From contig NZ_JAOEGB010000025.1 of NCBI RefSeq assembly GCF_025420585.1, forward strand, positions 1 through 64,000: a DNA stretch of 64,000 nucleotides. Direction: 5' to 3'. The notes beneath the pieces were generated by a model. It saw only the letters and a program-made list of their open reading frames with translations, was not told the origin of the DNA and ran no database searches. Of this stretch, positions 1 to 64,000 are shown one piece after another; positions within the stretch are counted from its first letter, which is position 1; each line of letters starts with the position of its first letter. The position numbers were made by a program, and so were the translations under genes. This DNA comes from Planotetraspora sp. A-T 1434. GTDB lineage: Bacteria > Actinomycetota > Actinomycetes > Streptosporangiales > Streptosporangiaceae.

Positions 1-528
1 GTTTTCGAAGAAGCGGCGCGGGAGCGGCCACGGCGGAGAGCCGAGCGGGCCCGGCGGGTTAGATCGGCGCGGGGCGGTGGGCGCGACAGAGCGGGCACGG
101 CGCCGGGGCGCGCAGGAGCAGGTGGGGCGCGGCAGGTTGGCGCGGGGGCGGGTGGGTGTAGAGGCCGGCGTAAGACCGTGCCCGAGACCACCGCGCCCGC
201 GAAGGGCCGCGGACGCGGCCTCACCAGACCGCGACTGTCACGGCCGGCCGGAATACCCGCCCGACACCGTGCCTACGGACAGCACAGCACCCTGCCCGGC
301 ATCCCGCCCTCGCCCCATAGCCACCGACAGCACCACGCCGGGCATCGCGCCCACGCCTATAGCCACCGACAGCATCGCGCCCACCCCTACACCCGCGGAC
401 AGCACCACGCCGAGCATCGCGCCCACTCCCTAACCACGGCTGGCACCACGTCGGGGATTGCGGCCGCCCCATACTCGTGGACACCACAGCGGGTCCGTGC
501 AGACTCGCTTCTTTTGCTCAGGGGATGA
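1..528 (+). other. Open low-complexity frame at the window edge, possible 3' end of a gene
   Basis: Frame 1 is open from base 1 to a stop at 526-528. It encodes Arg/Ala/Gly-rich and then His/Ser/Pro-rich sequence with no recognisable domain. Bases about 310-430 hold degenerate direct repeats (ATAGCCACCGACAGCA and related units), so the apparent coding may just reflect GC-rich repeats. The last ten bases overlap the 3' end of the Lrp gene on the other strand. It could be the tail of a gene that starts before the window, or noncoding. I see nothing else in this stretch. Confidence 0.2.
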
Positions 529-982
529 CGGCCGCATTGAGCAGGGGGTCTATTCGAAAGGGGATCTGGGTGGACAGCGCGATCGTGGTGTCGCTGCGCT
601 GGACGGCAGGCGAGGCGAGGATCCTCGCGATGATCTCCTGAAGATGCGGCGTGCTACGCGCGACCACGCGGCAGAGCAGGTCGGCCTGGCCGCTCGTGCC
701 GTACACCTCGAGGATCTCCGGTATGCCCGCCAGCGCCTGGACGGCTTCGGTCAGCTTGCCCTGGGCGATCTGGAGGGACGCGAACGCCAGGATCGGGTAG
801 CCGATCTCCTCGGTCAGAATGGTCGGTCCGAAGTCGCTGATGACGCCGCGCATCGTCAGCTTCTCCAGGCGGGCCTGGACGGTTCCCCGGGCCACGCCGA
901 GCATGCGTGCCAGCTCGGTCAGGCCGATACGCGGATTGGCACGCATAGTGATCAGCAGTCGGCTGTCGAGCGAATCGAGCAT
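518..982 (-). CDS. Lrp/AsnC family transcriptional regulator
   Basis: This 154-residue protein has the usual family length. An N-terminal helix-turn-helix spans about residues 5-50 (LDSRLLITMRANPRIGLTELARMLGVARGTV in outline), followed by a RAM/ligand-binding domain from about residue 65 (ASLQIAQGKLTEAVQAL, then EVYGTSGQADLLCRV). Such proteins form octamers, bind amino acids and control amino-acid metabolism. It is divergent from the phenylalanine hydroxylase gene, and a long inverted repeat lies between them, so local control of phhA (possibly by Phe or Tyr) is a reasonable inference. Confidence 0.9.
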   Translation of the reverse strand: MLDSLDSRLLITMRANPRIGLTELARMLGVARGTVQARLEKLTMRGVISDFGPTILTEEIGYPILAFASLQIAQGKLTEAVQALAGIPEILEVYGTSGQADLLCRVVARSTPHLQEIIARILASPAVQRSDTTIALSTQIPFRIDPLLNAAVIP

Positions 983-1006
983 GCGCCTGAGGCTACGCCG
1001 GATCTA

Positions 1007-1060
1007 GGCGAAACGACCAGCTGATCCGCCAAACAGATCACCATGCTGAGCGTTTCGTCC
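1007..1060. promoter_or_regulatory. Imperfect inverted repeat between lrp and phhA, candidate Lrp operator
   Basis: GGCGAAACGACCAG at 1007-1020 faces CTGAGCGTTTCGTCC at 1046-1060; the GAAACG/CGTTTC arms pair exactly and the outer parts mostly. It lies 25 bp upstream of the lrp start and 55 bp upstream of the preferred phhA start, where an autoregulatory Lrp site would be expected. The upstream ATG at 1043 falls inside it, which argues for the later phhA start. Confidence 0.4.
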
Positions 1061-1114
1061 ACTCCAACTGGTCACTCTTGCCAGCCAATGGGTGACTTGC
1101 TGTCAAATAAGAGT

Positions 1115-1999
1115 ATGTTCGATGAAGCACAGTACTTCGCCCCGGTCGCTACGCGGGATGACGGGTCAGTTGTCGTCGAGCTGGCCAGAACTCATCCCGG
1201 TTTCGCCGACGAGGTCTATCGGAAGCGGCGGAACGCGATCGCCGCGCTGGCCCTCGGCTACAGGCCGGGCGCGCCCATTCCTCACGCCGAGTACACCGAC
1301 GAAGAGCACCGCGTGTGGGCTCTCGTCACGAAGGAACTCGCGGTCAAGCATGGCAAGTACGCGGTGCGCGAGTTCCTCGACGCGGCTCGACGGCTCGGCC
1401 TGCCGAAGGACCGCATCCCGCAACTGCAGGAGGTCAGCGAGCTGCTCCAGCCGCTCACCGGGTTCCGTTACGTGCCGGCGGCCGGGCTGGTCCCGCTCAG
1501 AGAGTTCTACAGCGTCCTGGCGGACGGCCTGTTCCACTCCACGCAGTACATCCGGCACCACTCGGTGCCCTTCTACACTCCGGAGCCCGACGTCATCCAC
1601 GAGGTGATCGGGCATGCGAACACGCTCGCCTCGCCGCGCTTCGCGAAGCTGTACCGGCTCGCGGGCCGGGCGGCGCGGAGGGTCGAGACGGATGAGGCGT
1701 TGGAGTTCGTCTCGAAGGTGTTCTGGTTCACGCTGGAGTTCGGCGTCATGCGGGAGAGCGGGGAGCTCAAGGCGTACGGCGCGGGCATTCTGAGCTCGTA
1801 CGGGGAGATCGAGGAGTTCCGGGGGATGGACATCCGTCCCCTCGATCTCGCTGTCATGGGCACCACGTCGTACGACATCACGAAATATCAGGAAGTTCTT
1901 TTCGAGGCGGCCTCGCTCGACCACCTCGAAGACCTGGTCGGCACGTTTTGGGATACCTGTGACGACGACATGATCGCTCGCCTCGCGTCACCCCGCTGA
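1115..1999 (+). CDS. phhA: Phenylalanine 4-monooxygenase
   Basis: This is a tetrahydrobiopterin-dependent, non-haem iron enzyme that converts phenylalanine to tyrosine. With the start at 1115 it has 294 residues, like single-domain bacterial enzymes. The iron ligands are visible as HEVIGH (H162 and H167) and FTLEFGV (E208), with the pterin-side motif PFYTPEPDVIH just before. An in-frame ATG at 1043 would add 24 unconserved residues and overlap the likely operator, so 1115 (MFDEAQYF) is preferred, though its ribosome binding site is weak. It is divergent from an Lrp regulator. The next gene is convergent. Confidence 0.93.
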   Translation: MFDEAQYFAPVATRDDGSVVVELARTHPGFADEVYRKRRNAIAALALGYRPGAPIPHAEYTDEEHRVWALVTKELAVKHGKYAVREFLDAARRLGLPKDRIPQLQEVSELLQPLTGFRYVPAAGLVPLREFYSVLADGLFHSTQYIRHHSVPFYTPEPDVIHEVIGHANTLASPRFAKLYRLAGRAARRVETDEALEFVSKVFWFTLEFGVMRESGELKAYGAGILSSYGEIEEFRGMDIRPLDLAVMGTTSYDITKYQEVLFEAASLDHLEDLVGTFWDTCDDDMIARLASPR

Positions 2000-2023
2000 A
2001 CGTCCACTCGCCAACACACCGCC

Positions 2024-2064
2024 GAGCGCCCGTTCGCCGAAGGCCGCTGAGCGCCCGTTCGCCG
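2024..2064. repeat. 25-bp direct repeat between phhA and the glycosidase
   Basis: GAGCGCCCGTTCGCCG occurs at 2024-2039 and again at 2049-2064 in the 220-bp space between two convergent genes. A second short pair, CGTCATGCCTCAG, follows at about 2111 and 2134. No clear terminator hairpin with a T-run is present. Confidence 0.6.
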
Positions 2065-2219
2065 CAGGCCACCGTAGCGCCCGCGCGGCGTGACGCCTCA
2101 GCTCGCGCAGCGTCATGCCTCAGGTCGCATGGCGTCATGCCTCAGCGCGGCGTCGCATCACCGTGCTCGCCTGTTCCCGCAGCCGAGCACAATGGCGTCG
2201 ACGCCGCCGAGCGCCTCGA

Positions 2220-3689
2220 TCAGGGCTGGCCGACGATCAGGAGCGCGTCGCCGACGCCTCGTTCGACGCCGTCGGACGGGTGGTTCACGACCTTCTTGCC
2301 GATCACCATCGCGCTCGAACCGCCGCCGTCCAGGTTGACCGCATCGCGTGCCCCGAGCCAGCGCATGATCTGGGCCGCCTCGAAGAAGGATGCGCCCACG
2401 GTCGTCCCGGGGGCCCGGCCGTCGACGACGGCAATGATGAGCTTGCCCGACTTCGTGACGCCCGCCAGGGTGCGGGGGTGACGGCGAAGGATCATGTTGA
2501 CGTTCGCCATGCCGTCACGGAACGCGGTGATCGATATCTGGCCGCCGCGGACCAGCCCGATCGCTCCGCCGATGATGTTCGTCTCCGGGGTGAGGGGGAT
2601 GGCCTTGTGGGTCCGTAGATCGGTGACCTGAGTGGTGACCTTGATGGTCGCGGTCTCGCCGGCGTGCTCCCAGAGCCAGTCCGCGGCCGTGCCGACTCCA
2701 TGGAGCACCCGCGTGCCGCGCGCGACCGGGGCACCCGGGTCGCGGACCTCTGTCACCTTGCCGGACGCGTCCAGCACGGCCTCGACTCCGTCGTCCACGG
2801 GAGTGGCCCGGCCGAGCTCCTCGGTGTACATCACCAGCTCGTCCGGCTTCGGGACGCGGTTGAGGCCGGTGACCGCCACGGCGGCCCCGTCGTTCGACCG
2901 CGCCACCACGAGCGACGACAGCTCGGTGACGCGTGCCGTACGGCCCTTGAGGACCAGGCCGACGCGGCCGGATACGGCCTCGCTGAGCAGTTTGCCCCCT
3001 ACGACGGAGATCCCGGTGGGGTCGCCGCGGAACTCTGTCAGCGTATGGATGTCGAAGAACCCGCCGTTGACGCCGGCGATGGCCTTGACCGAGGCGGCCA
3101 TCGCGGAGACCTTCTCACGCTTGGCGACCCCGGTGCCGATCGACGACCGGAGGGAGCCGCGGAAGGTCCGGGGATCGATCGTGATTATCCGCACACTCCA
3201 GGGGCCCGTCGTCTGAAAGCCGTCGTCGCCCGTGAAGTCGACCTTGGCGCCGATGCCCGCGTCCTTGAGCTGCTTGACGACGTCGGCCGCCTCGGCCTTC
3301 TTCTCCAGCGGCCAGCTTCCCAGCCGCACCATGAAGTAGTCGGCGGCCGGGAAGTCCGCCACGGCGGGCCGGGTGAATTTCACAATCGTCGGGCTGAACC
3401 CGGCCTCCTGTACGGCCTGGGCCTGGCTCTGCGCGGTGGCCTCGGAGAAGGCGTCCTTGCCGCCGACCACGACGCTCACCGTGTAGCCGTCCTTGGACTG
3501 GCCGTGCTTCAGCGTGAAGTAGTCGACGCCGGGCGCGAGGCTCTTGGCGGCCGTCTTCGAAATTCCCGGCTCACCGAGCGGGAAGCTCGACGACGGTAAA
3601 CCGGTGACGGGGTCGGCGAGCGCCGGAGCTGTGAGGGTGGTCATCGTGAGAGCCAGGGTGGCGACTCCGACGATCAGGCGGCGGCTCAT
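2220..3689 (-). CDS. Secreted phosphodiester glycosidase (NAGPA-domain) protein
   Basis: The start at 3689 has a good ribosome binding site (GGGGAGA, 5-6 nt away); an ATG at 3704 would add five residues. A signal peptide ends at APALA, about residue 25. Residues about 60-150 look like two SPOR-like halves (YTVSVVVGGKDAF..., YFMVRLGSWPLEKKAEA). From about 165 to the end is a phosphodiester glycosidase domain: VNGGFFDI, NIIGGAIGLVRGG, VVDGRAPGTT and the closing NLDGGGSSAMV. Family members cleave GlcNAc-phosphodiester-type linkages or act on cell-envelope glycans; the substrate here is unknown. It is probably exported to the envelope. Confidence 0.85.
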   Translation of the reverse strand: MSRRLIVGVATLALTMTTLTAPALADPVTGLPSSSFPLGEPGISKTAAKSLAPGVDYFTLKHGQSKDGYTVSVVVGGKDAFSEATAQSQAQAVQEAGFSPTIVKFTRPAVADFPAADYFMVRLGSWPLEKKAEAADVVKQLKDAGIGAKVDFTGDDGFQTTGPWSVRIITIDPRTFRGSLRSSIGTGVAKREKVSAMAASVKAIAGVNGGFFDIHTLTEFRGDPTGISVVGGKLLSEAVSGRVGLVLKGRTARVTELSSLVVARSNDGAAVAVTGLNRVPKPDELVMYTEELGRATPVDDGVEAVLDASGKVTEVRDPGAPVARGTRVLHGVGTAADWLWEHAGETATIKVTTQVTDLRTHKAIPLTPETNIIGGAIGLVRGGQISITAFRDGMANVNMILRRHPRTLAGVTKSGKLIIAVVDGRAPGTTVGASFFEAAQIMRWLGARDAVNLDGGGSSAMVIGKKVVNHPSDGVERGVGDALLIVGQP

Positions 3690-3878
3690 GCGGTTTCTCC
3701 CCATTCGTGATCCTCAAAGGGACCATCGTGGCGAGAATGGCCGTTGCAGTGGGGTGAAACGCGCCAAACAGCATGAGAAATCCGCCGCCTCGTTACCCGA
3801 GACAACCGTCAAAACCGGTTAAACGGCGTAAAACGCTTTCTAATCGGATAAACCGGGCATGGGGCAGGAAGTGTCGCA
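3690..3878. other. Leader region of the glycosidase gene
   Basis: This stretch separates two minus-strand genes and is A/T-richer than its surroundings. It holds an 8-bp palindrome AACCGGTT at 3813-3820 and several AAAACG-type words. It presumably contains the glycosidase promoter. I cannot recognise a known riboswitch or operator in it. Confidence 0.4.
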
Positions 3879-4130
3879 TCACGGACTCCCAGCGTCGATC
3901 TCGCGGGCCCGCCGTACGAACTCCTGGGCGGATCGGGCCTCCACGTGGATCAGGATCCCGTTGTGGCGCGACACCCCCCAGTAGTGCGTCGTCGCCTGGC
4001 CCCACCAGATCGTCCAGCGGGGGAAACGGGCGGACAGCGCACGGACCACGATGGCGGGGCTGATTTGAGGTTCGCTCGTCGTCTGCACTCTTTGAGACAA
4101 GCACGAATCACCCTGTAAACGCGAGCACAC
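3879..4130 (-). CDS. Small conserved hypothetical protein
   Basis: This is a short protein of 83 residues, or 69 if it starts at the GTG at 4088. The segment from about residue 24, AIVVRALSARFPRWTIWWGQ, then THYWGVSRHNGILIHVEARS and EFVRRAREID, has the rhythm of a folded alpha/beta protein. It recalls short actinomycete hypotheticals that pair a 'FPxWxIWWG' strand with a downstream strand. An overlapping frame on the same strand (3793-4104) is Pro/Arg-rich and less convincing. Function unknown. Confidence 0.45.
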   Translation of the reverse strand: MCSRLQGDSCLSQRVQTTSEPQISPAIVVRALSARFPRWTIWWGQATTHYWGVSRHNGILIHVEARSAQEFVRRAREIDAGSP

Positions 4131-4149
4131 GCAGAGTGGCGACGTGACA

Positions 4150-4178
4150 TAGGTCTTACACCTGGAGAGGCAGACCTA
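4150..4178. promoter_or_regulatory. Inverted repeat TAGGTCT-N15-AGACCTA
   Basis: Perfect 7-bp arms lie at 4150-4156 and 4172-4178, just upstream of the small gene above and beyond the 3' end of pucR. It could be an operator or part of a transcript hairpin; there is no T-run. Between it and pucR are tandem copies of CAAGGCTTTCCGG (about 4235-4285). Confidence 0.35.
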
Positions 4179-4283
4179 CCTCAGCGTATTCGCCTATTCG
4201 CGAGGGCCCCCGCCGCCGACGCCGGGACCGCCCCGGGCAAGGCTTCGCGGCCAAGGCTTTCCGGCAAGGCTTTCCGGCAAGGC

Positions 4284-5894
4284 CTACGGGGTCTCGCGGC
4301 GGAACGTCTCCAGGGCCAGCAGTGCGACGTGGAGGGACAGGCACGACTCGACGTCGTCCAGGTCGGTGTCCAGGATGCGCTCCAGCCGCCGGAGCCGGTC
4401 GTAGAAGGCCGGCCGGGACAGATGGGCCTTCTGCGCGGCCACGGCCTTGTTTCGCCCGGCGTCCAGATAGATCCGCAGGATCCGGGTGAGATCGCCGTGC
4501 CGTTGCGCGTCGTGGGTGAGCAGCGCGCCGAGCTCCCGCTCGGCGAACGTCTGCAGCCGCGCGTCATCTCGCAGGAGGTGCAGCAGGCCGCGCAGCCGCA
4601 GATCCGGGAGGCGGTAGAACGCCCGGCCGTCGGGCTGGCGCACCGCCACCTCGGCGACCTGCTCGGCCTCCAGGAAGCTGCGCCGTACGTCCTTGATCGA
4701 CTCGACGACGGACCCGGCCGCCAGCACGAACGCCGTGGGGAACGTCGCCCGCAGACGGTCGGCGAGCGCGCTCAGCGCGGTCTCGGCGAGCGAGCGCGGC
4801 GGGAGGGGCAGGAGCACCCCGACCCGGCTCTGGTCGAGCGCGCCGACGAGCGCGGGCAGCCGGGCGTCCCGGCACGCGGCCGCGGTCGCCTCGGCCAGCT
4901 CGCCCAGCTTGGCCTGCTCTCCCAAGGCGGTGCCGCTGGAGGAGGTGAGCCGGATGACGGCGCTGATCAGCTTCCGGCCGGTCAGCGGAACGCCGACGGC
5001 GCGGGCGCGGGCGGCGGCCTCGTCGGGATCGGAGTAGGTGTGAGTGAGGATGCCGGCGATGATCGTGCCGTGGGCCTGCCGTTCGAGGGACTCCTGGTGG
5101 CGCTCCAGCAGCCGGCTCAGGGCGAGCGTGGTGGCCGCGCGCTCCGCGAGGACGATGTCGCGCGGGGTGGGGGAGGAGTCGGAGAGCAGGATCAGCCGCC
5201 CCCAGTCCTGCCCGCGCGCGCCGACAATGGTGACCAGCCACCCGGCGCCGGCGTCGTAGGCCGTCCGCTCCACGGGTGAGACGGCGCGGGAGCGGGTCTC
5301 CCAGTTGGCGAGCAGCGTGCCGGTGTCGCCTCCGGCGGCGTCGCAGGCGAGCACCTGGTGGGCCAGGTTCTCCAGCAGTACGGGACGCCCGGAGAAGCGC
5401 GCCACCTGAGCGAGGACCTCGGCCGGAGAGGCGCCCTCGACCGACAGCTCGGTGAAGACCTCGTGAAGCTGCTCGGAGGCGCGCAGTTCCTGTAGCTGGA
5501 TGTCGATGATCCGAGCGTGGACCGACTCGGTGATCTGGACGAACGGCGTCTCGCGCGCCAGCGTGATCAGCGGCAGGCCGTGCTCCTCGGCGGCCTTGAC
5601 GACGGCCCGGGGCAGCTCGCGGACGAACCGGCGGCCCAGCTCGACGATCAGCCCGGAGGCCCCCACGGCGGCCAGGTCGGAGATGTAGTCCGCGAGCTTG
5701 TCGGGCTCGGCGGGAAGGGCGACGCCCGTCGTCAGCACCAGCTCGCCGCCGCGCAGGAGATGCGCGATGTCGCTGATCTCTCCGACGTGAACCCAGCGGA
5801 CCCTGGTGTCGAGCCGGTCGCCACCCGCGACGACGCGCGGGTTGCCGCGACGGACGGCGTCCAACGCGAGCACGTCGGCGACGGTGGGCAGCAT
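4284..5894 (-). CDS. PucR family transcriptional regulator
   Basis: This is a 536-residue protein with the full PucR layout. The N-terminal purine-catabolism-regulator-like domain covers residues 1-125 (MLPTVADVLALDAVRRGNPRVV, GGELVLTTGVALP). A GGDEF-like/CdaR middle domain follows, and the C-terminal HTH_30 motif is at about 475-530 (LRIYLDAGRNKAVAAQKAHL, RPAFYDRLRRLERILDTDLDD). PucR proteins activate purine, pyrimidine or amine catabolic genes in response to a pathway compound. It is divergent from the aminotransferase/semialdehyde dehydrogenase pair, which is the likely target. Confidence 0.93.
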   Translation of the reverse strand: MLPTVADVLALDAVRRGNPRVVAGGDRLDTRVRWVHVGEISDIAHLLRGGELVLTTGVALPAEPDKLADYISDLAAVGASGLIVELGRRFVRELPRAVVKAAEEHGLPLITLARETPFVQITESVHARIIDIQLQELRASEQLHEVFTELSVEGASPAEVLAQVARFSGRPVLLENLAHQVLACDAAGGDTGTLLANWETRSRAVSPVERTAYDAGAGWLVTIVGARGQDWGRLILLSDSSPTPRDIVLAERAATTLALSRLLERHQESLERQAHGTIIAGILTHTYSDPDEAAARARAVGVPLTGRKLISAVIRLTSSSGTALGEQAKLGELAEATAAACRDARLPALVGALDQSRVGVLLPLPPRSLAETALSALADRLRATFPTAFVLAAGSVVESIKDVRRSFLEAEQVAEVAVRQPDGRAFYRLPDLRLRGLLHLLRDDARLQTFAERELGALLTHDAQRHGDLTRILRIYLDAGRNKAVAAQKAHLSRPAFYDRLRRLERILDTDLDDVESCLSLHVALLALETFRRETP

Positions 5895-6218
5895 GTACAG
5901 AGGCTACCTGATCATAATGTAAAGACGATGGGTCACTAGCTGACAAGGTGAGAGCTCCTGGCCGCCGCGCGAGAGCCCCTGCCGAGGACCGCCGCAGCCT
6001 CCCCATCGCCGGAGCCATCGCGGTCTGCACGTGGGGGATGTCAGTGCCCGCCGCCTTGACGGCGTTCAGCCAGGCGACCTCGGGGATCGTGGCGCCCTTG
6101 AGCTGCCCGTACGGCTGCCGCCCGCCCCGCGGCAGCGGTACCACTATGTAAGGGAGAATCGAACTATCCCGACACGATGCTGGTATGAGGCATGGCCTGC
6201 AGCCGGGATACTTGGTGT
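5895..6218. promoter_or_regulatory. Divergent control region of pucR and the aminotransferase operon, with a possible gene remnant
   Basis: The 324-bp space must hold both promoters. Read on the minus strand from about 6144 to 5990 it gives GGRQPYGQLKGATIPEVAWL, then NAVKAAGTDIPHVQTAMAPA. This resembles the C-terminal part of ketopantoate-reductase-type (PanE/ApbA) proteins but is followed by no domain and runs out of frame into pucR. I read it as a possible decayed fragment. No clear palindrome was found. Confidence 0.35.
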
Positions 6219-7530
6219 ATGTCCGCTTCCTCCCATAATCCTGCTGAGACCGCTGGCCTTCTCGCGCGGCATCGCGCCGTCATGCCGAACTGGATGGCCC
6301 TCTACTACGACGAGCCCATCGAGATCGTCAGCGGTAAGGGCAACCGCGTCGTCGACGCGTCGGGGAAGAGCTACCTCGACTTCTTCGCCGGGATCCTGAC
6401 CAACATGATCGGGTATGACGTGCCCGAGGTGCGGGAGGCCGTCGAGCGGCAACTGGCCACCGGGATCGTCCACACCTCCACGCTCTACCTGCTGCGCGGC
6501 CAGATCGAGCTGGCCGAGAAGATCGCCCGCCTCTCGGGCATCCCGGACGCCAAGGTCTTCTTCACCAACTCCGGCACCGAGGCCAACGAGACGGCGCTGC
6601 TGCTCGCGACCTACGCCCGCAAGTCGGACCAGGTTCTGGCCATGCGGCAGAGCTACCACGGCCGGTCGTTCGGCGCCGTCGGCGTGACGTCGAACCGCTC
6701 GTGGAAGAACAACTCCCTGTCGCCGCTGAACGTGCACTTCCTGCATGGCGCCGACCGGCACCTCACCCAGTTCCGCGGGCTGTCGGACGCCGACTACATC
6801 GCGGCCTGCGTCGACGACCTGCGCCACGTGCTGTCCACCGCCGTCTCCAAGGACGTCGCCGCGCTGATCGCCGAGCCGATCCAGGGAGTCGGCGGCTTCA
6901 CCATGGCCCCCGAGGGCCTGTTCGCCGCCTACAAGGAGGTCCTCGACGAAGAGGGCATCCTGTTCATCTCGGACGAGGTCCAGACCGGCTGGGGCCGTAC
7001 GGGCTCGGCGTTCTTCGGCATCCACAACCACGGCGTGACGCCGGACATGCTGACCTTCGCCAAGGGTCTCGGGAACGGCTTCGCCGTTGGCGGCATCGTG
7101 GCCCGCGGCGACCTGATGGACCAGCTGCACGCCACCGGCCTGAGCACGTTCGGCGGCAACCCGATCTCGATGGCGGCCGCCAACGCGACCCTCGACTACG
7201 TGCTCGATCACGACCTGCAGGCCAACGCCGCGCGGACCGGCGAGATCATCATCAGCGGGCTGCGTGAGGCCGCGCCGCGGCTGCCCATCGTCGGCGACGT
7301 CCGGGGCAAGGGCCTCATGTTCGCCGTCGAGCTGGTGGACCCCGCCACCGGACAGCCGGCCCCCGCCCTGGCCGCGCGCTTCATGGAGGAGACCAAGAAG
7401 CTCGGCCTGCTCGCCGGCAAGGGCGGCCTCTACGGCAACACCCTCCGCATGGCCCCCCCGCTCACGCTCACCGAGGACGAGGCCCGCGAGGGCCTGGGCA
7501 TCCTCGTCACCGCTCTGGAGATCGTCAACG

Positions 7531-7544
<14 letters not shown>
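6219..7544 (+). CDS. Class III aminotransferase (beta-alanine/GABA or alanine-glyoxylate type)
   Basis: This PLP-dependent transaminase has 441 residues. It shows the class III signature FISDEVQTGWGRTG, with the PLP lysine in TFAKGLGNG about 30 residues later. N-terminal ADGNS-like and TNSGTEANETALLLA motifs are also clear. The start at 6219 (MSASSHNPAETAGLL) begins where family members do; a start at 6192 would add nine odd residues. Its 3' end overlaps the next gene by 14 nt. Pairing with a CoA-acylating semialdehyde dehydrogenase suggests beta-alanine or beta-aminoisobutyrate as substrate (reductive pyrimidine or valine breakdown), giving malonic or methylmalonic semialdehyde. That substrate is an inference. 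Confidence 0.88.
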
Positions 7545-9036
<1,492 letters not shown>

Positions 9037-9115
9037 CGCGGCATCGTCCCCGCACGATGATGGGCGCCACGGGCCAGTAGGCTCGTGGCGTCCGTCTTGT
9101 GAGGGGGTCGTCCGA

Positions 9116-10477
9116 GTGGCGCTTCGCCGTACACGCCTGGTGGCCGCGGTCGCGGCGGCCGGGTTCCTGGCCTCGGCGTGCGGCGGGACGGGCTCGGCCG
9201 GCATGGCGGGGGCCACACCGGACGTGGAGGCAGCGGCGGCCGTCGCAGGCACCCCGGGCACTCCGGGTGCCCCCGGCAGCCCCGGAACCGGAGGCACCCC
9301 GCTCGCCACGCCCACGACCCCCACGCCCGTCTCCACGGCGACGGCCACGGCGGGTCACGGCGAGGGGACGCTCACCGTGCTGGCGCTCAACGGCTACGTC
9401 GAGTGGGGCGGCACCGACCCCACGGTCAACTGGGTCAGGGGGTTCGAGGCCCGGACCGGCTGCAAGATCAGCCTCAAGTACTACGACCCCGGCCAGGCGC
9501 CCCCGCCGGACGACTTCGCGCCGGCCTCGTTCGACGTGATCTCCGCGACCCCCGAGCTCGCCGGCAAGCTGATCGGCGAGCGGAAGGTCGCGCCCCTCGA
9601 CACGACGCTCGTCGACGGCTACGACAAGATCCCCAAACGGCTCCGCGGGCTCCGGGCCTTCACCCAGGACGACCGCGTGTACGGCGTGCCGTACCTGTGG
9701 GGCCTCAACGAGGTGCTCTACGACACCACCAAGGTGGACCCGGAGGACGCCGGGGCCATCTTCAAGGACAAGGGGCCCGTCCTCTTCAGGGACAGCCCGC
9801 TGTCCATCGCGGACGCCGCGCTGGTCCTCAAGAGCCGCGGCATGGACATCAAGGACCCCTTCGAGCTCACGCCGGCCCAGCTCGACGCGGCACTGGCCCT
9901 CTTCTCCGCCGGGAAACCCTCCGCCGGGCCGGCCGGGAGTCCATCCGCCGGCCCCTCGGCGGGCTCTTCCACCGGCTCTTCCACCGGCTCTTCCGCCCGG
10001 CCTTCTGCTGGGGCTTCCGGTCGGGCTTCTGGCGGGCTTTCCGGTGCGTCGGGTGAGCGGGCCTACTGGCGCGACCCCATCGAGGTGGTGGAGGGCTTCG
10101 CCTCCGGTTCCGTACGGCTGGCCGAGGGCACGCCGTACCACCTGGACGTGCTCAAGCGCGGGCACAAGCCCGTGGAGGCACTCGGCGAACGTCCGGTGAC
10201 CGGCTGGGTGGACTCCTGGATGGTGTCCTCCGCCGCCGCGCATCCGGCGTGCGCCGCCCAGTGGCTCAGCTGGACGGCCTCGGCGGACGTCCAGAGGAAG
10301 GCGTCCGCCTGGGTGGGGCTCGCCCCCGCCAATCCCGGCGCCTGCACCGGCCGCACGCGCCGGATCTGCGCCGACTATCGCGTGGGCGAGCCCCATGAGT
10401 TCAAGGGCGTCTACTTCGCCGCCCGCCCGGCCGACTACACCCAGTGGGCCGAGCGCTGGCGGCAACTCGTCGGCTGA
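9116..10477 (+). CDS. Lipoprotein solute-binding protein, spermidine/putrescine type, with a Ser-rich insert
   Basis: A 453-residue protein starts at a GTG with GAGGGGG 8 nt upstream. It has a lipoprotein signal (lipobox LASAC, Cys22), then a Gly/Pro/Thr/Ala-rich linker to about residue 80, and then a PotD-like periplasmic-binding fold (LTVLALNGYVEWGG, FDVISATPELAGKLI, VPYLWGLNEVLYDTTKVDPE). At about residues 265-313 the fold is interrupted by a Ser/Ala/Gly-rich insert built from 12-bp repeats (GGCTCTTCCACC). It then resumes (YWRDPIEVVEGFASGSVRLA). No ABC permease or ATPase gene is next to it, so the substrate and transporter are unknown. Confidence 0.82.
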   Translation: MALRRTRLVAAVAAAGFLASACGGTGSAGMAGATPDVEAAAAVAGTPGTPGAPGSPGTGGTPLATPTTPTPVSTATATAGHGEGTLTVLALNGYVEWGGTDPTVNWVRGFEARTGCKISLKYYDPGQAPPPDDFAPASFDVISATPELAGKLIGERKVAPLDTTLVDGYDKIPKRLRGLRAFTQDDRVYGVPYLWGLNEVLYDTTKVDPEDAGAIFKDKGPVLFRDSPLSIADAALVLKSRGMDIKDPFELTPAQLDAALALFSAGKPSAGPAGSPSAGPSAGSSTGSSTGSSARPSAGASGRASGGLSGASGERAYWRDPIEVVEGFASGSVRLAEGTPYHLDVLKRGHKPVEALGERPVTGWVDSWMVSSAAAHPACAAQWLSWTASADVQRKASAWVGLAPANPGACTGRTRRICADYRVGEPHEFKGVYFAARPADYTQWAERWRQLVG

Positions 10478-10604
10478 CCCCTGCTCGGCTCGGGCCCCTG
10501 CTTGCCTCACGACCCTGCTTGCCTCACGTTTGGCCGGCGCTCCACCTTCTGGGCCATCACCGTCATCGGCGTCATCGCCACCTACCGATCTTGACGGTTC
10601 CCCT

Positions 10605-11750
10605 CTAGCCGGCGGGGAGCTTGGCGACGGCGGTTCGCAGAGCCGGTCCGGCGGCGTCGGCGAACGGGCCGCCCGGATAATCGACCAGCCACACATGCAG
10701 CATCTCGGTCTCTCCGGCCACGTCCGTCCGACCGGTCTGGCACAGGGCCGCCAGGCACGGGTCCGCGTGCGAGTGCCAGGGCGTGAGCGGGCCGCCGATC
10801 GCCGGTCCCCGCCGGCCCGGCGGCATGATGAAGATCGCTCCCAGCAGGACGGAGGAGCCGGTCGGCCTGCGGTAGTAGACCAGCGCCTCGGGCCGCGTGG
10901 CGTCGAGGACCACGCCGTCGTCGATCATCGCCGGCTTGACGAGTTGCCGGACGCCGTCCGAGTCGGTCCAGACCTTGTAGCCGTCCTTCTCGGCGGCGGC
11001 GTCCGTGGGCCAGCGCGCGATCGTCTCCCGCCTGGCCGCCTGCACCAGGGAGTCGGCTGCCGTGATCTGCGCGTCCGTCGGCGCTCCCGGCGTCGCGGGA
11101 GCGCCGCCGTGGTGGTGCCCGCCGTGCGGGTCCACCGCGGCGGACTGGCCGGTGGACGCGCGGGCGAAGGACGCGGCCACCGAGCCGGCGAAGGACGGCT
11201 GAAAGGACGCTCCGACCGCGACGGCGACGACGGCGGAGACGACCACCACGACGGCCCCCTTGCCCTTCGTGACGGACCTCTCTCCAGACCTCTCCTCGAA
11301 CCTCTCCCCGGACCTGCCGCCGGAGCTCTCGCCGGATGTCTCGCTTGACTTACCGCTGGAGGTCTCGCTGGGCCTCCCGCGCTCGGCGAGCACGAGGGAT
11401 CCCACGATGACGACGGCCTCCAGGAGCGCGCACAGCAGATCGGGAGCGCCGACCGGCTCAGGTGTCCACGCGCCCGGGCCGACCGGGAACCCGGCCGTCC
11501 TGCTGACCAGCCAGATCACCGCCAGCGCCAGATTGCCGAACGCGCCGGTGAGGAAGAGGAGTTGGCCGGGCCGTACGAGGACGGCCGCCGCCCACGCGAA
11601 CTGTGCCCAACCGGCGGCGGCGAAGAAGACGCCATGGACCCACGATGCCCCGAAATGGTCCGGCATGACGCCGAAGTGCACCGCGGCCGCCCCGGCCGAG
11701 CAGACGGCCAGGATCAGCGGCAGAGCGCCGGGCGCGCGCGTGTCGTCCAT
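10605..11750 (-). CDS. Predicted membrane protein with a His-rich segment and HSH-containing C-terminal domain
   Basis: I do not recognise a named family. With the start at 11750 it has 381 residues. The first 125 hold about four hydrophobic helices (LPLILAVCSAGAAAVHFGV to VVIVGSLVLAE). A Ser/Glu/Arg-rich stretch made of repeats (SSETSGESSG) follows, then one further helix (GAVVVVVSAVVAVAVGA). The outside part begins with HGGHHHGG and ends in a soluble domain containing PWHSHADPCLAALCQTG and EMLHVWLVD. The clustered His and Cys could bind a metal such as copper, but this is only inferred. A GTG start at 11777 is also possible. Confidence 0.65.
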   Translation of the reverse strand: MDDTRAPGALPLILAVCSAGAAAVHFGVMPDHFGASWVHGVFFAAAGWAQFAWAAAVLVRPGQLLFLTGAFGNLALAVIWLVSRTAGFPVGPGAWTPEPVGAPDLLCALLEAVVIVGSLVLAERGRPSETSSGKSSETSGESSGGRSGERFEERSGERSVTKGKGAVVVVVSAVVAVAVGASFQPSFAGSVAASFARASTGQSAAVDPHGGHHHGGAPATPGAPTDAQITAADSLVQAARRETIARWPTDAAAEKDGYKVWTDSDGVRQLVKPAMIDDGVVLDATRPEALVYYRRPTGSSVLLGAIFIMPPGRRGPAIGGPLTPWHSHADPCLAALCQTGRTDVAGETEMLHVWLVDYPGGPFADAAGPALRTAVAKLPAG

Positions 11751-11861
11751 CGGCCAATTATCGAGCGCGGCGATCACCGAAAGGGAGGCCCAAGCTCAAT
11801 GCCGGTAATTGCCGGTAATTCCCGGAAAATCGGGACACCCGCACATTCACGGCAGGGCTGG

Positions 11862-12104
11862 TCAGGATAGGGCGCGGGATCGGCGGGGGAGAGGGACGTT
11901 GTCCGGCATGGGCATGAGCGCTTCGGCGCAGTCGTCGCAGGCGTGGACGGGGGTGTTGTCGGGGAGCACGCCGACCTTGATCCGGGGGCGCGGCCACTTC
12001 TTGTGGCACACTACGCAGGCGTCGCCGTCACGCTGGGTGATGGTGAGACCGGCAGGGTCGAACGTCAGCATGATCGGCTCGGTGCCGTTCGGGTTCCAGC
12101 CCAT
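11862..12104 (-). CDS. Small four-cysteine protein, zinc-ribbon-like
   Basis: An 80-residue protein has two CxxC pairs (CVVCHKKWPRPR and ACDDCAEAL) separated by about 20 residues, the pattern of a zinc ribbon or small treble clef. A Gly-rich run (GGGGGACG) provides a plausible ribosome binding site before the ATG at 12104. It has no membrane segment. Its role is unknown; nucleic-acid or protein binding is possible. Confidence 0.65.
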   Translation of the reverse strand: MGWNPNGTEPIMLTFDPAGLTITQRDGDACVVCHKKWPRPRIKVGVLPDNTPVHACDDCAEALMPMPDNVPLPRRSRALS

Positions 12105-12220
12105 CCACGTCCCCCCTCGATCGCGTATCGGAACCGTTATAACGTGGTTACCTGGCGTGATCGGCTCGTGTCAGGCCAAGTGGTGGTTAAATCGCGGCAT
12201 GGCGCACGCCGTACAACAAC

Positions 12221-12257
12221 AAAAGGGACACCGAGCATCAAGCCGGGTGCCCCTTTT
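12221..12257 (-). terminator. Rho-independent terminator of gabT
   Basis: On the minus strand AAAAGGGGCACC (12257-12246) pairs 11 of 12 with GGTGTCCCTTTT (12232-12221), leaving a 13-nt loop and a trailing TTTTGTTGTTG. It begins 18 bp past the gabT stop codon. This is the clearest intrinsic terminator in the window. Confidence 0.8.
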
Positions 12258-12274
12258 GGACTGGTATAAACGCT

Positions 12275-13624
12275 CTAGTCCCCGCTAAGGGCCTTCTCCA
12301 AGATGGACAAGCCTTCCTCAAGAAGGTGGTCGGGCATGACGAGCGGCGGCAGGAAGCGGAGCACGTTGCCGTAGGTGCCCGCGGTCAGCACCAGCAGTCC
12401 CTCGGCGTGGCACTTCGCCGCGATCTCCCCGGCCGGGAGCGGGTCCTTGGTGCCGGGGACCACGAGCTCGATCGCGATCATGGCACCACGACCCCGGACG
12501 TCGCCGATGATGTCGACGCGCTCCCGCAGTTCGTGCAGGCGCGAGAGCATGACCTCTCCGATGTGCGCGGCGCGCTCCACGAGGTTCTCCTGCTCGATCG
12601 TCTCCAGGACGCCGAGCGCCGCCTCACAGGCGAGCGGGTTGCCGCCGTAGGTGCCGCCGAGCCCGCCGACGTGGACGGAGTCGAGCAGTTCCGAGCGACC
12701 GGTCACCGCGGCGAGCGGCAGACCGCCCGCGATGCCCTTGGCGGTGCAGATGATGTCGGGGACGATGCCCTCGTCCTCGCATGCGAACAGGTCGCCGGTC
12801 CGGGCGAAGCCGGTCTGGACCTCGTCGGCGATGAAGACGATGCCGTTCGCCCGGCAGAACTCAAGAATCTTGGGCAGGAACCCGCGCGCCGGCTCGATGA
12901 AGCCGCCCTCGCCGGCGATCGGCTCGATGACCACAGCCGCGACGTTCTCCGCCCCGACCTGCTTGTTGATCATGTCGATGGCCTGGGCCGCCGCCTCGTC
13001 GGCGCAGTTCTCCGGCCCGGTCGGCCAGCGGAAGGGGTAGGCCAGCGGCACCCGGTAGACCTCCGGGGCGAACGGGCCGAACCCCTGCTTGTACGGCATG
13101 TTCTTGGCGGTCAGCGTCATCGTGAGCAGCGTCCGGCCGTGGTAACCGTGGTCGAACACGACGACGGCCTGCCGTCCGGTGGCGTGCCTGGCCACCTTGA
13201 CCGCGTTCTCGACGGCCTCGGCGCCGCTGTTGACGAGGAAGGTCCGCTTCTCGTGATCGCCCGGCGTGAGCGCGTTGAGCTTCTCGCAGACCTCGACGTA
13301 AGACTCGTACGGCGTGACCATGAAACAGGTGTGGGTGAAGTCGGCGACCTGCTTCTGGACGCGCTCGACCACACGCGGAGCGGCGTTTCCGACGCTCGTC
13401 ACGGCGATGCCCGAGCCGAAGTCGATCAGCGAGTTGCCGTCCGCGTCGACGACGACACCGCCACCGGCGTGGGTCACGAAGACGGGAAGCGTGGTGCCGA
13501 TGCCGGGCGGCACGGCCGACTGCTTGCGCTCGAACAGCTCCCGGGACCGGGGGCCGGGGATCTCGGTGACGAGGCGGCGCTCCTGCGGAAGCTGCGGGCC
13601 GCCGTGTGTGGTGGCAGTGGTCAT
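12275..13624 (-). CDS. gabT: 4-aminobutyrate--2-oxoglutarate aminotransferase
   Basis: This 449-residue class III aminotransferase transfers the amino group of GABA to 2-oxoglutarate, yielding succinate semialdehyde. It shows NSGAEAVENAVKVARHATGR, the PLP-contact run VFDHGYHGRTLLTMTLTAKN, FIADEVQTGFARTGDLFA, and the Schiff-base lysine in CTAKGIAGGLPLAA. The near-perfect match in motif order to GabT makes it more specific than the paralogue at 6219-7544. It is divergent from a second pucR gene and ends in a strong terminator. An aldehyde dehydrogenase three genes away could complete the GABA shunt. Confidence 0.92.
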   Translation of the reverse strand: MTTATTHGGPQLPQERRLVTEIPGPRSRELFERKQSAVPPGIGTTLPVFVTHAGGGVVVDADGNSLIDFGSGIAVTSVGNAAPRVVERVQKQVADFTHTCFMVTPYESYVEVCEKLNALTPGDHEKRTFLVNSGAEAVENAVKVARHATGRQAVVVFDHGYHGRTLLTMTLTAKNMPYKQGFGPFAPEVYRVPLAYPFRWPTGPENCADEAAAQAIDMINKQVGAENVAAVVIEPIAGEGGFIEPARGFLPKILEFCRANGIVFIADEVQTGFARTGDLFACEDEGIVPDIICTAKGIAGGLPLAAVTGRSELLDSVHVGGLGGTYGGNPLACEAALGVLETIEQENLVERAAHIGEVMLSRLHELRERVDIIGDVRGRGAMIAIELVVPGTKDPLPAGEIAAKCHAEGLLVLTAGTYGNVLRFLPPLVMPDHLLEEGLSILEKALSGD

Positions 13625-13729
13625 GGTTCCGACGCTACGGCCGCGGTCTCAGCCTGCCGATATGTCGTCATGGCAGAATAAGGTGACGTGTTTGGCCAAC
13701 TCGGACAAACTCGGACTTGGGGGAGGGTC

Positions 13730-15244
13730 GTGGCGCCGACGCTGCGCCGGGTGGCGGCGATCGTACCGCTCCACCTGGACGTTCTGGCCGGTCGTGAGGC
13801 GCTGGACCGGCCCGTCCGCTGGGTCGCGGTCAGCGAGCTGGAAGATCCCACTCCGTTCCTGGAGGGCGGGGAGCTCGTCCTGACCACCGGCATGCGGCTC
13901 ACGGCCGGCGAGGCCCTGCCGTACATCTCCCGCCTGGTCGCACGTGGCGTCGCGGGGCTCGGCTTCGGCGTGGGCCTCAGCCACGACGTGGTGCCGCCCG
14001 CCTTCGTCGAAGCGGCGGCCGCGGCCGGGCTGCCGCTCGTCGAGGTGCCCAGGGACACTCCGTTCATCGCGATAGGCAAGGCCGTCAGCGAGCTGCTGGC
14101 GGCCGAGCAGTACGAGGAGATCAGCCGCGCGTTCGCCGCCCAGGGCCGGCTCACCCGGGCCGCCCTCCAGCCGGCGGGCACCGGAGCCGTCATCGAGCGC
14201 CTCGCCCGCGAGATCCACGGCTGGGCCCTTCTCTTCGACGACGCGGGAGCCGTACGGCAGGCCGCCGATGCCGCCGCGGTCCCGGAAGCGGCTGCGCGAT
14301 TTTCGCACACCGGGGGAGCTGGTGGAGCGGACGGGGAACCGGGGCACTGGGCTGAGGTGAAGGCCAAGTCGCTGCGGCCCGAGCTGGCCCGGCTGCGCAG
14401 GACGCCCTCCCTGGCGAGCCTCGCCCTCTCCACACCGGGCGAGCATGTGATCGTGCAACCGCTCGGCCGCCGGGGCTTCTTCGCGGTCGGGTCGGAGCGG
14501 GCGTTCTCCCCGATCGGGCACACCGTCGTCAACGCCGCCGGATCCCTGCTCACGCTCGCTCTCGAACAGGGCCGTGACCAGCGGGCCGCCGCGACGCGCG
14601 TACGGGCGGCCGTGCTCCGCCTGCTGCTGGCCGGCGAGACCAAGGCTGCCATGGACACCATGGCCGCGATGGGCGGGATGCTGCCGGACGGGCCGGTGAC
14701 CGTGCTCGCGTGCGAGACGGCCGACGCGGACTCGCTCGCCGAGGCGCTGCCCTGCTTCACCGCCCCCTGGGAAGGGCGCGGGCACGAAATGGTCGTGGCA
14801 CTCGTCCCGGCGGAGCGGACGGACGAGATCACCGCCCGCGCCGCCGAGCACGGCCGCGTCGGCGTGAGCGCGGGGGTCGCCATCGCCGTGGACCTGGCCA
14901 CTGCCCTTGACCAGGCAGAACGGGCGCTGGCGACGGCCAATCCGGTGGCGAGGTTCGCCGAGATGGCCGGACAGGGACTGCTGTCACTGATCGACCCGGC
15001 CGCGGCCGCGTCGTTCGCGGCGGCCCTGCTCGCGCCGCTGAGAGAGTACGGCTCGCGCGCCGACCTGGTCGAGTCGCTCCGCGCCTACCTCGCCAGCAAC
15101 GGCCACTGGGACGCGGCGGCGCAGCGGCTCGGCGTGCACCGGCACACGCTGCGCTATCGGATGAAAAGGGTGAGCGAGCTACTCGGCCGCGACCTCGACG
15201 ACCCCGCCGTCCGGGCCGAGCTCTGGATCGCCCTGTGCTACTGA
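13730..15244 (+). CDS. PucR family transcriptional regulator (second copy)
   Basis: This 504-residue protein starts at the GTG at 13730, just after a Gly-rich ribosome binding site; a GTG at 13688 would add 14 residues that do not belong to the domain. The N-terminal PucR domain (PTLRRVAAIVPLHLDVLAGR, GGELVLTTGMRLT) and the C-terminal HTH_30 (YLASNGHWDAAAQRLGVHRH, TLRYRMKRVSELLGRDLDDP) are clear. It is divergent from gabT and is the obvious candidate to control it. From memory, gabT-pucR-aldehyde dehydrogenase neighbourhoods are conserved in Streptomyces. Confidence 0.93.
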   Translation: MAPTLRRVAAIVPLHLDVLAGREALDRPVRWVAVSELEDPTPFLEGGELVLTTGMRLTAGEALPYISRLVARGVAGLGFGVGLSHDVVPPAFVEAAAAAGLPLVEVPRDTPFIAIGKAVSELLAAEQYEEISRAFAAQGRLTRAALQPAGTGAVIERLAREIHGWALLFDDAGAVRQAADAAAVPEAAARFSHTGGAGGADGEPGHWAEVKAKSLRPELARLRRTPSLASLALSTPGEHVIVQPLGRRGFFAVGSERAFSPIGHTVVNAAGSLLTLALEQGRDQRAAATRVRAAVLRLLLAGETKAAMDTMAAMGGMLPDGPVTVLACETADADSLAEALPCFTAPWEGRGHEMVVALVPAERTDEITARAAEHGRVGVSAGVAIAVDLATALDQAERALATANPVARFAEMAGQGLLSLIDPAAAASFAAALLAPLREYGSRADLVESLRAYLASNGHWDAAAQRLGVHRHTLRYRMKRVSELLGRDLDDPAVRAELWIALCY

Positions 15245-15257
15245 ATCCCAGTAACGG

Positions 15258-15884
15258 TTAGTTGCCCTTCGCCAGGAAGCAGCAGATCGTCGCGGTGGTG
15301 ACGGTGTCGTAGGTCGTGCTGTCCTGAAGGTGACCGGCACGTTCCAGGTTCAGCGCTCCCTGGGCCGCCGCCCACAGCGCGTCGGCGATCTTCCTCGGCT
15401 GGGTGGGCACCAGGTAGCCCGTGGAGATGCAGTCGGCGATCACCCGGTCGAGGATGTTGAGCGCGGCCCGGGCGAGGGTGCGGGCCCGCTCGCTCGGCAC
15501 GAAGCCGGGGATCGCCCGCTCGAACATGAGGCTGTAGTAGCCCGGCTCCGACAGCGCCGCCTCGCGGTAGGCGGGGCCGAGGGCGGTGAGGTACTCGAAG
15601 GGGTCGCTGCGATGCGGCACGGCCTCCAGGCGGCGGCGGATCCGCTCGAAGCCCTCCAGATAGAGCGCCTCGGCCAGGCCCTCCTTGCTGCCGAACATCG
15701 TGTAGATGACCTGGGTCGAGCAGCCGCCCTCCGCGGCGATCCGCCTGACGGTGAGGCTCTCGGGCCCGGCGGAGGTCAGCAGACGGCTGGCGACGTCAAG
15801 GAGGCGGGTGCGGAGCTCGTCGTAGTTGCTTCTTTGGCCGCGCGCGTAGGCACCCTGAAGACCGAGCGGCGCCGGCGTACCCAT
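15258..15884 (-). CDS. TetR family transcriptional regulator
   Basis: This 208-residue protein has an N-terminal TetR HTH at about residues 25-70 (LDVASRLLTSAGPESLTVRR, IAAEGGCSTQVIYTMFGSKE, GLAEALY) and an all-helical ligand domain. It converges on pucR 13 bp away and diverges from the aldehyde dehydrogenase gene. An 18-bp palindrome in the shared upstream region is its likely operator. Confidence 0.88.
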   Translation of the reverse strand: MGTPAPLGLQGAYARGQRSNYDELRTRLLDVASRLLTSAGPESLTVRRIAAEGGCSTQVIYTMFGSKEGLAEALYLEGFERIRRRLEAVPHRSDPFEYLTALGPAYREAALSEPGYYSLMFERAIPGFVPSERARTLARAALNILDRVIADCISTGYLVPTQPRKIADALWAAAQGALNLERAGHLQDSTTYDTVTTATICCFLAKGN

Positions 15885-15955
15885 CAGCGACGAGCCCTTC
15901 TCATCTATTGGGCCCCGCGACGGGCCACGGAGATGACTTAACCACGCCGCTCAAC

Positions 15956-15973
15956 TTTCAAACCGGTCTGAAA
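15956..15973. promoter_or_regulatory. 18-bp palindrome, candidate TetR operator
   Basis: TTTCAAACCGGTCTGAAA reads the same on both strands except at one base pair per half (A/C). It lies 72 bp upstream of the tetR start and 128 bp upstream of the aldehyde dehydrogenase start. Its size and position suit a TetR dimer site controlling both genes. Confidence 0.5.
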
Positions 15974-16100
15974 CGGAAAACATCCCGAAATTGCGGCGCA
16001 TCTGTGACATGCAAAACTTATCCACATCGGAGCGGGGCCGGCAGGTGATTGTGCTTGCCGGAGTAGCGCCCCCTCCGACCTGGTGACATACGGTCAAAAC

Positions 16101-17546
16101 ATGGACGTGCGCCGCAGTTCCGATACCCGCCCCTTCTGGCTCGCCGGGCGTCCCGCGACGGGAGACGCCGAGCTCACCGTGACCAACTCCCATGACGGCC
16201 GAGCCGTCGGCGTCTACTCGGTGCCGACCGCGGAGCAGGTCGAGCAGGCCGTGGCAGCGGCCGACGCCGTGCGCAAGCAGGCCGCGGCGCTGCCCATCCA
16301 CGTCCGCGCGGAGGCGCTGGCCCACGTCGCGCGCCGCCTGGGCGAGCGGTCCGAGGAGATCGCCCAGCTCATCAGCGGTGAGAACGGCAAGCCCATCTTC
16401 TGGGCCCGTGGAGAGGTCACCCGGGCCATCTCGACGTTCCGGTTCGCCGCCGAGGAGGCCCGCCGGTTCAGCGGCGAGGTGCAGCGCCTCGACACCGAAC
16501 CCGCCGCCCAGGGCCGCCTCGCGTATGTCACGCGCGTGCCGCACGGGCCGGTGCTGGCGATCACCCCGTTCAACTTCCCGCTGAACTTGGTGGCCCACAA
16601 GGTCGCTCCGGCGATCGCCGTCGGCGCGCCGATCATCGTGAAGCCGGCCCCCGCGACCCCGCTGTCCGCGCTGGTGCTGGGCGAGATCCTGGCCGAGACC
16701 GATCTGCCCGAGGGCATGTTCTCGGTGCTCCCCATCCCTAACGACCGCGCCGGGTCGCTCGTGGAGGACCCGCGCCTTCCGGTGGTCTCCTTCACCGGCT
16801 CGGGCCCGGTCGGCTTCGCGATCATGGACAGGGTGCCCCGCAAGCACGTCACGCTGGAGCTCGGCGGCAACGCCGCGGCCGTCGTGCTCGCGGACGCCGA
16901 CCTCGACTGGGCCGCCGGCCGGATCGCCCTGTTCTCCAACTACCAGGCCGGCCAGAGCTGCATCGCCGTACAGCGCGTGATCGTGGAGGAGCCGGTCGCC
17001 GACGAGTTCACCGAGAAGCTGGTCGCCGCGGTCGGCACGCTGGTCACCGGCGACCCGGCTGACGAGAAGACCCAGGTCGGGCCGCTCGTGAGCGAGGACG
17101 CCGCCGTACGCGTGGAGAGCTGGGTCAAGGAGGCCGTCGACGCCGGAGCCCGCGTCGTGACCGGCGGGACCCGTGACGGCGCCACGATCGCCCCGACCGT
17201 CCTCGCCGAGGTGCCCTCCGGCGCCAAGGTCGCGGCCGAGGAGGTCTTCGGCCCCGTCATGCTGGTGCAGCGGGTCGCGTCCATCGACGAGGCGTTCGCC
17301 GCCGTCAACGACTCCAAGTACGGCCTGCAGGCCGGCGTCTTCACCCGCAGTTTGGACGCCGCCTTCCGGGCGAACCGGGAGCTGGAGGTCGGCGGCGTGA
17401 TCATCGGCGATGTCCCGTCCTACCGGGCCGACCAGATGCCCTACGGCGGCGTCAAGGAGTCGGGCGTCGGCCGTGAAGGACTCCGGTCCGCGATGGCGGA
17501 CCTGACCTTCGAGAAGGTCATGGTCCTCACCGGCCTGTCACTCTGA
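16101..17546 (+). CDS. NAD(P)-dependent aldehyde dehydrogenase
   Basis: This is a 481-residue class aldehyde dehydrogenase. Visible motifs are the Rossmann-side FTGSGPVGFAIMDRVPRKHV, the catalytic Glu in LELGGNAAAVVLADADLD, the catalytic Cys in YQAGQSCIAVQRVIVEE, and the closing PYGGVKESGVGREGLRSAM. The start at 16101 (MDVRRSSDTRPFW) matches where the family begins; a GTG at 16083 is possible. The sequence resembles lactaldehyde/GapN-like members as much as classical GabD. Its place near gabT and pucR suggests succinate semialdehyde or another amine-derived aldehyde as substrate. Confidence 0.87.
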   Translation: MDVRRSSDTRPFWLAGRPATGDAELTVTNSHDGRAVGVYSVPTAEQVEQAVAAADAVRKQAAALPIHVRAEALAHVARRLGERSEEIAQLISGENGKPIFWARGEVTRAISTFRFAAEEARRFSGEVQRLDTEPAAQGRLAYVTRVPHGPVLAITPFNFPLNLVAHKVAPAIAVGAPIIVKPAPATPLSALVLGEILAETDLPEGMFSVLPIPNDRAGSLVEDPRLPVVSFTGSGPVGFAIMDRVPRKHVTLELGGNAAAVVLADADLDWAAGRIALFSNYQAGQSCIAVQRVIVEEPVADEFTEKLVAAVGTLVTGDPADEKTQVGPLVSEDAAVRVESWVKEAVDAGARVVTGGTRDGATIAPTVLAEVPSGAKVAAEEVFGPVMLVQRVASIDEAFAAVNDSKYGLQAGVFTRSLDAAFRANRELEVGGVIIGDVPSYRADQMPYGGVKESGVGREGLRSAMADLTFEKVMVLTGLSL

Positions 17547-17656
17547 AACTCCCCGGGGGTTCTCGGAGTCCTGCTCGCGCCGCTGAAGGCCGCTCGGGCG
17601 AGCCGGTCCAGCGTCTCCTCGCGGCCGCGCGCCCGATGAACTCTGGGGAAACTGTG

Positions 17657-17686
17657 CCGATTGGGGGATTAGTCTCTCCCGATTGG
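17657..17686. promoter_or_regulatory. CCGATTGG direct repeat upstream of the phosphate transporter
   Basis: CCGATTGG occurs at 17657-17664 and 17679-17686, a 22-bp step (two helical turns), ending 15 bp before the ATG. A partly complementary GGGGGA...TCTCCC lies between the copies. It does not match the Streptomyces PhoP box that I know. It may be an activator site or a leader hairpin. Confidence 0.3.
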
Positions 17687-17701
17687 TGCAGTTGACCAGG
17701 C

Positions 17702-18847
17702 ATGGACGCCAACACCGTTCTGCTGGGGGTCGTCGTCGCGACGGCGCTGACCTTCGACTTCACGAACGGATTCCATGACACCGCCAACGCGATGGCGACG
17801 TCGATCGCGACCCGGGCGCTTCCGCCACGGGTGGCCGTCGCGCTGTCCGCGATGCTGAACTTCGTCGGCGCGTTCCTGTCACTGAAGGTGGCGGCCACGA
17901 TCGCGAACGGCATCGTGGACAGCGGCGCCATCACGCTGACCGTCGTCTTCGCCGGCCTCGTCGGCGGCCTCGCGTGGAATCTCCTGACCTGGTACTTCGG
18001 CATACCGTCGAGCTCGTCCCACGCGCTGATCGGCGGCGTCGTGGGCGCGACGCTGATCGCGGCGGGCGCGTCCGCGGTAAAGGGCGCGGGCATCGTGTCG
18101 AAGGTCCTCATCCCAGCCGTCCTCGCGCCGGTCTTCGCCATCGTCGTGGCCACGATCGGCACCTACCTGGTGTACCGGATCACGGCGAACGTGCCCGACC
18201 GGGTGCGGACGCGCGGGTTCCGGCTCGGCCAGATCGGCTCCGCCTCCCTGGTCTCACTGGCACACGGCACCAACGACGCCCAGAAGACCATGGGCGTCAT
18301 CACGCTGGCACTGATCGCCGACCACTCGATCGGCAAGGGCGACGGCACGCCGTTCTGGGTGATCGTCGCCTGCGCGTTCGTCATCGCGTTGGGCACCTAC
18401 ATCGGCGGCTGGCGGGTGATCAGGACGCTCGGCAAGGGGCTGACCGAGATCGAGAGCCCGCAGGGGTTCGCGGCCGAGGCTTCGTCGGCCGCGGTCATCT
18501 TCGCGGCCTCGCACTTCGGGTTCCCGCTCTCCACGACCCACGTGTGCAGCGGCTCCATCATGGGGGCGGGGGTGGGCAAGCGGCTGGCCGAGGTGCGGTG
18601 GGGGCTCGCGGGCCGCATGGTGACGGCCTGGGTGTGCACCCTCCCCGCCGCCGCTCTGGTCGGCGCGGGCGCCTGGAAGGGCGCCGACCTCATCGGCGGC
18701 ACGAGCGGCGTCGCCGCCGTCTTCGTCGTCGCGGTCGCGTTCGCCGCCGGGCTCTACCTGGCCGCGCGCCGGCAGCCCGTCAACCACGCCAACGTCAACG
18801 ACGAATGGACGGGGAAGCTCGCACCCGCGAAGGAGCCCGTGGCATGA
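17702..18847 (+). CDS. pit: PiT family inorganic phosphate transporter
   Basis: A 381-residue integral membrane protein has about ten helices. It carries the two signature repeats of the PiT family: DFTNGFHDTANAMATSIATR near the N-terminus and SLAHGTNDAQKTMGVI in the middle. SSHALIGG and STTHVCSGSIMGAGVG are further conserved parts. It takes up metal-phosphate with protons. Its TGA stop overlaps the ATG of the first micro-ORF (ATGA at 18844-18847), so the genes that follow, ending in polyphosphate kinase 2, are probably co-expressed with phosphate uptake. Confidence 0.93.
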   Translation: MDANTVLLGVVVATALTFDFTNGFHDTANAMATSIATRALPPRVAVALSAMLNFVGAFLSLKVAATIANGIVDSGAITLTVVFAGLVGGLAWNLLTWYFGIPSSSSHALIGGVVGATLIAAGASAVKGAGIVSKVLIPAVLAPVFAIVVATIGTYLVYRITANVPDRVRTRGFRLGQIGSASLVSLAHGTNDAQKTMGVITLALIADHSIGKGDGTPFWVIVACAFVIALGTYIGGWRVIRTLGKGLTEIESPQGFAAEASSAAVIFAASHFGFPLSTTHVCSGSIMGAGVGKRLAEVRWGLAGRMVTAWVCTLPAAALVGAGAWKGADLIGGTSGVAAVFVVAVAFAAGLYLAARRQPVNHANVNDEWTGKLAPAKEPVA

Positions 18848-18915
18848 ACGAGCGAATCAATGAACACAGTGCTTGGCGAATGCCACTCCGAGCCGAAGGC
18901 GAGGAGGGGACATGA
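18844..18915 (+). CDS. Coupled micro-ORF 1 (23 codons)
   Basis: The ORF begins MNERINEHSAWRMPLRAEGE and ends EGT. Its ATG overlaps the transporter stop (ATGA at 18844) and its TGA overlaps the ATG of the next unit (ATGA at 18912). AAGGAG 8 nt upstream serves as its ribosome binding site. It is nine bases shorter than the two following copies. The peptide is unlikely to fold; its job may be to carry ribosomes across the repeat. Confidence 0.5.
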   Translation: MNERINEHSAWRMPLRAEGEEGT

Positions 18916-18992
18916 GCGAGCGTAGCGAGCGAATCAATGAACACAGTGCTTGGCGAATGCCACTCCGAGCCGATGGCGAGGAGGGGACATGA
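18912..18992 (+). CDS. Coupled micro-ORF 2 (26 codons)
   Basis: The ORF begins MSERSERINEHSAWRMPLRA and ends DGEEGT. Start and stop each overlap a neighbour by ATGA (18912 and 18989). A GAGGAGGGG ribosome binding site sits 2-9 nt upstream inside the preceding unit. It is the same peptide as unit 3 except for one Asp/Glu change. Confidence 0.5.
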   Translation: MSERSERINEHSAWRMPLRADGEEGT

Positions 18993-19069
18993 GCGAGCGT
19001 AGCGAGCGAATCAATGAACACAGTGCTTGGCGAATGCCACTCCGAGCCGAAGGCGAGGAGGGGACATGA
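18989..19069 (+). CDS. Coupled micro-ORF 3 (26 codons)
   Basis: It has the same structure as unit 2, ending EGEEGT. Its TGA overlaps the ATG of the small membrane protein gene (ATGA at 19066), so it hands ribosomes on to a real gene. Confidence 0.5.
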   Translation: MSERSERINEHSAWRMPLRAEGEEGT

Positions 19070-19281
19070 GCCATTTCGTCGATGTGGACGCCCTCTGGAA
19101 GGTGCTGGTCGCCGGGCTGCTCGGAGGTGCCGGGCTGGCCGCCGTGTACGCCCTGGGACTCGTGGGCCTGTCCGCCTACACGGCTGAGGACACGGGTTCG
19201 GCGGCCCGGCCTGTGGGTCTGGCGGTGGCCGCGGCCTGCTTACTGATCGTCCTGGTCGGGCCGGTCTCGGGATCTATGTGA
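19066..19281 (+). CDS. Small two-helix membrane protein
   Basis: This 71-residue protein begins MSHFVDVDALWKVLVAGLLG and has two hydrophobic helices at about residues 11-33 and 48-66. The start at 19066 overlaps the stop of the last micro-ORF and has GAGGAGGGG upstream; an earlier in-frame start would only add the repeat peptide. It lies between a phosphate transporter and polyphosphate kinase 2, so it may help phosphate transport, but no family was recognised. In related actinomycetes I recall similar tiny membrane proteins after pit genes. Confidence 0.75.
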   Translation: MSHFVDVDALWKVLVAGLLGGAGLAAVYALGLVGLSAYTAEDTGSAARPVGLAVAAACLLIVLVGPVSGSM

Positions 19282-19291
19282 TGCTGGCCAA

Positions 19292-20224
19292 GTGATGGGA
19301 GAAATGTCGAAGATGTCCAATGGTGCCGAACTGCTGCGGCGAACACCCGGTCTGAAGGTGGTGGACGACGATGACGACGATCCCGTCCTCCTCCGGGCCG
19401 ATGGCCGGCCCGTTGACACGTGGCGTGAGCATTACCCCTACGACGAGCGCCTGTCCCGTCACGAGTACGACTACAACAAGCGGCTGCTCCAGATCGAGCT
19501 GCTGAAGCTGCAGTATTGGCTGAAGTCCACCGGCGGCCGTCTGGTGATCCTCTTCGAGGGGCGGGACGCGGCCGGCAAGGGCGGCACGATCAAGCGCTTC
19601 ATGGAGCACCTCAACCCCCGGGGCGCCACGGTGGTGGCGCTGGAGAAGCCCACCGAGCGCGAGAAGACCCAGTGGTACTTCCAGCGCTACACCGCCCATC
19701 TCCCATCGGCGGGCGAGATCGTGCTGTTCGACCGGTCGTGGTACAACCGGGCCGGCGTCGAGCGGGTCATGGGGTTCTGCACCCACGAGGAGTACGTCGA
19801 GTTCATGTACCAGGCGCCGATGTTCGAGCGGATGCTCGTGCGCGACGGCATCCACCTGGTCAAGCTGTGGTTCTCGGTGTCGCGGGCCGAGCAGCGCACC
19901 CGCTTCGTGATCCGCCAGGTGGACCCGGTCAGGCAATGGAAGCTCTCCCCGATGGACATCGCGTCGCTTGACCTCTGGGACGACTACACCAGGGCCAAGG
20001 AGGACGTCTTCCTCAACACCGACACCGAGGAAGCCCCCTGGACGGTCATCAAGAGCAACGACAAGAAACGCGGTCGTCTCGAGGCCATGCGGTATGTCCT
20101 GTCGCTGTTCGACTACGAGGACAAGGAAGCCTCCATAGTCGGCACGCCGGACCCGCTGATCGTGCGGTCCGCCGCCGACATCGTCGACGAGGACAACGCC
20201 GAGCCGCTCAGCCCTCTCGATTAG
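19292..20224 (+). CDS. ppk2: Polyphosphate kinase 2
   Basis: A 310-residue PPK2 moves phosphate between polyphosphate and nucleotides. Visible are the Walker A motif FEGRDAAGKGGTIKR, the lid region TEREKTQWYFQRYTAHLP, Walker B FDRSWYNRAGVERVMGFC, and SPMDIASLDLWDDYTRAKED. An acidic run DDDDDD precedes the catalytic core. The start is uncertain among 19292, 19295, 19304 and 19313. It is the last gene of the apparent phosphate operon and converges with the protease gene, sharing three bases at their stops. PPK2 in such a setting suggests storage or mobilisation of imported phosphate. Confidence 0.92.
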   Translation: MMGEMSKMSNGAELLRRTPGLKVVDDDDDDPVLLRADGRPVDTWREHYPYDERLSRHEYDYNKRLLQIELLKLQYWLKSTGGRLVILFEGRDAAGKGGTIKRFMEHLNPRGATVVALEKPTEREKTQWYFQRYTAHLPSAGEIVLFDRSWYNRAGVERVMGFCTHEEYVEFMYQAPMFERMLVRDGIHLVKLWFSVSRAEQRTRFVIRQVDPVRQWKLSPMDIASLDLWDDYTRAKEDVFLNTDTEEAPWTVIKSNDKKRGRLEAMRYVLSLFDYEDKEASIVGTPDPLIVRSAADIVDEDNAEPLSPLD

Positions 20225-21318
20225 GCGCGTTCGGCCAGCCGGAAGAGGTCTCTGGCCGTGGCGCCGAAGTAGGGGCCGTACATCGTGCCGTGGTCATTGC
20301 TGTACTTGAAACTGCTCACCGAGGTCAGCGTGCCGCGCCCGGTGGCCGGGTCGAAGTCGCTGAGCCACGGGCCGCCGCTCGCGCCCGCCGTCAGATCGCA
20401 GCGCAGGCCCTGGTCGCGGGTCTGGCCCTGGGGGTCGCCGTGGACGACGCCCGCGCAGTACAGCAGGTGCTCCCCGTCGTACGGCGCGTCGGCCGGGAAG
20501 CCGAACCCGTAGGTCCGCAGCCCGCGCCTGGGGGCGAAGCCGATCTGCTGCCCGCCCACCGCGTCGGCCAGGTGACTGCCGCCCTGGCTCGTCACCGCCA
20601 CCATGCCCACGTCGTAGTCGTCGTCGCCGCCTCGCGACCACGGTCCGGGCACGAACATCCGCCGGGCGGAGAAGGTGCCGTACGGCTGCCGCCCGTCCTG
20701 GTAGCCGGGGATGAAGGTCCAGTTCTCCGCCCAGGGGCCCGAGCCGTCCTTCACGCAGTGCCCGGCGGTGACCACCACGTCCCTGTTCGCGCTCCTCACG
20801 GCGCTCGCCGAGCAGACGAAATCGACGCCGTTCATGCTGAGGAACACCCGGCCGGTCGTCCTCGTCACCGAGCCTCCGGCATCCCACTGCGACCCGCTCG
20901 TGGTGGCCGCCGGGGCCGTCCTCGGCCGCGCCGCCGACGCCGCCTCCGCCGTGGCCGGCCGGAGCACCTGTGCGGCCTGCCGTACGGGCCTCGCGTGGCT
21001 CAGCGAGGCGGCCTGCCGTACGGGCTCCGCCTGGCTGAGCGCGCGGGCGGTCAGGGCGGTCCAGGGCTGAGCCTTGGCGACCACGGGCTGTGCGGGCGGG
21101 GGCAGGACGCCGGTCGTGAGCGCCCCCACCTGCTTGACCGTGGAAAGCAGGTCGATGGGGATCGCCCGCGCCATCCGCTCCGGCGTCCAGTACGCCCTGG
21201 GCACCGGCGCGGCCACGTGCTCGACGACATCCGCCACCGGGGTGACCCGGGGAGCCGGGCCCGAAATGAGCCCGGCGGCAAGCGTGGCAACGGCAAGCAG
21301 GGGGAGGCTCGGAGTCAT
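20221..21318 (-). CDS. Secreted V8/trypsin-like serine protease (copy 1)
   Basis: This 365-residue protein has a signal peptide (LPLLAVATLAAGLISGPAPR) and a propeptide-like Ala/Gln-rich segment with a repeated SQAEPVRQAASLSHARPVRQ. The chymotrypsin-fold domain starts at about residue 150. The catalytic triad is clear: VVVTAGHCV, DDYDVGMVAV and TAGASGGPWLSDF. It lies 51 bp downstream of a paralogue in the same direction, so both probably share a transcript. The stop overlaps that of ppk2. Confidence 0.88.
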   Translation of the reverse strand: MTPSLPLLAVATLAAGLISGPAPRVTPVADVVEHVAAPVPRAYWTPERMARAIPIDLLSTVKQVGALTTGVLPPPAQPVVAKAQPWTALTARALSQAEPVRQAASLSHARPVRQAAQVLRPATAEAASAARPRTAPAATTSGSQWDAGGSVTRTTGRVFLSMNGVDFVCSASAVRSANRDVVVTAGHCVKDGSGPWAENWTFIPGYQDGRQPYGTFSARRMFVPGPWSRGGDDDYDVGMVAVTSQGGSHLADAVGGQQIGFAPRRGLRTYGFGFPADAPYDGEHLLYCAGVVHGDPQGQTRDQGLRCDLTAGASGGPWLSDFDPATGRGTLTSVSSFKYSNDHGTMYGPYFGATARDLFRLAERA

Positions 21319-21369
21319 GGCACCCGAGTCTGGACCACGGCACGTGTCCTTGTGGCTACTTTCGGTAAA

Positions 21370-22452
21370 TCAGGTCAGCGACGTGCTCTGAGCGGCGTTG
21401 TAGACCGCCTGGGCCTCGGCGCCGAAGTAAGGCCCGAACATCCAGAAGCTCGCGAAGTTGTACTTGAAGCTGTTCACGGAGTTGAGCAGGCCCGCGCCGG
21501 TGCTCTCGTTGAAGCTGAGGAACCAGGGGCCGCCGCTGGAGCCGCCGGTCATGTTGCAGTTGAGCCCCTGGTCCTCCGACTGGAGGAAGTCGTCGAACGT
21601 CCGGCCGCTGCAGTAGACCAGCTTCGACCCGTCGTACGGCGAGGCCGCCGGGTAGCCGAAGGAGTACATCTGCCGCCCACGGGGCTGGTTGAAGGCGATG
21701 CCCTGGCCGCCGACGACGTCGGTGAGGTTCTGGCCGCCCTGGGGGGCGACGACGGCCGCCGCGACGTCGTAGTTCATGTCCTCGCTGGAGCTCCACTGCG
21801 GAGTCGTCAGCAGGTTGGTCGCGGGCCAGGTGCCGTTGGGCCGGTTGCCCTGGTCGTAGCCGGGGACGAAGACCCAGTTGCTGTGGAAGCCGCCGTTGAT
21901 CTTGACGCAGTGTCCGGCCGTGATGACGACGCTCTTGTTGGCGCTGGTCACGGCGTTGCCGGAACAGGAGGCGTTCCGCCCGGCGTCCGAGCCCGCCGTG
22001 ATGGTGAAGAACACGCGCCCGGCGGTCTTCACGATCGCGCCGCCGCCCGTCCACGCCGCGCCCGAGCTGCGTGACGAGGCGTAGGACATGCCGTAGGTCG
22101 TGTCGGCGGTCAGGGTGGGCGCGACGGTCGCGGGCTTCGCGGCGGGGGCGTCGAGGAGCGCCGACGTGCTGGCGAAGCTCATGTCGTCCGAGTCGGGGGC
22201 GTCAAGGGGCTTGGCCGTCTCCATCTTGGCCTCTGTCCAGTAGCTCTTGACGCTGCGCTGCTCCGCCTTGGTGTCCGCCGCCTCGTGGATGACCGGGTGC
22301 GGGTTCGCCGCTGTGACGCCGGTCGTGTTCGTGGCGGCGGCGGTGCCGGTGGCGGCCGTGGCGCCGTGAGCGCTCGCCACGGGAAGCAGGGCCCCGGCCA
22401 CCGCCAGGACGGGGACTGTGAGAGTGGCGAATCGTCGTGCCGTGGGGTGCAT
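21370..22452 (-). CDS. Secreted V8/trypsin-like serine protease (copy 2)
   Basis: A 360-residue protein starts at the ATG at 22452, with a perfect GGAGG five bases upstream. The signal peptide runs to about residue 28 (LTVPVLAVAGALLPVASAHG). The propeptide contains SYWTEAKMETAKPL, comparable to YWTPERMARAIPI in copy 1. The triad is VVITAGHCVK, MNYDVAAAVV and GGSSGGPWFLSF, and the closing half aligns through YFGAEAQAVYNAA with YFGATARDLFRLA of copy 1. The two genes are a tandem duplication that has since diverged. Confidence 0.9.
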   Translation of the reverse strand: MHPTARRFATLTVPVLAVAGALLPVASAHGATAATGTAAATNTTGVTAANPHPVIHEAADTKAEQRSVKSYWTEAKMETAKPLDAPDSDDMSFASTSALLDAPAAKPATVAPTLTADTTYGMSYASSRSSGAAWTGGGAIVKTAGRVFFTITAGSDAGRNASCSGNAVTSANKSVVITAGHCVKINGGFHSNWVFVPGYDQGNRPNGTWPATNLLTTPQWSSSEDMNYDVAAAVVAPQGGQNLTDVVGGQGIAFNQPRGRQMYSFGYPAASPYDGSKLVYCSGRTFDDFLQSEDQGLNCNMTGGSSGGPWFLSFNESTGAGLLNSVNSFKYNFASFWMFGPYFGAEAQAVYNAAQSTSLT

Positions 22453-22641
22453 GCGTACCTCCGTGTCGGATGTCCCGGCGAAGGTAGCGAGCCCGCAATC
22501 CGGATTTCTCACGATTCACATATACGGTTATGGGCAGATTCGGGCATTTATGTACTGGTTTCTCGGCTGCCCCGGTGTTCCCGCGATGACATGCGGGATG
22601 CCCTGTGCTGACGGCCCTCGCTTGTCGGGGAGAATGAGGGA

Positions 22642-23829
22642 GTGACTTCCCAACCCCGGTCGATCGTCGTGCTGGGCTCCACCGGCTCCATCGGCACCCA
22701 GGCGCTCGAAGTCGTCGCCCAGGCCCCCGGCCGGTTCCGCGTGGTGGCCCTGGCGGCCGGAGGCGGGCGGGTGGACCTGCTCGCCCGGCAGGCGGCCGAG
22801 TGCGGGGCCGAGGCCGTCGCCGTCGCCGACGCGGCAGCCGTACCGGCACTCGAAGAGGCGCTCGCCGCGAACGGCGCGCGGCCGAGGATCCTGGCGGGCC
22901 CCGAAGGCGTCGCCGAGCTGGCCACCTGGCCCTGTGACGTTGTGCTGAACGGGATCACCGGCGCTCTCGGGCTGACCTCCACGCTCGCGGCGCTGGAGGC
23001 CGGGCGCGTGCTCGCGCTGGCCAACAAGGAGTCCCTGATCATCGGCGGTCCGCTGGTGAAGCGCCTGGCGGCTCCCGGTCAGTTGCTCCCGGTCGACTCG
23101 GAGCATTCCGCGCTGGCCCAGTGCCTCTGGGCGGCGGGCCCGGGGGCATACGGCGGGGGCGCCGGCGCGAAAGCCGTACGCCGCCTGGTCGTGACCGCGA
23201 GCGGCGGCCCGTTCCGGGGGAGAACCCGGGCCGAGCTGGGGGACGTCACGCCCGAGATGGCGCTCAACCACCCGACGTGGAACATGGGCCCGGTGATCAC
23301 GGTGAACTCCGCCACCTTGGTCAACAAGGGCCTGGAGGTCATCGAGGCGCATCTGCTCTTCGACATCGGGTTCGACCGCATCGAGGTCGTGGTGCACCCG
23401 CAGTCCATGATCCACTCGATGGTGGAGTTCACCGACGGCTCGACGATCGCCCAGGCGAGCCCGCCTGACATGCGCCTGCCGATCTCCCTGGCCCTGGGCC
23501 ACCCGGAGCGCGTTCCGGGCGCGGCGTCCGCCGTCGACTGGACCGCCGCCCACACCTGGACCTTCGAGCCGCTCGACGACGAGGCCTTCCCGTCCGTGGC
23601 GCTCGCCCGCCACGTCGGAGCCCTCGGCGGTACGGCTCCCGCCGTGTACAACGCCGCCAACGAGGTGTGCGTCGAGGCGTTCCTCAAGGGCGGGCTGCCG
23701 TTCCTCGGCATCGTGGACACGGTGGAGCGGGTGGTCGCCGAGCATTCCGCCGGCCCGGCCTCCTCGGTGGAGGAGGTCCTGGCCGCCGACTCCTGGGCGC
23801 GTACCCGAGCCGCCGAGCTGGTGCGCTGA
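22642..23829 (+). CDS. dxr: 1-deoxy-D-xylulose 5-phosphate reductoisomerase
   Basis: The 395-residue enzyme catalyses the committed step of the MEP isoprenoid pathway, making 2-C-methyl-D-erythritol 4-phosphate with NADPH. It has the nucleotide-binding start [27 protein letters not shown], the metal site LPVDSEHSA with IFQ replaced by [34 protein letters not shown], and [13 protein letters not shown]. The GTG start at 22642 has GGGGAGA eight bases upstream. ispG follows on the same strand. Confidence 0.95.
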
Positions 23830-24107
23830 GATCGTCCGCTGACTTCGCCCACCGGCCTCGCGGGACGGAGCGCGCGGAGGATGTGCTTGCACTGGCGTGC
23901 GGGGCCGGTGCACGGAGCCAGTGCGGGTTCGGTGCGCGGTTCGGCGCGCGGGTTTGATGTGTGGGTTTGATGTGTGGGTTTGATGTGTGGGTTTGAGGTG
24001 CGGGTTCGGTGCGCGGGTTTGGTTTGCTGGGCGAACCCAGGGCAGGTGCGTCTGGCGGACTGCCTAAACTGATGGAGTCGCTTCACGCCACCGCACAAGG
24101 GACTGAA
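23830..24107. repeat. Spacer between dxr and ispG with GTGTGGGTTTGAT tandem repeats
   Basis: From about 23945 to 24025 GGGTTTGATGTGT and decayed versions (GGGTTTGAGGTGC, GGGTTCGGTGCGC) occur seven or so times. No coding potential is convincing. In most actinomycetes the site-2 protease gene sits here, and none is present. Confidence 0.7.
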
Positions 24108-25271
24108 ATGTCTGTTGATCTCGGGATTCCGTCCGTACGATCCCAGCCGATCGCCAAGCGGCGAGTCTCGCGGCAGATCATGGTCGGCTCGGTTCCGGTC
24201 GGTGGAGACGCGCCGGTCTCGGTGCAGTCGATGACCACCACGCTGACCGCCGACGTCAACTCGACCCTCCAGCAGATCGCCGAGCTCACCGCCGCCGGTT
24301 GCCAGATCGTCAGGGTCGCGGTGCCGTCGCAGGACGACGCCGACGCGCTCCCGATGATCGCCAAGAAGTCGCAGATCCCAGTGATCGCCGACATCCACTT
24401 CCAGCCGAAGTACGTCTTCGCGGCCATCGACGCCGGATGCGCCGCCGTCCGGGTCAACCCCGGCAACATCAAGAAGTTCGACGACAAGGTCGGCGAGATC
24501 GCCCGCGCCGCCGCCGACGCGGGCACCCCGATCCGCATCGGCGTCAACGCCGGCTCGCTCGACCCGCGCCTGCTCCAGAAGTACGGCAAGGCCACTCCCG
24601 AGGCCCTGGTCGAGTCGGCGCTGTGGGAATGCTCGCTGTTCGAGGAGCACGGCTTCCGCGACATCAAGATCTCGGTGAAGCACAACGACCCGGTCGTGAT
24701 GATCCAGGCCTACCGCCTGCTGGCCGAGCGGTGCGACTATCCGCTGCACCTCGGCGTCACCGAGGCGGGCCCTGCCTTCCAGGGCACGATCAAGTCCGCC
24801 GTCGCGTTCGGCGCCCTGCTGGCCGAGGGCATCGGCGACACCATCCGCGTCTCGCTCTCCGCGCCTCCGGTCGAGGAGGTCAAGGTCGGCACCCAGATCC
24901 TGGAGTCGCTCAACCTGCGCGAGCGCGGCCTGGAGATCGTCTCCTGTCCGTCGTGCGGCCGGGCCCAGGTCGACGTCTACACCCTCGCCGAGCAGGTTCA
25001 GGCCGGTCTCACGGGGCTCAAGGTGCCGCTTCGGGTGGCAGTCATGGGCTGTGTCGTCAACGGCCCCGGCGAGGCCAGGGAGGCCGACCTCGGCGTGGCC
25101 TCCGGCAACGGCAAGGGCCAGATCTTCGTCAAGGGCGAGGTCATCAAGACCGTCCCGGAGTCCCAGATCGTGGAGACCCTTATCGAGGAGGCCCTGCGCC
25201 TGGCCGAGGAGATGGGCGTCGATGTGGACCTCCACGACGACGGTACGGGCCCCGAGGTCGTCGTCCGCTAG
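24108..25271 (+). CDS. ispG: 4-hydroxy-3-methylbut-2-enyl diphosphate synthase
   Basis: A 387-residue IspG (GcpE) converts methylerythritol cyclodiphosphate to HMBPP. It shows the TIM-barrel start [53 protein letters not shown], and the [4Fe-4S] ligands in SCPSCGR (two Cys) and [17 protein letters not shown] (third Cys, with the conserved Glu). The start at 24108 ([10 protein letters not shown]) follows the family; an upstream in-frame ATG is not needed. dxr is 278 bp upstream, so the two MEP genes may share a transcript. Confidence 0.95.
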
Positions 25272-25642
25272 GGAGTGCCAGACACGACCTAGGCAGGGGT
25301 GTCCCGCAGATCCCCGTTTTAGTGATCGTGATCATGCACGGACTCCCCGCGATTGCCTGTAGCCTGCGGCTCCGCCGTTCGTGATCATGCACGTGCATGG
25401 TCGCCGGCGGCCTTGGCGCAGGTCAGCGGCCCTTCGCGGAACCCGTGCATGATCACGCACAGAGAGGCAAGCTCCACCGCCCGGTCACGCCGCCGGCGCT
25501 GCCGCGGATCCGCGATCTTTGAAGATGATTACAGATAGCAAATGATTGGCTACACACTGTCATTCATCCGAGTATGCGGGCGTAGCCGCGCGATCACGTC
25601 CGGGAAGCTGGCCTCTGCCGTGTGAGCAGAGGGAGCGTGCTG
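25272..25642. other. Intergenic region after ispG with array a of the GTGATCATGCA element
   Basis: This is a noncoding stretch of about 370 bp. A small GACAC/GTGTC stem (25281-25303) follows ispG. Three element copies occupy 25328-25456. After about 25505 the sequence becomes A/T-richer (GATGATTACAGATAGCAAATG at 25523 onwards) and probably holds the promoter of the peptidase gene. Confidence 0.6.
25328..25456. repeat. GTGATCATGCACGG array a (3 cores)
   Basis: Forward cores begin at 25328 and 25381, exactly 53 bp apart; a reverse core CCGTGCATGATCAC occupies 25443-25456. The spacers share little sequence. Confidence 0.8.
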
Positions 25643-27424
25643 GTGAAGCGGGTTGTCGGATTGGTCGCGGGTGTCGCGATGCTGAGTGCCGGGCTGGTCA
25701 CCGGGCCGGATGGGGCGCGGGCCGTGCCGGTGCCGGGCCCGATGCGGGGCCCCATGCGGGGCATCGCCTGGGGACCCTGCGACCAGCCGGGTCAGGCTGG
25801 GGCGCTGGGCGGGGTCCTGCGTCCGCTGGGTTCCCAGCCCGCCAGGTCACGCACGTTCACAGCGGCCACTGGGGGCACGGCCCCGGCGGGGAACCCGGTG
25901 GAGTGCGCGAACGTGCGCGTTCCGCTCGACTACCGGGAGCCGCTCGGGCAGCAGATCACTCTGGCGCTGAACCGGATCAGGGGCACCGCCAACCCGGACG
26001 GCAACCATCTCGGGGCGCTGCTGGTCAACCCCGGCGGGCCGGGCGGGTCGGGTCGCGGGCTGGCGCAGTATGTGGCGGCCGCGCTACCCAAGGACGTCGC
26101 GGCCAGATTCGACGTGATCGGCTTCGACCCTCGCGGAGTCGGAGCGAGCGAGCCCGCGATGAGCTGCGTGGATCCGAAGCGCTTCTACGCCCCTCCCCGG
26201 CTCGACAACGTGCCGCGCGGCAAGGCGGATGAGGACGCGCTGATCGAGCGGGCCCGGCAGTACGCGGAGAGCTGCGGCAACCGGTGGGCCTGGTTCCTGC
26301 CCTACCTCACCACGGAGAACGCCGCCCGTGACATGGACGCGATCCGCGCGGCCCTGGGCGAGGAGAAGATCAGCTACCTCGGCTACTCGTACGGCACCTA
26401 TCTGGGGGCCGTCTACGCGACGCTGTTCCCGCAGCGGGTGCGGCGGCTCGTGCTGGACAGCGTGGTCGATCCCGAAGGGGTCTGGTATGACGCGAACATC
26501 GCCCAGGACTACGCCTTCGACCGGCGTCACAAGGACTTCCTCGCCTGGGTCTCCCGGTACGACCGCGTCTACCACCTCGGGCAAACCCCGGCGGCCGCGA
26601 GCTTCGCGTGGTACAGCATGCGCTCCCGGCTTCGCGAGAAGCCCGCGGGGGGCATCGTCGGCCCAAGCGAGCTGGACGACATCTACACCACCGGCGGGTA
26701 CTCCGATCGGGTGTGGCCGCGACTGGCTCAGGCGTTCTCCGACTACGTGTTGAAGGGCGACACCACAGGCCTGGTCGCGCTCTTCCACGGCCAGGCGGAG
26801 ATCGACGCCAAGGAGGAGAACAACTACGCCGTCTACCTCGGCGTCCAGTGCCGCGACGCGGCCTGGCCGCGCTCCTGGGCGCGCTGGCACGCGGACACGG
26901 AGCGGGTGCAGGCCGAGGCCCCGTTCATGGCCTGGGCCAACGCCGTCTACAACGCGCCCTGCGCCTTCTGGCCCGAAAAGGGCGGCACCCCCGTCAAGGT
27001 TGGGACCGCCCAGCTTCCACCCATTCTGCTGATCCAGTCACAGCACGACGCCGCCACGCCGTACCCGGGGGCGCTGCACATGCGCCGCCTGTTCCCGACC
27101 GCGCGGATGATCAGCGAGGACGGTGGCAACCACGGCGTCTCCCTCGCGGGTAACCCGTGCGTCGACCGCCACCTCGCCGCCTACCTGCGTGACGCGACGC
27201 TGCTGCCGCTGCGCCGGGCCGCGCGGGGAGCGGACGCGACCTGCCCGGCGCAGCCGGAGCCCCGCCCCCTGGTCCTGAGGAAGGCCCGAATGTCCGGTCC
27301 CACCTCCGCCGGCCCGTTGCTCGGTGGGCCGCTGTCCACGGGGCCGCTGTCTGCTGGGGCGCTGTCTGCTGGGGCGCTGCTGGTGGGTCCGTTGTCGAGG
27401 GGGCCGTTGTCCGCTGTCCGCTAG
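25643..27424 (+). CDS. Secreted alpha/beta-hydrolase, tripeptidyl-aminopeptidase-like
   Basis: The 593-residue protein starts preferably at the GTG at 25643, with GAGGGA eight bases upstream (a GTG at 25622 is also possible). A signal peptide ends near DGARA (residue 27). The fold begins with CANVRVPLDYREP, followed by the oxyanion segment LLVNPGGPGGSGRG and the nucleophile LGYSYGTYLG. The C-terminal TAP-like part has PILLIQSQHDAATPY (Asp) and EDGGNHGVSL (His). Such enzymes remove tripeptides or act as proline iminopeptidase-like hydrolases. The last 40 residues are a repeat tail (GPLSTGPLSAGALSAGALLV) absent from normal members. Confidence 0.85.
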   Translation: MKRVVGLVAGVAMLSAGLVTGPDGARAVPVPGPMRGPMRGIAWGPCDQPGQAGALGGVLRPLGSQPARSRTFTAATGGTAPAGNPVECANVRVPLDYREPLGQQITLALNRIRGTANPDGNHLGALLVNPGGPGGSGRGLAQYVAAALPKDVAARFDVIGFDPRGVGASEPAMSCVDPKRFYAPPRLDNVPRGKADEDALIERARQYAESCGNRWAWFLPYLTTENAARDMDAIRAALGEEKISYLGYSYGTYLGAVYATLFPQRVRRLVLDSVVDPEGVWYDANIAQDYAFDRRHKDFLAWVSRYDRVYHLGQTPAAASFAWYSMRSRLREKPAGGIVGPSELDDIYTTGGYSDRVWPRLAQAFSDYVLKGDTTGLVALFHGQAEIDAKEENNYAVYLGVQCRDAAWPRSWARWHADTERVQAEAPFMAWANAVYNAPCAFWPEKGGTPVKVGTAQLPPILLIQSQHDAATPYPGALHMRRLFPTARMISEDGGNHGVSLAGNPCVDRHLAAYLRDATLLPLRRAARGADATCPAQPEPRPLVLRKARMSGPTSAGPLLGGPLSTGPLSAGALSAGALLVGPLSRGPLSAVR

Positions 27425-27499
27425 ACCGGTGTTGGACGGGTTTGTCGGCGTGTCGCGTCCGTAACTTTCAAAGTTCACGTCGTCGCGTAGGCTTGGGCC

Positions 27500-28345
27500 G
27501 TGATGCTGCGTACATCGGCGTCGCGCGTGCTCGACGACAATGATCGCGACGAGGTGCTGGCGCTTCTCGACACCGATCCGGTCGCCAACGTCTTCGTCGC
27601 CAGCCGGGTCAGGACCGTGGGCCTGAATCCCTCCCGGTTGGGCGGCCAGATGTGGGGGTTCGGCCCGCGCGGCGGGCTCGTGTCCCTCTGCTACTCGGGA
27701 GCCAACCTGGTCCCGGTCAACGCCACCAGAGATGCTGTCCACGCTTTCGCCGACCGTGCCCGCAAGCAGGGACGGCGGTGCTCCTCGATCGTCGGCCCGG
27801 CGGGCGCCGTCGAGCGGATGTGGGAGCGGCTGGAGCCGCACTGGGGGAGCGCCCGGGCGATTCGCTGGGCGCAGCCCGTCATGGCGACCGGCTCCGCGCC
27901 CGCCGTCGAGCCCGACCCGCTCGTACGGAGGGTCCGGCCCGAGGAGTTCGGCATTCTGCTGCCGGCCTGCGTGGCGATGTTCACCGAGGAGGTCGGTGTC
28001 TCCCCGGACAACGGCGACGGCGGCGCGCTCTACCGGTCGAGGGTCGCCGAGCTGATCCGCATCGGCCGCTCCTACGCCCGGATCGAGGACGGCAAGGTCG
28101 TCTTCAAGGCCGAGATCGGCGCGGTGACTCCGCAGGCGTGCCAGATTCAGGGTGTCTGGGTGCATCCCGACCACCGGGGGCGCGGTCACGCCGTCGCGGG
28201 GATGGCCGCCGTGGTGGAGCAGGCGCTGAAGTACTTCGCGCCCCTCGTGACCCTGTACGTCAACGACTTCAACGTGTCGGCGCGGGCCGCCTACCGCAAG
28301 GTGGGCTTCCGCGAGGTCGACACGTTCATGTCCGTACTGTTCTGA
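27500..28345 (+). CDS. GNAT family N-acetyltransferase with DUF4081-type N-terminal domain
   Basis: This 281-residue protein has an N-terminal half (LDTDPVANVFVASRVRTVGL, LGGQMWGFGPRGGLVSLCYS) of the DUF4081 type and a C-terminal GNAT domain from about residue 140. The acetyl-CoA loop is in IQGVWVHPDHRGRGHAVAGM, and the closing NDFNVSARAAYRKVGFREV is typical. Either the GTG at 27500 or the ATG at 27503 can start it. Its close relative normally lies directly after ispG in actinobacteria (in mycobacteria, Rv2867c), so the peptidase gene appears inserted here. The 3' end overlaps the DUF3037 gene by 20 bp. Confidence 0.85.
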   Translation: MMLRTSASRVLDDNDRDEVLALLDTDPVANVFVASRVRTVGLNPSRLGGQMWGFGPRGGLVSLCYSGANLVPVNATRDAVHAFADRARKQGRRCSSIVGPAGAVERMWERLEPHWGSARAIRWAQPVMATGSAPAVEPDPLVRRVRPEEFGILLPACVAMFTEEVGVSPDNGDGGALYRSRVAELIRIGRSYARIEDGKVVFKAEIGAVTPQACQIQGVWVHPDHRGRGHAVAGMAAVVEQALKYFAPLVTLYVNDFNVSARAAYRKVGFREVDTFMSVLF

Positions 28346-28712
28346 CGAGCTTCGCCATCAGGTGGTCGAGCTCGGCCGCCGGGTCGCCGGTAAGTCCGGC
28401 GTGGACCGGGCCGGTCTGCACGATCGTGCTCCTCGGCGCGGTGAGCCAGCGGAAGCGGCTGCCGAGTGACTCCTCGCTCAGGGGACCCGCCTCCTCGCCG
28501 CAGGCCATCTCGTAGGCCGCGAGCGCGTGCCGTACCCCGGGAAGATCGATCTGGCCGCCCAGTGCGAGCAGCCGCCCCTCGTCGAGCTCGACGCGGGCGC
28601 ACAGGTAGCCCCGAGGCTGGCAGTAGACGATGACCCCGGCGTTGACCAGCTCTCCGCGCTCCACGCTGGGCATGACACGGATGACGGCGTACTCGTACAC
28701 GTCCCGGCTCAT
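28326..28712 (-). CDS. DUF3037 family protein, partner of a HipA-like kinase
   Basis: A 128-residue protein begins MSRDVYEYAVIRVMPSVERG, then ELVNAGVIVYCQPRGYLCAR, the characteristic opening of DUF3037. It has no known activity. Its ATG overlaps the TGA of the HipA-like gene (ATGA), so the two are translationally coupled and probably made in matched amounts. This pair recurs in bacteria as far as I recall, but its role has not been worked out. Confidence 0.85.
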   Translation of the reverse strand: MSRDVYEYAVIRVMPSVERGELVNAGVIVYCQPRGYLCARVELDEGRLLALGGQIDLPGVRHALAAYEMACGEEAGPLSEESLGSRFRWLTAPRSTIVQTGPVHAGLTGDPAAELDHLMAKLVRTVRT

Positions 28713-29542
28713 CGGCCCTCACCTCGGGTGGCGCGCCAGAAGCCGCCGATGGTGCTCCGCTCACGGCGCGGCACGGGTCTCGCGCCCCGGAACGCGGCCG
28801 GGTCGGGAAGCCACTCCCTCGGCCCTCGCGCGCGGGTGAGGAGGTGCTCGACATAGGCCTGCCGTACGGCATCGGCGCTGTCGAAGCCGGGCTCGCCGTC
28901 GAGCCACTCGTCGGGGACCAGGGCGGTGACCGTGTCGAGCAGATCGCGCGTGATCCGCTCACCGAGGTCGGCGTCGGCCTCGGCCAGCTTCGTCGCGAAA
29001 GGCGCGAGCACGTGGTCGTCCGCGTCGTAGCGGCGCCGCGGATCGGCGGTGGGCCAGTTGTGGTGGAACCACAGGGCCGCGCCGTGGTCGATCAGCCACA
29101 CGCCGCCGTGCCAGACGAGGAGGTTGGGGTTGCGCCAGCTCCGGTCGACGTTGTGGATCAACGCGTCGAACCAGAGCACCCGCGACGCGAAGCCGGCGTC
29201 CGGCTCCCACACCAGCGGGTCGAAGCCGAGCGCGCCGGGCAGGAAGTCGATCGCGAGGTTGTGGCCCGCGCTGGCGGTGAGCAGGTCCTGGATCTCCTCG
29301 TCCGGCTCCCGCGCGCCGATCTGTGGGTCGAGGTCGATCACCTTGAGCTCGGGGGTGGCGAAGCCGAGCCGCCGGGCCAGCTCGGCACAGATGATCTCGG
29401 CGACGAGCACGCGGCGGCCCTGTCCCGCGCCACGAAATTTCACGACATAGGTGCCGAGATCATCGGCTTCGAGGACGCCGGGAAGCGACCCGCCCTCCCG
29501 GAGGGGCGTGACGTATCTCGTCGCCGTGATCTGTTCCAGCAC
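28709..29542 (-). CDS. HipA-like kinase family protein
   Basis: This 277-residue protein has a kinase-like fold related to HipA. A nucleotide-binding lysine lies in LGTYVVKFRGAGQG, a substrate-helix Glu in VAEIICAELARRLG, the catalytic loop is ALIHNVDRSWRNPNLLV (Asp-x4-Asn pattern), and the metal-binding Asp is in WLIDHGAALWF. It lacks the N-terminal HipA subdomain of toxins and has no HipB-type antitoxin gene beside it. It is coupled by ATGA to DUF3037 and lies 33 bp after an oxidoreductase gene. The phosphorylation target is unknown. Confidence 0.82.
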   Translation of the reverse strand: MLEQITATRYVTPLREGGSLPGVLEADDLGTYVVKFRGAGQGRRVLVAEIICAELARRLGFATPELKVIDLDPQIGAREPDEEIQDLLTASAGHNLAIDFLPGALGFDPLVWEPDAGFASRVLWFDALIHNVDRSWRNPNLLVWHGGVWLIDHGAALWFHHNWPTADPRRRYDADDHVLAPFATKLAEADADLGERITRDLLDTVTALVPDEWLDGEPGFDSADAVRQAYVEHLLTRARGPREWLPDPAAFRGARPVPRRERSTIGGFWRATRGEGR

Positions 29543-29575
29543 GACAGGAAGGCTACCGGCGTTCCCGCTGCGCGC

Positions 29576-30457
29576 TCACACCCGGGCGATGATCTCCTCG
29601 GCGAAGCGCTCCATGGTGGCGATCTTGAATTCCACGGAGTTGCCGTGCTTGGCGGTCTCCTCGAAGGTGGCGAGCCACCAGGGGGCGGCCATGGTGGCGG
29701 TGAGGCCCTTGTCCTCCAGCCTGCGGCACGTCGCCGGGTCCGGGATGAGCGCGACCGCCGCGATGATCTCCAGAGCGTCCTCCGGCCTGCCGTACTCCTT
29801 GAGGTAACGGCGGAGATCGGCGATCACCGCGTCGAGTTGCTCCTCGCTGTAGACGCGGTTGCCGATCCAGCCGTCGCCGATCCGCGCCGCCCGGCGCAGC
29901 GCGGCCTCGCTGTCGCCGCCGATGTAGAAGGGCACCGGCCGCGCCGGGGTGGGCGCGATCGACAGGGGGCCGAAGTCGAAGAACTCCCCGTGATGCTCGA
30001 CCGTGCCGCCCTTCCACAGCTCGCGGAGCACGGGGATCATCTCGTCCAGCCGTCTGCCCCGGGTGTGGAAGTCCTGGCCGGTCTGCAGGAACTCGTCCTT
30101 GCACCATCCGACCCCGACGCCGAAGGAGACCCGGTCGTGGGACAGCACGGCGGCCGTGGACACCTGCTTGGCGACGGTGAACAGGTCACGGGCCGGGGCG
30201 ATGTAGACATTGGGGGCGAAGCGCAGCCGCTCGGTGACGGCGGCCATGGCCCCGATGGTCACCCACACGTCCGGCCAGTGGGTCCCGGCGTCGTACGGCG
30301 GGGCGCCCGTCGGCGAGTAGGGATACCGCGACTCATAGTCGGCGAAGAAGATGTGGTCGGACAGGGTGAGGGTGTCGAAGCCGCAGCGATCGGACGCCTT
30401 GGCCAGCTCGATGAACTGGTCGGTCTCCGTGAAGGACGCGCCTAGCCAGAAACGCAT
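29576..30457 (-). CDS. LLM class F420/flavin-dependent oxidoreductase
   Basis: A 293-residue luciferase-like TIM barrel. It begins MRFWLGASFTETDQFIELAK and contains GFDTLTLSDHIFFADYESRY, the cofactor-side VSFGVGVGWCKDEF and the phosphate-site PVPFYIGGDSEAALRRAARI, as in F420-dependent members. It lies 36 bp downstream of a second LLM gene; the spacer is made of TCAGTTGGCTCAGCCGG repeats. The substrate is unknown; the operon context suggests oxidation of a lipid-like or xenobiotic compound. Confidence 0.85.
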   Translation of the reverse strand: MRFWLGASFTETDQFIELAKASDRCGFDTLTLSDHIFFADYESRYPYSPTGAPPYDAGTHWPDVWVTIGAMAAVTERLRFAPNVYIAPARDLFTVAKQVSTAAVLSHDRVSFGVGVGWCKDEFLQTGQDFHTRGRRLDEMIPVLRELWKGGTVEHHGEFFDFGPLSIAPTPARPVPFYIGGDSEAALRRAARIGDGWIGNRVYSEEQLDAVIADLRRYLKEYGRPEDALEIIAAVALIPDPATCRRLEDKGLTATMAAPWWLATFEETAKHGNSVEFKIATMERFAEEIIARV

Positions 30458-30493
30458 GCCCGCTCCTCAGTTGGCTCAGCCGGCTCAGTTGGC

Positions 30494-31744
30494 TCAGTCG
30501 GCGAATTCGGGGATGACCTTGGTGGCGAAAAGTTCGAGGTTGCGCTTGACCGTGTCGAGCGGCAGCACGCCCTGCTGGCCCTGCATGAACAGGCCGAACC
30601 ACTCCAGGTCGGGCATCCGGTCGAGCATCCGCTGGATGCCGCGCTTCACGTCGTCCGGACCGCCCAGAAGGGCCATCTCGACCTCGTTCATCCGGGCGAA
30701 GTCGCCCTTCTCGGGCGAGATGGGCCGGTGCCTGTCGTCCTCCTTCTTCCGCAGCACCTCCAGATATCCGAAGGGGCCGAAGAAGGCGGCGAAGTCCTTC
30801 TGCATGCTCGTGCCGTACGTCGCGATGGCCTCCTCCCGGGTGTCCGCCATGCCAACGATCTTCAGGATGCCGGTGTGCTCCCCGAGCTTGTAGTCCCGCC
30901 CGCACTTGGCGGACTCCTCCTGGTAGAGCCGGGCCTTCGCGGCGTGCTCGTCCGGGTTCGGGGTGAACATCCACGGCAGGATGTCCTCCTGCGCGGCCCG
31001 GATGACCGACCTGTCGGAGATCGTGAACGGCTGCCACAGCTCGGGATGGGGCTGCTGGTAGGGCTTGGGACAGACCGAGACGGCCTGGATCCTGCCGTCG
31101 TCCGAGACCTCGCCGGGCGCGCCGAACTTGCGAGTCCACTCCAGCGCGGGCCAGCCCTCGATCCCGTCGTACGGCGAGGGCACCTCGTAGTCGAGGACGT
31201 CGGACTTGTAGCGGAGCGTGTCCTGCGTCCAGGCCATCTTCATGATTTTCAGCACTTCGCCGAACACGTCGAAGTTGCGCGTGTCGGAGGCCGAGCCGTC
31301 GGAGCGGGCGGCCGCGGCCTTCCATCGCTGGCCGAGCACGTTCATCCAGCGGTTCTGGTAGCCCCGGGCCACGCCCAGGCGCAGCCGCCCCTTGCAGAAC
31401 TGGTCGAGGAGCGCCACGTCCTCGGCCGCCCGGATCGGGTCCCAGGCCGGTAGCACGATGCCGAGCGGGGCGAGCAGGATGCGCTCGGTCCTGGCGGCGA
31501 GGTCGGTGAGGAACATCAGCGGGTTGACCGAGAACTCGAAGCCCTCCGAGTGGAAGTGGTGCTCGGTCATCATGAGCGCGTCGAAGCCGATCTGGTCGGC
31601 GTGGACGGCGATCTCGCGGACCTCGTGGAGGAGGGCCTGGTAGGACTCGGTGTTCCGGCCGATGGGCCGTCTGGCGACCGCGTTCTCCTCGCTCCCGTAA
31701 CCGGAGCCCGGGATCTGCGGGTTCAGAAAGATCGAGAACTTCAC
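30494..31744 (-). CDS. LLM class flavin-dependent monooxygenase
   Basis: The 416-residue protein is of the longer, bacterial-luciferase-alpha-like type. It starts at the GTG at 31744, which overlaps the TGA of the upstream hydrolase (GTGA). Motifs include FDALMMTEHHFHSEGFEFSV, LDQFCKGRLRLGVARGYQNR and HPELWQPFTISDRSVIRAAQ. Such enzymes oxidise organic substrates with reduced FMN and O2. Tight coupling to the hydrolase shows they act in one pathway. Confidence 0.87.
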   Translation of the reverse strand: MKFSIFLNPQIPGSGYGSEENAVARRPIGRNTESYQALLHEVREIAVHADQIGFDALMMTEHHFHSEGFEFSVNPLMFLTDLAARTERILLAPLGIVLPAWDPIRAAEDVALLDQFCKGRLRLGVARGYQNRWMNVLGQRWKAAAARSDGSASDTRNFDVFGEVLKIMKMAWTQDTLRYKSDVLDYEVPSPYDGIEGWPALEWTRKFGAPGEVSDDGRIQAVSVCPKPYQQPHPELWQPFTISDRSVIRAAQEDILPWMFTPNPDEHAAKARLYQEESAKCGRDYKLGEHTGILKIVGMADTREEAIATYGTSMQKDFAAFFGPFGYLEVLRKKEDDRHRPISPEKGDFARMNEVEMALLGGPDDVKRGIQRMLDRMPDLEWFGLFMQGQQGVLPLDTVKRNLELFATKVIPEFAD

Positions 31745-32538
31745 CGCGTGACCTCTTTCACCCATGTGTTGACGACGAGGAGGAACTCACCTGGCCGTTC
31801 CTCGTGCAGCCGGTGGCCGCTGCCTTCCCAGACGACCGTCTTCGAGCGGGGATCCTTGAAGACGGTCCGCTCCCAGGCCGCCTGGGCCGGGTCGAACCAG
31901 AACGAGAGCACCGGGCACTCGCGCCGCACCAGGTACTCCTCGGAGGCGGGCCGTACGCCGATCGACCGCGGCTCGCCGAACATCGCGGCGAAGGACTCGG
32001 TCAGCACGTGCGCGGGCATCGCGAGGAGCCGCCGCCGGTGCCACTCCTTCAGCCAGCCCGGCGACGCCGGAGTGAAGGTCCACTGATCCATCTGTACGGC
32101 TGTCGCGTTGGCGTCGCCCTCCCGGAGCGCGGCCACCATGGCGGGGAAGCCGTCCGCGACGGCCCCGGTGAAGCCGTAGCCGGGATCCACGGTGACCAGG
32201 GCCCGCACGAGCGAGGGATGCTCGACGGCGAGGTGCGAGACCACCTGGGCGCCCATCGAGTGTCCGATCGGGATCACGGTCTCGACGCCCAGCCGCCCGC
32301 AGAGCCGTACGAGATCGTCGGCCATGCGGCGCGGGGTGTTGCCTGATTCGGCCGCGGACGAGTAGCCGTGCCCGCGCAGGTCCACGGCGATGACCCGGTA
32401 CCTTTCACGCAGCGCCGGGATGTGGTGCGACCACTCGTGCGAGTCCGAGCCCCAGCCGTGCACGAGCAGCAGGACCGGGCGCGCGGAGCCGTCGTCGGTG
32501 TAGAACAGACGCGCGTCTCCGAGATCGGCGAACGGCAT
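31741..32538 (-). CDS. Alpha/beta-fold hydrolase
   Basis: A 265-residue protein starts at 32538 (MPFADLGDARLFYTDDGSAR) with GGAGG six bases upstream. It shows the oxyanion HGWGSDSHEW, DLRGHGYSS, nucleophile PIGHSMGAQVV, and the His near the end in GSGHRLHEERP. It could cleave an ester or a carbon-carbon bond, as in ring-cleavage (meta-pathway or HsaD-like) steps. It is first in a probable five-gene minus-strand operon (hydrolase, two LLM, HipA-like, DUF3037), and a palindromic operator lies 44 bp upstream. Confidence 0.88.
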   Translation of the reverse strand: MPFADLGDARLFYTDDGSARPVLLLVHGWGSDSHEWSHHIPALRERYRVIAVDLRGHGYSSAAESGNTPRRMADDLVRLCGRLGVETVIPIGHSMGAQVVSHLAVEHPSLVRALVTVDPGYGFTGAVADGFPAMVAALREGDANATAVQMDQWTFTPASPGWLKEWHRRRLLAMPAHVLTESFAAMFGEPRSIGVRPASEEYLVRRECPVLSFWFDPAQAAWERTVFKDPRSKTVVWEGSGHRLHEERPGEFLLVVNTWVKEVTR

Positions 32539-32581
32539 TCGGGGCCTCCCTCCGCCTGGCAAGCTACCTCAGGAGAGGGCA

Positions 32582-32599
32582 ACCGAGCAATCGCTTGGT
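32582..32599. promoter_or_regulatory. Candidate KstR2-like operator, site 5
   Basis: ACCGAGC-AATC-GCTTGGT, with the wider arms CAACC/GGTTG also paired. It lies 44 bp upstream of the hydrolase start. It is one of six sites built on AGC-N4-GCT. Confidence 0.55.
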
Positions 32600-32792
32600 T
32601 GAAGTCTGTTGAGTGGGCTCGATCCGGTCGCCGCCGGGCCGCGACCGCCCCGGCTCCAGCGCCGGCCGGTCCGGCGCCTCCAGCCGCGGCGTCCGCTCGC
32701 GCCGCCGGCCCCTGCAGCCCGGACCTTGGGATCGAAACATCGACGTCGTACCCAAAGGACCGGCGGGCGCCTCCCCTCCGCGCGCCCGCCGG

Positions 32793-34121
32793 TCAGGTTT
32801 CCCGGGTGGAGCTCGGCATCCACCACATGTGGCCGCCGGCGACCTCGTGGTAGACGTCGAGAAGGTCCATTCCGGTGATCTTGCTGCGCGACTCGGCGGC
32901 CGCCCAGGCGAACACGCCCCTGGCCATCGCGCCGGTCTCCTGCTGGACGCGCAGCGCGTAGACGCGGGCCCTGATCTCATGGACCTTGTGGTCGTCGGGC
33001 TCGGCCTGCGCGGCCAGCTCGGCGAGCTGGCAGGCGAGCCGCAGGTCGCCGTCCGCCGCGGCTGTGACGGCCCGCCCGGCGACCGAGGCCGCGCCCGCGG
33101 ACAGCTCCGCGACGGCCCTGGCGAAGACGGCGTCCGGCGCGGGCTTGAGATGGGCCGGGTTCCCGTCGTGCCAGCCGCCGTGCAGCCGCCAGATGTTGCG
33201 CACGATGAACTCGGGCTCGTCATAGAGCGGCTGAAGGTAGACCCGGCCGGCCAGCTCGGGCGGCGGCTCGACGGTGTGCAGGATCTCGTCCAGGCGGGCG
33301 CCCGCGTTCATCAGGTCGAGGGTCTGCTCCACCAGGCTGTCGAGGTAGTCGGCGGTGTCGACGAGCGCCTGCCGCACCCGGTCGGCCCCCACGATGGGCA
33401 GCCCGTGGCCGGGGAGCAGCACCTCCGCGTCGAGCGTGGCCATCGTGCGCAGCGCGACCGCCCACTCGTCGGGGTAGCGCTGCACCTTCTGCGGGTTCCC
33501 GGCGTTGGGGGTCACCCAGACGAACAGGTCGCCGGTCAGCAGCACGCCCCGCTCGGGCAGGAAGGCCCACGTGGCGTCGTCGGTCTCGCCGCGGGCGTGC
33601 CGCAACTGGAACGTGACGTCGCCCAGTGAGAGGTTCAGCCGGCTCTGGTACGTCATGTCCGGCAGCCGGTAGCTTGTGGGCCACACCATCCGGACGAAGC
33701 CGAACTGCCGCTGGTCGATCACGGTGTTGTATCCGGCCGTCCGGGCGTACCGGCCGAACCTCCGCGCGATCCCCTCGTGGGCGACGACGATCGGCCGGGG
33801 GCCGCTCTCCTCGTCGAACGCCTCCATGCCGGCCACGTGGTCCAGGTGGCCGTGGGAGAAGATCGCATACTTGACGGGCTGCTCCGACCACTTCCTGATC
33901 GCCCTATGCATGGCGGGGGCGTCCACGGCGTTGCCCGTGTCGAACAGGGCCAGGCCTTCCTCTCCGCGGACCGCGTAGACGTTGCCGAACGCCGGCCACA
34001 TCGCCACGCCGTTGGCGACCTCCTGGGCGCCACCCAGCCGCAGCTCCGCGAGGGGGACCTCGTTGGCGGGCACCGAACCACGCCACACTTTGTCGGCGTA
34101 TTCCAGGATCGGTGAGGTCAT
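32793..34121 (-). CDS. MBL-fold hydrolase of the alkyl/aryl-sulfatase type
   Basis: A 442-residue protein has a metallo-beta-lactamase domain (FDTGNAVDAP, zinc motif IFSHGHLDHVAGMEAF, LTGDLFVW, LLPGHGLPIVGADRV). From about residue 270 comes an alkyl-sulfatase dimerisation domain (YLQPLYDEPEFIVRNIWRLH, GGWHDGNPAHLKP) and a short C-terminal helix region. BDS1/SdsA-like enzymes cleave alkyl sulfates such as SDS, although some relatives act on other substrates. It has no signal peptide, unlike SdsA1. The promoter region contains the palindrome TAGGGAGGTCCCTA. Confidence 0.82.
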   Translation of the reverse strand: MTSPILEYADKVWRGSVPANEVPLAELRLGGAQEVANGVAMWPAFGNVYAVRGEEGLALFDTGNAVDAPAMHRAIRKWSEQPVKYAIFSHGHLDHVAGMEAFDEESGPRPIVVAHEGIARRFGRYARTAGYNTVIDQRQFGFVRMVWPTSYRLPDMTYQSRLNLSLGDVTFQLRHARGETDDATWAFLPERGVLLTGDLFVWVTPNAGNPQKVQRYPDEWAVALRTMATLDAEVLLPGHGLPIVGADRVRQALVDTADYLDSLVEQTLDLMNAGARLDEILHTVEPPPELAGRVYLQPLYDEPEFIVRNIWRLHGGWHDGNPAHLKPAPDAVFARAVAELSAGAASVAGRAVTAAADGDLRLACQLAELAAQAEPDDHKVHEIRARVYALRVQQETGAMARGVFAWAAAESRSKITGMDLLDVYHEVAGGHMWWMPSSTRET

Positions 34122-34159
34122 GTCCCAGAGCTTCGCCGTCCCCCGGTGCCCGCGCCCAG

Positions 34160-34173
34160 TAGGGAGGTCCCTA
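34160..34173. promoter_or_regulatory. Palindrome TAGGGA-GG-TCCCTA
   Basis: It is a perfect 6-bp inverted repeat with a 2-bp centre in the 57-bp gap between the PBP stop and the MBL start. It could be an operator for the MBL gene or a weak terminator stem of the PBP gene. Confidence 0.35.
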
Positions 34174-34178
34174 GAGCT

Positions 34179-36371
34179 CTACCGCCGGCCCTGCCGCGTG
34201 AATCCCGGGTCGGGGCTGACCCCGTCGTATCCGGAGTCGTATCCGGAGTCGTTACCGGAGGGCTGCTGGGGCGCGCACCCGCTGCCGCAGCCGCCGAAGC
34301 GGGCGCCGTCGATCGGATGGAACGGCGTCGCCTCGGTTCCCCTCAGGGCTTTCAGCATGGTGCTCTTCCAGATCCGGCCTGAGATGTCCGCCCCGAAGAC
34401 CACGCTGTAGTACCGGCCGCCGATGGTCACGCCGCTCAGCTTGTGGCTGGTGGCTCCGCGGGGGTCGCCGAGACTCACCGCGCCGGCGAGGTCCGGGGTG
34501 AACCCGGCGAACCACGCGGTGGAGTAGTCGTCGGTGGTGCCGGTCTTGCCCGCCGCGTCGCGGCCGATGCCTCCGACGGCGCTCATGGTGCCCTGGGGGC
34601 CGAAGACTCCCTTCAGGATGTCCGCGGCCGCGTCGGCGACCCCGGGGTCCAGGACCTGCCGGCACCGCGGCTCGTACGTGGTGGTCCTGCCGTCCCGGTC
34701 GGTGATCTCGGTGATGGCCTGGGGCGGGCAGTACGTGCCCCGCGCGGCGATTGCGGCATAGGCCGTGGCGACGGTCACGGGGTCCATCTCGTTGATGCCG
34801 AGCGTGAAGGTCTCGTACTCCTGGAGCGGCCGGCCGTCAGCGCGCTTGATGCCCAGGGACTTGGCCGTTTTGACCACGTCGCACAGGCCGACCTTCTGCT
34901 CCAGCTCCACGAAGAAGGTGTTGACCGACTGCCAGGTGCCCGTCGCCAGGGTCTTGAACCCGCCCGACCCCTCGTCGTTGGTGACGGTGTGGGCCGGGTC
35001 CCCGATGGGGTCGCCCTTGCAGTTCTTGAACGACGAATAGCCGGGGGCGGTGTAACCGGCGGGGGCGCTGAGGCCGTCGTCGATCCTCCATCCCTTTCCG
35101 AGGGCCGTGAGCAGCGTGAACACCTTGAAGGTCGAGCCGGCCTGGAAGCCCGTGCCGCCGCCGTGCGCGGCGTCGGCCACCAGGTTGTAGGAGACCTCCT
35201 TCCTGCGTTCGTCGGTGCCGTACTTCCGGCTGGCCGCCATCGCCTTGATCTCGCCCGTCCCGGGCTCGACCAGGGCTTCGGAGGCGACCGGGTTGTCGGT
35301 GGCGTAGACCCGGTCCCTGATGGCCTTGTCGGCCGCGGCCTGCGCTTTCGGTGCCAGCGTGGTCTTGATGGTCAGGCCGCCGCGCTTGAGGAAGACGTTG
35401 CGCTCCTCCGCCGTCTTCCCGAACGCGCTGAAGACCGGGTTGGTGAGGATGTCGGCGCGCACGTACATGCAGAAGTAGGGATAGGGGCTGGCCTCGCACC
35501 CGCCGGGCAGGGGGGTGCCCTTGTAGCCGAGCGGCTTGCTCTTGGCCTCCTCAGCCTGCAGCGGCGTGATCTTCTTGAGCTCCGCCATCCGGTCGAGCAC
35601 GGTGTTACGCCGTGTCACCAACCTTTGCCGGCTCTTCTTCCCCGCGGAGGGGTCGGTGTTGTTCGGCTGCTGTACGGCTCCCGCCAGGGTCGCCGCCTGG
35701 GCCAGGTTCAGGTGAGACGCCGACACCCCGAAGAACCGCTCGGCCGCGGCCTCCACCCCGTTGGCGCCCGCCCCGAAGTAGGCGATGTTCAGGTATTTCT
35801 CCAGGATCTCGTCCTTGGAGTATTTCCGCTCCAGGCCCATGGCGTACCGCAGCTCGCTGAGCTTGCGCCCGTAGCTGGGAGCGAGCGCCTCGTTCTGCTC
35901 CTGCTTGGTCGACGCCTTGTTGAGCATCACCTGCTTGACGTACTGCTGGGTGATGCTGGAGCCGCCCTGGCTCACCCCGCCGGAGATCAGGTTCTTGGCC
36001 ATGGCGCGGACCGTCCCCTCGATGTCGATCGGTCCGTGCTGGTAGAAGCGGTAGTCCTCGATCGAGATGATGGCGGTCTTCATCACGTCGGCCACCTGGG
36101 TGAGCGGGACGCTCGCCCGGTACTGGTCGTAGAACTGGGCGATCTGGTGGCCGTCCGCGTCGAGCACGACGGTCTTCTCGGGCAGCGGCGGTTCCTGGAG
36201 GTCCTCCGGTTTGATGTCCAGGTCGTTCGACGTGGTCACGATCCCGACGCCCACGCCGCCCACGGCCGGCAGCGTGATCCCCGCCACCAGAACGCCCGCG
36301 GCGACCCCGAGCGCCAGAAGCAGGGCGATGGCTTTACCGGCGCTTGTATGAAATATCCCCCGAACTGACAC
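34179..36371 (-). CDS. Class A penicillin-binding protein (transglycosylase/transpeptidase)
   Basis: A 730-residue bifunctional peptidoglycan synthase. A membrane anchor lies at about residues 12-40. The GT51 domain shows ISIEDYRFYQHGPIDIEGTV, GGSSITQQYVKQVML and MGLERKYSKDEILEKYLNIA. The transpeptidase has the active-site Ser in GSTFKVFTLL, the SVN motif in WQSVNTFFVEL, and KTGTTDDYSTAWFAGFTPDL. There is no PASTA domain. The C-terminal tail is Gly/Ser/Asp-rich with CGGCGSGCAP and a 12-bp repeat (DSGYDSGYD). The start is a GTG. Confidence 0.93.
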   Translation of the reverse strand: MSVRGIFHTSAGKAIALLLALGVAAGVLVAGITLPAVGGVGVGIVTTSNDLDIKPEDLQEPPLPEKTVVLDADGHQIAQFYDQYRASVPLTQVADVMKTAIISIEDYRFYQHGPIDIEGTVRAMAKNLISGGVSQGGSSITQQYVKQVMLNKASTKQEQNEALAPSYGRKLSELRYAMGLERKYSKDEILEKYLNIAYFGAGANGVEAAAERFFGVSASHLNLAQAATLAGAVQQPNNTDPSAGKKSRQRLVTRRNTVLDRMAELKKITPLQAEEAKSKPLGYKGTPLPGGCEASPYPYFCMYVRADILTNPVFSAFGKTAEERNVFLKRGGLTIKTTLAPKAQAAADKAIRDRVYATDNPVASEALVEPGTGEIKAMAASRKYGTDERRKEVSYNLVADAAHGGGTGFQAGSTFKVFTLLTALGKGWRIDDGLSAPAGYTAPGYSSFKNCKGDPIGDPAHTVTNDEGSGGFKTLATGTWQSVNTFFVELEQKVGLCDVVKTAKSLGIKRADGRPLQEYETFTLGINEMDPVTVATAYAAIAARGTYCPPQAITEITDRDGRTTTYEPRCRQVLDPGVADAAADILKGVFGPQGTMSAVGGIGRDAAGKTGTTDDYSTAWFAGFTPDLAGAVSLGDPRGATSHKLSGVTIGGRYYSVVFGADISGRIWKSTMLKALRGTEATPFHPIDGARFGGCGSGCAPQQPSGNDSGYDSGYDGVSPDPGFTRQGRR

Positions 36372-36421
36372 AATCCCAGGTTATTAGGCTTAAGTGACTG
36401 ATGTGACTCCAGTTATGCAGG

Positions 36422-39040
36422 TCACAGCTCGCCTCTCTCGACGGCGAGAGCCAGCTCCACGCGGGACCTGAGGCCGGTCTTGGCGTACACGCGGGTGAGG
36501 TAGACCTCGACGGTCTTGCGGCTGTAGTGGAGTTCCTCCGCGATCTGCGGGTTGCTGAGGCCGTCGGCCACCAGCGCGATCACCCGCCGTTCGCTGGGGG
36601 TGAGGCCGCCGGCCTGCGCCGGGACGAGGCCGGCCGCCCGCAGGTGGCCCTCCGCGGCCTCCCGCCAGGGGGCCGCCCCGAGCTTCACGAAGATCGCGTG
36701 TGCACGGGGGAGCTGCGCCTGGTCCCCCAGGACGCCGAGCACGAGCCGGGCCCGGGCCTCCTCGAACGGCAGGCCGTCGGCCCGCGCCCGATCCAGCGCC
36801 GCGCCGGCCCGCGAGCGGTCGCGGAAGGCCCACGCCATCGCCAGGTCGGCGGCGAGCTGGGCGCGCGGCGTTCCGGTGGCCGACAGCTCGCCCAGCCGGG
36901 CGGCGGTCGTACGGCACGCCGCGATGTCGCCCAGGGAGGCGTGCAGCATGACCTCGACGGCGAGCGCCCGGTGGACCACCTCGGGGATGTTGTGTTCGAG
37001 CGCGCGGGTCAGCTCCCGCCGTGCCGTGGCCTTGTCCCCCTGGAGAAGGGCGAGGCGCGCCCGGAACGTGCTTCGCGTGCCCGCGTGCATGGGGCACTCG
37101 GGCGGCGGCTCGGCGAGGACCCGCGCGGCCTCCACTCTCCTGCCCTGGTCGATCAGGATGTCGAGCTCGATGTTCCGCAGCAGGGCGAGGTTCTCCAGGA
37201 GTCCCGCCTCGGCCAGGGCGCCCGCGCCCGTCGCGATGTCGGCGAGCGCCCGCTCCCACTCGCCGCCGAGCCGCCGTACCACGGCCATCGTCCGCACGTG
37301 CTGCCCCGCGATGTCGTGCCAGCCCAGGCCACGGTGGATCCGCTCCGCCTCGTCGAGCAGCTCAAGGGTCCGGGAGCGCAGCCCCGCTACCGACGTCACG
37401 TGGGCCGCCGACTCCAGGGAGGCCAGCCGGGCGCCGGGGGGCAGCGCCGCGGCGAAGCCGAGCAGGTCGTCCACCGCACGCTGCGCCTCCGCCCAGTCGC
37501 CCTGGATCACGGCGTGGAGGGCCAGGCATCCCGCGGTGATGACGCGGTCCTCCGGCGGGCAGTCGGGCAGGCCGTTCCATGCCCGCCGCGTCAGATCGCC
37601 GCTCGGACGGCCGAGCTCCGCGTTGATCAGCGCCTGCTGTGCGAGCAGCGTGGTGGGGTCGTCGGCCTTCGGAAGCTGCTGCCCGGCGATGGCCAGGGCC
37701 ACCTCGTACCAGCCCATGGTGTGCGCGGCGCTGACGGCGGTGTACGCGGTGCGGGTGTGCCTCCGCCCGGGAGGCAGCACGGCCAGCGCCCGCTGCCCGG
37801 AGTTCAGCGCCAGCGCGGGACGGGAGCCCTTCCAGTACGCCATGGCCTGCCTGGCCAGCAGGTCGCCGCGGTCATCGGCGATCTCGGCGGCCCTGCCGTA
37901 CCAGTGGGCGGCGGAAAGGGGCGCGGTCCAGCGGGTGAGCTCGGCGGCGCGCAGCATCGCGGGCAGCGCCTCGGCCGCCGAGCCGGCTTCGGCCACGTGC
38001 GTGGCCCACTCCAGCACCCGCCGGGTGCCGGTCAGGCCTTCCCTCTGCAGCAGCTCGGCGATCCGGGCGTGGACCCGGCGCCTCTCCGCCACCCCGAGGT
38101 CGTCGTAGAGCGCCTCGGCCACGAGCGGGTGCGCGAGCCCGTAGCCGTCGCCGGTCCGGGTGACGACACCATCGCGGACCAGTCCGTCGAAGGCGCGCTC
38201 GGCCTCGCGCAGACCGAGCCCCGCCAGCTCGGCGAGCGCGGCCAGGTCGGTCGTCTCCCTCGTCCTCGACAGCGCGGCGAGCACCCTGGCCAGGTCGCGC
38301 CCGCCCTGGTCGCGCTGGAAGAGCCGGCTCAGGATGGCGCCGCGCCGCGCCCCCGGGTCGGAGGACCGTACGGCGCCGCCCTGCACCAGGGTCAGCACGG
38401 CCTCCTGGACGAACCACGGGTTGCCCCGGCTCGCGGTGTGGATCCGCTGGAGGATCACGTCACTCGGCGTACGGCCCAGCAGCGCGGTGACGAGGCGGGA
38501 CACCTCGGCCATCGACAGCGGCTCCAGCCTGACGGCCAGATCCACGTCGAGCGCCGGCGGGCGCCGTGCCGTGCACAGGATGGCGAGGTGGGGGACGTGG
38601 CGGGGAAGCGACCTCAGCACGCGCAGCGTGTCCGCGTCGGCGAGGTGGAGATCGTCGATGGCGATCAGCGTCGGGCCGGGGAGCGACTCCAGGAGCTGCG
38701 CCGACAGCACGGCGGGGGCCGCGGGGGAGTGGCCGTGCGCCGCCTCGTCGATCGCCTCGTGGAGCCGTGAGAGCGCGTCCGGCACCTCGGCGCGCAGCGC
38801 GGCGAACGCGTCGACGAGCGGGGCGTACGCGAGACCGCCGTCCAGCTCGCGGGCCTGGCCGCGCAGCACCCGGAAGTCGCTCAGCCGCTTGGTGACCTCA
38901 CCGAGGAGGTGGGTCTTCCCGATGCCGGGCTCGCCGCCGATGAGGACGCTGCGCGGCGTCCCGGACAGGGTCGAGGCCACCCGGTCGAGGATGTCTGCCC
39001 GGCCCACAGTGACCATCCGGAGATCCACGCCGGCGGTCAC
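36422..39040 (-). CDS. Large ATP-binding LuxR (LAL) transcriptional regulator
   Basis: This 872-residue LAL protein has an N-terminal AAA/NB-ARC-like ATPase with Walker A SVLIGGEPGIGKTHLLGEV and Walker B PTLIAIDDLHLADADTLRVL. A long TPR-like helical middle follows. The C-terminal LuxR HTH at about residues 810-870 reads LTPSERRVIALVADGLSNPQ, IAEELHYSRKTVEVYLTRVY. Such regulators often control secondary metabolism or sugar use, with ATP or a ligand bound by the middle part. It is flanked by an unrelated PBP and TetR gene, so its target is unclear. Confidence 0.93.
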   Translation of the reverse strand: MTAGVDLRMVTVGRADILDRVASTLSGTPRSVLIGGEPGIGKTHLLGEVTKRLSDFRVLRGQARELDGGLAYAPLVDAFAALRAEVPDALSRLHEAIDEAAHGHSPAAPAVLSAQLLESLPGPTLIAIDDLHLADADTLRVLRSLPRHVPHLAILCTARRPPALDVDLAVRLEPLSMAEVSRLVTALLGRTPSDVILQRIHTASRGNPWFVQEAVLTLVQGGAVRSSDPGARRGAILSRLFQRDQGGRDLARVLAALSRTRETTDLAALAELAGLGLREAERAFDGLVRDGVVTRTGDGYGLAHPLVAEALYDDLGVAERRRVHARIAELLQREGLTGTRRVLEWATHVAEAGSAAEALPAMLRAAELTRWTAPLSAAHWYGRAAEIADDRGDLLARQAMAYWKGSRPALALNSGQRALAVLPPGRRHTRTAYTAVSAAHTMGWYEVALAIAGQQLPKADDPTTLLAQQALINAELGRPSGDLTRRAWNGLPDCPPEDRVITAGCLALHAVIQGDWAEAQRAVDDLLGFAAALPPGARLASLESAAHVTSVAGLRSRTLELLDEAERIHRGLGWHDIAGQHVRTMAVVRRLGGEWERALADIATGAGALAEAGLLENLALLRNIELDILIDQGRRVEAARVLAEPPPECPMHAGTRSTFRARLALLQGDKATARRELTRALEHNIPEVVHRALAVEVMLHASLGDIAACRTTAARLGELSATGTPRAQLAADLAMAWAFRDRSRAGAALDRARADGLPFEEARARLVLGVLGDQAQLPRAHAIFVKLGAAPWREAAEGHLRAAGLVPAQAGGLTPSERRVIALVADGLSNPQIAEELHYSRKTVEVYLTRVYAKTGLRSRVELALAVERGEL

Positions 39041-39340
39041 CCCCTTCGCATCCGTCCCACTCGTATCAGTAGGACGCGGCGGGATGGTTGAACGTTCACC
39101 CGAATGTGACGCGGGATGCCCGTGATCGCAAGGGGTTGCGCGATATCCGCCATAACGGTCCGGGGAACGGTAGCGCTGGAGGCAGCCACGGAAGTGCGCG
39201 CCCTGGTGCGGTGGCCTGGAACCGGGCCGCCGTCAAGGCGTGGCGGATAGGCGTGGCCGAGCGTGGCGTGGCGGAGCGTGGCGTGGCGGAGCGTGGCGTG
39301 GCGGAGCGTGGCGTGGCGTGGCGTGGCGTGGCGGGCCGGA
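39041..39340. repeat. Noncoding stretch with 15-bp tandem repeats
   Basis: GAGCGTGGCGTGGCG is repeated at 39259, 39274, 39289 and 39304, followed by GTGGC copies to about 39333, directly before the 3' end of the tetR gene. The rest of the 300 bp holds the LAL promoter; no operator was recognised. Confidence 0.7.
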
Positions 39341-39880
39341 TCAGGAGTCGTAGACGGCGAGGGCCGCCGCGACCAGGGTCTCCCGGACGAGGTCTTCCGG
39401 CAGGTCGATGGTCTTCACCACACCGGTGTGCACCGACCCCAGGGCGGCCCAGGCGCGGATCCGCATGCCGGGAGACGGGTCCGGCCCGGCGACCTTCGCG
39501 TAGAACTCGTCGCGGAAGGTCCTGATCGCCTCGCCGGGGGAGCCGGGCGGAGCGTCGTCGGCCCCGCCGATGTCCTCGATGAGCAGCCGGGCCACCGCGC
39601 GGTGCCGTACGGCGAAGTCCGCGAACGCCCGGAGGAACTCCCGGCCGTCCGGGAACTCGGTGCCGAGCAGCGTCAGCAGATCCTCGGCGGCGGGGGTGAT
39701 GAGCTCGGCCGCGAGCCGGTCCTTCGGATGGAAGTGGTAGGCGACCGCTGTCTTGGTCAGGCCCACCGCGGCCGCGATGTCGGCAAGCGAGGTCGCCGCG
39801 TACCCCCGCTGGGCGAACAGCTCACGGGCGGCGGCGAGGATGCGGGATCGGGTCTCGTTCCCTTGGTCGAGTGTGGTCAT
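39341..39880 (-). CDS. TetR/AcrR family regulator of the MMPL transporter
   Basis: A 179-residue protein starts at 39880 (MTTLDQGNETRSRILAAARE). The HTH is at about residues 10-55 (LFAQRGYAATSLADIAAAVG, LTKTAVAYHFHPKDRLAAEL). It is divergent from the MMPL gene, with a perfect palindrome between them, the standard layout of a drug- or lipid-sensing repressor and its pump. Confidence 0.9.
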   Translation of the reverse strand: MTTLDQGNETRSRILAAARELFAQRGYAATSLADIAAAVGLTKTAVAYHFHPKDRLAAELITPAAEDLLTLLGTEFPDGREFLRAFADFAVRHRAVARLLIEDIGGADDAPPGSPGEAIRTFRDEFYAKVAGPDPSPGMRIRAWAALGSVHTGVVKTIDLPEDLVRETLVAAALAVYDS

Positions 39881-39935
39881 CGTCTCATTTCCACGCGATC
39901 TACAGCATTTCATATAGTTCGCGCCTACGCTCGTA

Positions 39936-39951
39936 CTGTACGCCCGTACAG
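39936..39951. promoter_or_regulatory. CTGTACG-CC-CGTACAG palindrome, TetR operator candidate
   Basis: It has perfect 7-bp arms with a 2-bp centre, placed 56 bp upstream of tetR and 45 bp upstream of the transporter. TGTACG/CGTACA is a common core among TetR operators of exporters. Confidence 0.6.
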
Positions 39952-39995
39952 AACGGTGTTACAGGCGGATTACCCAAGTTAATAGGCGGTCAACG

Positions 39996-42347
39996 ATGAG
40001 CGGGCTCTTGGGACGGCTTGGCGGCTGGTGCGCGCGGCACGGCCGAATCGTACTGGCACTGTGGGTGCTCGCGGCGGGCCTGCTGACAGCGGGCACACTG
40101 GTGTGGGGACGGCCGGTCAACAACAACGCCGCCATCCCCGGCACCGACGCGCAGCGGGCGCACGACCTGATGCGAGAAGGCTTCGGCCCAGGCTACGACG
40201 TCGGCGGCACCGTCCAGGTCGTCCTCTACGCCAAGGACGGTCCGCTGATCGCGGAGAACCGGATGCGCGCCGTCAAGCAGGCGATGGACGCCATGCGCCG
40301 GGTGCCCCACGTCTCCGAGGTGCAGACGCCGTACCGGACGGGCGGGATCGCGTCCAACCTGCGCATCGGTGTCATCACCGTGCAGCTGCAAGGGCAGGAC
40401 ACCGCCAAGCTCGCCGAGACCTCGCAGCAGCTCATCGCCGCGGCCAAGCCCGCGACCGACATCGGCATCGAGGCGGTGCCCGGCGACTCCGGCACGCCGG
40501 CCGACAAGGAGGTCAAGACCGGCCCAAGCGAGATCATCGGTGTGGTGGTGGCGCTGCTCGTGCTGCTCTTCGCATTCGGCACGCTCGTCGCGGCCCTCGT
40601 CCCGATCTTCACCGCACTGATCAGCATCGGCGTGGGGCTCGGCGTGATCGCGCTGCTCGGCCATGTCATCGACATGCCCAAGTCGGCGTCCATCATGGCC
40701 ACGATGATCGGCCTGGGCGTCGGGATCGACTACGCGCTGTTCCTGCTCTCCCGGCACCGCAAGCTGCTGGCCGACGGCGTGCCGGTGATGGAGGCGGTCC
40801 GGCGGACGGTGGCGAGCTCCGGCGGAGCGGTCCTCTTCGCGGGCGGCACGGTCGTCATCGCGCTGAGCGCGCTCATGTTCACCGGCTTCCCGATGCTGAG
40901 CACGCTCGGCTGGATCACCGGCATCTCCGTGGTGTGCGCCGTGCTCACGTCGATCACGCTGGTCCCCGCGCTGCTCGGCCTCCTCGGGCATCGGGTCAAC
41001 GCGCTGCGCGTCCCCTTCGTCGGGCGCGCCACCAAGCGGGACTCTCAGCGGGACTCTCAGCGGGACTCTCAGCGGGACTCTCAGCGGGACTCTCAGGGGG
41101 ATTCGGGGCGGGAGAACGGTCGGCAGGGTGAGGGCGCCACGGCGACGGGATGGGGGGCGCTCGGCAACTGGGTCGCCCGGCGGCCCTGGCGGGTGCTCAT
41201 CGTCACGGCGCTCGCCCTGGCGGCGCTCGCGGCCCCTGCGGCCGCGCTCAAACTGGGCCCGCTCGACGCCGGGTACGGCGACAAGGGCACCCCGTCGCGC
41301 CGCGCCTACGAGCTCATGGCCGTCGGCTTCGGCCCGGGAGCAAACGGCGCCCTCATCGTCGTCGCCGAGCTGGACCAGAAGATCGCCGACTCCACGCCCG
41401 CCGATCCCGTGGTGCAGGTGCTCAGGCAGCGGATCGAGCACATCGACGGCGTGGCCCACGTCGCCCCGCCCAAGGTCAACCAGACCGGCAGGTCGGTGCT
41501 CGTGGAGGTCGTGCCCGAATACGCGCCCAGCGACCCCCGGGCTCTGGACGTCGTGAAGCGGGTCCGGGCGATCGAGATGCCGGGGGTCCACGTCCATGTG
41601 GGCGGCAAGGTCGCCGGCCTCGCCGACGCCGGTGACCGCATCGTTGGCAGGACGCCGCTGGTCGTGGGCATCGTCGTGCTGCTCAGCGCGCTACTGCTGC
41701 TGTTCGCGTTCCGCGCGCCGGTCATCGCGGTCAAGGCCGCGCTGATGAACCTCGTCTCGCTGGGCGCGGCCTTCGGCGCGCTGGCCGTCGTGTTCTCGAT
41801 CGGTCTCGGGAGCCGCCTCGTCGGCATGGACCCCCCGCCGTCCGCCGCTGGGTCAACCCTCACCACGCTGTTCTTCTCCGTGCCGATCGAGACCTATGTC
41901 CCGCTGATGCTGTTCGCCGTGCTGTTCGGGCTGTCGATGGACTACGAGGTCTTCCTGCTCACCTCGGTACGGCAGGCCTACGCGCGGACCGGCGACAACC
42001 GGAGGTCCGTGGCCGAGGGGCTGGGCTCGACCGGCCGCGTCATCACGTCGGCCGCCTTGATCATGGTCGCGGTGTTCACGGCGTTCATCGCGTATCCCGA
42101 TCCCGTGGTCAAGGTCTTCGGCGTGGGGCTCGCCGTGGCCATCACCGTGGACGCCACGATCATCCGGGGTTTTCTCGTTCCGGCGACGATGGTGCTGCTC
42201 GGCAGGCTCAACTGGTGGATCCCGCGCTGGCTCGACCGCGTGTTGCCCAACCTCTCAATCGAAGGCAACGAGGAGGAGCACGAGCCCACGGCTCCCGCGA
42301 CCTCTTCGACCCCCGAACTCGTCACCGCCGCCCACCCCTCGGCGTGA
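39996..42347 (+). CDS. MMPL (RND superfamily) transporter
   Basis: A 783-residue membrane protein has two halves, each with one helix, a large outside loop and five helices. The conserved acidic helix motifs are GLGVGIDYALFLLSRHRKLL in the first half and GLSMDYEVFLLTSVRQAY in the second. MMPL proteins export lipids, siderophores or drugs by proton force. The cytoplasmic linker between halves carries five exact 12-bp repeats (CGGGACTCTCAG, 41037-41096) giving RDSQ x5, which is not part of the family. Its TGA stop lies inside the first core of element array b. Confidence 0.93.
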   Translation: MSGLLGRLGGWCARHGRIVLALWVLAAGLLTAGTLVWGRPVNNNAAIPGTDAQRAHDLMREGFGPGYDVGGTVQVVLYAKDGPLIAENRMRAVKQAMDAMRRVPHVSEVQTPYRTGGIASNLRIGVITVQLQGQDTAKLAETSQQLIAAAKPATDIGIEAVPGDSGTPADKEVKTGPSEIIGVVVALLVLLFAFGTLVAALVPIFTALISIGVGLGVIALLGHVIDMPKSASIMATMIGLGVGIDYALFLLSRHRKLLADGVPVMEAVRRTVASSGGAVLFAGGTVVIALSALMFTGFPMLSTLGWITGISVVCAVLTSITLVPALLGLLGHRVNALRVPFVGRATKRDSQRDSQRDSQRDSQRDSQGDSGRENGRQGEGATATGWGALGNWVARRPWRVLIVTALALAALAAPAAALKLGPLDAGYGDKGTPSRRAYELMAVGFGPGANGALIVVAELDQKIADSTPADPVVQVLRQRIEHIDGVAHVAPPKVNQTGRSVLVEVVPEYAPSDPRALDVVKRVRAIEMPGVHVHVGGKVAGLADAGDRIVGRTPLVVGIVVLLSALLLLFAFRAPVIAVKAALMNLVSLGAAFGALAVVFSIGLGSRLVGMDPPPSAAGSTLTTLFFSVPIETYVPLMLFAVLFGLSMDYEVFLLTSVRQAYARTGDNRRSVAEGLGSTGRVITSAALIMVAVFTAFIAYPDPVVKVFGVGLAVAITVDATIIRGFLVPATMVLLGRLNWWIPRWLDRVLPNLSIEGNEEEHEPTAPATSSTPELVTAAHPSA

Positions 42348-42460
42348 TCATGCACGGGTTCCCAGGGGTGCGGGGTGAGCTGGGCGGCAGCGGTGCGTGA
42401 TCATGCACGGGTTCCTGGTCAGGCCGGGTGAGCTGGGCGGCAGCGGTGCGTGATCATGCA
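42344..42460. repeat. GTGATCATGCACGG array b (3 cores)
   Basis: Forward cores begin at 42344, 42397 and 42450, giving two steps of exactly 53 bp. The spacers are related here (both end GTGAGCTGGGCGGCAGCGGT), so this is a recent duplication of the whole unit. The first core supplies the stop codon of the MMPL gene. The array lies between two convergent genes. Confidence 0.85.
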
Positions 42461-42495
42461 GGTGGGTCGAGCCTGATGGGTGGGACCCGAGGGAG

Positions 42496-43599
42496 TCAGT
42501 CGAAGACGATGACGCTGCGGGCGACGGCTCCCTGGCGGACACGGTCCACGGCGTCGTTGACCTGGTCGAGCGGGACCCGTTCGCTGACCAGCCCGCCGAG
42601 GTCGAGGCGGCCGAGCCGGTGCTGCTCCACGAGCATCGGCAGGTCGCGAAGCGGCGCGGCGTCGCCGCCCTGGGTGCCCATCAGGCGGCGCGACGCGAAG
42701 AGCAGGCCGGGCTCGATGGTCAGCGGCTGTCCCTGGGGCGGGCTGCCGACCATGACCGTCGTCCCGCCCGGCTGGGTGGCCGCGAACGCCTGGCTCAGCA
42801 CGCCCGGAACTCCTGTCACATCGAAGGCGTAGTCGGCGCCGCCGCGCACGATCGCGCCGACCTGCGCCGGAAGGTCCTGCGACATAATCGTGTGGGTGGC
42901 GCCGAACCGTTGGGCGAGCTTCAGCTTCTGCTCGGCGACGTCGGCCGCGATGATCATTGTGGCCCCTGCCAGCACCGCGCCCTGCACGACGTTCAGACCG
43001 ACCCCGCCGCAGCCCACGACGAGCACGCTCGACCCCGGCGTGACCTGGGCGACGTTCAGCACCGCGCCGATGCCCGTGACGACGCCGCAGGCCAGCAGGC
43101 ACATCACGTCCAGGGGAGCGTCGTCCGGGATCTTGACGCACATGGGCTCGTTGACCACCACGAATTCCGCGAACGAGCCGATGCCGATCATGGTCCGCGC
43201 GGCTGCGCCGTCCACGGTGACTCGCGTCGTCCCGTCGCGCATGGTGCCCATCACGGCCGCCACCCGCGCCGGGCCCGAGCAAAGGTGAAAGGCTCCCCGG
43301 CCGCAGTTGCGGCAGCGGCCGCAGGCGCCGTTCATGGCCACGATCACGTGGTCGCCCGGCTTGACGGCCGTGACTCCCGCTCCGACGCTCTCGACGACTC
43401 CGGCGCTCTCGTGCCCCAAAACGAACGGGACCTGCCGGACGACCGGGCTCTTGCCGTCCAGCGCCTTGATGTCGGAGCCGCACACCCCCGAGGCCGCGAT
43501 CCGCACCCGCACCTCGCCCGGCTCCGGGTCCGCGATCTCGACTTCGCGGACCTCCATCGGGGCGTTGAATCCGGTCAGTACGGCGGCGCGCATCAACAT
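42496..43599 (-). CDS. Zinc-dependent alcohol dehydrogenase (MDR family)
   Basis: A 367-residue medium-chain dehydrogenase. Catalytic zinc ligands are Cys in SGVCGSD, His-Glu in VLGHESAGVV, and the later Cys in LLACGVVTGIG. A structural zinc lobe is GACGRCRNCGRGAFHLC (four Cys). The NAD site is SVLVVGCGGVGLNVVQGAVL. It resembles class III and mycothiol- or NDMA-type alcohol dehydrogenases. The start is uncertain among 43617, 43599 and 43593; 43599 has GGAG 8 nt upstream. A KstR2-like site lies about 109 bp upstream. Confidence 0.88.
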   Translation of the reverse strand: MLMRAAVLTGFNAPMEVREVEIADPEPGEVRVRIAASGVCGSDIKALDGKSPVVRQVPFVLGHESAGVVESVGAGVTAVKPGDHVIVAMNGACGRCRNCGRGAFHLCSGPARVAAVMGTMRDGTTRVTVDGAAARTMIGIGSFAEFVVVNEPMCVKIPDDAPLDVMCLLACGVVTGIGAVLNVAQVTPGSSVLVVGCGGVGLNVVQGAVLAGATMIIAADVAEQKLKLAQRFGATHTIMSQDLPAQVGAIVRGGADYAFDVTGVPGVLSQAFAATQPGGTTVMVGSPPQGQPLTIEPGLLFASRRLMGTQGGDAAPLRDLPMLVEQHRLGRLDLGGLVSERVPLDQVNDAVDRVRQGAVARSVIVFD

Positions 43600-43707
43600 C
43601 GGCCAGACTCCATTCACGAGCCTCTACACGGCACTGACAAGCCGTATGGCCTACGGCAAGACTGGCCCTACGGGTCTGTACGGCACGCTATCGAGGCACA
43701 TGACGCT

Positions 43708-43723
43708 AAGCAAGCACTTGCTT
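43708..43723. promoter_or_regulatory. Candidate KstR2-like operator, site 6
   Basis: AAGCAAG-CA-CTTGCTT is a perfect 7-bp inverted repeat. It fits the published KstR2 consensus AnCAAGnnCTTGnT at every fixed base. It lies about 109 bp upstream of the alcohol dehydrogenase start. Confidence 0.6.
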
Positions 43724-43748
43724 TGGTTCGTACCCCCTCCGCCGCGGC

Positions 43749-43992
43749 GTGATCATGCACGGGGTCCCGATAGTGCCGTGCGGCCTGCGCATCTTTGGGT
43801 GGTGATCATGCGCGAAGTCCTTCACGGTGTCTTCGGCCAGCGCGGACGGCATTCATGATCATGCGACCAGTGGAGATGCATGATCATCATGGATGAAATG
43901 CCTGCCCGAGAGGTGTGTGGGGGAGTCTGTGCATGATCACGCATGCTGTTTCGCCTGTTCAGCGCGCTGCGCGGGAAGCTGTGCATGATCAC
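43749..43992. repeat. GTGATCATGCACGG array c (6 cores, two facing halves)
   Basis: Forward cores begin at 43749, 43802 and 43855 (53-bp steps). Reverse cores end at 43887, 43940 and 43992 (steps of 53 and 52). The two halves face each other with 12 bp between, so the whole array has dyad symmetry. Spacers are mostly unlike one another, while the cores are 9-14 bp identical. Confidence 0.85.
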
Positions 43993-44010
43993 GCCGACTG
44001 GGGTGGGGGG

Positions 44011-44424
44011 CTATTCGATGACGAGCTGGACGTCGATGTTGCCGCGAGTGGCGTTGGAGTAGGGGCAGACCTGATGGGTGGCCTCGACCAGCTTGGCGCC
44101 CTCCTCGCCCTGGAGCTCCTCCGGCAGCTCGACGCGCAGGGTGACGGCCAGGCCGTACCGGCCCTCTCCGATGCTGCCCAGGCTGACCTCGGCGGTCACC
44201 GAGGCGTCCGAGACGTCCACTTTCATTTGCTTGGCGACCAGGGACAGAGCGCTGGAGAAGCAGGCGGCGTACCCAGTGGCGAACAACTGCTCGGGGTTGG
44301 TCCCCTCACCCGTGCCGCCCAGCTCCTTCGGCGGGGTGAGCCGCACGTCAAGCCTGCCGTCGTTGCTGAACGCGCGGCCCTCTCGACCCGTGGCGGTGGC
44401 GATCGCGGTGTACAGCGGCGTCAT
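44011..44424 (-). CDS. ohr: Organic hydroperoxide resistance protein
   Basis: A 137-residue OsmC/Ohr thiol peroxidase that reduces organic hydroperoxides. The two redox cysteines are in FATGYAACFSSAL and HQVCPYSNATRGN, and the catalytic Arg is in the first loop region (TPPKELGGTGEGTNPEQL). The ATG at 44424 has AAGGAG six bases upstream. The divergent neighbour is a TetR protein rather than the usual MarR-type OhrR, with palindromes in between. Confidence 0.94.
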   Translation of the reverse strand: MTPLYTAIATATGREGRAFSNDGRLDVRLTPPKELGGTGEGTNPEQLFATGYAACFSSALSLVAKQMKVDVSDASVTAEVSLGSIGEGRYGLAVTLRVELPEELQGEEGAKLVEATHQVCPYSNATRGNIDVQLVIE

Positions 44425-44454
44425 TTCGATACTCCTTCTCTCGATGCCATGGAC

Positions 44455-44498
44455 AATACTCGACGCTGTGTTGAGTATTCCCGGCGGGGTGTCGAGTA
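44455..44498. promoter_or_regulatory. Overlapping inverted repeats between ohr and tetR
   Basis: AATACTC (44455-44461) pairs with GAGTATT (44473-44479), and the overlapping TACTCGAC (44457-44464) pairs with GTCGAGTA (44491-44498). Two overlapping dyads suggest a site for one or two dimers of the divergent TetR protein, controlling both genes. Confidence 0.55.
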
Positions 44499-44509
44499 AG
44501 CTTGATCGC

Positions 44510-45100
44510 ATGGGGCGACGCAGAGGAACGACCAAGGGGGACCGGCGCGAGCGCGCGATCCTGGACACCGCGCGCGACCTGCTCTCGACGACGCCCGTCG
44601 GGCGCCTCACGATTGATCAGCTCACGGCTGGAGCCGGCATCTCGCGATCGAGCTTCTACTTCTACTTCGACTCGAAGACCGCGGTCCTGGAGGCGCTGCT
44701 CGACGAGATCGCGGAGGAGATGGTCGAGGCCGCCCGGCGGTGGCTGGACGGATCGGGGGACGATCCCGATTCCCTGCGACACGCCTTGGAGGTCAGCGCC
44801 CGGCTGTGGCGCGAGCACGGCCCGCTTCTGCGGCAGGCTTTGCTCGCCGAGGACCAGGAGTTCGCCTCCTTCCGGGAGAACGTCGTGGCCCGGTACGTCA
44901 AGGAGGGCGCCGCAAGGATCGCCCGTGATCGTCAGGAGGGGCTGGCCGGCCCGGGACCGGATCCCCAGAGTCTGGCCCACGCGCTGATCAGGATGAAGTT
45001 CGCCGTCTTCGCCGCCGACTCCTCAGTGGAGGCCGTCGAGACGCTCTGTGCGGTGGTCCGGAGGGCCATGTACGGGGCACTTCCCGCCACAGGCTCGTAA
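44510..45100 (+). CDS. TetR/AcrR family regulator, EthR-like
   Basis: A 196-residue protein begins MGRRRGTTKGDRRERAILDT. The HTH is at about residues 15-60 (LLSTTPVGRLTIDQLTAGAG, ISRSSFYFYFDSKTAVLEAL) and the ligand domain is EthR-like. The ATG at 44510 starts the conserved part; upstream in-frame ATGs lie inside the ohr gene. Divergence from ohr suggests it represses it, but no redox-sensing Cys is evident apart from one near the C-terminus (VETLCAVVRRA). Confidence 0.87.
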   Translation: MGRRRGTTKGDRRERAILDTARDLLSTTPVGRLTIDQLTAGAGISRSSFYFYFDSKTAVLEALLDEIAEEMVEAARRWLDGSGDDPDSLRHALEVSARLWREHGPLLRQALLAEDQEFASFRENVVARYVKEGAARIARDRQEGLAGPGPDPQSLAHALIRMKFAVFAADSSVEAVETLCAVVRRAMYGALPATGS

Positions 45101-45115
45101 CGGAGATCTCGCGTA

Positions 45116-45145
45116 CAGTAATCGTCGCAGGTGGGGCAGTAATCG
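45116..45145. promoter_or_regulatory. CAGTAATCG direct repeat upstream of gvpA
   Basis: CAGTAATCG occurs at 45116-45124 and 45137-45145, 21 bp (two turns) apart and about 45 bp upstream of the proposed -35. The spacing suits a regulator binding one face of the DNA. Confidence 0.35.
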
Positions 45146-45189
45146 GTCATCCCGATATGGCGAGCTTTGTCCGATAGTTACTTCTTTAT

Positions 45190-45213
45190 GTTTCTCTATC
45201 CCTATTTGGGTAT
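45190..45213 (+). promoter_or_regulatory. SigB/SigF-type promoter of the gas vesicle operon
   Basis: GTTT (45190-45193), a 14-bp spacer and GGGTAT (45208-45213) match the actinobacterial SigB/SigF consensus (GTTT or GNNT, 14-17 bp, GGGTAT/GGGTAC). It lies 49 bp upstream of the gvpA start in an A/T-rich stretch. GGAGG six bases before the ATG gives strong initiation. Confidence 0.6.
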
Positions 45214-45261
45214 TGATGTGGTCATGTCACAGGAGAGGTACGGGGTGCGAAGGAGGAAGAA

Positions 45262-45645
45262 ATGACAGTAGCCACGGCAGGCGGCGGAGCGCTCGGCCCG
45301 TCTCAGACGAGTCTGGCGGACGTCATCGACACGATCCTCGACAAGGGGCTCGTGATCGACGCTCATGTCGGCGTCTCGGTCATCGGCATCGAAGTCCTAT
45401 CGATCGACGCACGCGCCGTCGTAGCCAGCGTCGACACCTACCTGCGCTTCGCGGAGGCGATGAACCGGCTGGAGGGTTCCACCTCCGAGGAGCATGGGCT
45501 GCCGGAGCTCATGGGTGACGCGAACCAGCGCGACGACATCGCGGCGATAGGCGCCGCGGAGGGGCCGGACGGAGAGGTGCCACACGACTCCGTCGAAGAG
45601 CCCGTGAAGCGGCGGTCCACCTCGCGGCAGCGGAAGGGGAACTGA
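45262..45645 (+). CDS. gvpA: Gas vesicle structural protein GvpA
   Basis: A 127-residue protein whose core [51 protein letters not shown] is the GvpA/GvpJ ribbed-wall fold. It is the gene closest to GvpA itself among the three GvpA-family members here. The C-terminal 60 residues (acidic, then Lys/Arg-rich) are longer than in haloarchaeal and cyanobacterial GvpA. First in an eight-gene operon. Confidence 0.9.
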
Positions 45646-45646
45646 G

Positions 45647-46455
45647 ATGTCAAATTCACCCGGGTTTCTCAGGCAACCGCCTCCGAACAGGCCGATCGGC
45701 ACGAACAATCCGGAGCCTGCTACGTCTACGGAGTCGTACCAGGCGACGTGGCGTTGAGCCCCGGCACCGCCGGGGTGGGAGAGCCGCCAGGACGAGTCCG
45801 CCTGATACGCCACGAAGAGATCGGCGCCCTCGTGAGCGACGTAGCCATGGACGGCTCCCTCGGAACCGCGGAGGACCTCTTGGCGCACGAGCGGCTGCTG
45901 GACGCCACGGCAGCGGAGGCTCCAGTGCTCCCGCTCCGCTTCGGAGTGGTGATGACGAGCCCGACGGCAGTCGTGGACGAGCTGCTGGCTCCGCACCACG
46001 ACGAGTTCCACGCCGCGCTGCAAGGGCTGCGGGGACGTGCGGAATACGTCATAAAGGGCCGCTATGTCGAACAGGCGGTGCTCCAGGAGGTGCTTGAGGA
46101 GAGCGCCGAGGCCGGACTGCTGCGGGACCGGGTCCGCAGCCTGCCGGAGGCCGTGACGCGGGACGCGCGGATTCGGCTGGGGGAGATCGTCACGCGGTCG
46201 ATCACGGCCAAACGGGAGACGGACACGAGCGCCCTGCTCGATCGTCTCGGTCCCTTCCTGGCCGCCGCCGTGACGCGTGAGCCATCCCACGAACTGGACG
46301 CCGTTCACCTGGCGCTCCTCATGGAGACGAGCCGGCAGGCCGAGCTCGAACAGGCCCTGCATGAGCTGGATCGGGGCTGGGCGGGGCGAATCGAACTGCG
46401 GCTGCTTGGTCCGTTGGCGCCGTACGACTTCGTCGAGCAGGGACAGGGAGGCTGA
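45647..46455 (+). CDS. gvpF: Gas vesicle protein GvpF, apparently frameshifted near the start
   Basis: The body is a clear GvpF/L protein: CYVYGVVPGDVALS (from 45718), GTAEDLLAHERLLDATAAEA, PVLPLRFGVVMTSP, EYVIKGRYVEQAVL and LLGPLAPYDFVEQ. The well-placed start, ATG at 45647 with GGAAGGGGA 7 nt upstream, is in a different frame and stops at 45757 after 36 codons. In the body frame there is no ATG, GTG, TTG or CTG between the gvpA stop (45643-45645) and a GTG at 45748, which would remove the conserved YVYG strand. One base missing between 45650 and 45717, a -1 ribosomal shift, or a sequencing error would explain this. Confidence 0.8.
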
Positions 46456-46458
46456 CGA

Positions 46459-46731
46459 ATGGGACTGGTAGGCCTCATCGTCGGGTTGCCGCTCCTGCCG
46501 GTGCGCGGGGTGGTCCGGCTTGGAGAGCTGATACAGGGCCAGGTCGAGCGGGAGCTTTGGGATCCGTCGGTGGCCCGGCGCCAGCTGGAGGACCTGGAGC
46601 AGGCCAGAGCCTCGGGACAGATCTCCGAGGAGGAATACTCCCGGGCGGTGAGCCAGATTCTGCGCAGGATGGCCGTACGGCCGGGCTCTCCCCGCCTGGC
46701 CGCGTCCGGAGGAAGCGGAGAGGGGAGGTGA
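46459..46731 (+). CDS. gvpG: Gas vesicle protein GvpG
   Basis: A 90-residue protein of the GvpG family begins MGLVGLIVGLPLLPVRGVVR and has the helical LGELIQGQVERELWDPSVAR, QLEDLEQARASGQISEEEYS. It is an accessory assembly protein. It starts 3 bp after the gvpF stop. Confidence 0.88.
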   Translation: MGLVGLIVGLPLLPVRGVVRLGELIQGQVERELWDPSVARRQLEDLEQARASGQISEEEYSRAVSQILRRMAVRPGSPRLAASGGSGEGR

Positions 46732-46734
46732 CCT

Positions 46735-47148
46735 GTGCCTCCCAAGCGCAGAGCACAGACGAAGACCGGAGTCACCCCCTCGGATGGTTCGTATGAGGAG
46801 CTTCCCGGCGGATCGGTCAAGAGGGACGAGGAGAGCGCGCCCGTGCGGAAAACCTCGACCGCCCAACGGCAGCCGGACACGCTCACGGCACCGATGGCGG
46901 GGAGAGCCGCACTGCGCCATATCGCTGATCTGACCGCCAAGGAGATTGAGGCGGTCACGCGGGTGGAACCGGTGGACGCCGGATGGCTGGTGGAGGTGGA
47001 GGTGGTAGAGGACCGGCGGATCCCGTCCTCGGGAGACGTCCTGGGGTTGTACGAGGCCGAGATGGACGGTGAGGGCAGCCTGGTGTCCTACCGCAGGCTG
47101 TATCGCTACAGGCGTGGGACCGGCGGCAATCGCGAGGGGGGCGCTTAG
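46735..47148 (+). CDS. gvpO: Gas vesicle protein GvpO
   Basis: A 137-residue protein starts at a GTG with GAGGGGAGG 7 nt upstream, 3 bp after gvpG. A basic, disordered N-terminal half leads to the GvpO domain: ALRHIADLTAKEIEAVTRVE, AGWLVEVEVVEDRRIPSSGD and LVSYRRLYRYRRG. GvpO is essential for vesicle formation in haloarchaea. In Streptomyces clusters it usually precedes gvpA; here it lies between gvpG and gvpJ. Confidence 0.87.
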   Translation: MPPKRRAQTKTGVTPSDGSYEELPGGSVKRDEESAPVRKTSTAQRQPDTLTAPMAGRAALRHIADLTAKEIEAVTRVEPVDAGWLVEVEVVEDRRIPSSGDVLGLYEAEMDGEGSLVSYRRLYRYRRGTGGNREGGA

Positions 47149-47571
47149 ATGATCGACCCAAGGGGGGGCCGTCCTGTGCTACGCGAGACGTACGGCACAC
47201 CTGTGCCCGCGGGACGTGAACCGGCGAACCTCGGCGACATTCTGGAGAGGGTGCTCGACAGAGGCGTGGTCATCGCCGGAGACATCCGGGTCAACCTGCT
47301 CGATATCGAGCTACTGACAATCAAGCTCAGGTTGCTCGTCGCCTCCGTGGACACGGCGCGCGAGATGGGGATCGACTGGTGGGAGCACGACAGCTGGCTC
47401 ACCGGCAAGAACCACGAACTGATCGACGAGAACCGTCGGTTGCGTGAGCGGCTCGCCGCTGTGGAGGAGGTCCTGGCGCTGAACCGCCCCGCGGACGCGA
47501 AGGGCGACACCGCCGAGCAGCGGCCGTCCGGACGACAGGAACGCGCGAGAGGCGGGAGAGACCGTGACTGA
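47149..47571 (+). CDS. gvpJ: Gas vesicle protein GvpJ
   Basis: This 140-residue GvpA-family protein (NLGDILERVLDRGVVIAGDI, RVNLLDIELLTIKLRLLVAS, VDTAREMGIDWWEHD) carries the long charged C-terminal helix typical of GvpJ. It is a minor wall or tip protein needed for nucleation. Its ATG directly follows the gvpO stop and its 3' end overlaps gvpL by 8 nt. Confidence 0.86.
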   Translation: MIDPRGGRPVLRETYGTPVPAGREPANLGDILERVLDRGVVIAGDIRVNLLDIELLTIKLRLLVASVDTAREMGIDWWEHDSWLTGKNHELIDENRRLRERLAAVEEVLALNRPADAKGDTAEQRPSGRQERARGGRDRD

Positions 47572-48418
47572 CATGGGGACCTACCTCTACGCCATCACCC
47601 GGGAGGAGGGTCGCCTGTCCCCAGAGGCGGGTCGCCTCTCTCCAGAGGGCATGGCGGGCGTGGCGGGGACGCCGGTGCGGGCACTGCGGCACTCCGGTCT
47701 GGCCGCCTATGTGACCACCGTGCCGCTGGACCAGTTCGGGGAAGAGCCACTCCGGCGCTCAATGGAAGACCTGGACTGGCTGGGCGAGACCGCTCGCGCA
47801 CACCATCACGTCGTGGAGGCCGTCGCGGAGACGGCTCCGACGGCTCCCGTTCGGCTCATGACCGTCTACAGCGGTGACGACCAGGTTCATGACCTGCTGG
47901 ACCGGCGACGCGACGACTTCGCCGCGGTGCTTTCCCGCGTGGCAGGCCGGAGGGAATGGGGAGTGAAGGCGTACGTCGCGCAGGCTCCGGGGCCCGTCTC
48001 ACGCTCAGGCGGCCAGGTCGGCCAGGTCGGCCAGGTCGGCCAGGCTGAGGACGGCCCGGCGGCGACTCGTCCGGGGATGGCGTACCTGAAACGTCGCCAC
48101 GCCGACCTTCGGAGCCGTGAAGAGGCGCAGCGCCAGGCGGTCGCGTGTGGAGAGCGGATCAACGCCGTGCTGATGGAACTCGCCGTCGCCGGCCGGCGTC
48201 ATCGGCCCCAGGACCCGCGGTTGTCGGGCCGCGACGAATGGATGGTCCTAAACGGTTCCTACCTCGTGGACGACGACCGGGGCGGTGAATTCGCGGCCCT
48301 CGTCCACCGCCTCCGCGAGGAGGGCATGGACGTGGAGCTCAGTGGCCCCTGGGCCCCCTATTCCTTCGCCGATGTGGCCGGCACCACCGATTCGGAGGTC
48401 CCCGGTGGCGTTCGATGA
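47564..48418 (+). CDS. gvpL: Gas vesicle protein GvpL (GvpF/L family)
   Basis: A 284-residue GvpF/L protein begins at a GTG overlapping gvpJ (MTDMGTYLYAITREEGRLSP). It has LAAYVTTVPLDQFGEEPLRR, APVRLMTVYSGDDQVHDLLD, and closes with DVELSGPWAPYSFADV. Two internal repeats are visible: EGRLSPEAGRLSPEG at the start and GQV x3-4 from 9-bp repeats (GGCCAGGTC, about 48010-48045). It is a cytosolic assembly factor that binds GvpA. Confidence 0.87.
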   Translation: MTDMGTYLYAITREEGRLSPEAGRLSPEGMAGVAGTPVRALRHSGLAAYVTTVPLDQFGEEPLRRSMEDLDWLGETARAHHHVVEAVAETAPTAPVRLMTVYSGDDQVHDLLDRRRDDFAAVLSRVAGRREWGVKAYVAQAPGPVSRSGGQVGQVGQVGQAEDGPAATRPGMAYLKRRHADLRSREEAQRQAVACGERINAVLMELAVAGRRHRPQDPRLSGRDEWMVLNGSYLVDDDRGGEFAALVHRLREEGMDVELSGPWAPYSFADVAGTTDSEVPGGVR

Positions 48419-48647
48419 CTCGCATGGCGGCGTGACGCCCGCCGCAGGCGGTGTGCCGGCAGAGCGCCTGGCACTCGTGGATCTGCTGGATCGGCTGCTG
48501 GCGGGGGGCGTCGTCGTGACAGGGGACCTGGTCATCTCCATCGCGGACATCGACCTTGTGCGCGTCTCTCTGAACGCGCTGATCACATCCGTGCGGGAGT
48601 CCGACGTGACGTTCATGGGGATCGATCATGAGTCAAGCTGGAGATGA
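48405..48647 (+). CDS. gvpS: Gas vesicle protein GvpS (GvpA family)
   Basis: The start at the GTG at 48405 has GGAGG six bases upstream and overlaps gvpL by 14 nt. The 80-residue protein is a third GvpA-family member: ALVDLLDRLLAGGVVVTGDL, VISIADIDLVRVSLNALITS. Small GvpA-like proteins before gvpK are called GvpS or GvpM. Confidence 0.82.
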   Translation: MAFDDSHGGVTPAAGGVPAERLALVDLLDRLLAGGVVVTGDLVISIADIDLVRVSLNALITSVRESDVTFMGIDHESSWR

Positions 48648-48942
48648 GCGGCCTGCCGCGAGGCCGGCCCGGTGGCGCCTGGACGCCGACTCCGAGTCGG
48701 TCGAGCGGGATCTCACCCGTCTGGTGCTCACTCTGGTCGAGCTCGTGCGCCAACTGGTCGAGCGGCAGTGCGTACGGCGGCTGGAGCAGGGGGATCTCTC
48801 CGACGAGCAGATCGAGACGCTGGGCCTGACGCTGATGCGCCTGGAAGAGGCCATGACCGATCTGTGCCTGCGTTTCGGCCTGTCCCCTTCGGACCTCAAT
48901 CTTGACCTCGGGCCACTCGGAACTCTCCTTCCCACGGACTGA
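48628..48942 (+). CDS. gvpK: Gas vesicle protein GvpK
   Basis: A 104-residue protein overlaps gvpS by 20 nt. It begins MSQAGDERPAARPARWRLDA and has the GvpK helices VERDLTRLVLTLVELVRQLV, ERQCVRRLEQGDLSDEQIET and LGLTLMRLEEAMTDLCLRFG. It closes the operon. Confidence 0.9.
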   Translation: MSQAGDERPAARPARWRLDADSESVERDLTRLVLTLVELVRQLVERQCVRRLEQGDLSDEQIETLGLTLMRLEEAMTDLCLRFGLSPSDLNLDLGPLGTLLPTD

Positions 48943-48963
48943 GCGCGTGCCCGTCGACGGCAT

Positions 48964-48981
48964 ACCAAGCGTGCGCTAGGT
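48964..48981. promoter_or_regulatory. Candidate KstR2-like operator, site 1
   Basis: ACCAAGC-GTGC-GCTAGGT, with outer arms TACCAA (48963-48968) and TTGGTA (48981-48986) also paired. It ends 8 bp before the first acyl-CoA dehydrogenase gene. Confidence 0.6.
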
Positions 48982-48989
48982 TGGTAGGC

Positions 48990-50132
48990 GTGGATCTGGA
49001 CTTCACGCCGCAGGAGCGAGCGTTCCGGGCGGAGGTGCGTGATTGGCTCGCCGCCCATGTGCCCGAGCGGCTGCCATCCATGGACACCCGCGACGGCTTC
49101 GAAGCCCACCGTGAATGGGAGCGGCTGCTCGCCGATGCCCGGCTCTCGGTCGTCTCGTGGCCCGAGCGGCACGGCGGACGCTGCGCGAGCCTGGTCGAAT
49201 GGCTGATCTTTGAGGAGGAGTACTGGGCCGCCGGAGCGCCGGGCCGGGTCAGCCAGAACGGCATTTTCCTGCTCGCCCCCACGATCTTCTCGTACGGCAC
49301 GGCCGAGCAGAACGACCGCTTCCTCCGGCGGATGGCCAGGGCCGACGACATCTGGGCGCAGGCATGGTCGGAGCCCGAGGCCGGCAGCGACCTGGCCTCG
49401 CTCCGGTCGAGGGCCGAGCGCGTCGCCGGCGGCTGGCGTCTCTACGGCCAGAAGACGTGGAGCTCACGGGCGACCTACGCCGACTGGGGCTTCGGGCTGT
49501 TCCGCTCGGACCCCGAATCCACCCGGCACAGGGGCCTGACCTACTTCCTCTTTCCGCTGCGGGACGTCACCGTCCGCCCGATCGCGCAGCTCGACGGGGA
49601 GCCCGGTTTCGCCGAGCTGTTCTTCGACGGAGTCTTCGTCCCCGACTGCCAGGTCCTCGGGGCGCCCGGGGACGGCTGGCGGATCGCGATGGCCACCACG
49701 TCGTCCGAGCGGGGCCTGACGCTCCGCAGCCCCGGCCGCTTCATGGCGACCGCCGACCGGCTGGTGAGGCTCGCGCGGTCGACGGCGACCGATCCCGCGC
49801 TGGCCGACGAGATCACCCGAGCGTGGATGGACACCGAGGCCTACCGGCTGCACACGTTCGGCGTCGCACGCCGGATCGCCTCCGGAGAGGAGATCGGCCC
49901 GGCTTCCAGCATGGGCAAGGTCTTCTGGTCCGAGCTGGATGTCCGATTGCACGCCCTCGCCATCCAGCTGCTGGGCGAGCGTGGCCTGCTGGCCGGCGAC
50001 GCCCCCGACGCGGAAGACGGGGGCAGGTGGCTCGACGGGTTCCTGTTCTCACTGGCCGGGCCGATCTACGCGGGCACGAACGAGATCCAGCGCACCATCA
50101 TCGCCGAGCGCGTCCTGGGGCTTCCGCGATGA
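48990..50132 (+). CDS. Acyl-CoA dehydrogenase (first of pair)
   Basis: A 380-residue flavoprotein (start GTG at 48990, MDLDFTPQERAFRAEVRDWL). Family motifs are AQAWSEPEAGSDLASLRSRA (FAD/substrate loop), WSSRATYADWGFGLF, and the closing AGPIYAGTNEIQRTIIAERV. Its length and partner suggest a heteromeric alpha2beta2 type as in steroid side-chain degradation (FadE26-29-like); that is an inference. It is preceded by site 1 and followed after 127 bp by a second member. Confidence 0.88.
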   Translation: MDLDFTPQERAFRAEVRDWLAAHVPERLPSMDTRDGFEAHREWERLLADARLSVVSWPERHGGRCASLVEWLIFEEEYWAAGAPGRVSQNGIFLLAPTIFSYGTAEQNDRFLRRMARADDIWAQAWSEPEAGSDLASLRSRAERVAGGWRLYGQKTWSSRATYADWGFGLFRSDPESTRHRGLTYFLFPLRDVTVRPIAQLDGEPGFAELFFDGVFVPDCQVLGAPGDGWRIAMATTSSERGLTLRSPGRFMATADRLVRLARSTATDPALADEITRAWMDTEAYRLHTFGVARRIASGEEIGPASSMGKVFWSELDVRLHALAIQLLGERGLLAGDAPDAEDGGRWLDGFLFSLAGPIYAGTNEIQRTIIAERVLGLPR

Positions 50133-50259
50133 GGGTTCCGTGGCTTCCGCGATGAAGGAGAGATCATTGGCAGCCTTCGCCATGGCGTCTCCCCACGCGC
50201 AGGCCGTACATCTCGGAGTGTGCAGATGAACGGGGTGTGCAGATGAACGGGATACGGAG
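50133..50259. repeat. Short duplications between the two dehydrogenase genes
   Basis: CTTCCGCGATG occurs at about 50121 and 50144, and GTGTGCAGATGAACGGG is directly repeated at about 50218-50251. The gap is otherwise featureless. Confidence 0.55.
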
Positions 50260-51342
50260 ATGAAGTTCGCGTTCACCGATGACCAGCTCGCGCTCGCGTC
50301 CACGGTGCGGCAGGTGCTCGCCGCGCACTGCCCGGCGGCAGCCGTACGGCAGGCCGGCAAGGCCGCCCCAGCGGCGGAGCGATTACCCGCGTGGCCCCAG
50401 CTGGCGGAGATCGGCTTCTTCGGGATGCTCGTCCCGGAGCCGCACGACGGACTCGGACTCGGCCTCGCCGACGCGATCCTGGCCTTCGAGGAGACCGGCC
50501 GCGCCGCCCTTCCCGGTCCGGTGGTCGAGACGGCGGCGGTCGCCCCGGGGCTCTTGGGCGATGACGACCTGCTCGTCCGCTTGGCGGAGGGACGTCTGCG
50601 CGTGTCGGTACGGCTCGGCGACCAGGTCTACGCCCCCGACGCCGACCTCGCCGACCTGCTCGTCGTGGAGCGGCACGGGGAGCTTCGTGCTGTTCCCGCA
50701 GGTTCGGTACGGCTGACGCCCCAGGCCGGGGTCGACCCCGTACGCCGCCTCTTCAGCGTGGCCTTCGGGTCGCCGGAGGCGGTCGATGGTGGGAAGCCGC
50801 AGCTCGGCCGCCGGCTCGACGTCTCGGCTGTGCACGCCCTGCGGACCGCGACCGTGGCTGTGGCCGCCCAGTTGGTGGGGCTGGCCAGGCACCTGCTGGA
50901 GACCTCGGTGGAGTACGCCAAGAGCCGCAGGCAGTTCGGCGCGCCCATCGGCTCCTTCCAGGCCGTGAAGCACCAGCTCGCCGACGTCGCCATCGCCGTT
51001 GACTTCGCCGCTCCGCTGGTCTACGCGGCCGCCCTGGCCGTGGACCGGGCAGGCCGTACGGCGCCTGCGGGCGGGGTCGACTCTGCCGGGCCCACGGTGG
51101 CTGTGGGGGAGGTGGACCGGGCGGTGAGTGCGGCCAAGGCCGCGGCGGGGGAGGCCGCCACGCGGGCGGCGCGGGTCGCTTTACAGGTGCACGGCGCGAT
51201 CGGATACACCGGCGAGCTGGATCTGAGGCTCTGGCTCGCTCGCGTATGGTCTCTGGCCTCGGCATACGGGGACACCGGTGTCCATCGGTCCCGCCTCCGC
51301 GCCGCCATCCTCGGCACTCCCGACCTCACTCGCTGGCCGTGA
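50260..51342 (+). CDS. Acyl-CoA dehydrogenase (second of pair)
   Basis: A 360-residue protein begins MKFAFTDDQLALASTVRQVL. Its N-terminal and middle domains are reduced, and the C-terminal helical domain has ARHLLETSVEYAKSRRQFGA, PIGSFQAVKHQLADVAIAVD and QVHGAIGYTGELDLRLWLAR. It lacks the SEPEAGSD loop of the partner, as expected for the non-equal subunit of a two-gene acyl-CoA dehydrogenase. A repeated Ala/Gly/Val insert lies at about residues 265-290. Confidence 0.85.
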   Translation: MKFAFTDDQLALASTVRQVLAAHCPAAAVRQAGKAAPAAERLPAWPQLAEIGFFGMLVPEPHDGLGLGLADAILAFEETGRAALPGPVVETAAVAPGLLGDDDLLVRLAEGRLRVSVRLGDQVYAPDADLADLLVVERHGELRAVPAGSVRLTPQAGVDPVRRLFSVAFGSPEAVDGGKPQLGRRLDVSAVHALRTATVAVAAQLVGLARHLLETSVEYAKSRRQFGAPIGSFQAVKHQLADVAIAVDFAAPLVYAAALAVDRAGRTAPAGGVDSAGPTVAVGEVDRAVSAAKAAAGEAATRAARVALQVHGAIGYTGELDLRLWLARVWSLASAYGDTGVHRSRLRAAILGTPDLTRWP

Positions 51343-51390
51343 TACCCGATTTCACGCCCTCGGGGGTCTGAGGTCGATGGCCCGGGGGGC

Positions 51391-53373
51391 TCATCTCTTC
51401 CGGTGCCGGCCACCCCGGCCTCTGGAAGCCGTGGGAGAAGGCGGGCTCGCCGGCGGCCCCTCGCGATGGCGCCTCCCGCGCGGCTCGGCATCGGCGTCTG
51501 GGCGCTGAAACGGATAGAAGTCCCCGTATCGGCTGTCCACGTGCCCCCGGCTCCCGCTCGTCGCGTAACCGCTGTCCTCGTGACCGCTGTCCTCGTGACC
51601 GCTGTCCTCGTAACCGCTGTCCTCGTAACCGCTGTCCTCGTAACCGCTGTCCTCGTAACCGCTGTCCTCGTAACCGCTGTCCCAGCGTCCGCTGCTCCCG
51701 TACTGGGGGTGTTGCTCGTGCGGGTCGATGTGCCCGGACTGTTGGGCCTGCCCGTAGCCATTGACGTGCTCGTTGGAATTGTCAGCGTGAGCCGACGCTT
51801 CGTCTTCGTCCCGGGCCGAGTGCCAGGAGGCTTCGAGGGCGTCCGCGAGCCCTGTGCCCTGATAGAGGTTGCGCGGCGTCCCTCGGTCCGCGCCGTTGCC
51901 TTGGGAGGGCGTGCTCGAACGGTTGTCTGCCGGCTGTGGCTGAGGAAGTGGCACGGTGCCGGAAGGGCTGGTCGTCACTCCACGAAGGAGGTCTGGGCCA
52001 AAGGGGCCGCTGCCCTGGAAGGTGGACCCGGGGGAGGAGCTCCATGGGGCGGGCGCCGTTCGGCCCAGGGCGCTGTGTCCGCCAGTACGGCTCGCGCTCC
52101 CACCTCCGAGGGAAAGGGGTTCGCCTTCGTTGGCGGCGAGCCGTACGGAGCTCCGGCGAATCTTCACGAAGGCGAAGGCGAGGACGGCGATGACAACCGG
52201 CGTGAGGAGTGCCGGAGCGCCGACCGGAAGGCCCCCGTCGCCCACATGCTGGAAGGCCGCCACGTGCATGGCGCTCAGGGACGGCGTGGGCTTCTCCGCG
52301 GACACGGCCTTCGGGGTCGTCCCGGCCCCGGCCTTGATGTTCGCCGTGGCTCCGGCCGTGGTGCGTACGCTCGTCTCGGTCTCGGTCCCGGTCCGTGCCC
52401 CAGACCCAGACCCGGTGCCTGCGCTGGTCTTGGTCTCGACGCGCGCGCCCGTGCCCGCCTCGGCTCGGGCTCCCGTTCCTGTGCTCGTATCGGCTCCGGT
52501 GGTACTGGTGTCGGCCTCGGCTACGGACGGCGGCTTCGCTTTCGTCGGGCCTGTGGCGGGCATCTCCAGGGTTGCCGTCGGCTCCGGCTCTGCCGGTGTC
52601 TCCGTCGCGTCCGCTGCTTCCGGCTCCTCAGCCGTTGCCTGATCCGTTGCCTGATCCGTTGCCTGATCCGCTGTCTGGTCTCCGGCTGCCACCGGTGAGC
52701 TGTGCGCGAGCGCGCTGGGCGAGGTTGGGCTGGGCGAGGGTGTGCTGTCTGCAGGGGAGCCGTCTGGGCCTGGGCTGTTGGCTGGGCTGCTCACCGTCGT
52801 CGCGCTCAGGCTTGCCGCTGATGTGTTCAAGGAGCGGGTCGATACAGCGTGCAGTTGGTGTCTGTTCGCTGCCGCATCCGCCGCTGCCGCGGCTGCGGCC
52901 TGCTGATCAAGACGGGCCTTGATCTTCTCGGGATATCCGTACCCGACGATCGAGCTGGTGTCGCGGACCTTCCTCTCGACGTACTCGCCGTCGACGTTGC
53001 CCTCGATCGTGTGGATCCGGTCGCCGTCGACTTTCGTGACGATTCCCACGTGATCGATGCCGTCGATCGTGCCCGAACCGCTCCAGTCGAAGAAGACCAC
53101 GGCGCCGGGCACGGGATGGTGCCCCCACGCGCCCTGCTCCTTGAACCACCTGGCGTGGCCGACGGTGTAGGCGAACTGGCCGAACCAGTCCTGGTAGCCG
53201 AGCTTGTTCGCTCCCCACGAGAGGAACATGTCGCACCACGGCTCGGTGGAGTAGTCGGTGTCCGACTCGATGGTGTTGTACCAGTGGCCGAACTTCGTGT
53301 AACCGCCTGCGTGCTCGCTGTAGCCGACCTGGCTCCGTAGCAGGTCGAGCAGCTTCTTCATCTCGGGACTCAT
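51391..53373 (-). CDS. CHAP-domain protein with a low-complexity stalk, one membrane helix and tandem repeats
   Basis: A 660-residue protein. The CHAP amidase/peptidase domain is at the very N-terminus (about 1-155) with Cys47 in STEPWCDMFLSW, His108 in GIDHVGIV and EGN at 124-126. No signal peptide precedes it. A long Ala/Thr/Ser/Pro/Glu stretch (160-380) holds repeats such as DQATDQATDQAT. A single helix follows at about 384-406 (LLTPVVIAVLAFAFVKIRRS), then a Gly/Ser/Pro tail with seven DSGYE/DSGHE units from 15-bp repeats (51582-51690). CHAP enzymes cleave peptidoglycan, so it should act outside, yet how its N-terminus gets there is unclear. Confidence 0.85.
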   Translation of the reverse strand: MSPEMKKLLDLLRSQVGYSEHAGGYTKFGHWYNTIESDTDYSTEPWCDMFLSWGANKLGYQDWFGQFAYTVGHARWFKEQGAWGHHPVPGAVVFFDWSGSGTIDGIDHVGIVTKVDGDRIHTIEGNVDGEYVERKVRDTSSIVGYGYPEKIKARLDQQAAAAAAADAAANRHQLHAVSTRSLNTSAASLSATTVSSPANSPGPDGSPADSTPSPSPTSPSALAHSSPVAAGDQTADQATDQATDQATAEEPEAADATETPAEPEPTATLEMPATGPTKAKPPSVAEADTSTTGADTSTGTGARAEAGTGARVETKTSAGTGSGSGARTGTETETSVRTTAGATANIKAGAGTTPKAVSAEKPTPSLSAMHVAAFQHVGDGGLPVGAPALLTPVVIAVLAFAFVKIRRSSVRLAANEGEPLSLGGGSASRTGGHSALGRTAPAPWSSSPGSTFQGSGPFGPDLLRGVTTSPSGTVPLPQPQPADNRSSTPSQGNGADRGTPRNLYQGTGLADALEASWHSARDEDEASAHADNSNEHVNGYGQAQQSGHIDPHEQHPQYGSSGRWDSGYEDSGYEDSGYEDSGYEDSGYEDSGHEDSGHEDSGYATSGSRGHVDSRYGDFYPFQRPDADAEPRGRRHREGPPASPPSPTASRGRGGRHRKR

Positions 53374-53499
53374 GCGAATCGGGGGCCTGCCGTTCCGGGA
53401 GGGACATCCGTGACGCCGGAGAGGCTATCTTCGCAAACCGCCCATATATAGACAAAGCAATGTTTATTTGCCTAGACATGACCAAAGTGCCCTGGCAGG

Positions 53500-53515
53500 C
53501 TAGAACATGTTCTAG
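53500..53515. promoter_or_regulatory. KstR-type palindrome CTAGAACATGTTCTAG
   Basis: It is a perfect 16-bp palindrome containing TAGAACATGTTCTA, which fits the published KstR consensus TnnAACnnGTTnnA at every fixed base. It ends 10 bp before the thioesterase start. It differs from the LexA box, which has four bases between GAAC and GTTC. Confidence 0.6.
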
Positions 53516-53525
53516 AATCGACGCC

Positions 53526-54191
53526 ATGACGATCGATCTTGCCAACGGAGAAGCGCAGGAAGCGCGGCTCGCGGCTCTGGCGGTGCTCTCTCAGCAGACC
53601 CGGGAGCTGATGGACGCCGTAACGCTCTCCGACGTGGACGAGACCGAGATGGCGGCCGTGACCGCCGAGTTGGTAGCGCTGACGGAACGGCTCAGGGCCG
53701 TACGGCGCGACGCTCCGCGACCCCACGAGGTCGGCCCCGACGGCGCGTTCCGGCATCTGGGCAACGCCGTCACGGGCGCCTGCAACCCTCACGCGCTTCC
53801 CCTGGAGATCGAGCGGACTCCGGAGGGGGGATCGCGGGCCTCCGTGACGTTCCGTCCCATGCATGAGGGGCCGCCGTCCACCGTTCATGGCGGCGTCGTC
53901 GCGATGGTCCTCGACCACCTCCTCGGGGACGCCGTCGCCGCCTCCGGGAGGCCGGGCATGACGGGCACGCTGACCATCCGATACCGCCAGCGCGTGCCGT
54001 ACGGCGAGCCGGTCGTGGCATCGGCCATCGTCACGCGTGGCGAGGGCCGCAAGACCTGGGTCGAGGGCTCGATCGCGCTTCCCGACGGCACGCCGCTGGT
54101 CGAGGCGACGGGCCTGTTCATCACACCGGCGGTCTGGGCGGACGCCATCGCCGCACTTGACGAAGGACGGCTCGCCGATCCGGGCCGGTAG
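53526..54191 (+). CDS. PaaI family (hotdog-fold) thioesterase
   Basis: A 221-residue protein starts at the ATG at 53526; an ATG at 53460 would run through the palindrome. A helical N-terminal part precedes the hotdog domain with FRPMHEGPPSTVHGGVVAMV, LDHLLGDAV, GTLTIRYRQRVPYGEPVVAS and LPDGTPLVEATGLF. It hydrolyses acyl- or aryl-CoA esters. It lies in the acyl-CoA catabolic region and carries its own KstR-like site. Confidence 0.87.
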   Translation: MTIDLANGEAQEARLAALAVLSQQTRELMDAVTLSDVDETEMAAVTAELVALTERLRAVRRDAPRPHEVGPDGAFRHLGNAVTGACNPHALPLEIERTPEGGSRASVTFRPMHEGPPSTVHGGVVAMVLDHLLGDAVAASGRPGMTGTLTIRYRQRVPYGEPVVASAIVTRGEGRKTWVEGSIALPDGTPLVEATGLFITPAVWADAIAALDEGRLADPGR

Positions 54192-54255
54192 CCCCTACCT
54201 GCGGCTACTCCTCAACCGCCGCCGGTCGGCGGCGCCCGCCGTACGCCCGGAGTGA

Positions 54256-55005
54256 TCAGTAGCCGGCGCCGGTGAGGAGGCCGCCGTCGACGAGGACCTC
54301 GCTGCCCGTGCAGTACGAGGCGCGGTCGGAGGCCAGGAACGCCACGACGTGGGAGACCTCGACCGGCTTGGCGAATCGCTTCATCACCATGACCTTGAGG
54401 AACTGCTCGCCGTCCACCGCGGCCATCAACTCGGGGTCCGTCGCCATCGTGGTGTTGATCGCGCCCGGATGGACCGAGTTCACCCGGATCTTGAACCGGG
54501 CGAGCTCGCGGGCCGCCGCCTTGGTCACGCCCCGGACCCCGAACTTGGACGAGGCATAGGCCGCCATGCCCTCGGCCGCCATGAACCCCTCGATCGAGGA
54601 GATGTTCACGATCGAGCCGCGACCGGCCGCCTTCATCGGCTCGATCACCGACTTGACCCCCAGGAACGTGCCCTTGAGGTTGACGTCGATCACCCGCTCG
54701 AACTCCTCCAGCGTCATGTCGGCGATCCGGCGGTAGATGAGGATCCCGGCGTTGTTCACGAGCACGTCGAGCTTGCTGTACGTTTCGACGGCGGCGGCCA
54801 CGGCGCGCTCCCAGTCCGCCGGTCGCGTCACGTCGTGGTGCAGGTAGACGGCGCCGGTCTCCTCCGCCAAGTCCTTGCCCTCGTCGTCGAGCACGTCGCC
54901 GAAGACCACCCGCGCGCCCTCCTCCAGGAACAGCCGGACGTGGGACGCGCCCATGCCCCGGGCGCCACCCGTGATCAGCGCGACCTTGCCGTCAAGCATG
55001 CCCAT
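54256..55005 (-). CDS. Short-chain dehydrogenase resembling 3-alpha/20-beta-hydroxysteroid dehydrogenase
   Basis: A 249-residue SDR starts at 55005 with GGAGG five bases upstream. Motifs: TGGARGMGASHVRLFLEEGA (cofactor), VNNAGIL, NISSIEGFMAAEGMAAYASS with catalytic Ser and the Tyr-x3-Lys (YASSK), and VHPGAINT. GGARGMGASH and the SSIEG segment are those of FabG3-type hydroxysteroid dehydrogenases, consistent with a steroid or other polycyclic alcohol as substrate. Overlaps the upstream CoA ligase by 14 nt. Confidence 0.87.
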   Translation of the reverse strand: MGMLDGKVALITGGARGMGASHVRLFLEEGARVVFGDVLDDEGKDLAEETGAVYLHHDVTRPADWERAVAAAVETYSKLDVLVNNAGILIYRRIADMTLEEFERVIDVNLKGTFLGVKSVIEPMKAAGRGSIVNISSIEGFMAAEGMAAYASSKFGVRGVTKAAARELARFKIRVNSVHPGAINTTMATDPELMAAVDGEQFLKVMVMKRFAKPVEVSHVVAFLASDRASYCTGSEVLVDGGLLTGAGY

Positions 55006-57100
55006 GAGTGCCTCCACAGCGCTTTCCGGCCGCGACGGCGGTGGCCGCGGCTTCCATCGAACGGTAAACCGGGATGCCGGCCTTCGCCGCGATCGAGCGG
55101 ACCTCGTCCTCGACGCCCGGCGGGGCGCACTCGCCGTTCCTCGTCACCAGCGTGATCCTGATGGGCGAGATCGCCTCCTGCGCCTTGGCGAGGTGCCTCG
55201 CGTACTCGTACAGCGGTTCGGCCGCGCTGCCGTACGTGAAGAAGCTCTGCACGTTCACATGGGCCACCACATCGGGGTACGGCTGCCGCGAGACGATGGC
55301 GGAGACGGCCTGAGTGACGAGATCGGGACGGCCGCGTGGGCCGACGGGGATCTCCAGCGGGTTGGCCAGTGAGCTTCCGGCGCCGATCCCGATCGCGGTC
55401 AGAGCGTCGCGGGCGGCGCCGGGAAGGGCGCCCAGCGAGAGCCCGGCGCGGTCGAACACGTCCGCCGCCAGCACGCTCACCCCGCCGCTCGGCCCGATGA
55501 CCAGGACGTCTTCCCCGTTCCCGGCGCTCTCCAGCCGAGAGGCGTGGGCCTGGAAGAACGCCAGGGCGCCGATCAGGTCGTCCTGGCTGGTCACGAGCGA
55601 GGCGCCGGTCTGGGTGGCGAGGGCCTGCCAGACCCGCGCGTCGCTGACCATGCCGCCCGTGTGCGAGGCGGCGGCCCTGCGGCCCTGCGCGCTTCGCCCG
55701 CCCACCAGCATGACGACGGGCAGCCGGCCGCGGACGTCGAGGAGCGCCTGGAAGAGCGCACGCCCGTCGCGCGGGTCCTCGAGGTAGAGGCCGACGGCCC
55801 GGGTCTCCCGGTCGGTCGCGAGCCAACGAAGCAGCTCGGCGGGGGTGACGTCGGACGCGTTGCCCACTGTGGCCACGCGGCTGAACGCCAGGCCGCGCCG
55901 CTCCCCCACCTTGATCACTTCACCGGCCAGGCCGCCGCTCTGGGAGATCAGCGCGATGTGCCCGGAAGGCCCCTGGCCGCCGCCGACGAACGTCTGGCCG
56001 CCGCGCGGACTGTAGACGCCCATGCAGTTGGGCCCGAGCAGCCGGGTGCCGGGCGGCAGGGCGTCGACCAGGTCGGCCTCCAGTTCGGGGTGGCCCATCT
56101 CGCCGAAGCCGCCGCTCATCACCTGGACGTACGGCACGCCTGCGGCCTGCCGTACGACATCGGCGCAGCGGGCGGCGGGCACGGCGACGAGGGCGTAGTC
56201 GACCGCGGCCTCGGCCAGCGTGGGCACGCAGGGCACTCCGTCGATCTCCGCGGCCGACGGATGCACGGCGACCAGCGGAAGGCCGGTGGTCTTGTAGAAC
56301 TCCAGGAACATGTTCCCGAAGTTGGGCCGGCTGGTGGAGGCCCCCACGACTGCCACCGCCCGAGGCTCGAACAGCTTCGTGAAGTCCCGCCCCCCTCCGC
56401 CGTGATCATGCAGAGGTTCCCGTGCATGCCCTGTGAGCAGCGGATTCGTCGTTCGTGATCGTGCAGTGGGCAGATGTCGGGCATCGACGGCGATCACGCC
56501 GTTCTCGCCCGCGATGATCGGGTTGAGCTCGAACTCTCCGAGATCCAGGCTCTCCCACAGCCCGCCGGTGCCGCCGAGCCGTACGAGCAGCGTGACGAGG
56601 GCGTCCACGTCCACCGCCGGTCGTCCGCGGTAGCCGTACAGCAGGGGAGCGCCCCGCAACGACCCCAGCATCTCGCGCGCGTCGGCCTCGGAGATCGGGC
56701 AGAGCCGCAGCGCGGTGTCGTTCAGCGCTTCGGTCCAAACGCCGCCGAGCCCCACCACGATGACCGGGCCGAAGCCGGCGTCGTGCACCAGCCCGGCGAT
56801 CACCTCGAGTCCCGGAGCCGTCTGCTCCTCCACCAGGAAGCCCTCGGCCCGGGACCCCAGCCGTGCCGCCATCTCGCCCGCCGCCCGTGCCGCCTCGGCC
56901 GGGGATTCGAGACCGAGCCGTACGGCTCCCGCGTCCGACTTGTGCACCAGGTCGGGCCCATATGCCTTGACCACGAGGGGCGGCCGGAGCTCCCTGGCGA
57001 TCGCCGTCACGTCGTCGGCAAAGGTCGTGGCGGCGCCACGGGGGACCGCGATCCCGGCGTCGCGGAGCAGCGACTTGACCTGGTGTTCGGGGAGGTGCAC
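54992..57100 (-). CDS. Acetate--CoA ligase family (ADP-forming acyl-CoA synthetase) with in-frame repeat insert
   Basis: A 702-residue protein. The ATP-grasp domain is first (about 1-210: PPLVVKAYGPDLVHKSDAGA, VGLGGVWTEALND), then a CoA-binding domain from about 245 (LFEPRAVAVVGASTSRPNFG) and succinyl-CoA-ligase-like domains with LLGPNCMGVYSPRG, LISQSGGLAGEVIKV and the catalytic His in SHTGGM. It would activate a carboxylate with ATP and CoA. The linker at residues about 212-233 is encoded by two element cores (array d) and is not found in normal members. GTG start with AAGGGA 6 nt upstream. Confidence 0.87.
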   Translation of the reverse strand: MHLPEHQVKSLLRDAGIAVPRGAATTFADDVTAIARELRPPLVVKAYGPDLVHKSDAGAVRLGLESPAEAARAAGEMAARLGSRAEGFLVEEQTAPGLEVIAGLVHDAGFGPVIVVGLGGVWTEALNDTALRLCPISEADAREMLGSLRGAPLLYGYRGRPAVDVDALVTLLVRLGGTGGLWESLDLGEFELNPIIAGENGVIAVDARHLPTARSRTTNPLLTGHAREPLHDHGGGGRDFTKLFEPRAVAVVGASTSRPNFGNMFLEFYKTTGLPLVAVHPSAAEIDGVPCVPTLAEAAVDYALVAVPAARCADVVRQAAGVPYVQVMSGGFGEMGHPELEADLVDALPPGTRLLGPNCMGVYSPRGGQTFVGGGQGPSGHIALISQSGGLAGEVIKVGERRGLAFSRVATVGNASDVTPAELLRWLATDRETRAVGLYLEDPRDGRALFQALLDVRGRLPVVMLVGGRSAQGRRAAASHTGGMVSDARVWQALATQTGASLVTSQDDLIGALAFFQAHASRLESAGNGEDVLVIGPSGGVSVLAADVFDRAGLSLGALPGAARDALTAIGIGAGSSLANPLEIPVGPRGRPDLVTQAVSAIVSRQPYPDVVAHVNVQSFFTYGSAAEPLYEYARHLAKAQEAISPIRITLVTRNGECAPPGVEDEVRSIAAKAGIPVYRSMEAAATAVAAGKRCGGTHGHA
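56402..56466. repeat. GTGATCATGCA array d (2 cores) inside the CoA ligase gene
   Basis: Cores begin at 56402 (GTGATCATGCAGAGG) and 56455 (GTGATCGTGCAG, one change), again 53 bp apart. They and their spacer are translated on the minus strand as part of the inter-domain linker (TARSRTTNPLLTGHAREPLH) without a stop or frameshift. Confidence 0.75.
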
Positions 57101-57136
57101 CGGCTTCCCTTCTGCGAGGTCGAGCGGTCACCGGCC

Positions 57137-57252
57137 TGCATGATCACGAACCGGTTCACGGCTGGTCAGGCGGTGTGTGAGGGAGGGTGTGCATGATCAC
57201 GAACCGGTTTGCGGCTGGTCAGGGGCCTGCGGAGGAAGGTGTGCATGATCAC
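57137..57252. repeat. GTGATCATGCA array e (3 cores)
   Basis: Reverse cores TGCATGATCAC lie at 57137-57147, 57190-57200 and 57242-57252 (steps of 53 and 52). The spacers are related and each starts GAACCGGTTT or GAACCGGTTC. The last core supplies the TGA stop of the acyl-CoA ligase gene. The array sits between two operon genes. Confidence 0.85.
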
Positions 57253-58949
57253 GGCGAGGGGGGTGGGGGGAGGAGGGGGGCGTAGCGGTCGCGGATCTCG
57301 CGGCGGAGGAGCTTGCCGGGGCCGCCGGAGGCGTCCTGGAAGTGGGGCAACTCCTCGGTGACGACGATGTGGTCCGGGCGCTGCCGCTCGGGCAGCGACT
57401 CCGCCAGGGCGAGGGCCAGCTTGGCGGGGTCGACCGAATGTCCCGAACGGGAGACGACGGCCAGGATGACCCGCTGCTCCACCGCGTCCTCGCCTTCGAC
57501 GTGCGCCGGCACACCCACAGCGCCCGCCTCGGCCACGTCCTCGACGGCGGTCGCGGCCTCCTCGATGACCGAGGGTTGCGTCCATTGGCCGCCTTTGAGG
57601 ATCGAGTCCTCCCGGCGGCCGAGGACGTTCAGGACACCGTCTTCGGAGAGGGTGCCGAGATCGCCGCCGACGTACCAGTCGCCGCGCAGCACCTCGGCCG
57701 TCTTGTCCGGCAGCCTGTCGTAGCCGGCCATCCGGTGGGGCCCCGCGAGGTTGATCTCGCCGACCTGGCCGACGACCCGGTTGCCCGACGGGTCGGTGAT
57801 CCGTACGGCACAGCCGGTCCGGGCCCGGCCCGACGAGCCGAGCGGGGTCGAGCCGTCGTCCACCCGGCCGACGCAGGTGTACGGGGCCTCCGTCTGCCCG
57901 TAGTAGGAGTACACCCCCGCGTCGGGTAAGCGCTCCTTGATGCGGCCGAGCAGGGAGCCCGTCAGCGGCTCGCCGCCCAGCATGATCACCCGGAGGGGCG
58001 ACAGGTCGGCGGAGGCGTGGTCGTCGGAGCCCAGCAACGCGGCGTAGAACGACGGGATCTGCGAGACGTGGGAGACCCGCTCGCGCGGCACCACGCGGAG
58101 GAAGTTCGCCGGGCCCCAGTCCTGCTCCAGGACCAGGCGCATTCCCGCGTAGAGCGCGGGGCCGACGATCGCGGGGAAGCCGATGCCCCAGATGATCGCG
58201 CCGGTGCCGAACACCGAGTCGGGGGAACGCGGCACGTCGAGCCAGATCTGGGCGGTGGCCAGCGACGACGCGTGGGTGTGGATCACCGCCTTGGGCAGCC
58301 CCGTCGTGCCCGAGGTGTAGTAGAGCGCGAGCGGGTCGTCACCCGCGCCGCCCACCGGAGGCTCGGCGTCGCTCGACTCGGATTCGCTCAGATCGGCCAC
58401 GTCGATCCAGGTCGTCACGCCAGGAAGGCCGGGCCTGATCTGCCCGGCGACCTCTTCCACCGTGGCGTCGTAGAGGAAGGTGTCCGCCCCCGAGTGCTCC
58501 ACGACCGCGCGTAGCGTCTCGACCGGCCAGTAGGGATTGAGCGCTGCGGTCACCGCGCCCAGCTTCGCCTGCGCGAGGTAGACCTCCGCCACCTTCAGCG
58601 TCTCGTTCAGCAGCGCGGCGACCCGCTGCCCCGGCCGGACCCCCGCCGCTGCCAGGGCGTTCGCCCGCCTGTTGACGAGCCGGTTGAGCTCGTCGTAGGT
58701 GAAGCTCCGCTTGCCGCAGTAGGTCAGAGCGACCTTGTCCGGCGTCCGCAGGGCGTTCGCGGTCAGGACGGCGTACGCGTAGTTGCCATAGGGCGACGCC
58801 GCACTGGACGACACGGCGCTGGACGGCAGGAGGCTGGACGGCAGGAGGCTGGACGACACGGGGCTGGACGACACGGGGCTGGACGACACGGGGCTGGACG
58901 ATGCCGGGCTGGAGGATGCGGGGCTGGACGGCAGGGGGCTGGTCGACAC
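57249..58949 (-). CDS. AMP-dependent acyl-CoA synthetase with a Ser/Pro-rich N-terminal repeat
   Basis: A 566-residue adenylate-forming enzyme. The ATP motif is ALYYTSGTTGLPKAVIHTHA, followed by VYSYYGQTEAPYTCVGRVDD, the Asp in DWYVGGDLGTLSEDGVLNVL, GRREDSILKGGQW, and the C-terminal Lys in ASGGPGKLLRREIRDRYAPL. The first 50 residues are Ser/Pro/Ala/Val repeats from 15-bp DNA units (CTGGACGACACGGGG on the plus strand, 58850-58900). The GTG at 58949 with GGGAGG five bases upstream makes this tail part of the protein. It activates a carboxylic acid to acyl-CoA. It lies 13 bp after the VOC gene. Confidence 0.88.
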   Translation of the reverse strand: MSTSPLPSSPASSSPASSSPVSSSPVSSSPVSSSLLPSSLLPSSAVSSSAASPYGNYAYAVLTANALRTPDKVALTYCGKRSFTYDELNRLVNRRANALAAAGVRPGQRVAALLNETLKVAEVYLAQAKLGAVTAALNPYWPVETLRAVVEHSGADTFLYDATVEEVAGQIRPGLPGVTTWIDVADLSESESSDAEPPVGGAGDDPLALYYTSGTTGLPKAVIHTHASSLATAQIWLDVPRSPDSVFGTGAIIWGIGFPAIVGPALYAGMRLVLEQDWGPANFLRVVPRERVSHVSQIPSFYAALLGSDDHASADLSPLRVIMLGGEPLTGSLLGRIKERLPDAGVYSYYGQTEAPYTCVGRVDDGSTPLGSSGRARTGCAVRITDPSGNRVVGQVGEINLAGPHRMAGYDRLPDKTAEVLRGDWYVGGDLGTLSEDGVLNVLGRREDSILKGGQWTQPSVIEEAATAVEDVAEAGAVGVPAHVEGEDAVEQRVILAVVSRSGHSVDPAKLALALAESLPERQRPDHIVVTEELPHFQDASGGPGKLLRREIRDRYAPLLPPPPSP

Positions 58950-58962
58950 AGGGGCCTCCCGG

Positions 58963-59334
58963 CTAGAGGGACGAGTAGAGGATGAAGACGTTCCCCGAGG
59001 GGTCGCGCAGCACGGCCCGGACCTCGTGCGGCCCCGCCTCCGGCTCGCGCACCACGACCGCCCCCGTCTCGGTCAGGTCCCGTACGGCCGCCGCCACGTC
59101 GGCGACCTTGTACGACGGGGCGGTGGCCGTGCAGGACACCTGCTCCTCGGGGGCGACGAGCGCGACGGTGACGCCGCCGCCGTCGAGGGCCGCGAAGCGG
59201 TCGCCGTCCCGGAACTTCACGGGCAGCCCCAGGCCGTCCGAATAGAACGCGACGGCCTTGTCCAGGTCGTCCACCGGGATCAACACGTTGCCGACCTTCT
59301 GGACGTGCTTGCTGGTGTGCTGGCTGGCGGTCAT
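58963..59334 (-). CDS. VOC (glyoxalase/bleomycin-resistance) family protein
   Basis: A 123-residue single VOC domain starts at the ATG at 59334, which overlaps the stop of the OB-fold gene (ATGA). VGNVLIPVDDLDKAVAFYSD, GLGLPVKFRDGDRFAALDGG, and the closing LRDPSGNVFILYSSL carry the beta-alpha-beta-beta-beta pattern; Glu in EVRAVLRDP may be a metal ligand. The reaction is unknown; in CoA operons, VOC proteins can be epimerases or dioxygenases. Confidence 0.85.
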   Translation of the reverse strand: MTASQHTSKHVQKVGNVLIPVDDLDKAVAFYSDGLGLPVKFRDGDRFAALDGGGVTVALVAPEEQVSCTATAPSYKVADVAAAVRDLTETGAVVVREPEAGPHEVRAVLRDPSGNVFILYSSL

Positions 59335-59699
59335 TCGGGCCTCCACTTGGGCAGCGAGCAGTGTTCATCCCAGCTCACCCGGACGGGCATGCCGATGTGT
59401 ATTCCGTCGTGCGGACAGTCGACGATCTCGCCGAAGGCCCTGGCCCCCTCCGCCAGGTCGATCCAGCCCACGGCGTACGGCTCGCGCTCCGGAGCGACGA
59501 AGCTGCGATGGACGACCGTGAACGTGTGGACCACACCGACCCCGGAGACCGGCTCCCAGGTGAGCTCGGCACAACCGCAGTACGGGCATTCGAGCGCCGG
59601 GAGATGCACGCGGCGCGCGCATGCCGTACATGCCTGGATGACCAGCTCGCGGCGGCGGCAGGCATCCCAGTAGGGCGCGGTGAGAGGATCCGGGGCCAT
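59331..59699 (-). CDS. Zn-ribbon OB-fold (DUF35) protein
   Basis: A 122-residue protein has a rubredoxin-like zinc ribbon (CTACARRVHLPALECPYCG, four Cys) and then an OB-fold (GVVHTFTVVHRSF, YAVGWIDLAEGARAFGEIVD). DUF35 proteins usually partner with a lipid-transfer-protein thiolase or a MaoC hydratase in CoA-ester degradation, such as the last steps of steroid side-chain removal. No thiolase gene lies in the window. First gene of a five-gene minus-strand operon. Confidence 0.88.
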   Translation of the reverse strand: MAPDPLTAPYWDACRRRELVIQACTACARRVHLPALECPYCGCAELTWEPVSGVGVVHTFTVVHRSFVAPEREPYAVGWIDLAEGARAFGEIVDCPHDGIHIGMPVRVSWDEHCSLPKWRPE

Positions 59700-59708
59700 C
59701 GTTCGCCA

Positions 59709-59726
59709 AGCTAGCGCACGCTTGGT
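59709..59726. promoter_or_regulatory. Candidate KstR2-like operator, site 2
   Basis: On the minus strand ACCAAGC-GTGC-GCTAGCT; on the plus strand the wider CCAAGC/GCTTGG (59706-59711 and 59720-59725) pair also. It starts 10 bp upstream of the OB-fold gene and would control the OB-fold, VOC, acyl-CoA ligase, ADP-forming ligase and SDR genes. Confidence 0.6.
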
Positions 59727-59768
59727 TTGCTAACAAGGCCCTGCCCTGAGCCTGCCTATATTCCCTGG

Positions 59769-62123
59769 TCAGGCAGCCGCGCGGTTCGGTGTGCCGTCTG
59801 AATTTCCGTTGGATCCAGTGTCAGAGCCGTTGGACGCGCCGCCGTCGGAGCCGCTGGACGGGTCGCCCGACGGCTCGTCGTCCGGCTCCGGGCACGGCGG
59901 GCCGTTGACGGTGAAGGTGGCGGAGTCGCTCGCGCCGCCCGGTGAGGCGGTGACGGTGACGGTGCTGACGTCGGTGAAGCCGCACTTCGGCCGTCTGAAC
60001 TGCGCGGTGAACGTCTTGGCGTAGCTGTTCTCGCCCTCCACCGTCGCCTTGTCGTCGTCCTTGAACGACAGCGTCTGCTCGGCGTAGGTGAGCTTCTGGG
60101 AGAAGGCGACGGCCAGGGTGACGGGGGCGGTCGTGGCGGCCTTGACGTTCACCACGGCCGTCGTGCCGTTCCAGGATCCGATCGAGACGGTCGGGGGCGG
60201 GCACTTCGGCCCGGTGACGCGGGTCTCCTTGCTCTGCGTGCCGTTCGCCGCGGAGGGGTCGGTCGTGATCCGCACGCCGAAGACGGCGACCTTCTCGCAC
60301 TCCACCGCGCCGAGGTCGCCCGAGACGCCGAAGGAGTAGGCCGTCTTACCGGACAACGTCCGGGAGTCGGTGTCCACGGTCTTGCCGTCCCGGCTGAACT
60401 CGGTGGACACCTTCACCTTGCCGGGGCCGCCGGTCTTCACCGCGACGGCGGCCGTGTCGCCGTCCCAGCCGGTGATCGACAGGCTTTCGACGGTGGGCGG
60501 CGGGCACGGCGTGCCCTTCACCTTCACGACCTTGCTACGGGTGCCGCCCGCCGCCTTGGGCACGGTCGTCGCCTCCACGCGGCGGTAGACGGTCGTGTCG
60601 CACTTCGGCGTGGCGAAGCCGTGCTGGACTCCGGGGTCGTATGAGGTGGCGCCCTCCAGCGGGATGCTCTGCGGACTGCCCGCCACCAACTCGTCAGGCG
60701 CCGGCCCCTCCGAGAACCGCACCGCGAGCGTCACCTTGCCCGTGGTCGTGGTCTTCACGTGAATCGTCGCCGACTGGCCGTCGAAGCCGCTGATTCCGAG
60801 GCTCGTCACCGCCGCGGGCTTCGGCGTTACGGGAGGCGTGGCAGTAGGTGTGACAGGCGGCGTGACAGGCGGCGTGACACGGGGCGTGACAGGCGGCGTC
60901 GGACGCGGCGAACCCAGGGGAGCGATGGCGGGCACGGTCGTGGGGCCCGTGGTCGGTCCCGCCGTGCCGCCCAGGCTGGGGTCCCCTGTCTGCGACGGGT
61001 CCGTGGTGTCAGCGGTCCCGTTCGTCGTGGGTTCGGTGACCGGCGGCTGCACATGCTGGGTTGTCGTCTTGGGGGTCGGGGTGAGCAGCGTGTCCTCGGC
61101 CACCGGGGTCTGCCGGTTCGCCGCGACGAGGGCCGCGATGACCACGGCGGACAGCACGGCGGCGCCGATGGCGAACCTGGGTGCGAAGTGCGCGAGCCGG
61201 TTGGACAGCACGGTCCTGGCCAGAGAGGTGGTGACCTCCACCGGCTCGGCGGGCTTGGCCAGCGGGAACGTCAGGGCGAGCAGGGTGGCGAGCTCCGCGA
61301 TATGGCGTCGCCCACGCTGCTCCCAGTCGGGGCCGTAGGCCGCCACCGCCGCGGCCTCCAGGTCGCCGACGAACGCCCTGGCGGTGGGCGGCCGGTCCAC
61401 CGGGTTCTTGGCCAGCCCCCGCGCGACCAGCCCCCGAACCGAGCTCGGCACGTCGTTCACCGGGATGGGAGCGGTCTGGTGCTGGTGCCGCAGCCCGGCG
61501 ACGTGATCGGCTCTGTACGGCTTGCGTCCGGTGAGGCATTCGAAGAACACGCAGGTCGCGGCGTAGACGTCGGTCGCCGGGCTCGCCGGGCCGGCGTCCC
61601 ACTGCTCGGGCGCCATGTACGGCGGCGTGCCCGCCGGCATTCCGGGACCGCCGCTCGGTGTCGCGATCCCGAAGTCCGACAGCTTGCTGGTGCCGTCGGC
61701 CTGGATCAGCACGTTCTCCGGCTTGTAGTCCCGGTGGACGATCCCGGAGGCGTGCGCGAGCGAGAGGCCGGTGAGCGAGCCCTTGAGCACGACCAGCGCC
61801 GCCTCCGGGCTGGTCGTCCCGTGCTCGGCCAGGATCCTGCGGAGCGAGACGCCATCGACCAGTTCCATGACGATGGCCGCGCCGTCGCGGGTCTCGACGT
61901 ATTCGTAGAGCCGCACGATGTTGGGGTCGTTGAGCTCGACCATGACGCGGGCCTCGTGGCGGAAGCCCGCCAGGAATCGAGGGTCACGGCGCAACTCGTC
62001 ACGGAGGTACTTGATGGCGACGTAGGCCCCGGTCGTCGAGTAGGTCGCGAGCACGACCCTTCCTGCGCCGCCCGTGCCGAGCTCGCGCACTTCCCGGTAT
62101 CCCGGAACCGACCAGGCGTTCAT
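59769..62123 (-). CDS. Membrane serine/threonine protein kinase with three Ig-like sensor repeats
   Basis: A 784-residue PknB-class kinase. Kinase domain 1-260: glycine loop LGTGGAGRV, VAIKYLRDE (Lys), HRDYKPENVL, SDFGIAT and MAPEQWDAGPASPATDVYA. One membrane helix lies at about 312-336 (FAIGAAVLSAVVIAALVAAN). Outside are a Thr/Pro linker (PPVTPRVTPPVTPPVTP) and three repeats of about 95 residues, each opening with ISGFDGQSATIHVK, ITGWDGDTAAVAVK or IGSWNGTTAVVNVK and carrying a Cys pair. A Ser/Gly tail ends it. Start at 62123 with GAGGGGG seven bases upstream. Confidence 0.93.
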   Translation of the reverse strand: MNAWSVPGYREVRELGTGGAGRVVLATYSTTGAYVAIKYLRDELRRDPRFLAGFRHEARVMVELNDPNIVRLYEYVETRDGAAIVMELVDGVSLRRILAEHGTTSPEAALVVLKGSLTGLSLAHASGIVHRDYKPENVLIQADGTSKLSDFGIATPSGGPGMPAGTPPYMAPEQWDAGPASPATDVYAATCVFFECLTGRKPYRADHVAGLRHQHQTAPIPVNDVPSSVRGLVARGLAKNPVDRPPTARAFVGDLEAAAVAAYGPDWEQRGRRHIAELATLLALTFPLAKPAEPVEVTTSLARTVLSNRLAHFAPRFAIGAAVLSAVVIAALVAANRQTPVAEDTLLTPTPKTTTQHVQPPVTEPTTNGTADTTDPSQTGDPSLGGTAGPTTGPTTVPAIAPLGSPRPTPPVTPRVTPPVTPPVTPTATPPVTPKPAAVTSLGISGFDGQSATIHVKTTTTGKVTLAVRFSEGPAPDELVAGSPQSIPLEGATSYDPGVQHGFATPKCDTTVYRRVEATTVPKAAGGTRSKVVKVKGTPCPPPTVESLSITGWDGDTAAVAVKTGGPGKVKVSTEFSRDGKTVDTDSRTLSGKTAYSFGVSGDLGAVECEKVAVFGVRITTDPSAANGTQSKETRVTGPKCPPPTVSIGSWNGTTAVVNVKAATTAPVTLAVAFSQKLTYAEQTLSFKDDDKATVEGENSYAKTFTAQFRRPKCGFTDVSTVTVTASPGGASDSATFTVNGPPCPEPDDEPSGDPSSGSDGGASNGSDTGSNGNSDGTPNRAAA

Positions 62124-62214
62124 GACGCCGCCCCCTCGGATAGCCCTGAACCAAGGTCTCACCCGAAAGGCCCGCTGTCACCGGAGCATAATGTCACCTA
62201 AAGGTTGTAATCCG

Positions 62215-62232
62215 GCCAAGCGCTTGCTAGGT
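62215..62232. promoter_or_regulatory. Candidate KstR2-like operator, site 3
   Basis: GCCAAGC-GCTT-GCTAGGT. It contains GCCAAGCGCTTGCT, one base off the KstR2 consensus. It ends 7 bp before the ATG of the isochorismatase-like gene. Confidence 0.6.
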
Positions 62233-62239
62233 ATAGGGC

Positions 62240-62830
62240 ATGGGCCGCAGCGCCGTACTGGTTATGGAGATGCAGCGAGGAGTCATCGGCGATCTCACGA
62301 AATTTCCGGATCTGGTGGCGGCCTGTGAGCGGCACCACGTCATGGACAACGCCCGGGTGGTGCTCTCCGCGGCCCGTACGGCCGGCGTCCCGGTGATCCA
62401 CTGCACGGCGGCCTTCCGGTCCGACCGGATGGGCTCGCACACGGCCAACAGCCCCTTTCTCGCCGTGCTCCTCAAGGACCCGGGGCACATGCTGGAGGGC
62501 ACGGGAGCCGTGGACGTCCTGCCGTCGCTGCGCGATCCCGGCGACCTGGAATCGCGCCGATACCACGGCTTCTCGCCCTTCACCGGGACCTCACTCGACA
62601 TGACGCTCCGCTCGCTCGGCGTCACGACCGTCGTCGCCGTCGGCGTCTCGCTCAACCTCGGCATCCCGGGCCTCGCCCTTGAGGCGGTCAACCTGGGCTA
62701 CCGGGTCGTGGTGGTCACGGACGCCGTCGCAGGGATCCCGGAGGAGTACGCCCAGGCCGTCCTCGAGAACACCGTGAGCCTGCTCGCCTCCCGCATGACC
62801 GCCGCGGAGCTGGTGTCCGCCTGGCGATGA
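62240..62830 (+). CDS. Isochorismatase-like hydrolase fold protein lacking the catalytic Cys
   Basis: A 196-residue protein begins MGRSAVLVMEMQRGVIGDLT. The Asp of the usual DMQ motif is Glu (MEMQ), and the loop that normally holds the nucleophilic Cys reads VGVSLNLGIPGLALEAVNLG, with Gly in the Cys position as in true isochorismatases. The rest of the fold is intact (VLSAARTAGVPVIHCTAAFR, GYRVVVVTDAVAGIP). It may be an isochorismatase-type vinyl-ether hydrolase or a binding protein. Site 3 links it to the catabolic regulon. Confidence 0.83.
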   Translation: MGRSAVLVMEMQRGVIGDLTKFPDLVAACERHHVMDNARVVLSAARTAGVPVIHCTAAFRSDRMGSHTANSPFLAVLLKDPGHMLEGTGAVDVLPSLRDPGDLESRRYHGFSPFTGTSLDMTLRSLGVTTVVAVGVSLNLGIPGLALEAVNLGYRVVVVTDAVAGIPEEYAQAVLENTVSLLASRMTAAELVSAWR

Positions 62831-62833
62831 CTA

Positions 62834-62851
62834 GCCAAGCAAGTGCTAGGT
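62834..62851. promoter_or_regulatory. Candidate KstR2-like operator, site 4
   Basis: GCCAAGC-AAGT-GCTAGGT, inside a longer imperfect dyad with CTAG at both ends. It starts 4 bp after the isochorismatase-like stop and ends 16 bp before the SDR start, so the SDR has its own promoter. Confidence 0.6.
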
Positions 62852-62867
62852 CGGATAACGTCCAGGC

Positions 62868-63620
62868 ATGATGGACGGCTTGCGTCTGGACGGCAGGCTC
62901 GCCGTCGTCACCGGGGGAGCAGGTGCGATCGGGGCCGCCATCTGCGCGGATCTGGTGGCCCTCGGCGCCCGCGTCATCGTGGCGGACCTCGACCACCCCG
63001 GAGCCGTCACGGTCGCCCGCCGGCTGTCCCGCGCCGGAGCCGAGGCCGTGCCGATGATCCTCGACCTCGCGGCCCCGGCGTCGGTCGAGGACTTCTGCTC
63101 GGCGGCCGGCCCGGTGGACATCGTGGTCCACAACGCCGGAGTGTCGATCGTCGAGCCGTTCCTCTCCGGCGATCCGGCCGGCTGGGAGCTCATGTGGCAG
63201 GTCAACCTCAGAGGGCCGATGCTGCTGACCAGGCCGCTGCTCGCGGGCATGTGCGCGCGGTCCTGGGGGCGGCTGATATTCGTCTCCTCCGACGGCGCGC
63301 GGGCCGGTTCCGGCGGGGAGGGCGCCTACGCGGCCACCAAGGCGGGCCTGTTCGGGCTGGCGAAGACGCTGGCCCGTGAGGTGGCGCGGCACAACGTGAC
63401 CGCGAACGTCGTCTGCCCCGGGCCCACGGACACGCCCATGCTCCGGAAGATCGGCGACACGAAGCCGGGTCTCGTGGACAAGCTCGCCAAGGGGATCCCT
63501 CTGCGGCGCCTCGGCACTCCCGAGGACGTGGCGGGCCTGGTGGCCTACCTCTGCACCGAGCGCGCGGCCTACGTCACCGGGCAGACCCTGTCCGTCAGCG
63601 GCGGGATCACGATGCATTGA
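62868..63620 (+). CDS. Short-chain dehydrogenase/reductase
   Basis: A 250-residue SDR (starts ATG 62868 or 62871). It shows VTGGAGAIGAAICADLVALG, VHNAGVS (HNAG in place of NNAG), SSDGARAGSGGEGAYAATKA with YAATK as the catalytic Tyr/Lys, VCPGPTDTPMLRK, and the closing TGQTLSVSGGITMH. The substrate is unknown; 3-hydroxyacyl-CoA or a cyclic alcohol is likely from the context. Confidence 0.88.
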   Translation: MMDGLRLDGRLAVVTGGAGAIGAAICADLVALGARVIVADLDHPGAVTVARRLSRAGAEAVPMILDLAAPASVEDFCSAAGPVDIVVHNAGVSIVEPFLSGDPAGWELMWQVNLRGPMLLTRPLLAGMCARSWGRLIFVSSDGARAGSGGEGAYAATKAGLFGLAKTLAREVARHNVTANVVCPGPTDTPMLRKIGDTKPGLVDKLAKGIPLRRLGTPEDVAGLVAYLCTERAAYVTGQTLSVSGGITMH

Positions 63621-63670
63621 ACGGCCTCGGACCGAGCCCTGAGCAGCGGCTCGCCACGCTGCCGCGATGG

Positions 63671-64000
63671 CTAGCGCAGGGAGTCGTAGACCGCCGCGGC
63701 GAGGTCGTAGGCGCGGGTGCCGCCGCTCACCGCGCCGGCCATCTTGTTCATCGTGTAGGCCATGCCGATGCCGTGCTCGATGTCGCCCAGGCCGAGAGAC
63801 CCGCCGAGCCCGGTGTGCCCGAACGCCGACCCGGCTCCGGCGGGCGGCGCGGGGAAGGCGTGCGCGGCACGCATGTAGCCGATGCCGAACGAGCTGTCGA
63901 CGCACAGCACCCGGTCGGGTCCGTTGACCCGCCGCCTCAGGGCGTCGTCGAGCGTGACGGGGCGGAGGATCTCGCCCGCCACCAGGTCGCGGTAGAAGCC
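63671..64000 (-). CDS. Serine hydrolase (beta-lactamase/esterase EstB-like), C-terminal part
   Basis: The frame is open from the window edge to a stop at 63671, giving about 109 residues of the C-terminal end. SFGIGYMRAAHAFPAPPAGA, then SAFGHTGLGGSLGLGDIEHG (the HTG motif of class C-type hydrolases) and IGMAYTMNKMAGAVSGGTRA identify the family. The catalytic SxxK part lies beyond the window. Many such enzymes act on esters in lipid catabolism. Confidence 0.85.
   Translation of the reverse strand, partial: GFYRDLVAGEILRPVTLDDALRRRVNGPDRVLCVDSSFGIGYMRAAHAFPAPPAGAGSAFGHTGLGGSLGLGDIEHGIGMAYTMNKMAGAVSGGTRAYDLAAAVYDSLR

Follow-up and report, generated by a model that had tools for sequence, protein, structure and literature searches.

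The window, that is, the whole stretch of 64,000 nucleotides analysed here, contains the gene of an ADP-forming acyl-CoA synthetase (hereafter, the ligase) in which two cores of a short repeat are embedded; this is one of five arrays of the repeat in the window. The features discussed below, several of which were compared with Streptosporangiaceae bacterium NEAU-GS5, are as follows, with the source of each assignment in brackets.

54992..57100, minus strand: ADP-forming acyl-CoA synthetase, 702 aa (ORF, Pfam, orthologues)
56375..56476, minus strand: codons of the interdomain linker, residues 209-242 (orthologue comparison, AlphaFold)
56455..56465, minus strand: core 1, TGCACGATCAC, codons A-R-S-R (core scan)
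56402..56412, minus strand: core 2, TGCATGATCAC, codons L-H-D-H (core scan)
57137..57252, plus strand: array of three cores, between the two ligase genes (core scan, NEAU-GS5 comparison)
25328..25456, both orientations (- - +): related array in an intergenic gap (core scan; absent from the colinear NEAU-GS5 site)
42344..42460, minus strand: related three-core array (core scan; absent from NEAU-GS5)
43749..43992, both orientations (- - / + + +): related inverted array (core scan; absent from NEAU-GS5)

The sequence-only reading had placed two cores 53 bp apart in the ligase gene and had described them as translated without a stop between the ATP-grasp and CoA-binding domains, and both statements hold. 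Core 2 starts 53 bp after the start of core 1 and is preceded by the GGAAC flank typical of the repeat family. Both cores are on the same strand as the ligase, in frame and free of stops, and their translation corresponds to residues 212-233 (22 residues), between the Pfam domains ATP-grasp_5 (residues 2-208) and CoA_binding_2 (247-363), the latter followed by Succ_CoA_lig (380-515). In core 1, a T>C substitution at 56461 eliminates the in-frame TGA of the consensus core, so that GCA TGA reads GCA CGA in the window. Only 2 of 142 array cores, core 1 among them, carry this stop-removing substitution, a pattern that would fit selection for an open frame, albeit at a single site.

The nearest solved structure to the ligase is 9y43, an ADP-forming 3-hydroxypropionate--CoA ligase, and in structure 4xyl the CoA-binding (alpha) and ATP-grasp (beta) portions form separate chains. 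In the AlphaFold2 model of the ligase, generated from a 27-sequence alignment (mean pLDDT 88.4), residues 214-237 are the sole internal segment with pLDDT below 50 and are predicted to be disordered; according to this model, the element-encoded residues are a disordered hinge. Among orthologues, the linker is hypervariable in both sequence and length. Measured from DAR to LFEP, its median length in 87 element-free orthologues is 24 aa (range 5-104), with 22% of these linkers reaching at least 34 aa; the linker of the window ligase, at 34 aa, is about 10 aa above this median. The notion of about 22 extra residues thus stands for what the element encodes, but not for the net length of the linker. 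Likewise, alignment of homologues, proposed as a check for a gap at residues 212-233, yielded 87 other orthologues without cores in the linker, but no clean gap of 22 residues. A clean empty site for the linker array was not obtained, orthologue linkers being hypervariable, and a clean 22-residue insertion was rejected given this hypervariability and the net gain of about 10 aa. The predicted disorder and the core-free orthologues support the earlier proposal that the insertion is tolerated at a flexible linker.

Across the window, 18 core matches with at most one mismatch were detected, compared to 0.6 expected. Two of the arrays outside the ligase gene abut coding sequences directly: the outer core of the array upstream of the ligase, 57242-57252, contains the TGA stop of an acyl-CoA synthetase ORF (57249-58949, minus strand), and the first core of the array at 42344..42460 bears the stop codon of ORF 39996-42347 (plus strand). 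In the inverted array at 43749..43992, an additional third minus-strand core, mismatched at two positions, lies at about 43852. A separate 15-bp tandem repeat, at 58776-58968, codes for an N-terminus rich in Ser and Pro in the acyl-CoA synthetase ORF 57249-58949.

In this soil actinobacterium, the repeat is a genome-wide family. Exact copies of TGCATGATCAC number 824 in the 7.78-Mb window genome (G000), whereas the reversed-pattern control yields 0. The family consists of an 11-bp core, TGCAWGATCAC, carried on a 52/53-bp unit; GGAA precedes the core by eight bases, and a GCAGGTC motif, weaker than GGAA, follows about 24 bases after the core start. A 464-kb sample of this genome, made up of the window and 400 kb of contig C1, was examined: of the 98 distances between same-strand neighbouring cores, 90 are 51-54 bp, and nearly all exact cores belong to arrays. 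An arm usually comprises about three cores, and a minus-strand arm is often followed by a plus-strand arm, but many elements are single-armed. Adjacent units can reach 83-100% identity, and the spacers of certain distant arrays are much more similar than the average for unrelated units (mean identity 48%, sd 8%). Arm junctions in the 464-kb sample are not phased at 10.5 bp; together with the units of 23-59 bp in other families (see below), this speaks against helical phasing as a general rule.

With gene positions taken from our own codon-usage gene calls rather than an annotation, 38 arrays were assigned to 11 convergent gaps, 24 tandem gaps, 1 divergent gap and 2 locations inside genes. Divergent gaps are thus occupied by 1 of 38 arrays, compared to 47 of 208 gaps in the background. 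Eight cores carry the stop codon of a gene, and 8 of 157 cores lie inside genes. As judged from the array table, the arrays adjoin gene 3' ends and are mostly intergenic, asymmetric sites with a consistent orientation relative to the genes. In tandem contexts, some arms are found before gene starts, which speaks against a pure terminator, which would not need them. Apart from the ligase linker, a three-core array lies inside a predicted gene in contig C1 (array 239904-240020; gene 239714-241192, minus strand), near its 3' end.

Of 342 genomes from the same taxonomic family, 14, representing 5 genera, have the two-core 53-bp pattern, as do 3 genomes of other families (class sample of 395). Genomes G434, G093 and G493, from other families, contain the same 11-bp core in arrays with units of 23-59 bp, some of them with inverted arms (loci L277-L291). 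The base at the variable core position differs among genomes: the T and A cores number 824 and 4 in the window genome, and 90 and 122 in NEAU-GS5. Three further genomes, G050, G025 and G048, contain 225, 84 and 28 core copies, respectively; among the copies listed for them, many are arranged not in 53-bp arrays but as close inverted pairs spaced by about 28-38 bp. The repeat family is highly conserved at the core, with dialects between genera, and occurs in four or more taxonomic families of a single class. Separately, the window genome has rpoB only in short fragments, at the ends of contigs C61 and C71 (possibly two copies collapsed in assembly), and NEAU-GS5 has two full rpoB copies.

Constraint on the core is apparent in the sister species G260 and G261, where five arrays occupy matching places in 200 kb. 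Differences amount to 3.4% in cores, 38% in spacers and 21% in flanks (core versus spacer, P about 1e-51); cores were marked at no more than one mismatch, which biases the core difference downward, though the gap is large. The number of units varies between these genomes, and one of six arrays, present in G261, is lacking in G260. Judged by these comparisons, the arrays are both copied and conserved at the core. The proposal that the element is mobile or was copied is in line with the near-identical adjacent units, with the spacers shared between arrays and with the absence of three window arrays from NEAU-GS5.

NEAU-GS5 (G051; locus L184) belongs to another genus and is colinear with the whole window; its ligase is about 71% identical to the window ligase. 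The linker of this ligase contains three TGCAAGATCAC cores (the A variant), which match the window cores in strand and frame; the first and second are spaced by 53 bp, and the A core introduces no stop in the linker frame. The colinear block has only two arrays, the linker array and one at the site upstream of the ligase, where a single core is the counterpart of array 57137..57252. Three of the five window arrays are missing from the region, indicating that arrays come and go; at these three empty sites, divergence of the flanks is too great for junctions, terminal repeats or a target-site duplication to be recognised. Because the arm of NEAU-GS5 agrees with that of the window in linker, strand and frame, the insertion is most likely older than the divergence of the two genera, and we consider it highly probable that the linker arm is old, shared between the genera and tolerated. 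A recent insertion in the lineage of the window is made unlikely by the same arm, so the dated event of the sequence-only reading, understood as recent, is not supported: NEAU-GS5 has its own core variant at this very place. Spacer identity between the linker arms of the two genomes is about 52% (counted by eye), no higher than between unrelated units, and the orthology of the arms therefore rests on position, strand and frame. Such low identity would be expected if spacers saturate, and spacer DNA by itself cannot prove that the linker array predates the genus split.

Could the linker be a hotspot in which the two lineages each gained an arm independently? The extreme permissiveness of the linker (5-104 aa), the spacers, no closer between the two arms than between unrelated units, and the support of just 67 for grouping the window and NEAU-GS5 sequences as sisters in the ligase tree all leave room for two landings. 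Such coincidence is nevertheless improbable, considering that strand, frame and the 53-bp unit are the same in both linkers, that a second array is common to both genomes at the upstream site and that the ligase linkers of the core-rich genomes G025, G050 and G048 have no cores. As for the nature of the arm, a selfish, MITE- or REP-like transposing element that landed in the linker by chance would account for the gain and loss of arrays among relatives (NEAU-GS5 lacks 3 of 5 window arrays, and G260 lacks 1 of 6) and for the spacers common to some distant arrays. However, most arrays share the conserved motifs alone (mean spacer identity 48%), and their cores are conserved while spacers drift, unlike decaying selfish copies. 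Moreover, the REP-associated Y1 transposase (Y1_Tnp, PF01797) was not found in the array-rich genomes G000, G022, G260 and G261, which rules out a RAYT-driven REP, lacking its transposase in the richest genomes. We regard a selfish element as unlikely on the whole. Carriage of the arrays on phages or plasmids was also rejected: the sole hit in the scan of viral sequences was an unrelated, AT-rich contig that has an identical tandem unit, and plasmid sequences yielded nothing beyond weak partial matches.

A DNA-uptake-type watermark, spread via the preference of a competence receptor, with genus dialects and with intragenic copies where the frame allows, shares many features with the arrays at the level of sequence. 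These include an 11-mer in hundreds of copies, T or A core dialects by genome, inverted pairs in G025, G048 and G050, which represent other genera, and a TGA in one of the frames, which restricts the use of the word inside genes, as has been noted for the DUS of Neisseria (PMC3630211). An uptake word fits poorly, however, with the confinement of nearly all exact cores in the 464-kb sample to fixed 52/53-bp arrays with conserved GGAA and GCAGGTC flanks and with the small number of cores inside genes (8 of 157), and seems to us a rather improbable explanation. Least probable of all is an element that acts as RNA, for example as a hairpin terminator or a processing site, with the linker copy as a stray: gene-end position and the possible core-core pairing between inverted arms are compatible with it, but single units fold no better than shuffled sequence on either strand (mean z -0.02 and -0.26), ruling out a single-unit RNA hairpin, many elements have one arm only and the arrays have no Rfam match. 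Rfam gave a single match in the window, to an L31-Actinobacteria ribosomal protein leader at 28374-28414 (minus strand).

The lack of folding, the lack of a RAYT, the constraint on the core and the dialects differing at matching sites favour a DNA-binding protein instead. In the explanation that we prefer, the linker pair would be one short arm of a gene-end repeat family that normally occurs as single or inverted arms. The arm would have entered the ligase hinge before the two genera split and would have stayed because the hinge tolerates almost any sequence, with a T>C change in core 1 at the point at which the consensus would give TGA. The arrays would act as double-stranded DNA, namely, as rows of sites for a putative sequence-specific DNA-binding protein; those at gene ends may limit transcriptional read-through in the manner of a roadblock or an insulator, and the arm inside the ligase gene may be a tolerated passenger. 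Taken whole, this explanation has, in our estimate, an even chance of being correct. Of its parts, the role of the arrays as binding sites is somewhat probable, whereas the roadblock, suggested by the gene-end position in analogy with stoperators (PMC9283540), is a tentative and rather unlikely proposition.

No description of the arrays was found in the open-access literature, searched by sequence and by keyword, or in Rfam, and the family appears to be undescribed in both. It is conceivable, although we lean against it, that several families of Actinomycetes possess an undescribed class of DNA-binding-site arrays with a shared 11-bp core and genus variants, which marks gene ends and is read by a putative protein, the linker representing a regulatory site kept inside a coding sequence by one-base stop avoidance. 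Identification of the array-reading protein would open a gene-end marking system in high-GC actinobacteria, and the linker copy provides a position-matched pair of genera for comparing the core variant and the reading frame at one site.

Several known repeat systems resemble the arrays in part. MIRU are actinobacterial repeats that overlap codons at gene boundaries and are inserted at start codons (PMC12548453); by this description, the arrays are similar in being actinobacterial and overlapping codons at gene boundaries, but they abut gene 3' ends and stop codons rather than start codons, with 8 cores carrying a stop. The DUS of Neisseriaceae are very abundant 10-12-mers with lineage dialects, inverted gene-end pairs and UGA in one frame (PMC3630211). 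The core likewise has hundreds of exact copies, lineage dialects, inverted pairs and TGA in one frame, but the arrays differ in their fixed period, several cores per arm and extra conserved flanks. The stoperators of cluster A mycobacteriophages are numerous asymmetric sites of 11-13 bp located in short intergenic spaces and oriented to transcription (PMC9283540). Array cores are similarly asymmetric, mostly intergenic and consistently oriented relative to genes, but the arrays are chromosomal and regular, and their binding protein is putative. Finally, the absorption of a repeat in frame by a protein is already known from Rickettsia, where the palindromic elements (RPEs), of about 150 bp, lie in frame in many metabolic genes and are translated as extra residues (PMC10969869). 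The arrays differ from RPEs in their 53-bp unit with an 11-bp core and in their location mainly outside genes, 2 of 38 being intragenic; the linker arm, like an RPE, is a repeat placed in frame in a protein-coding gene and translated.
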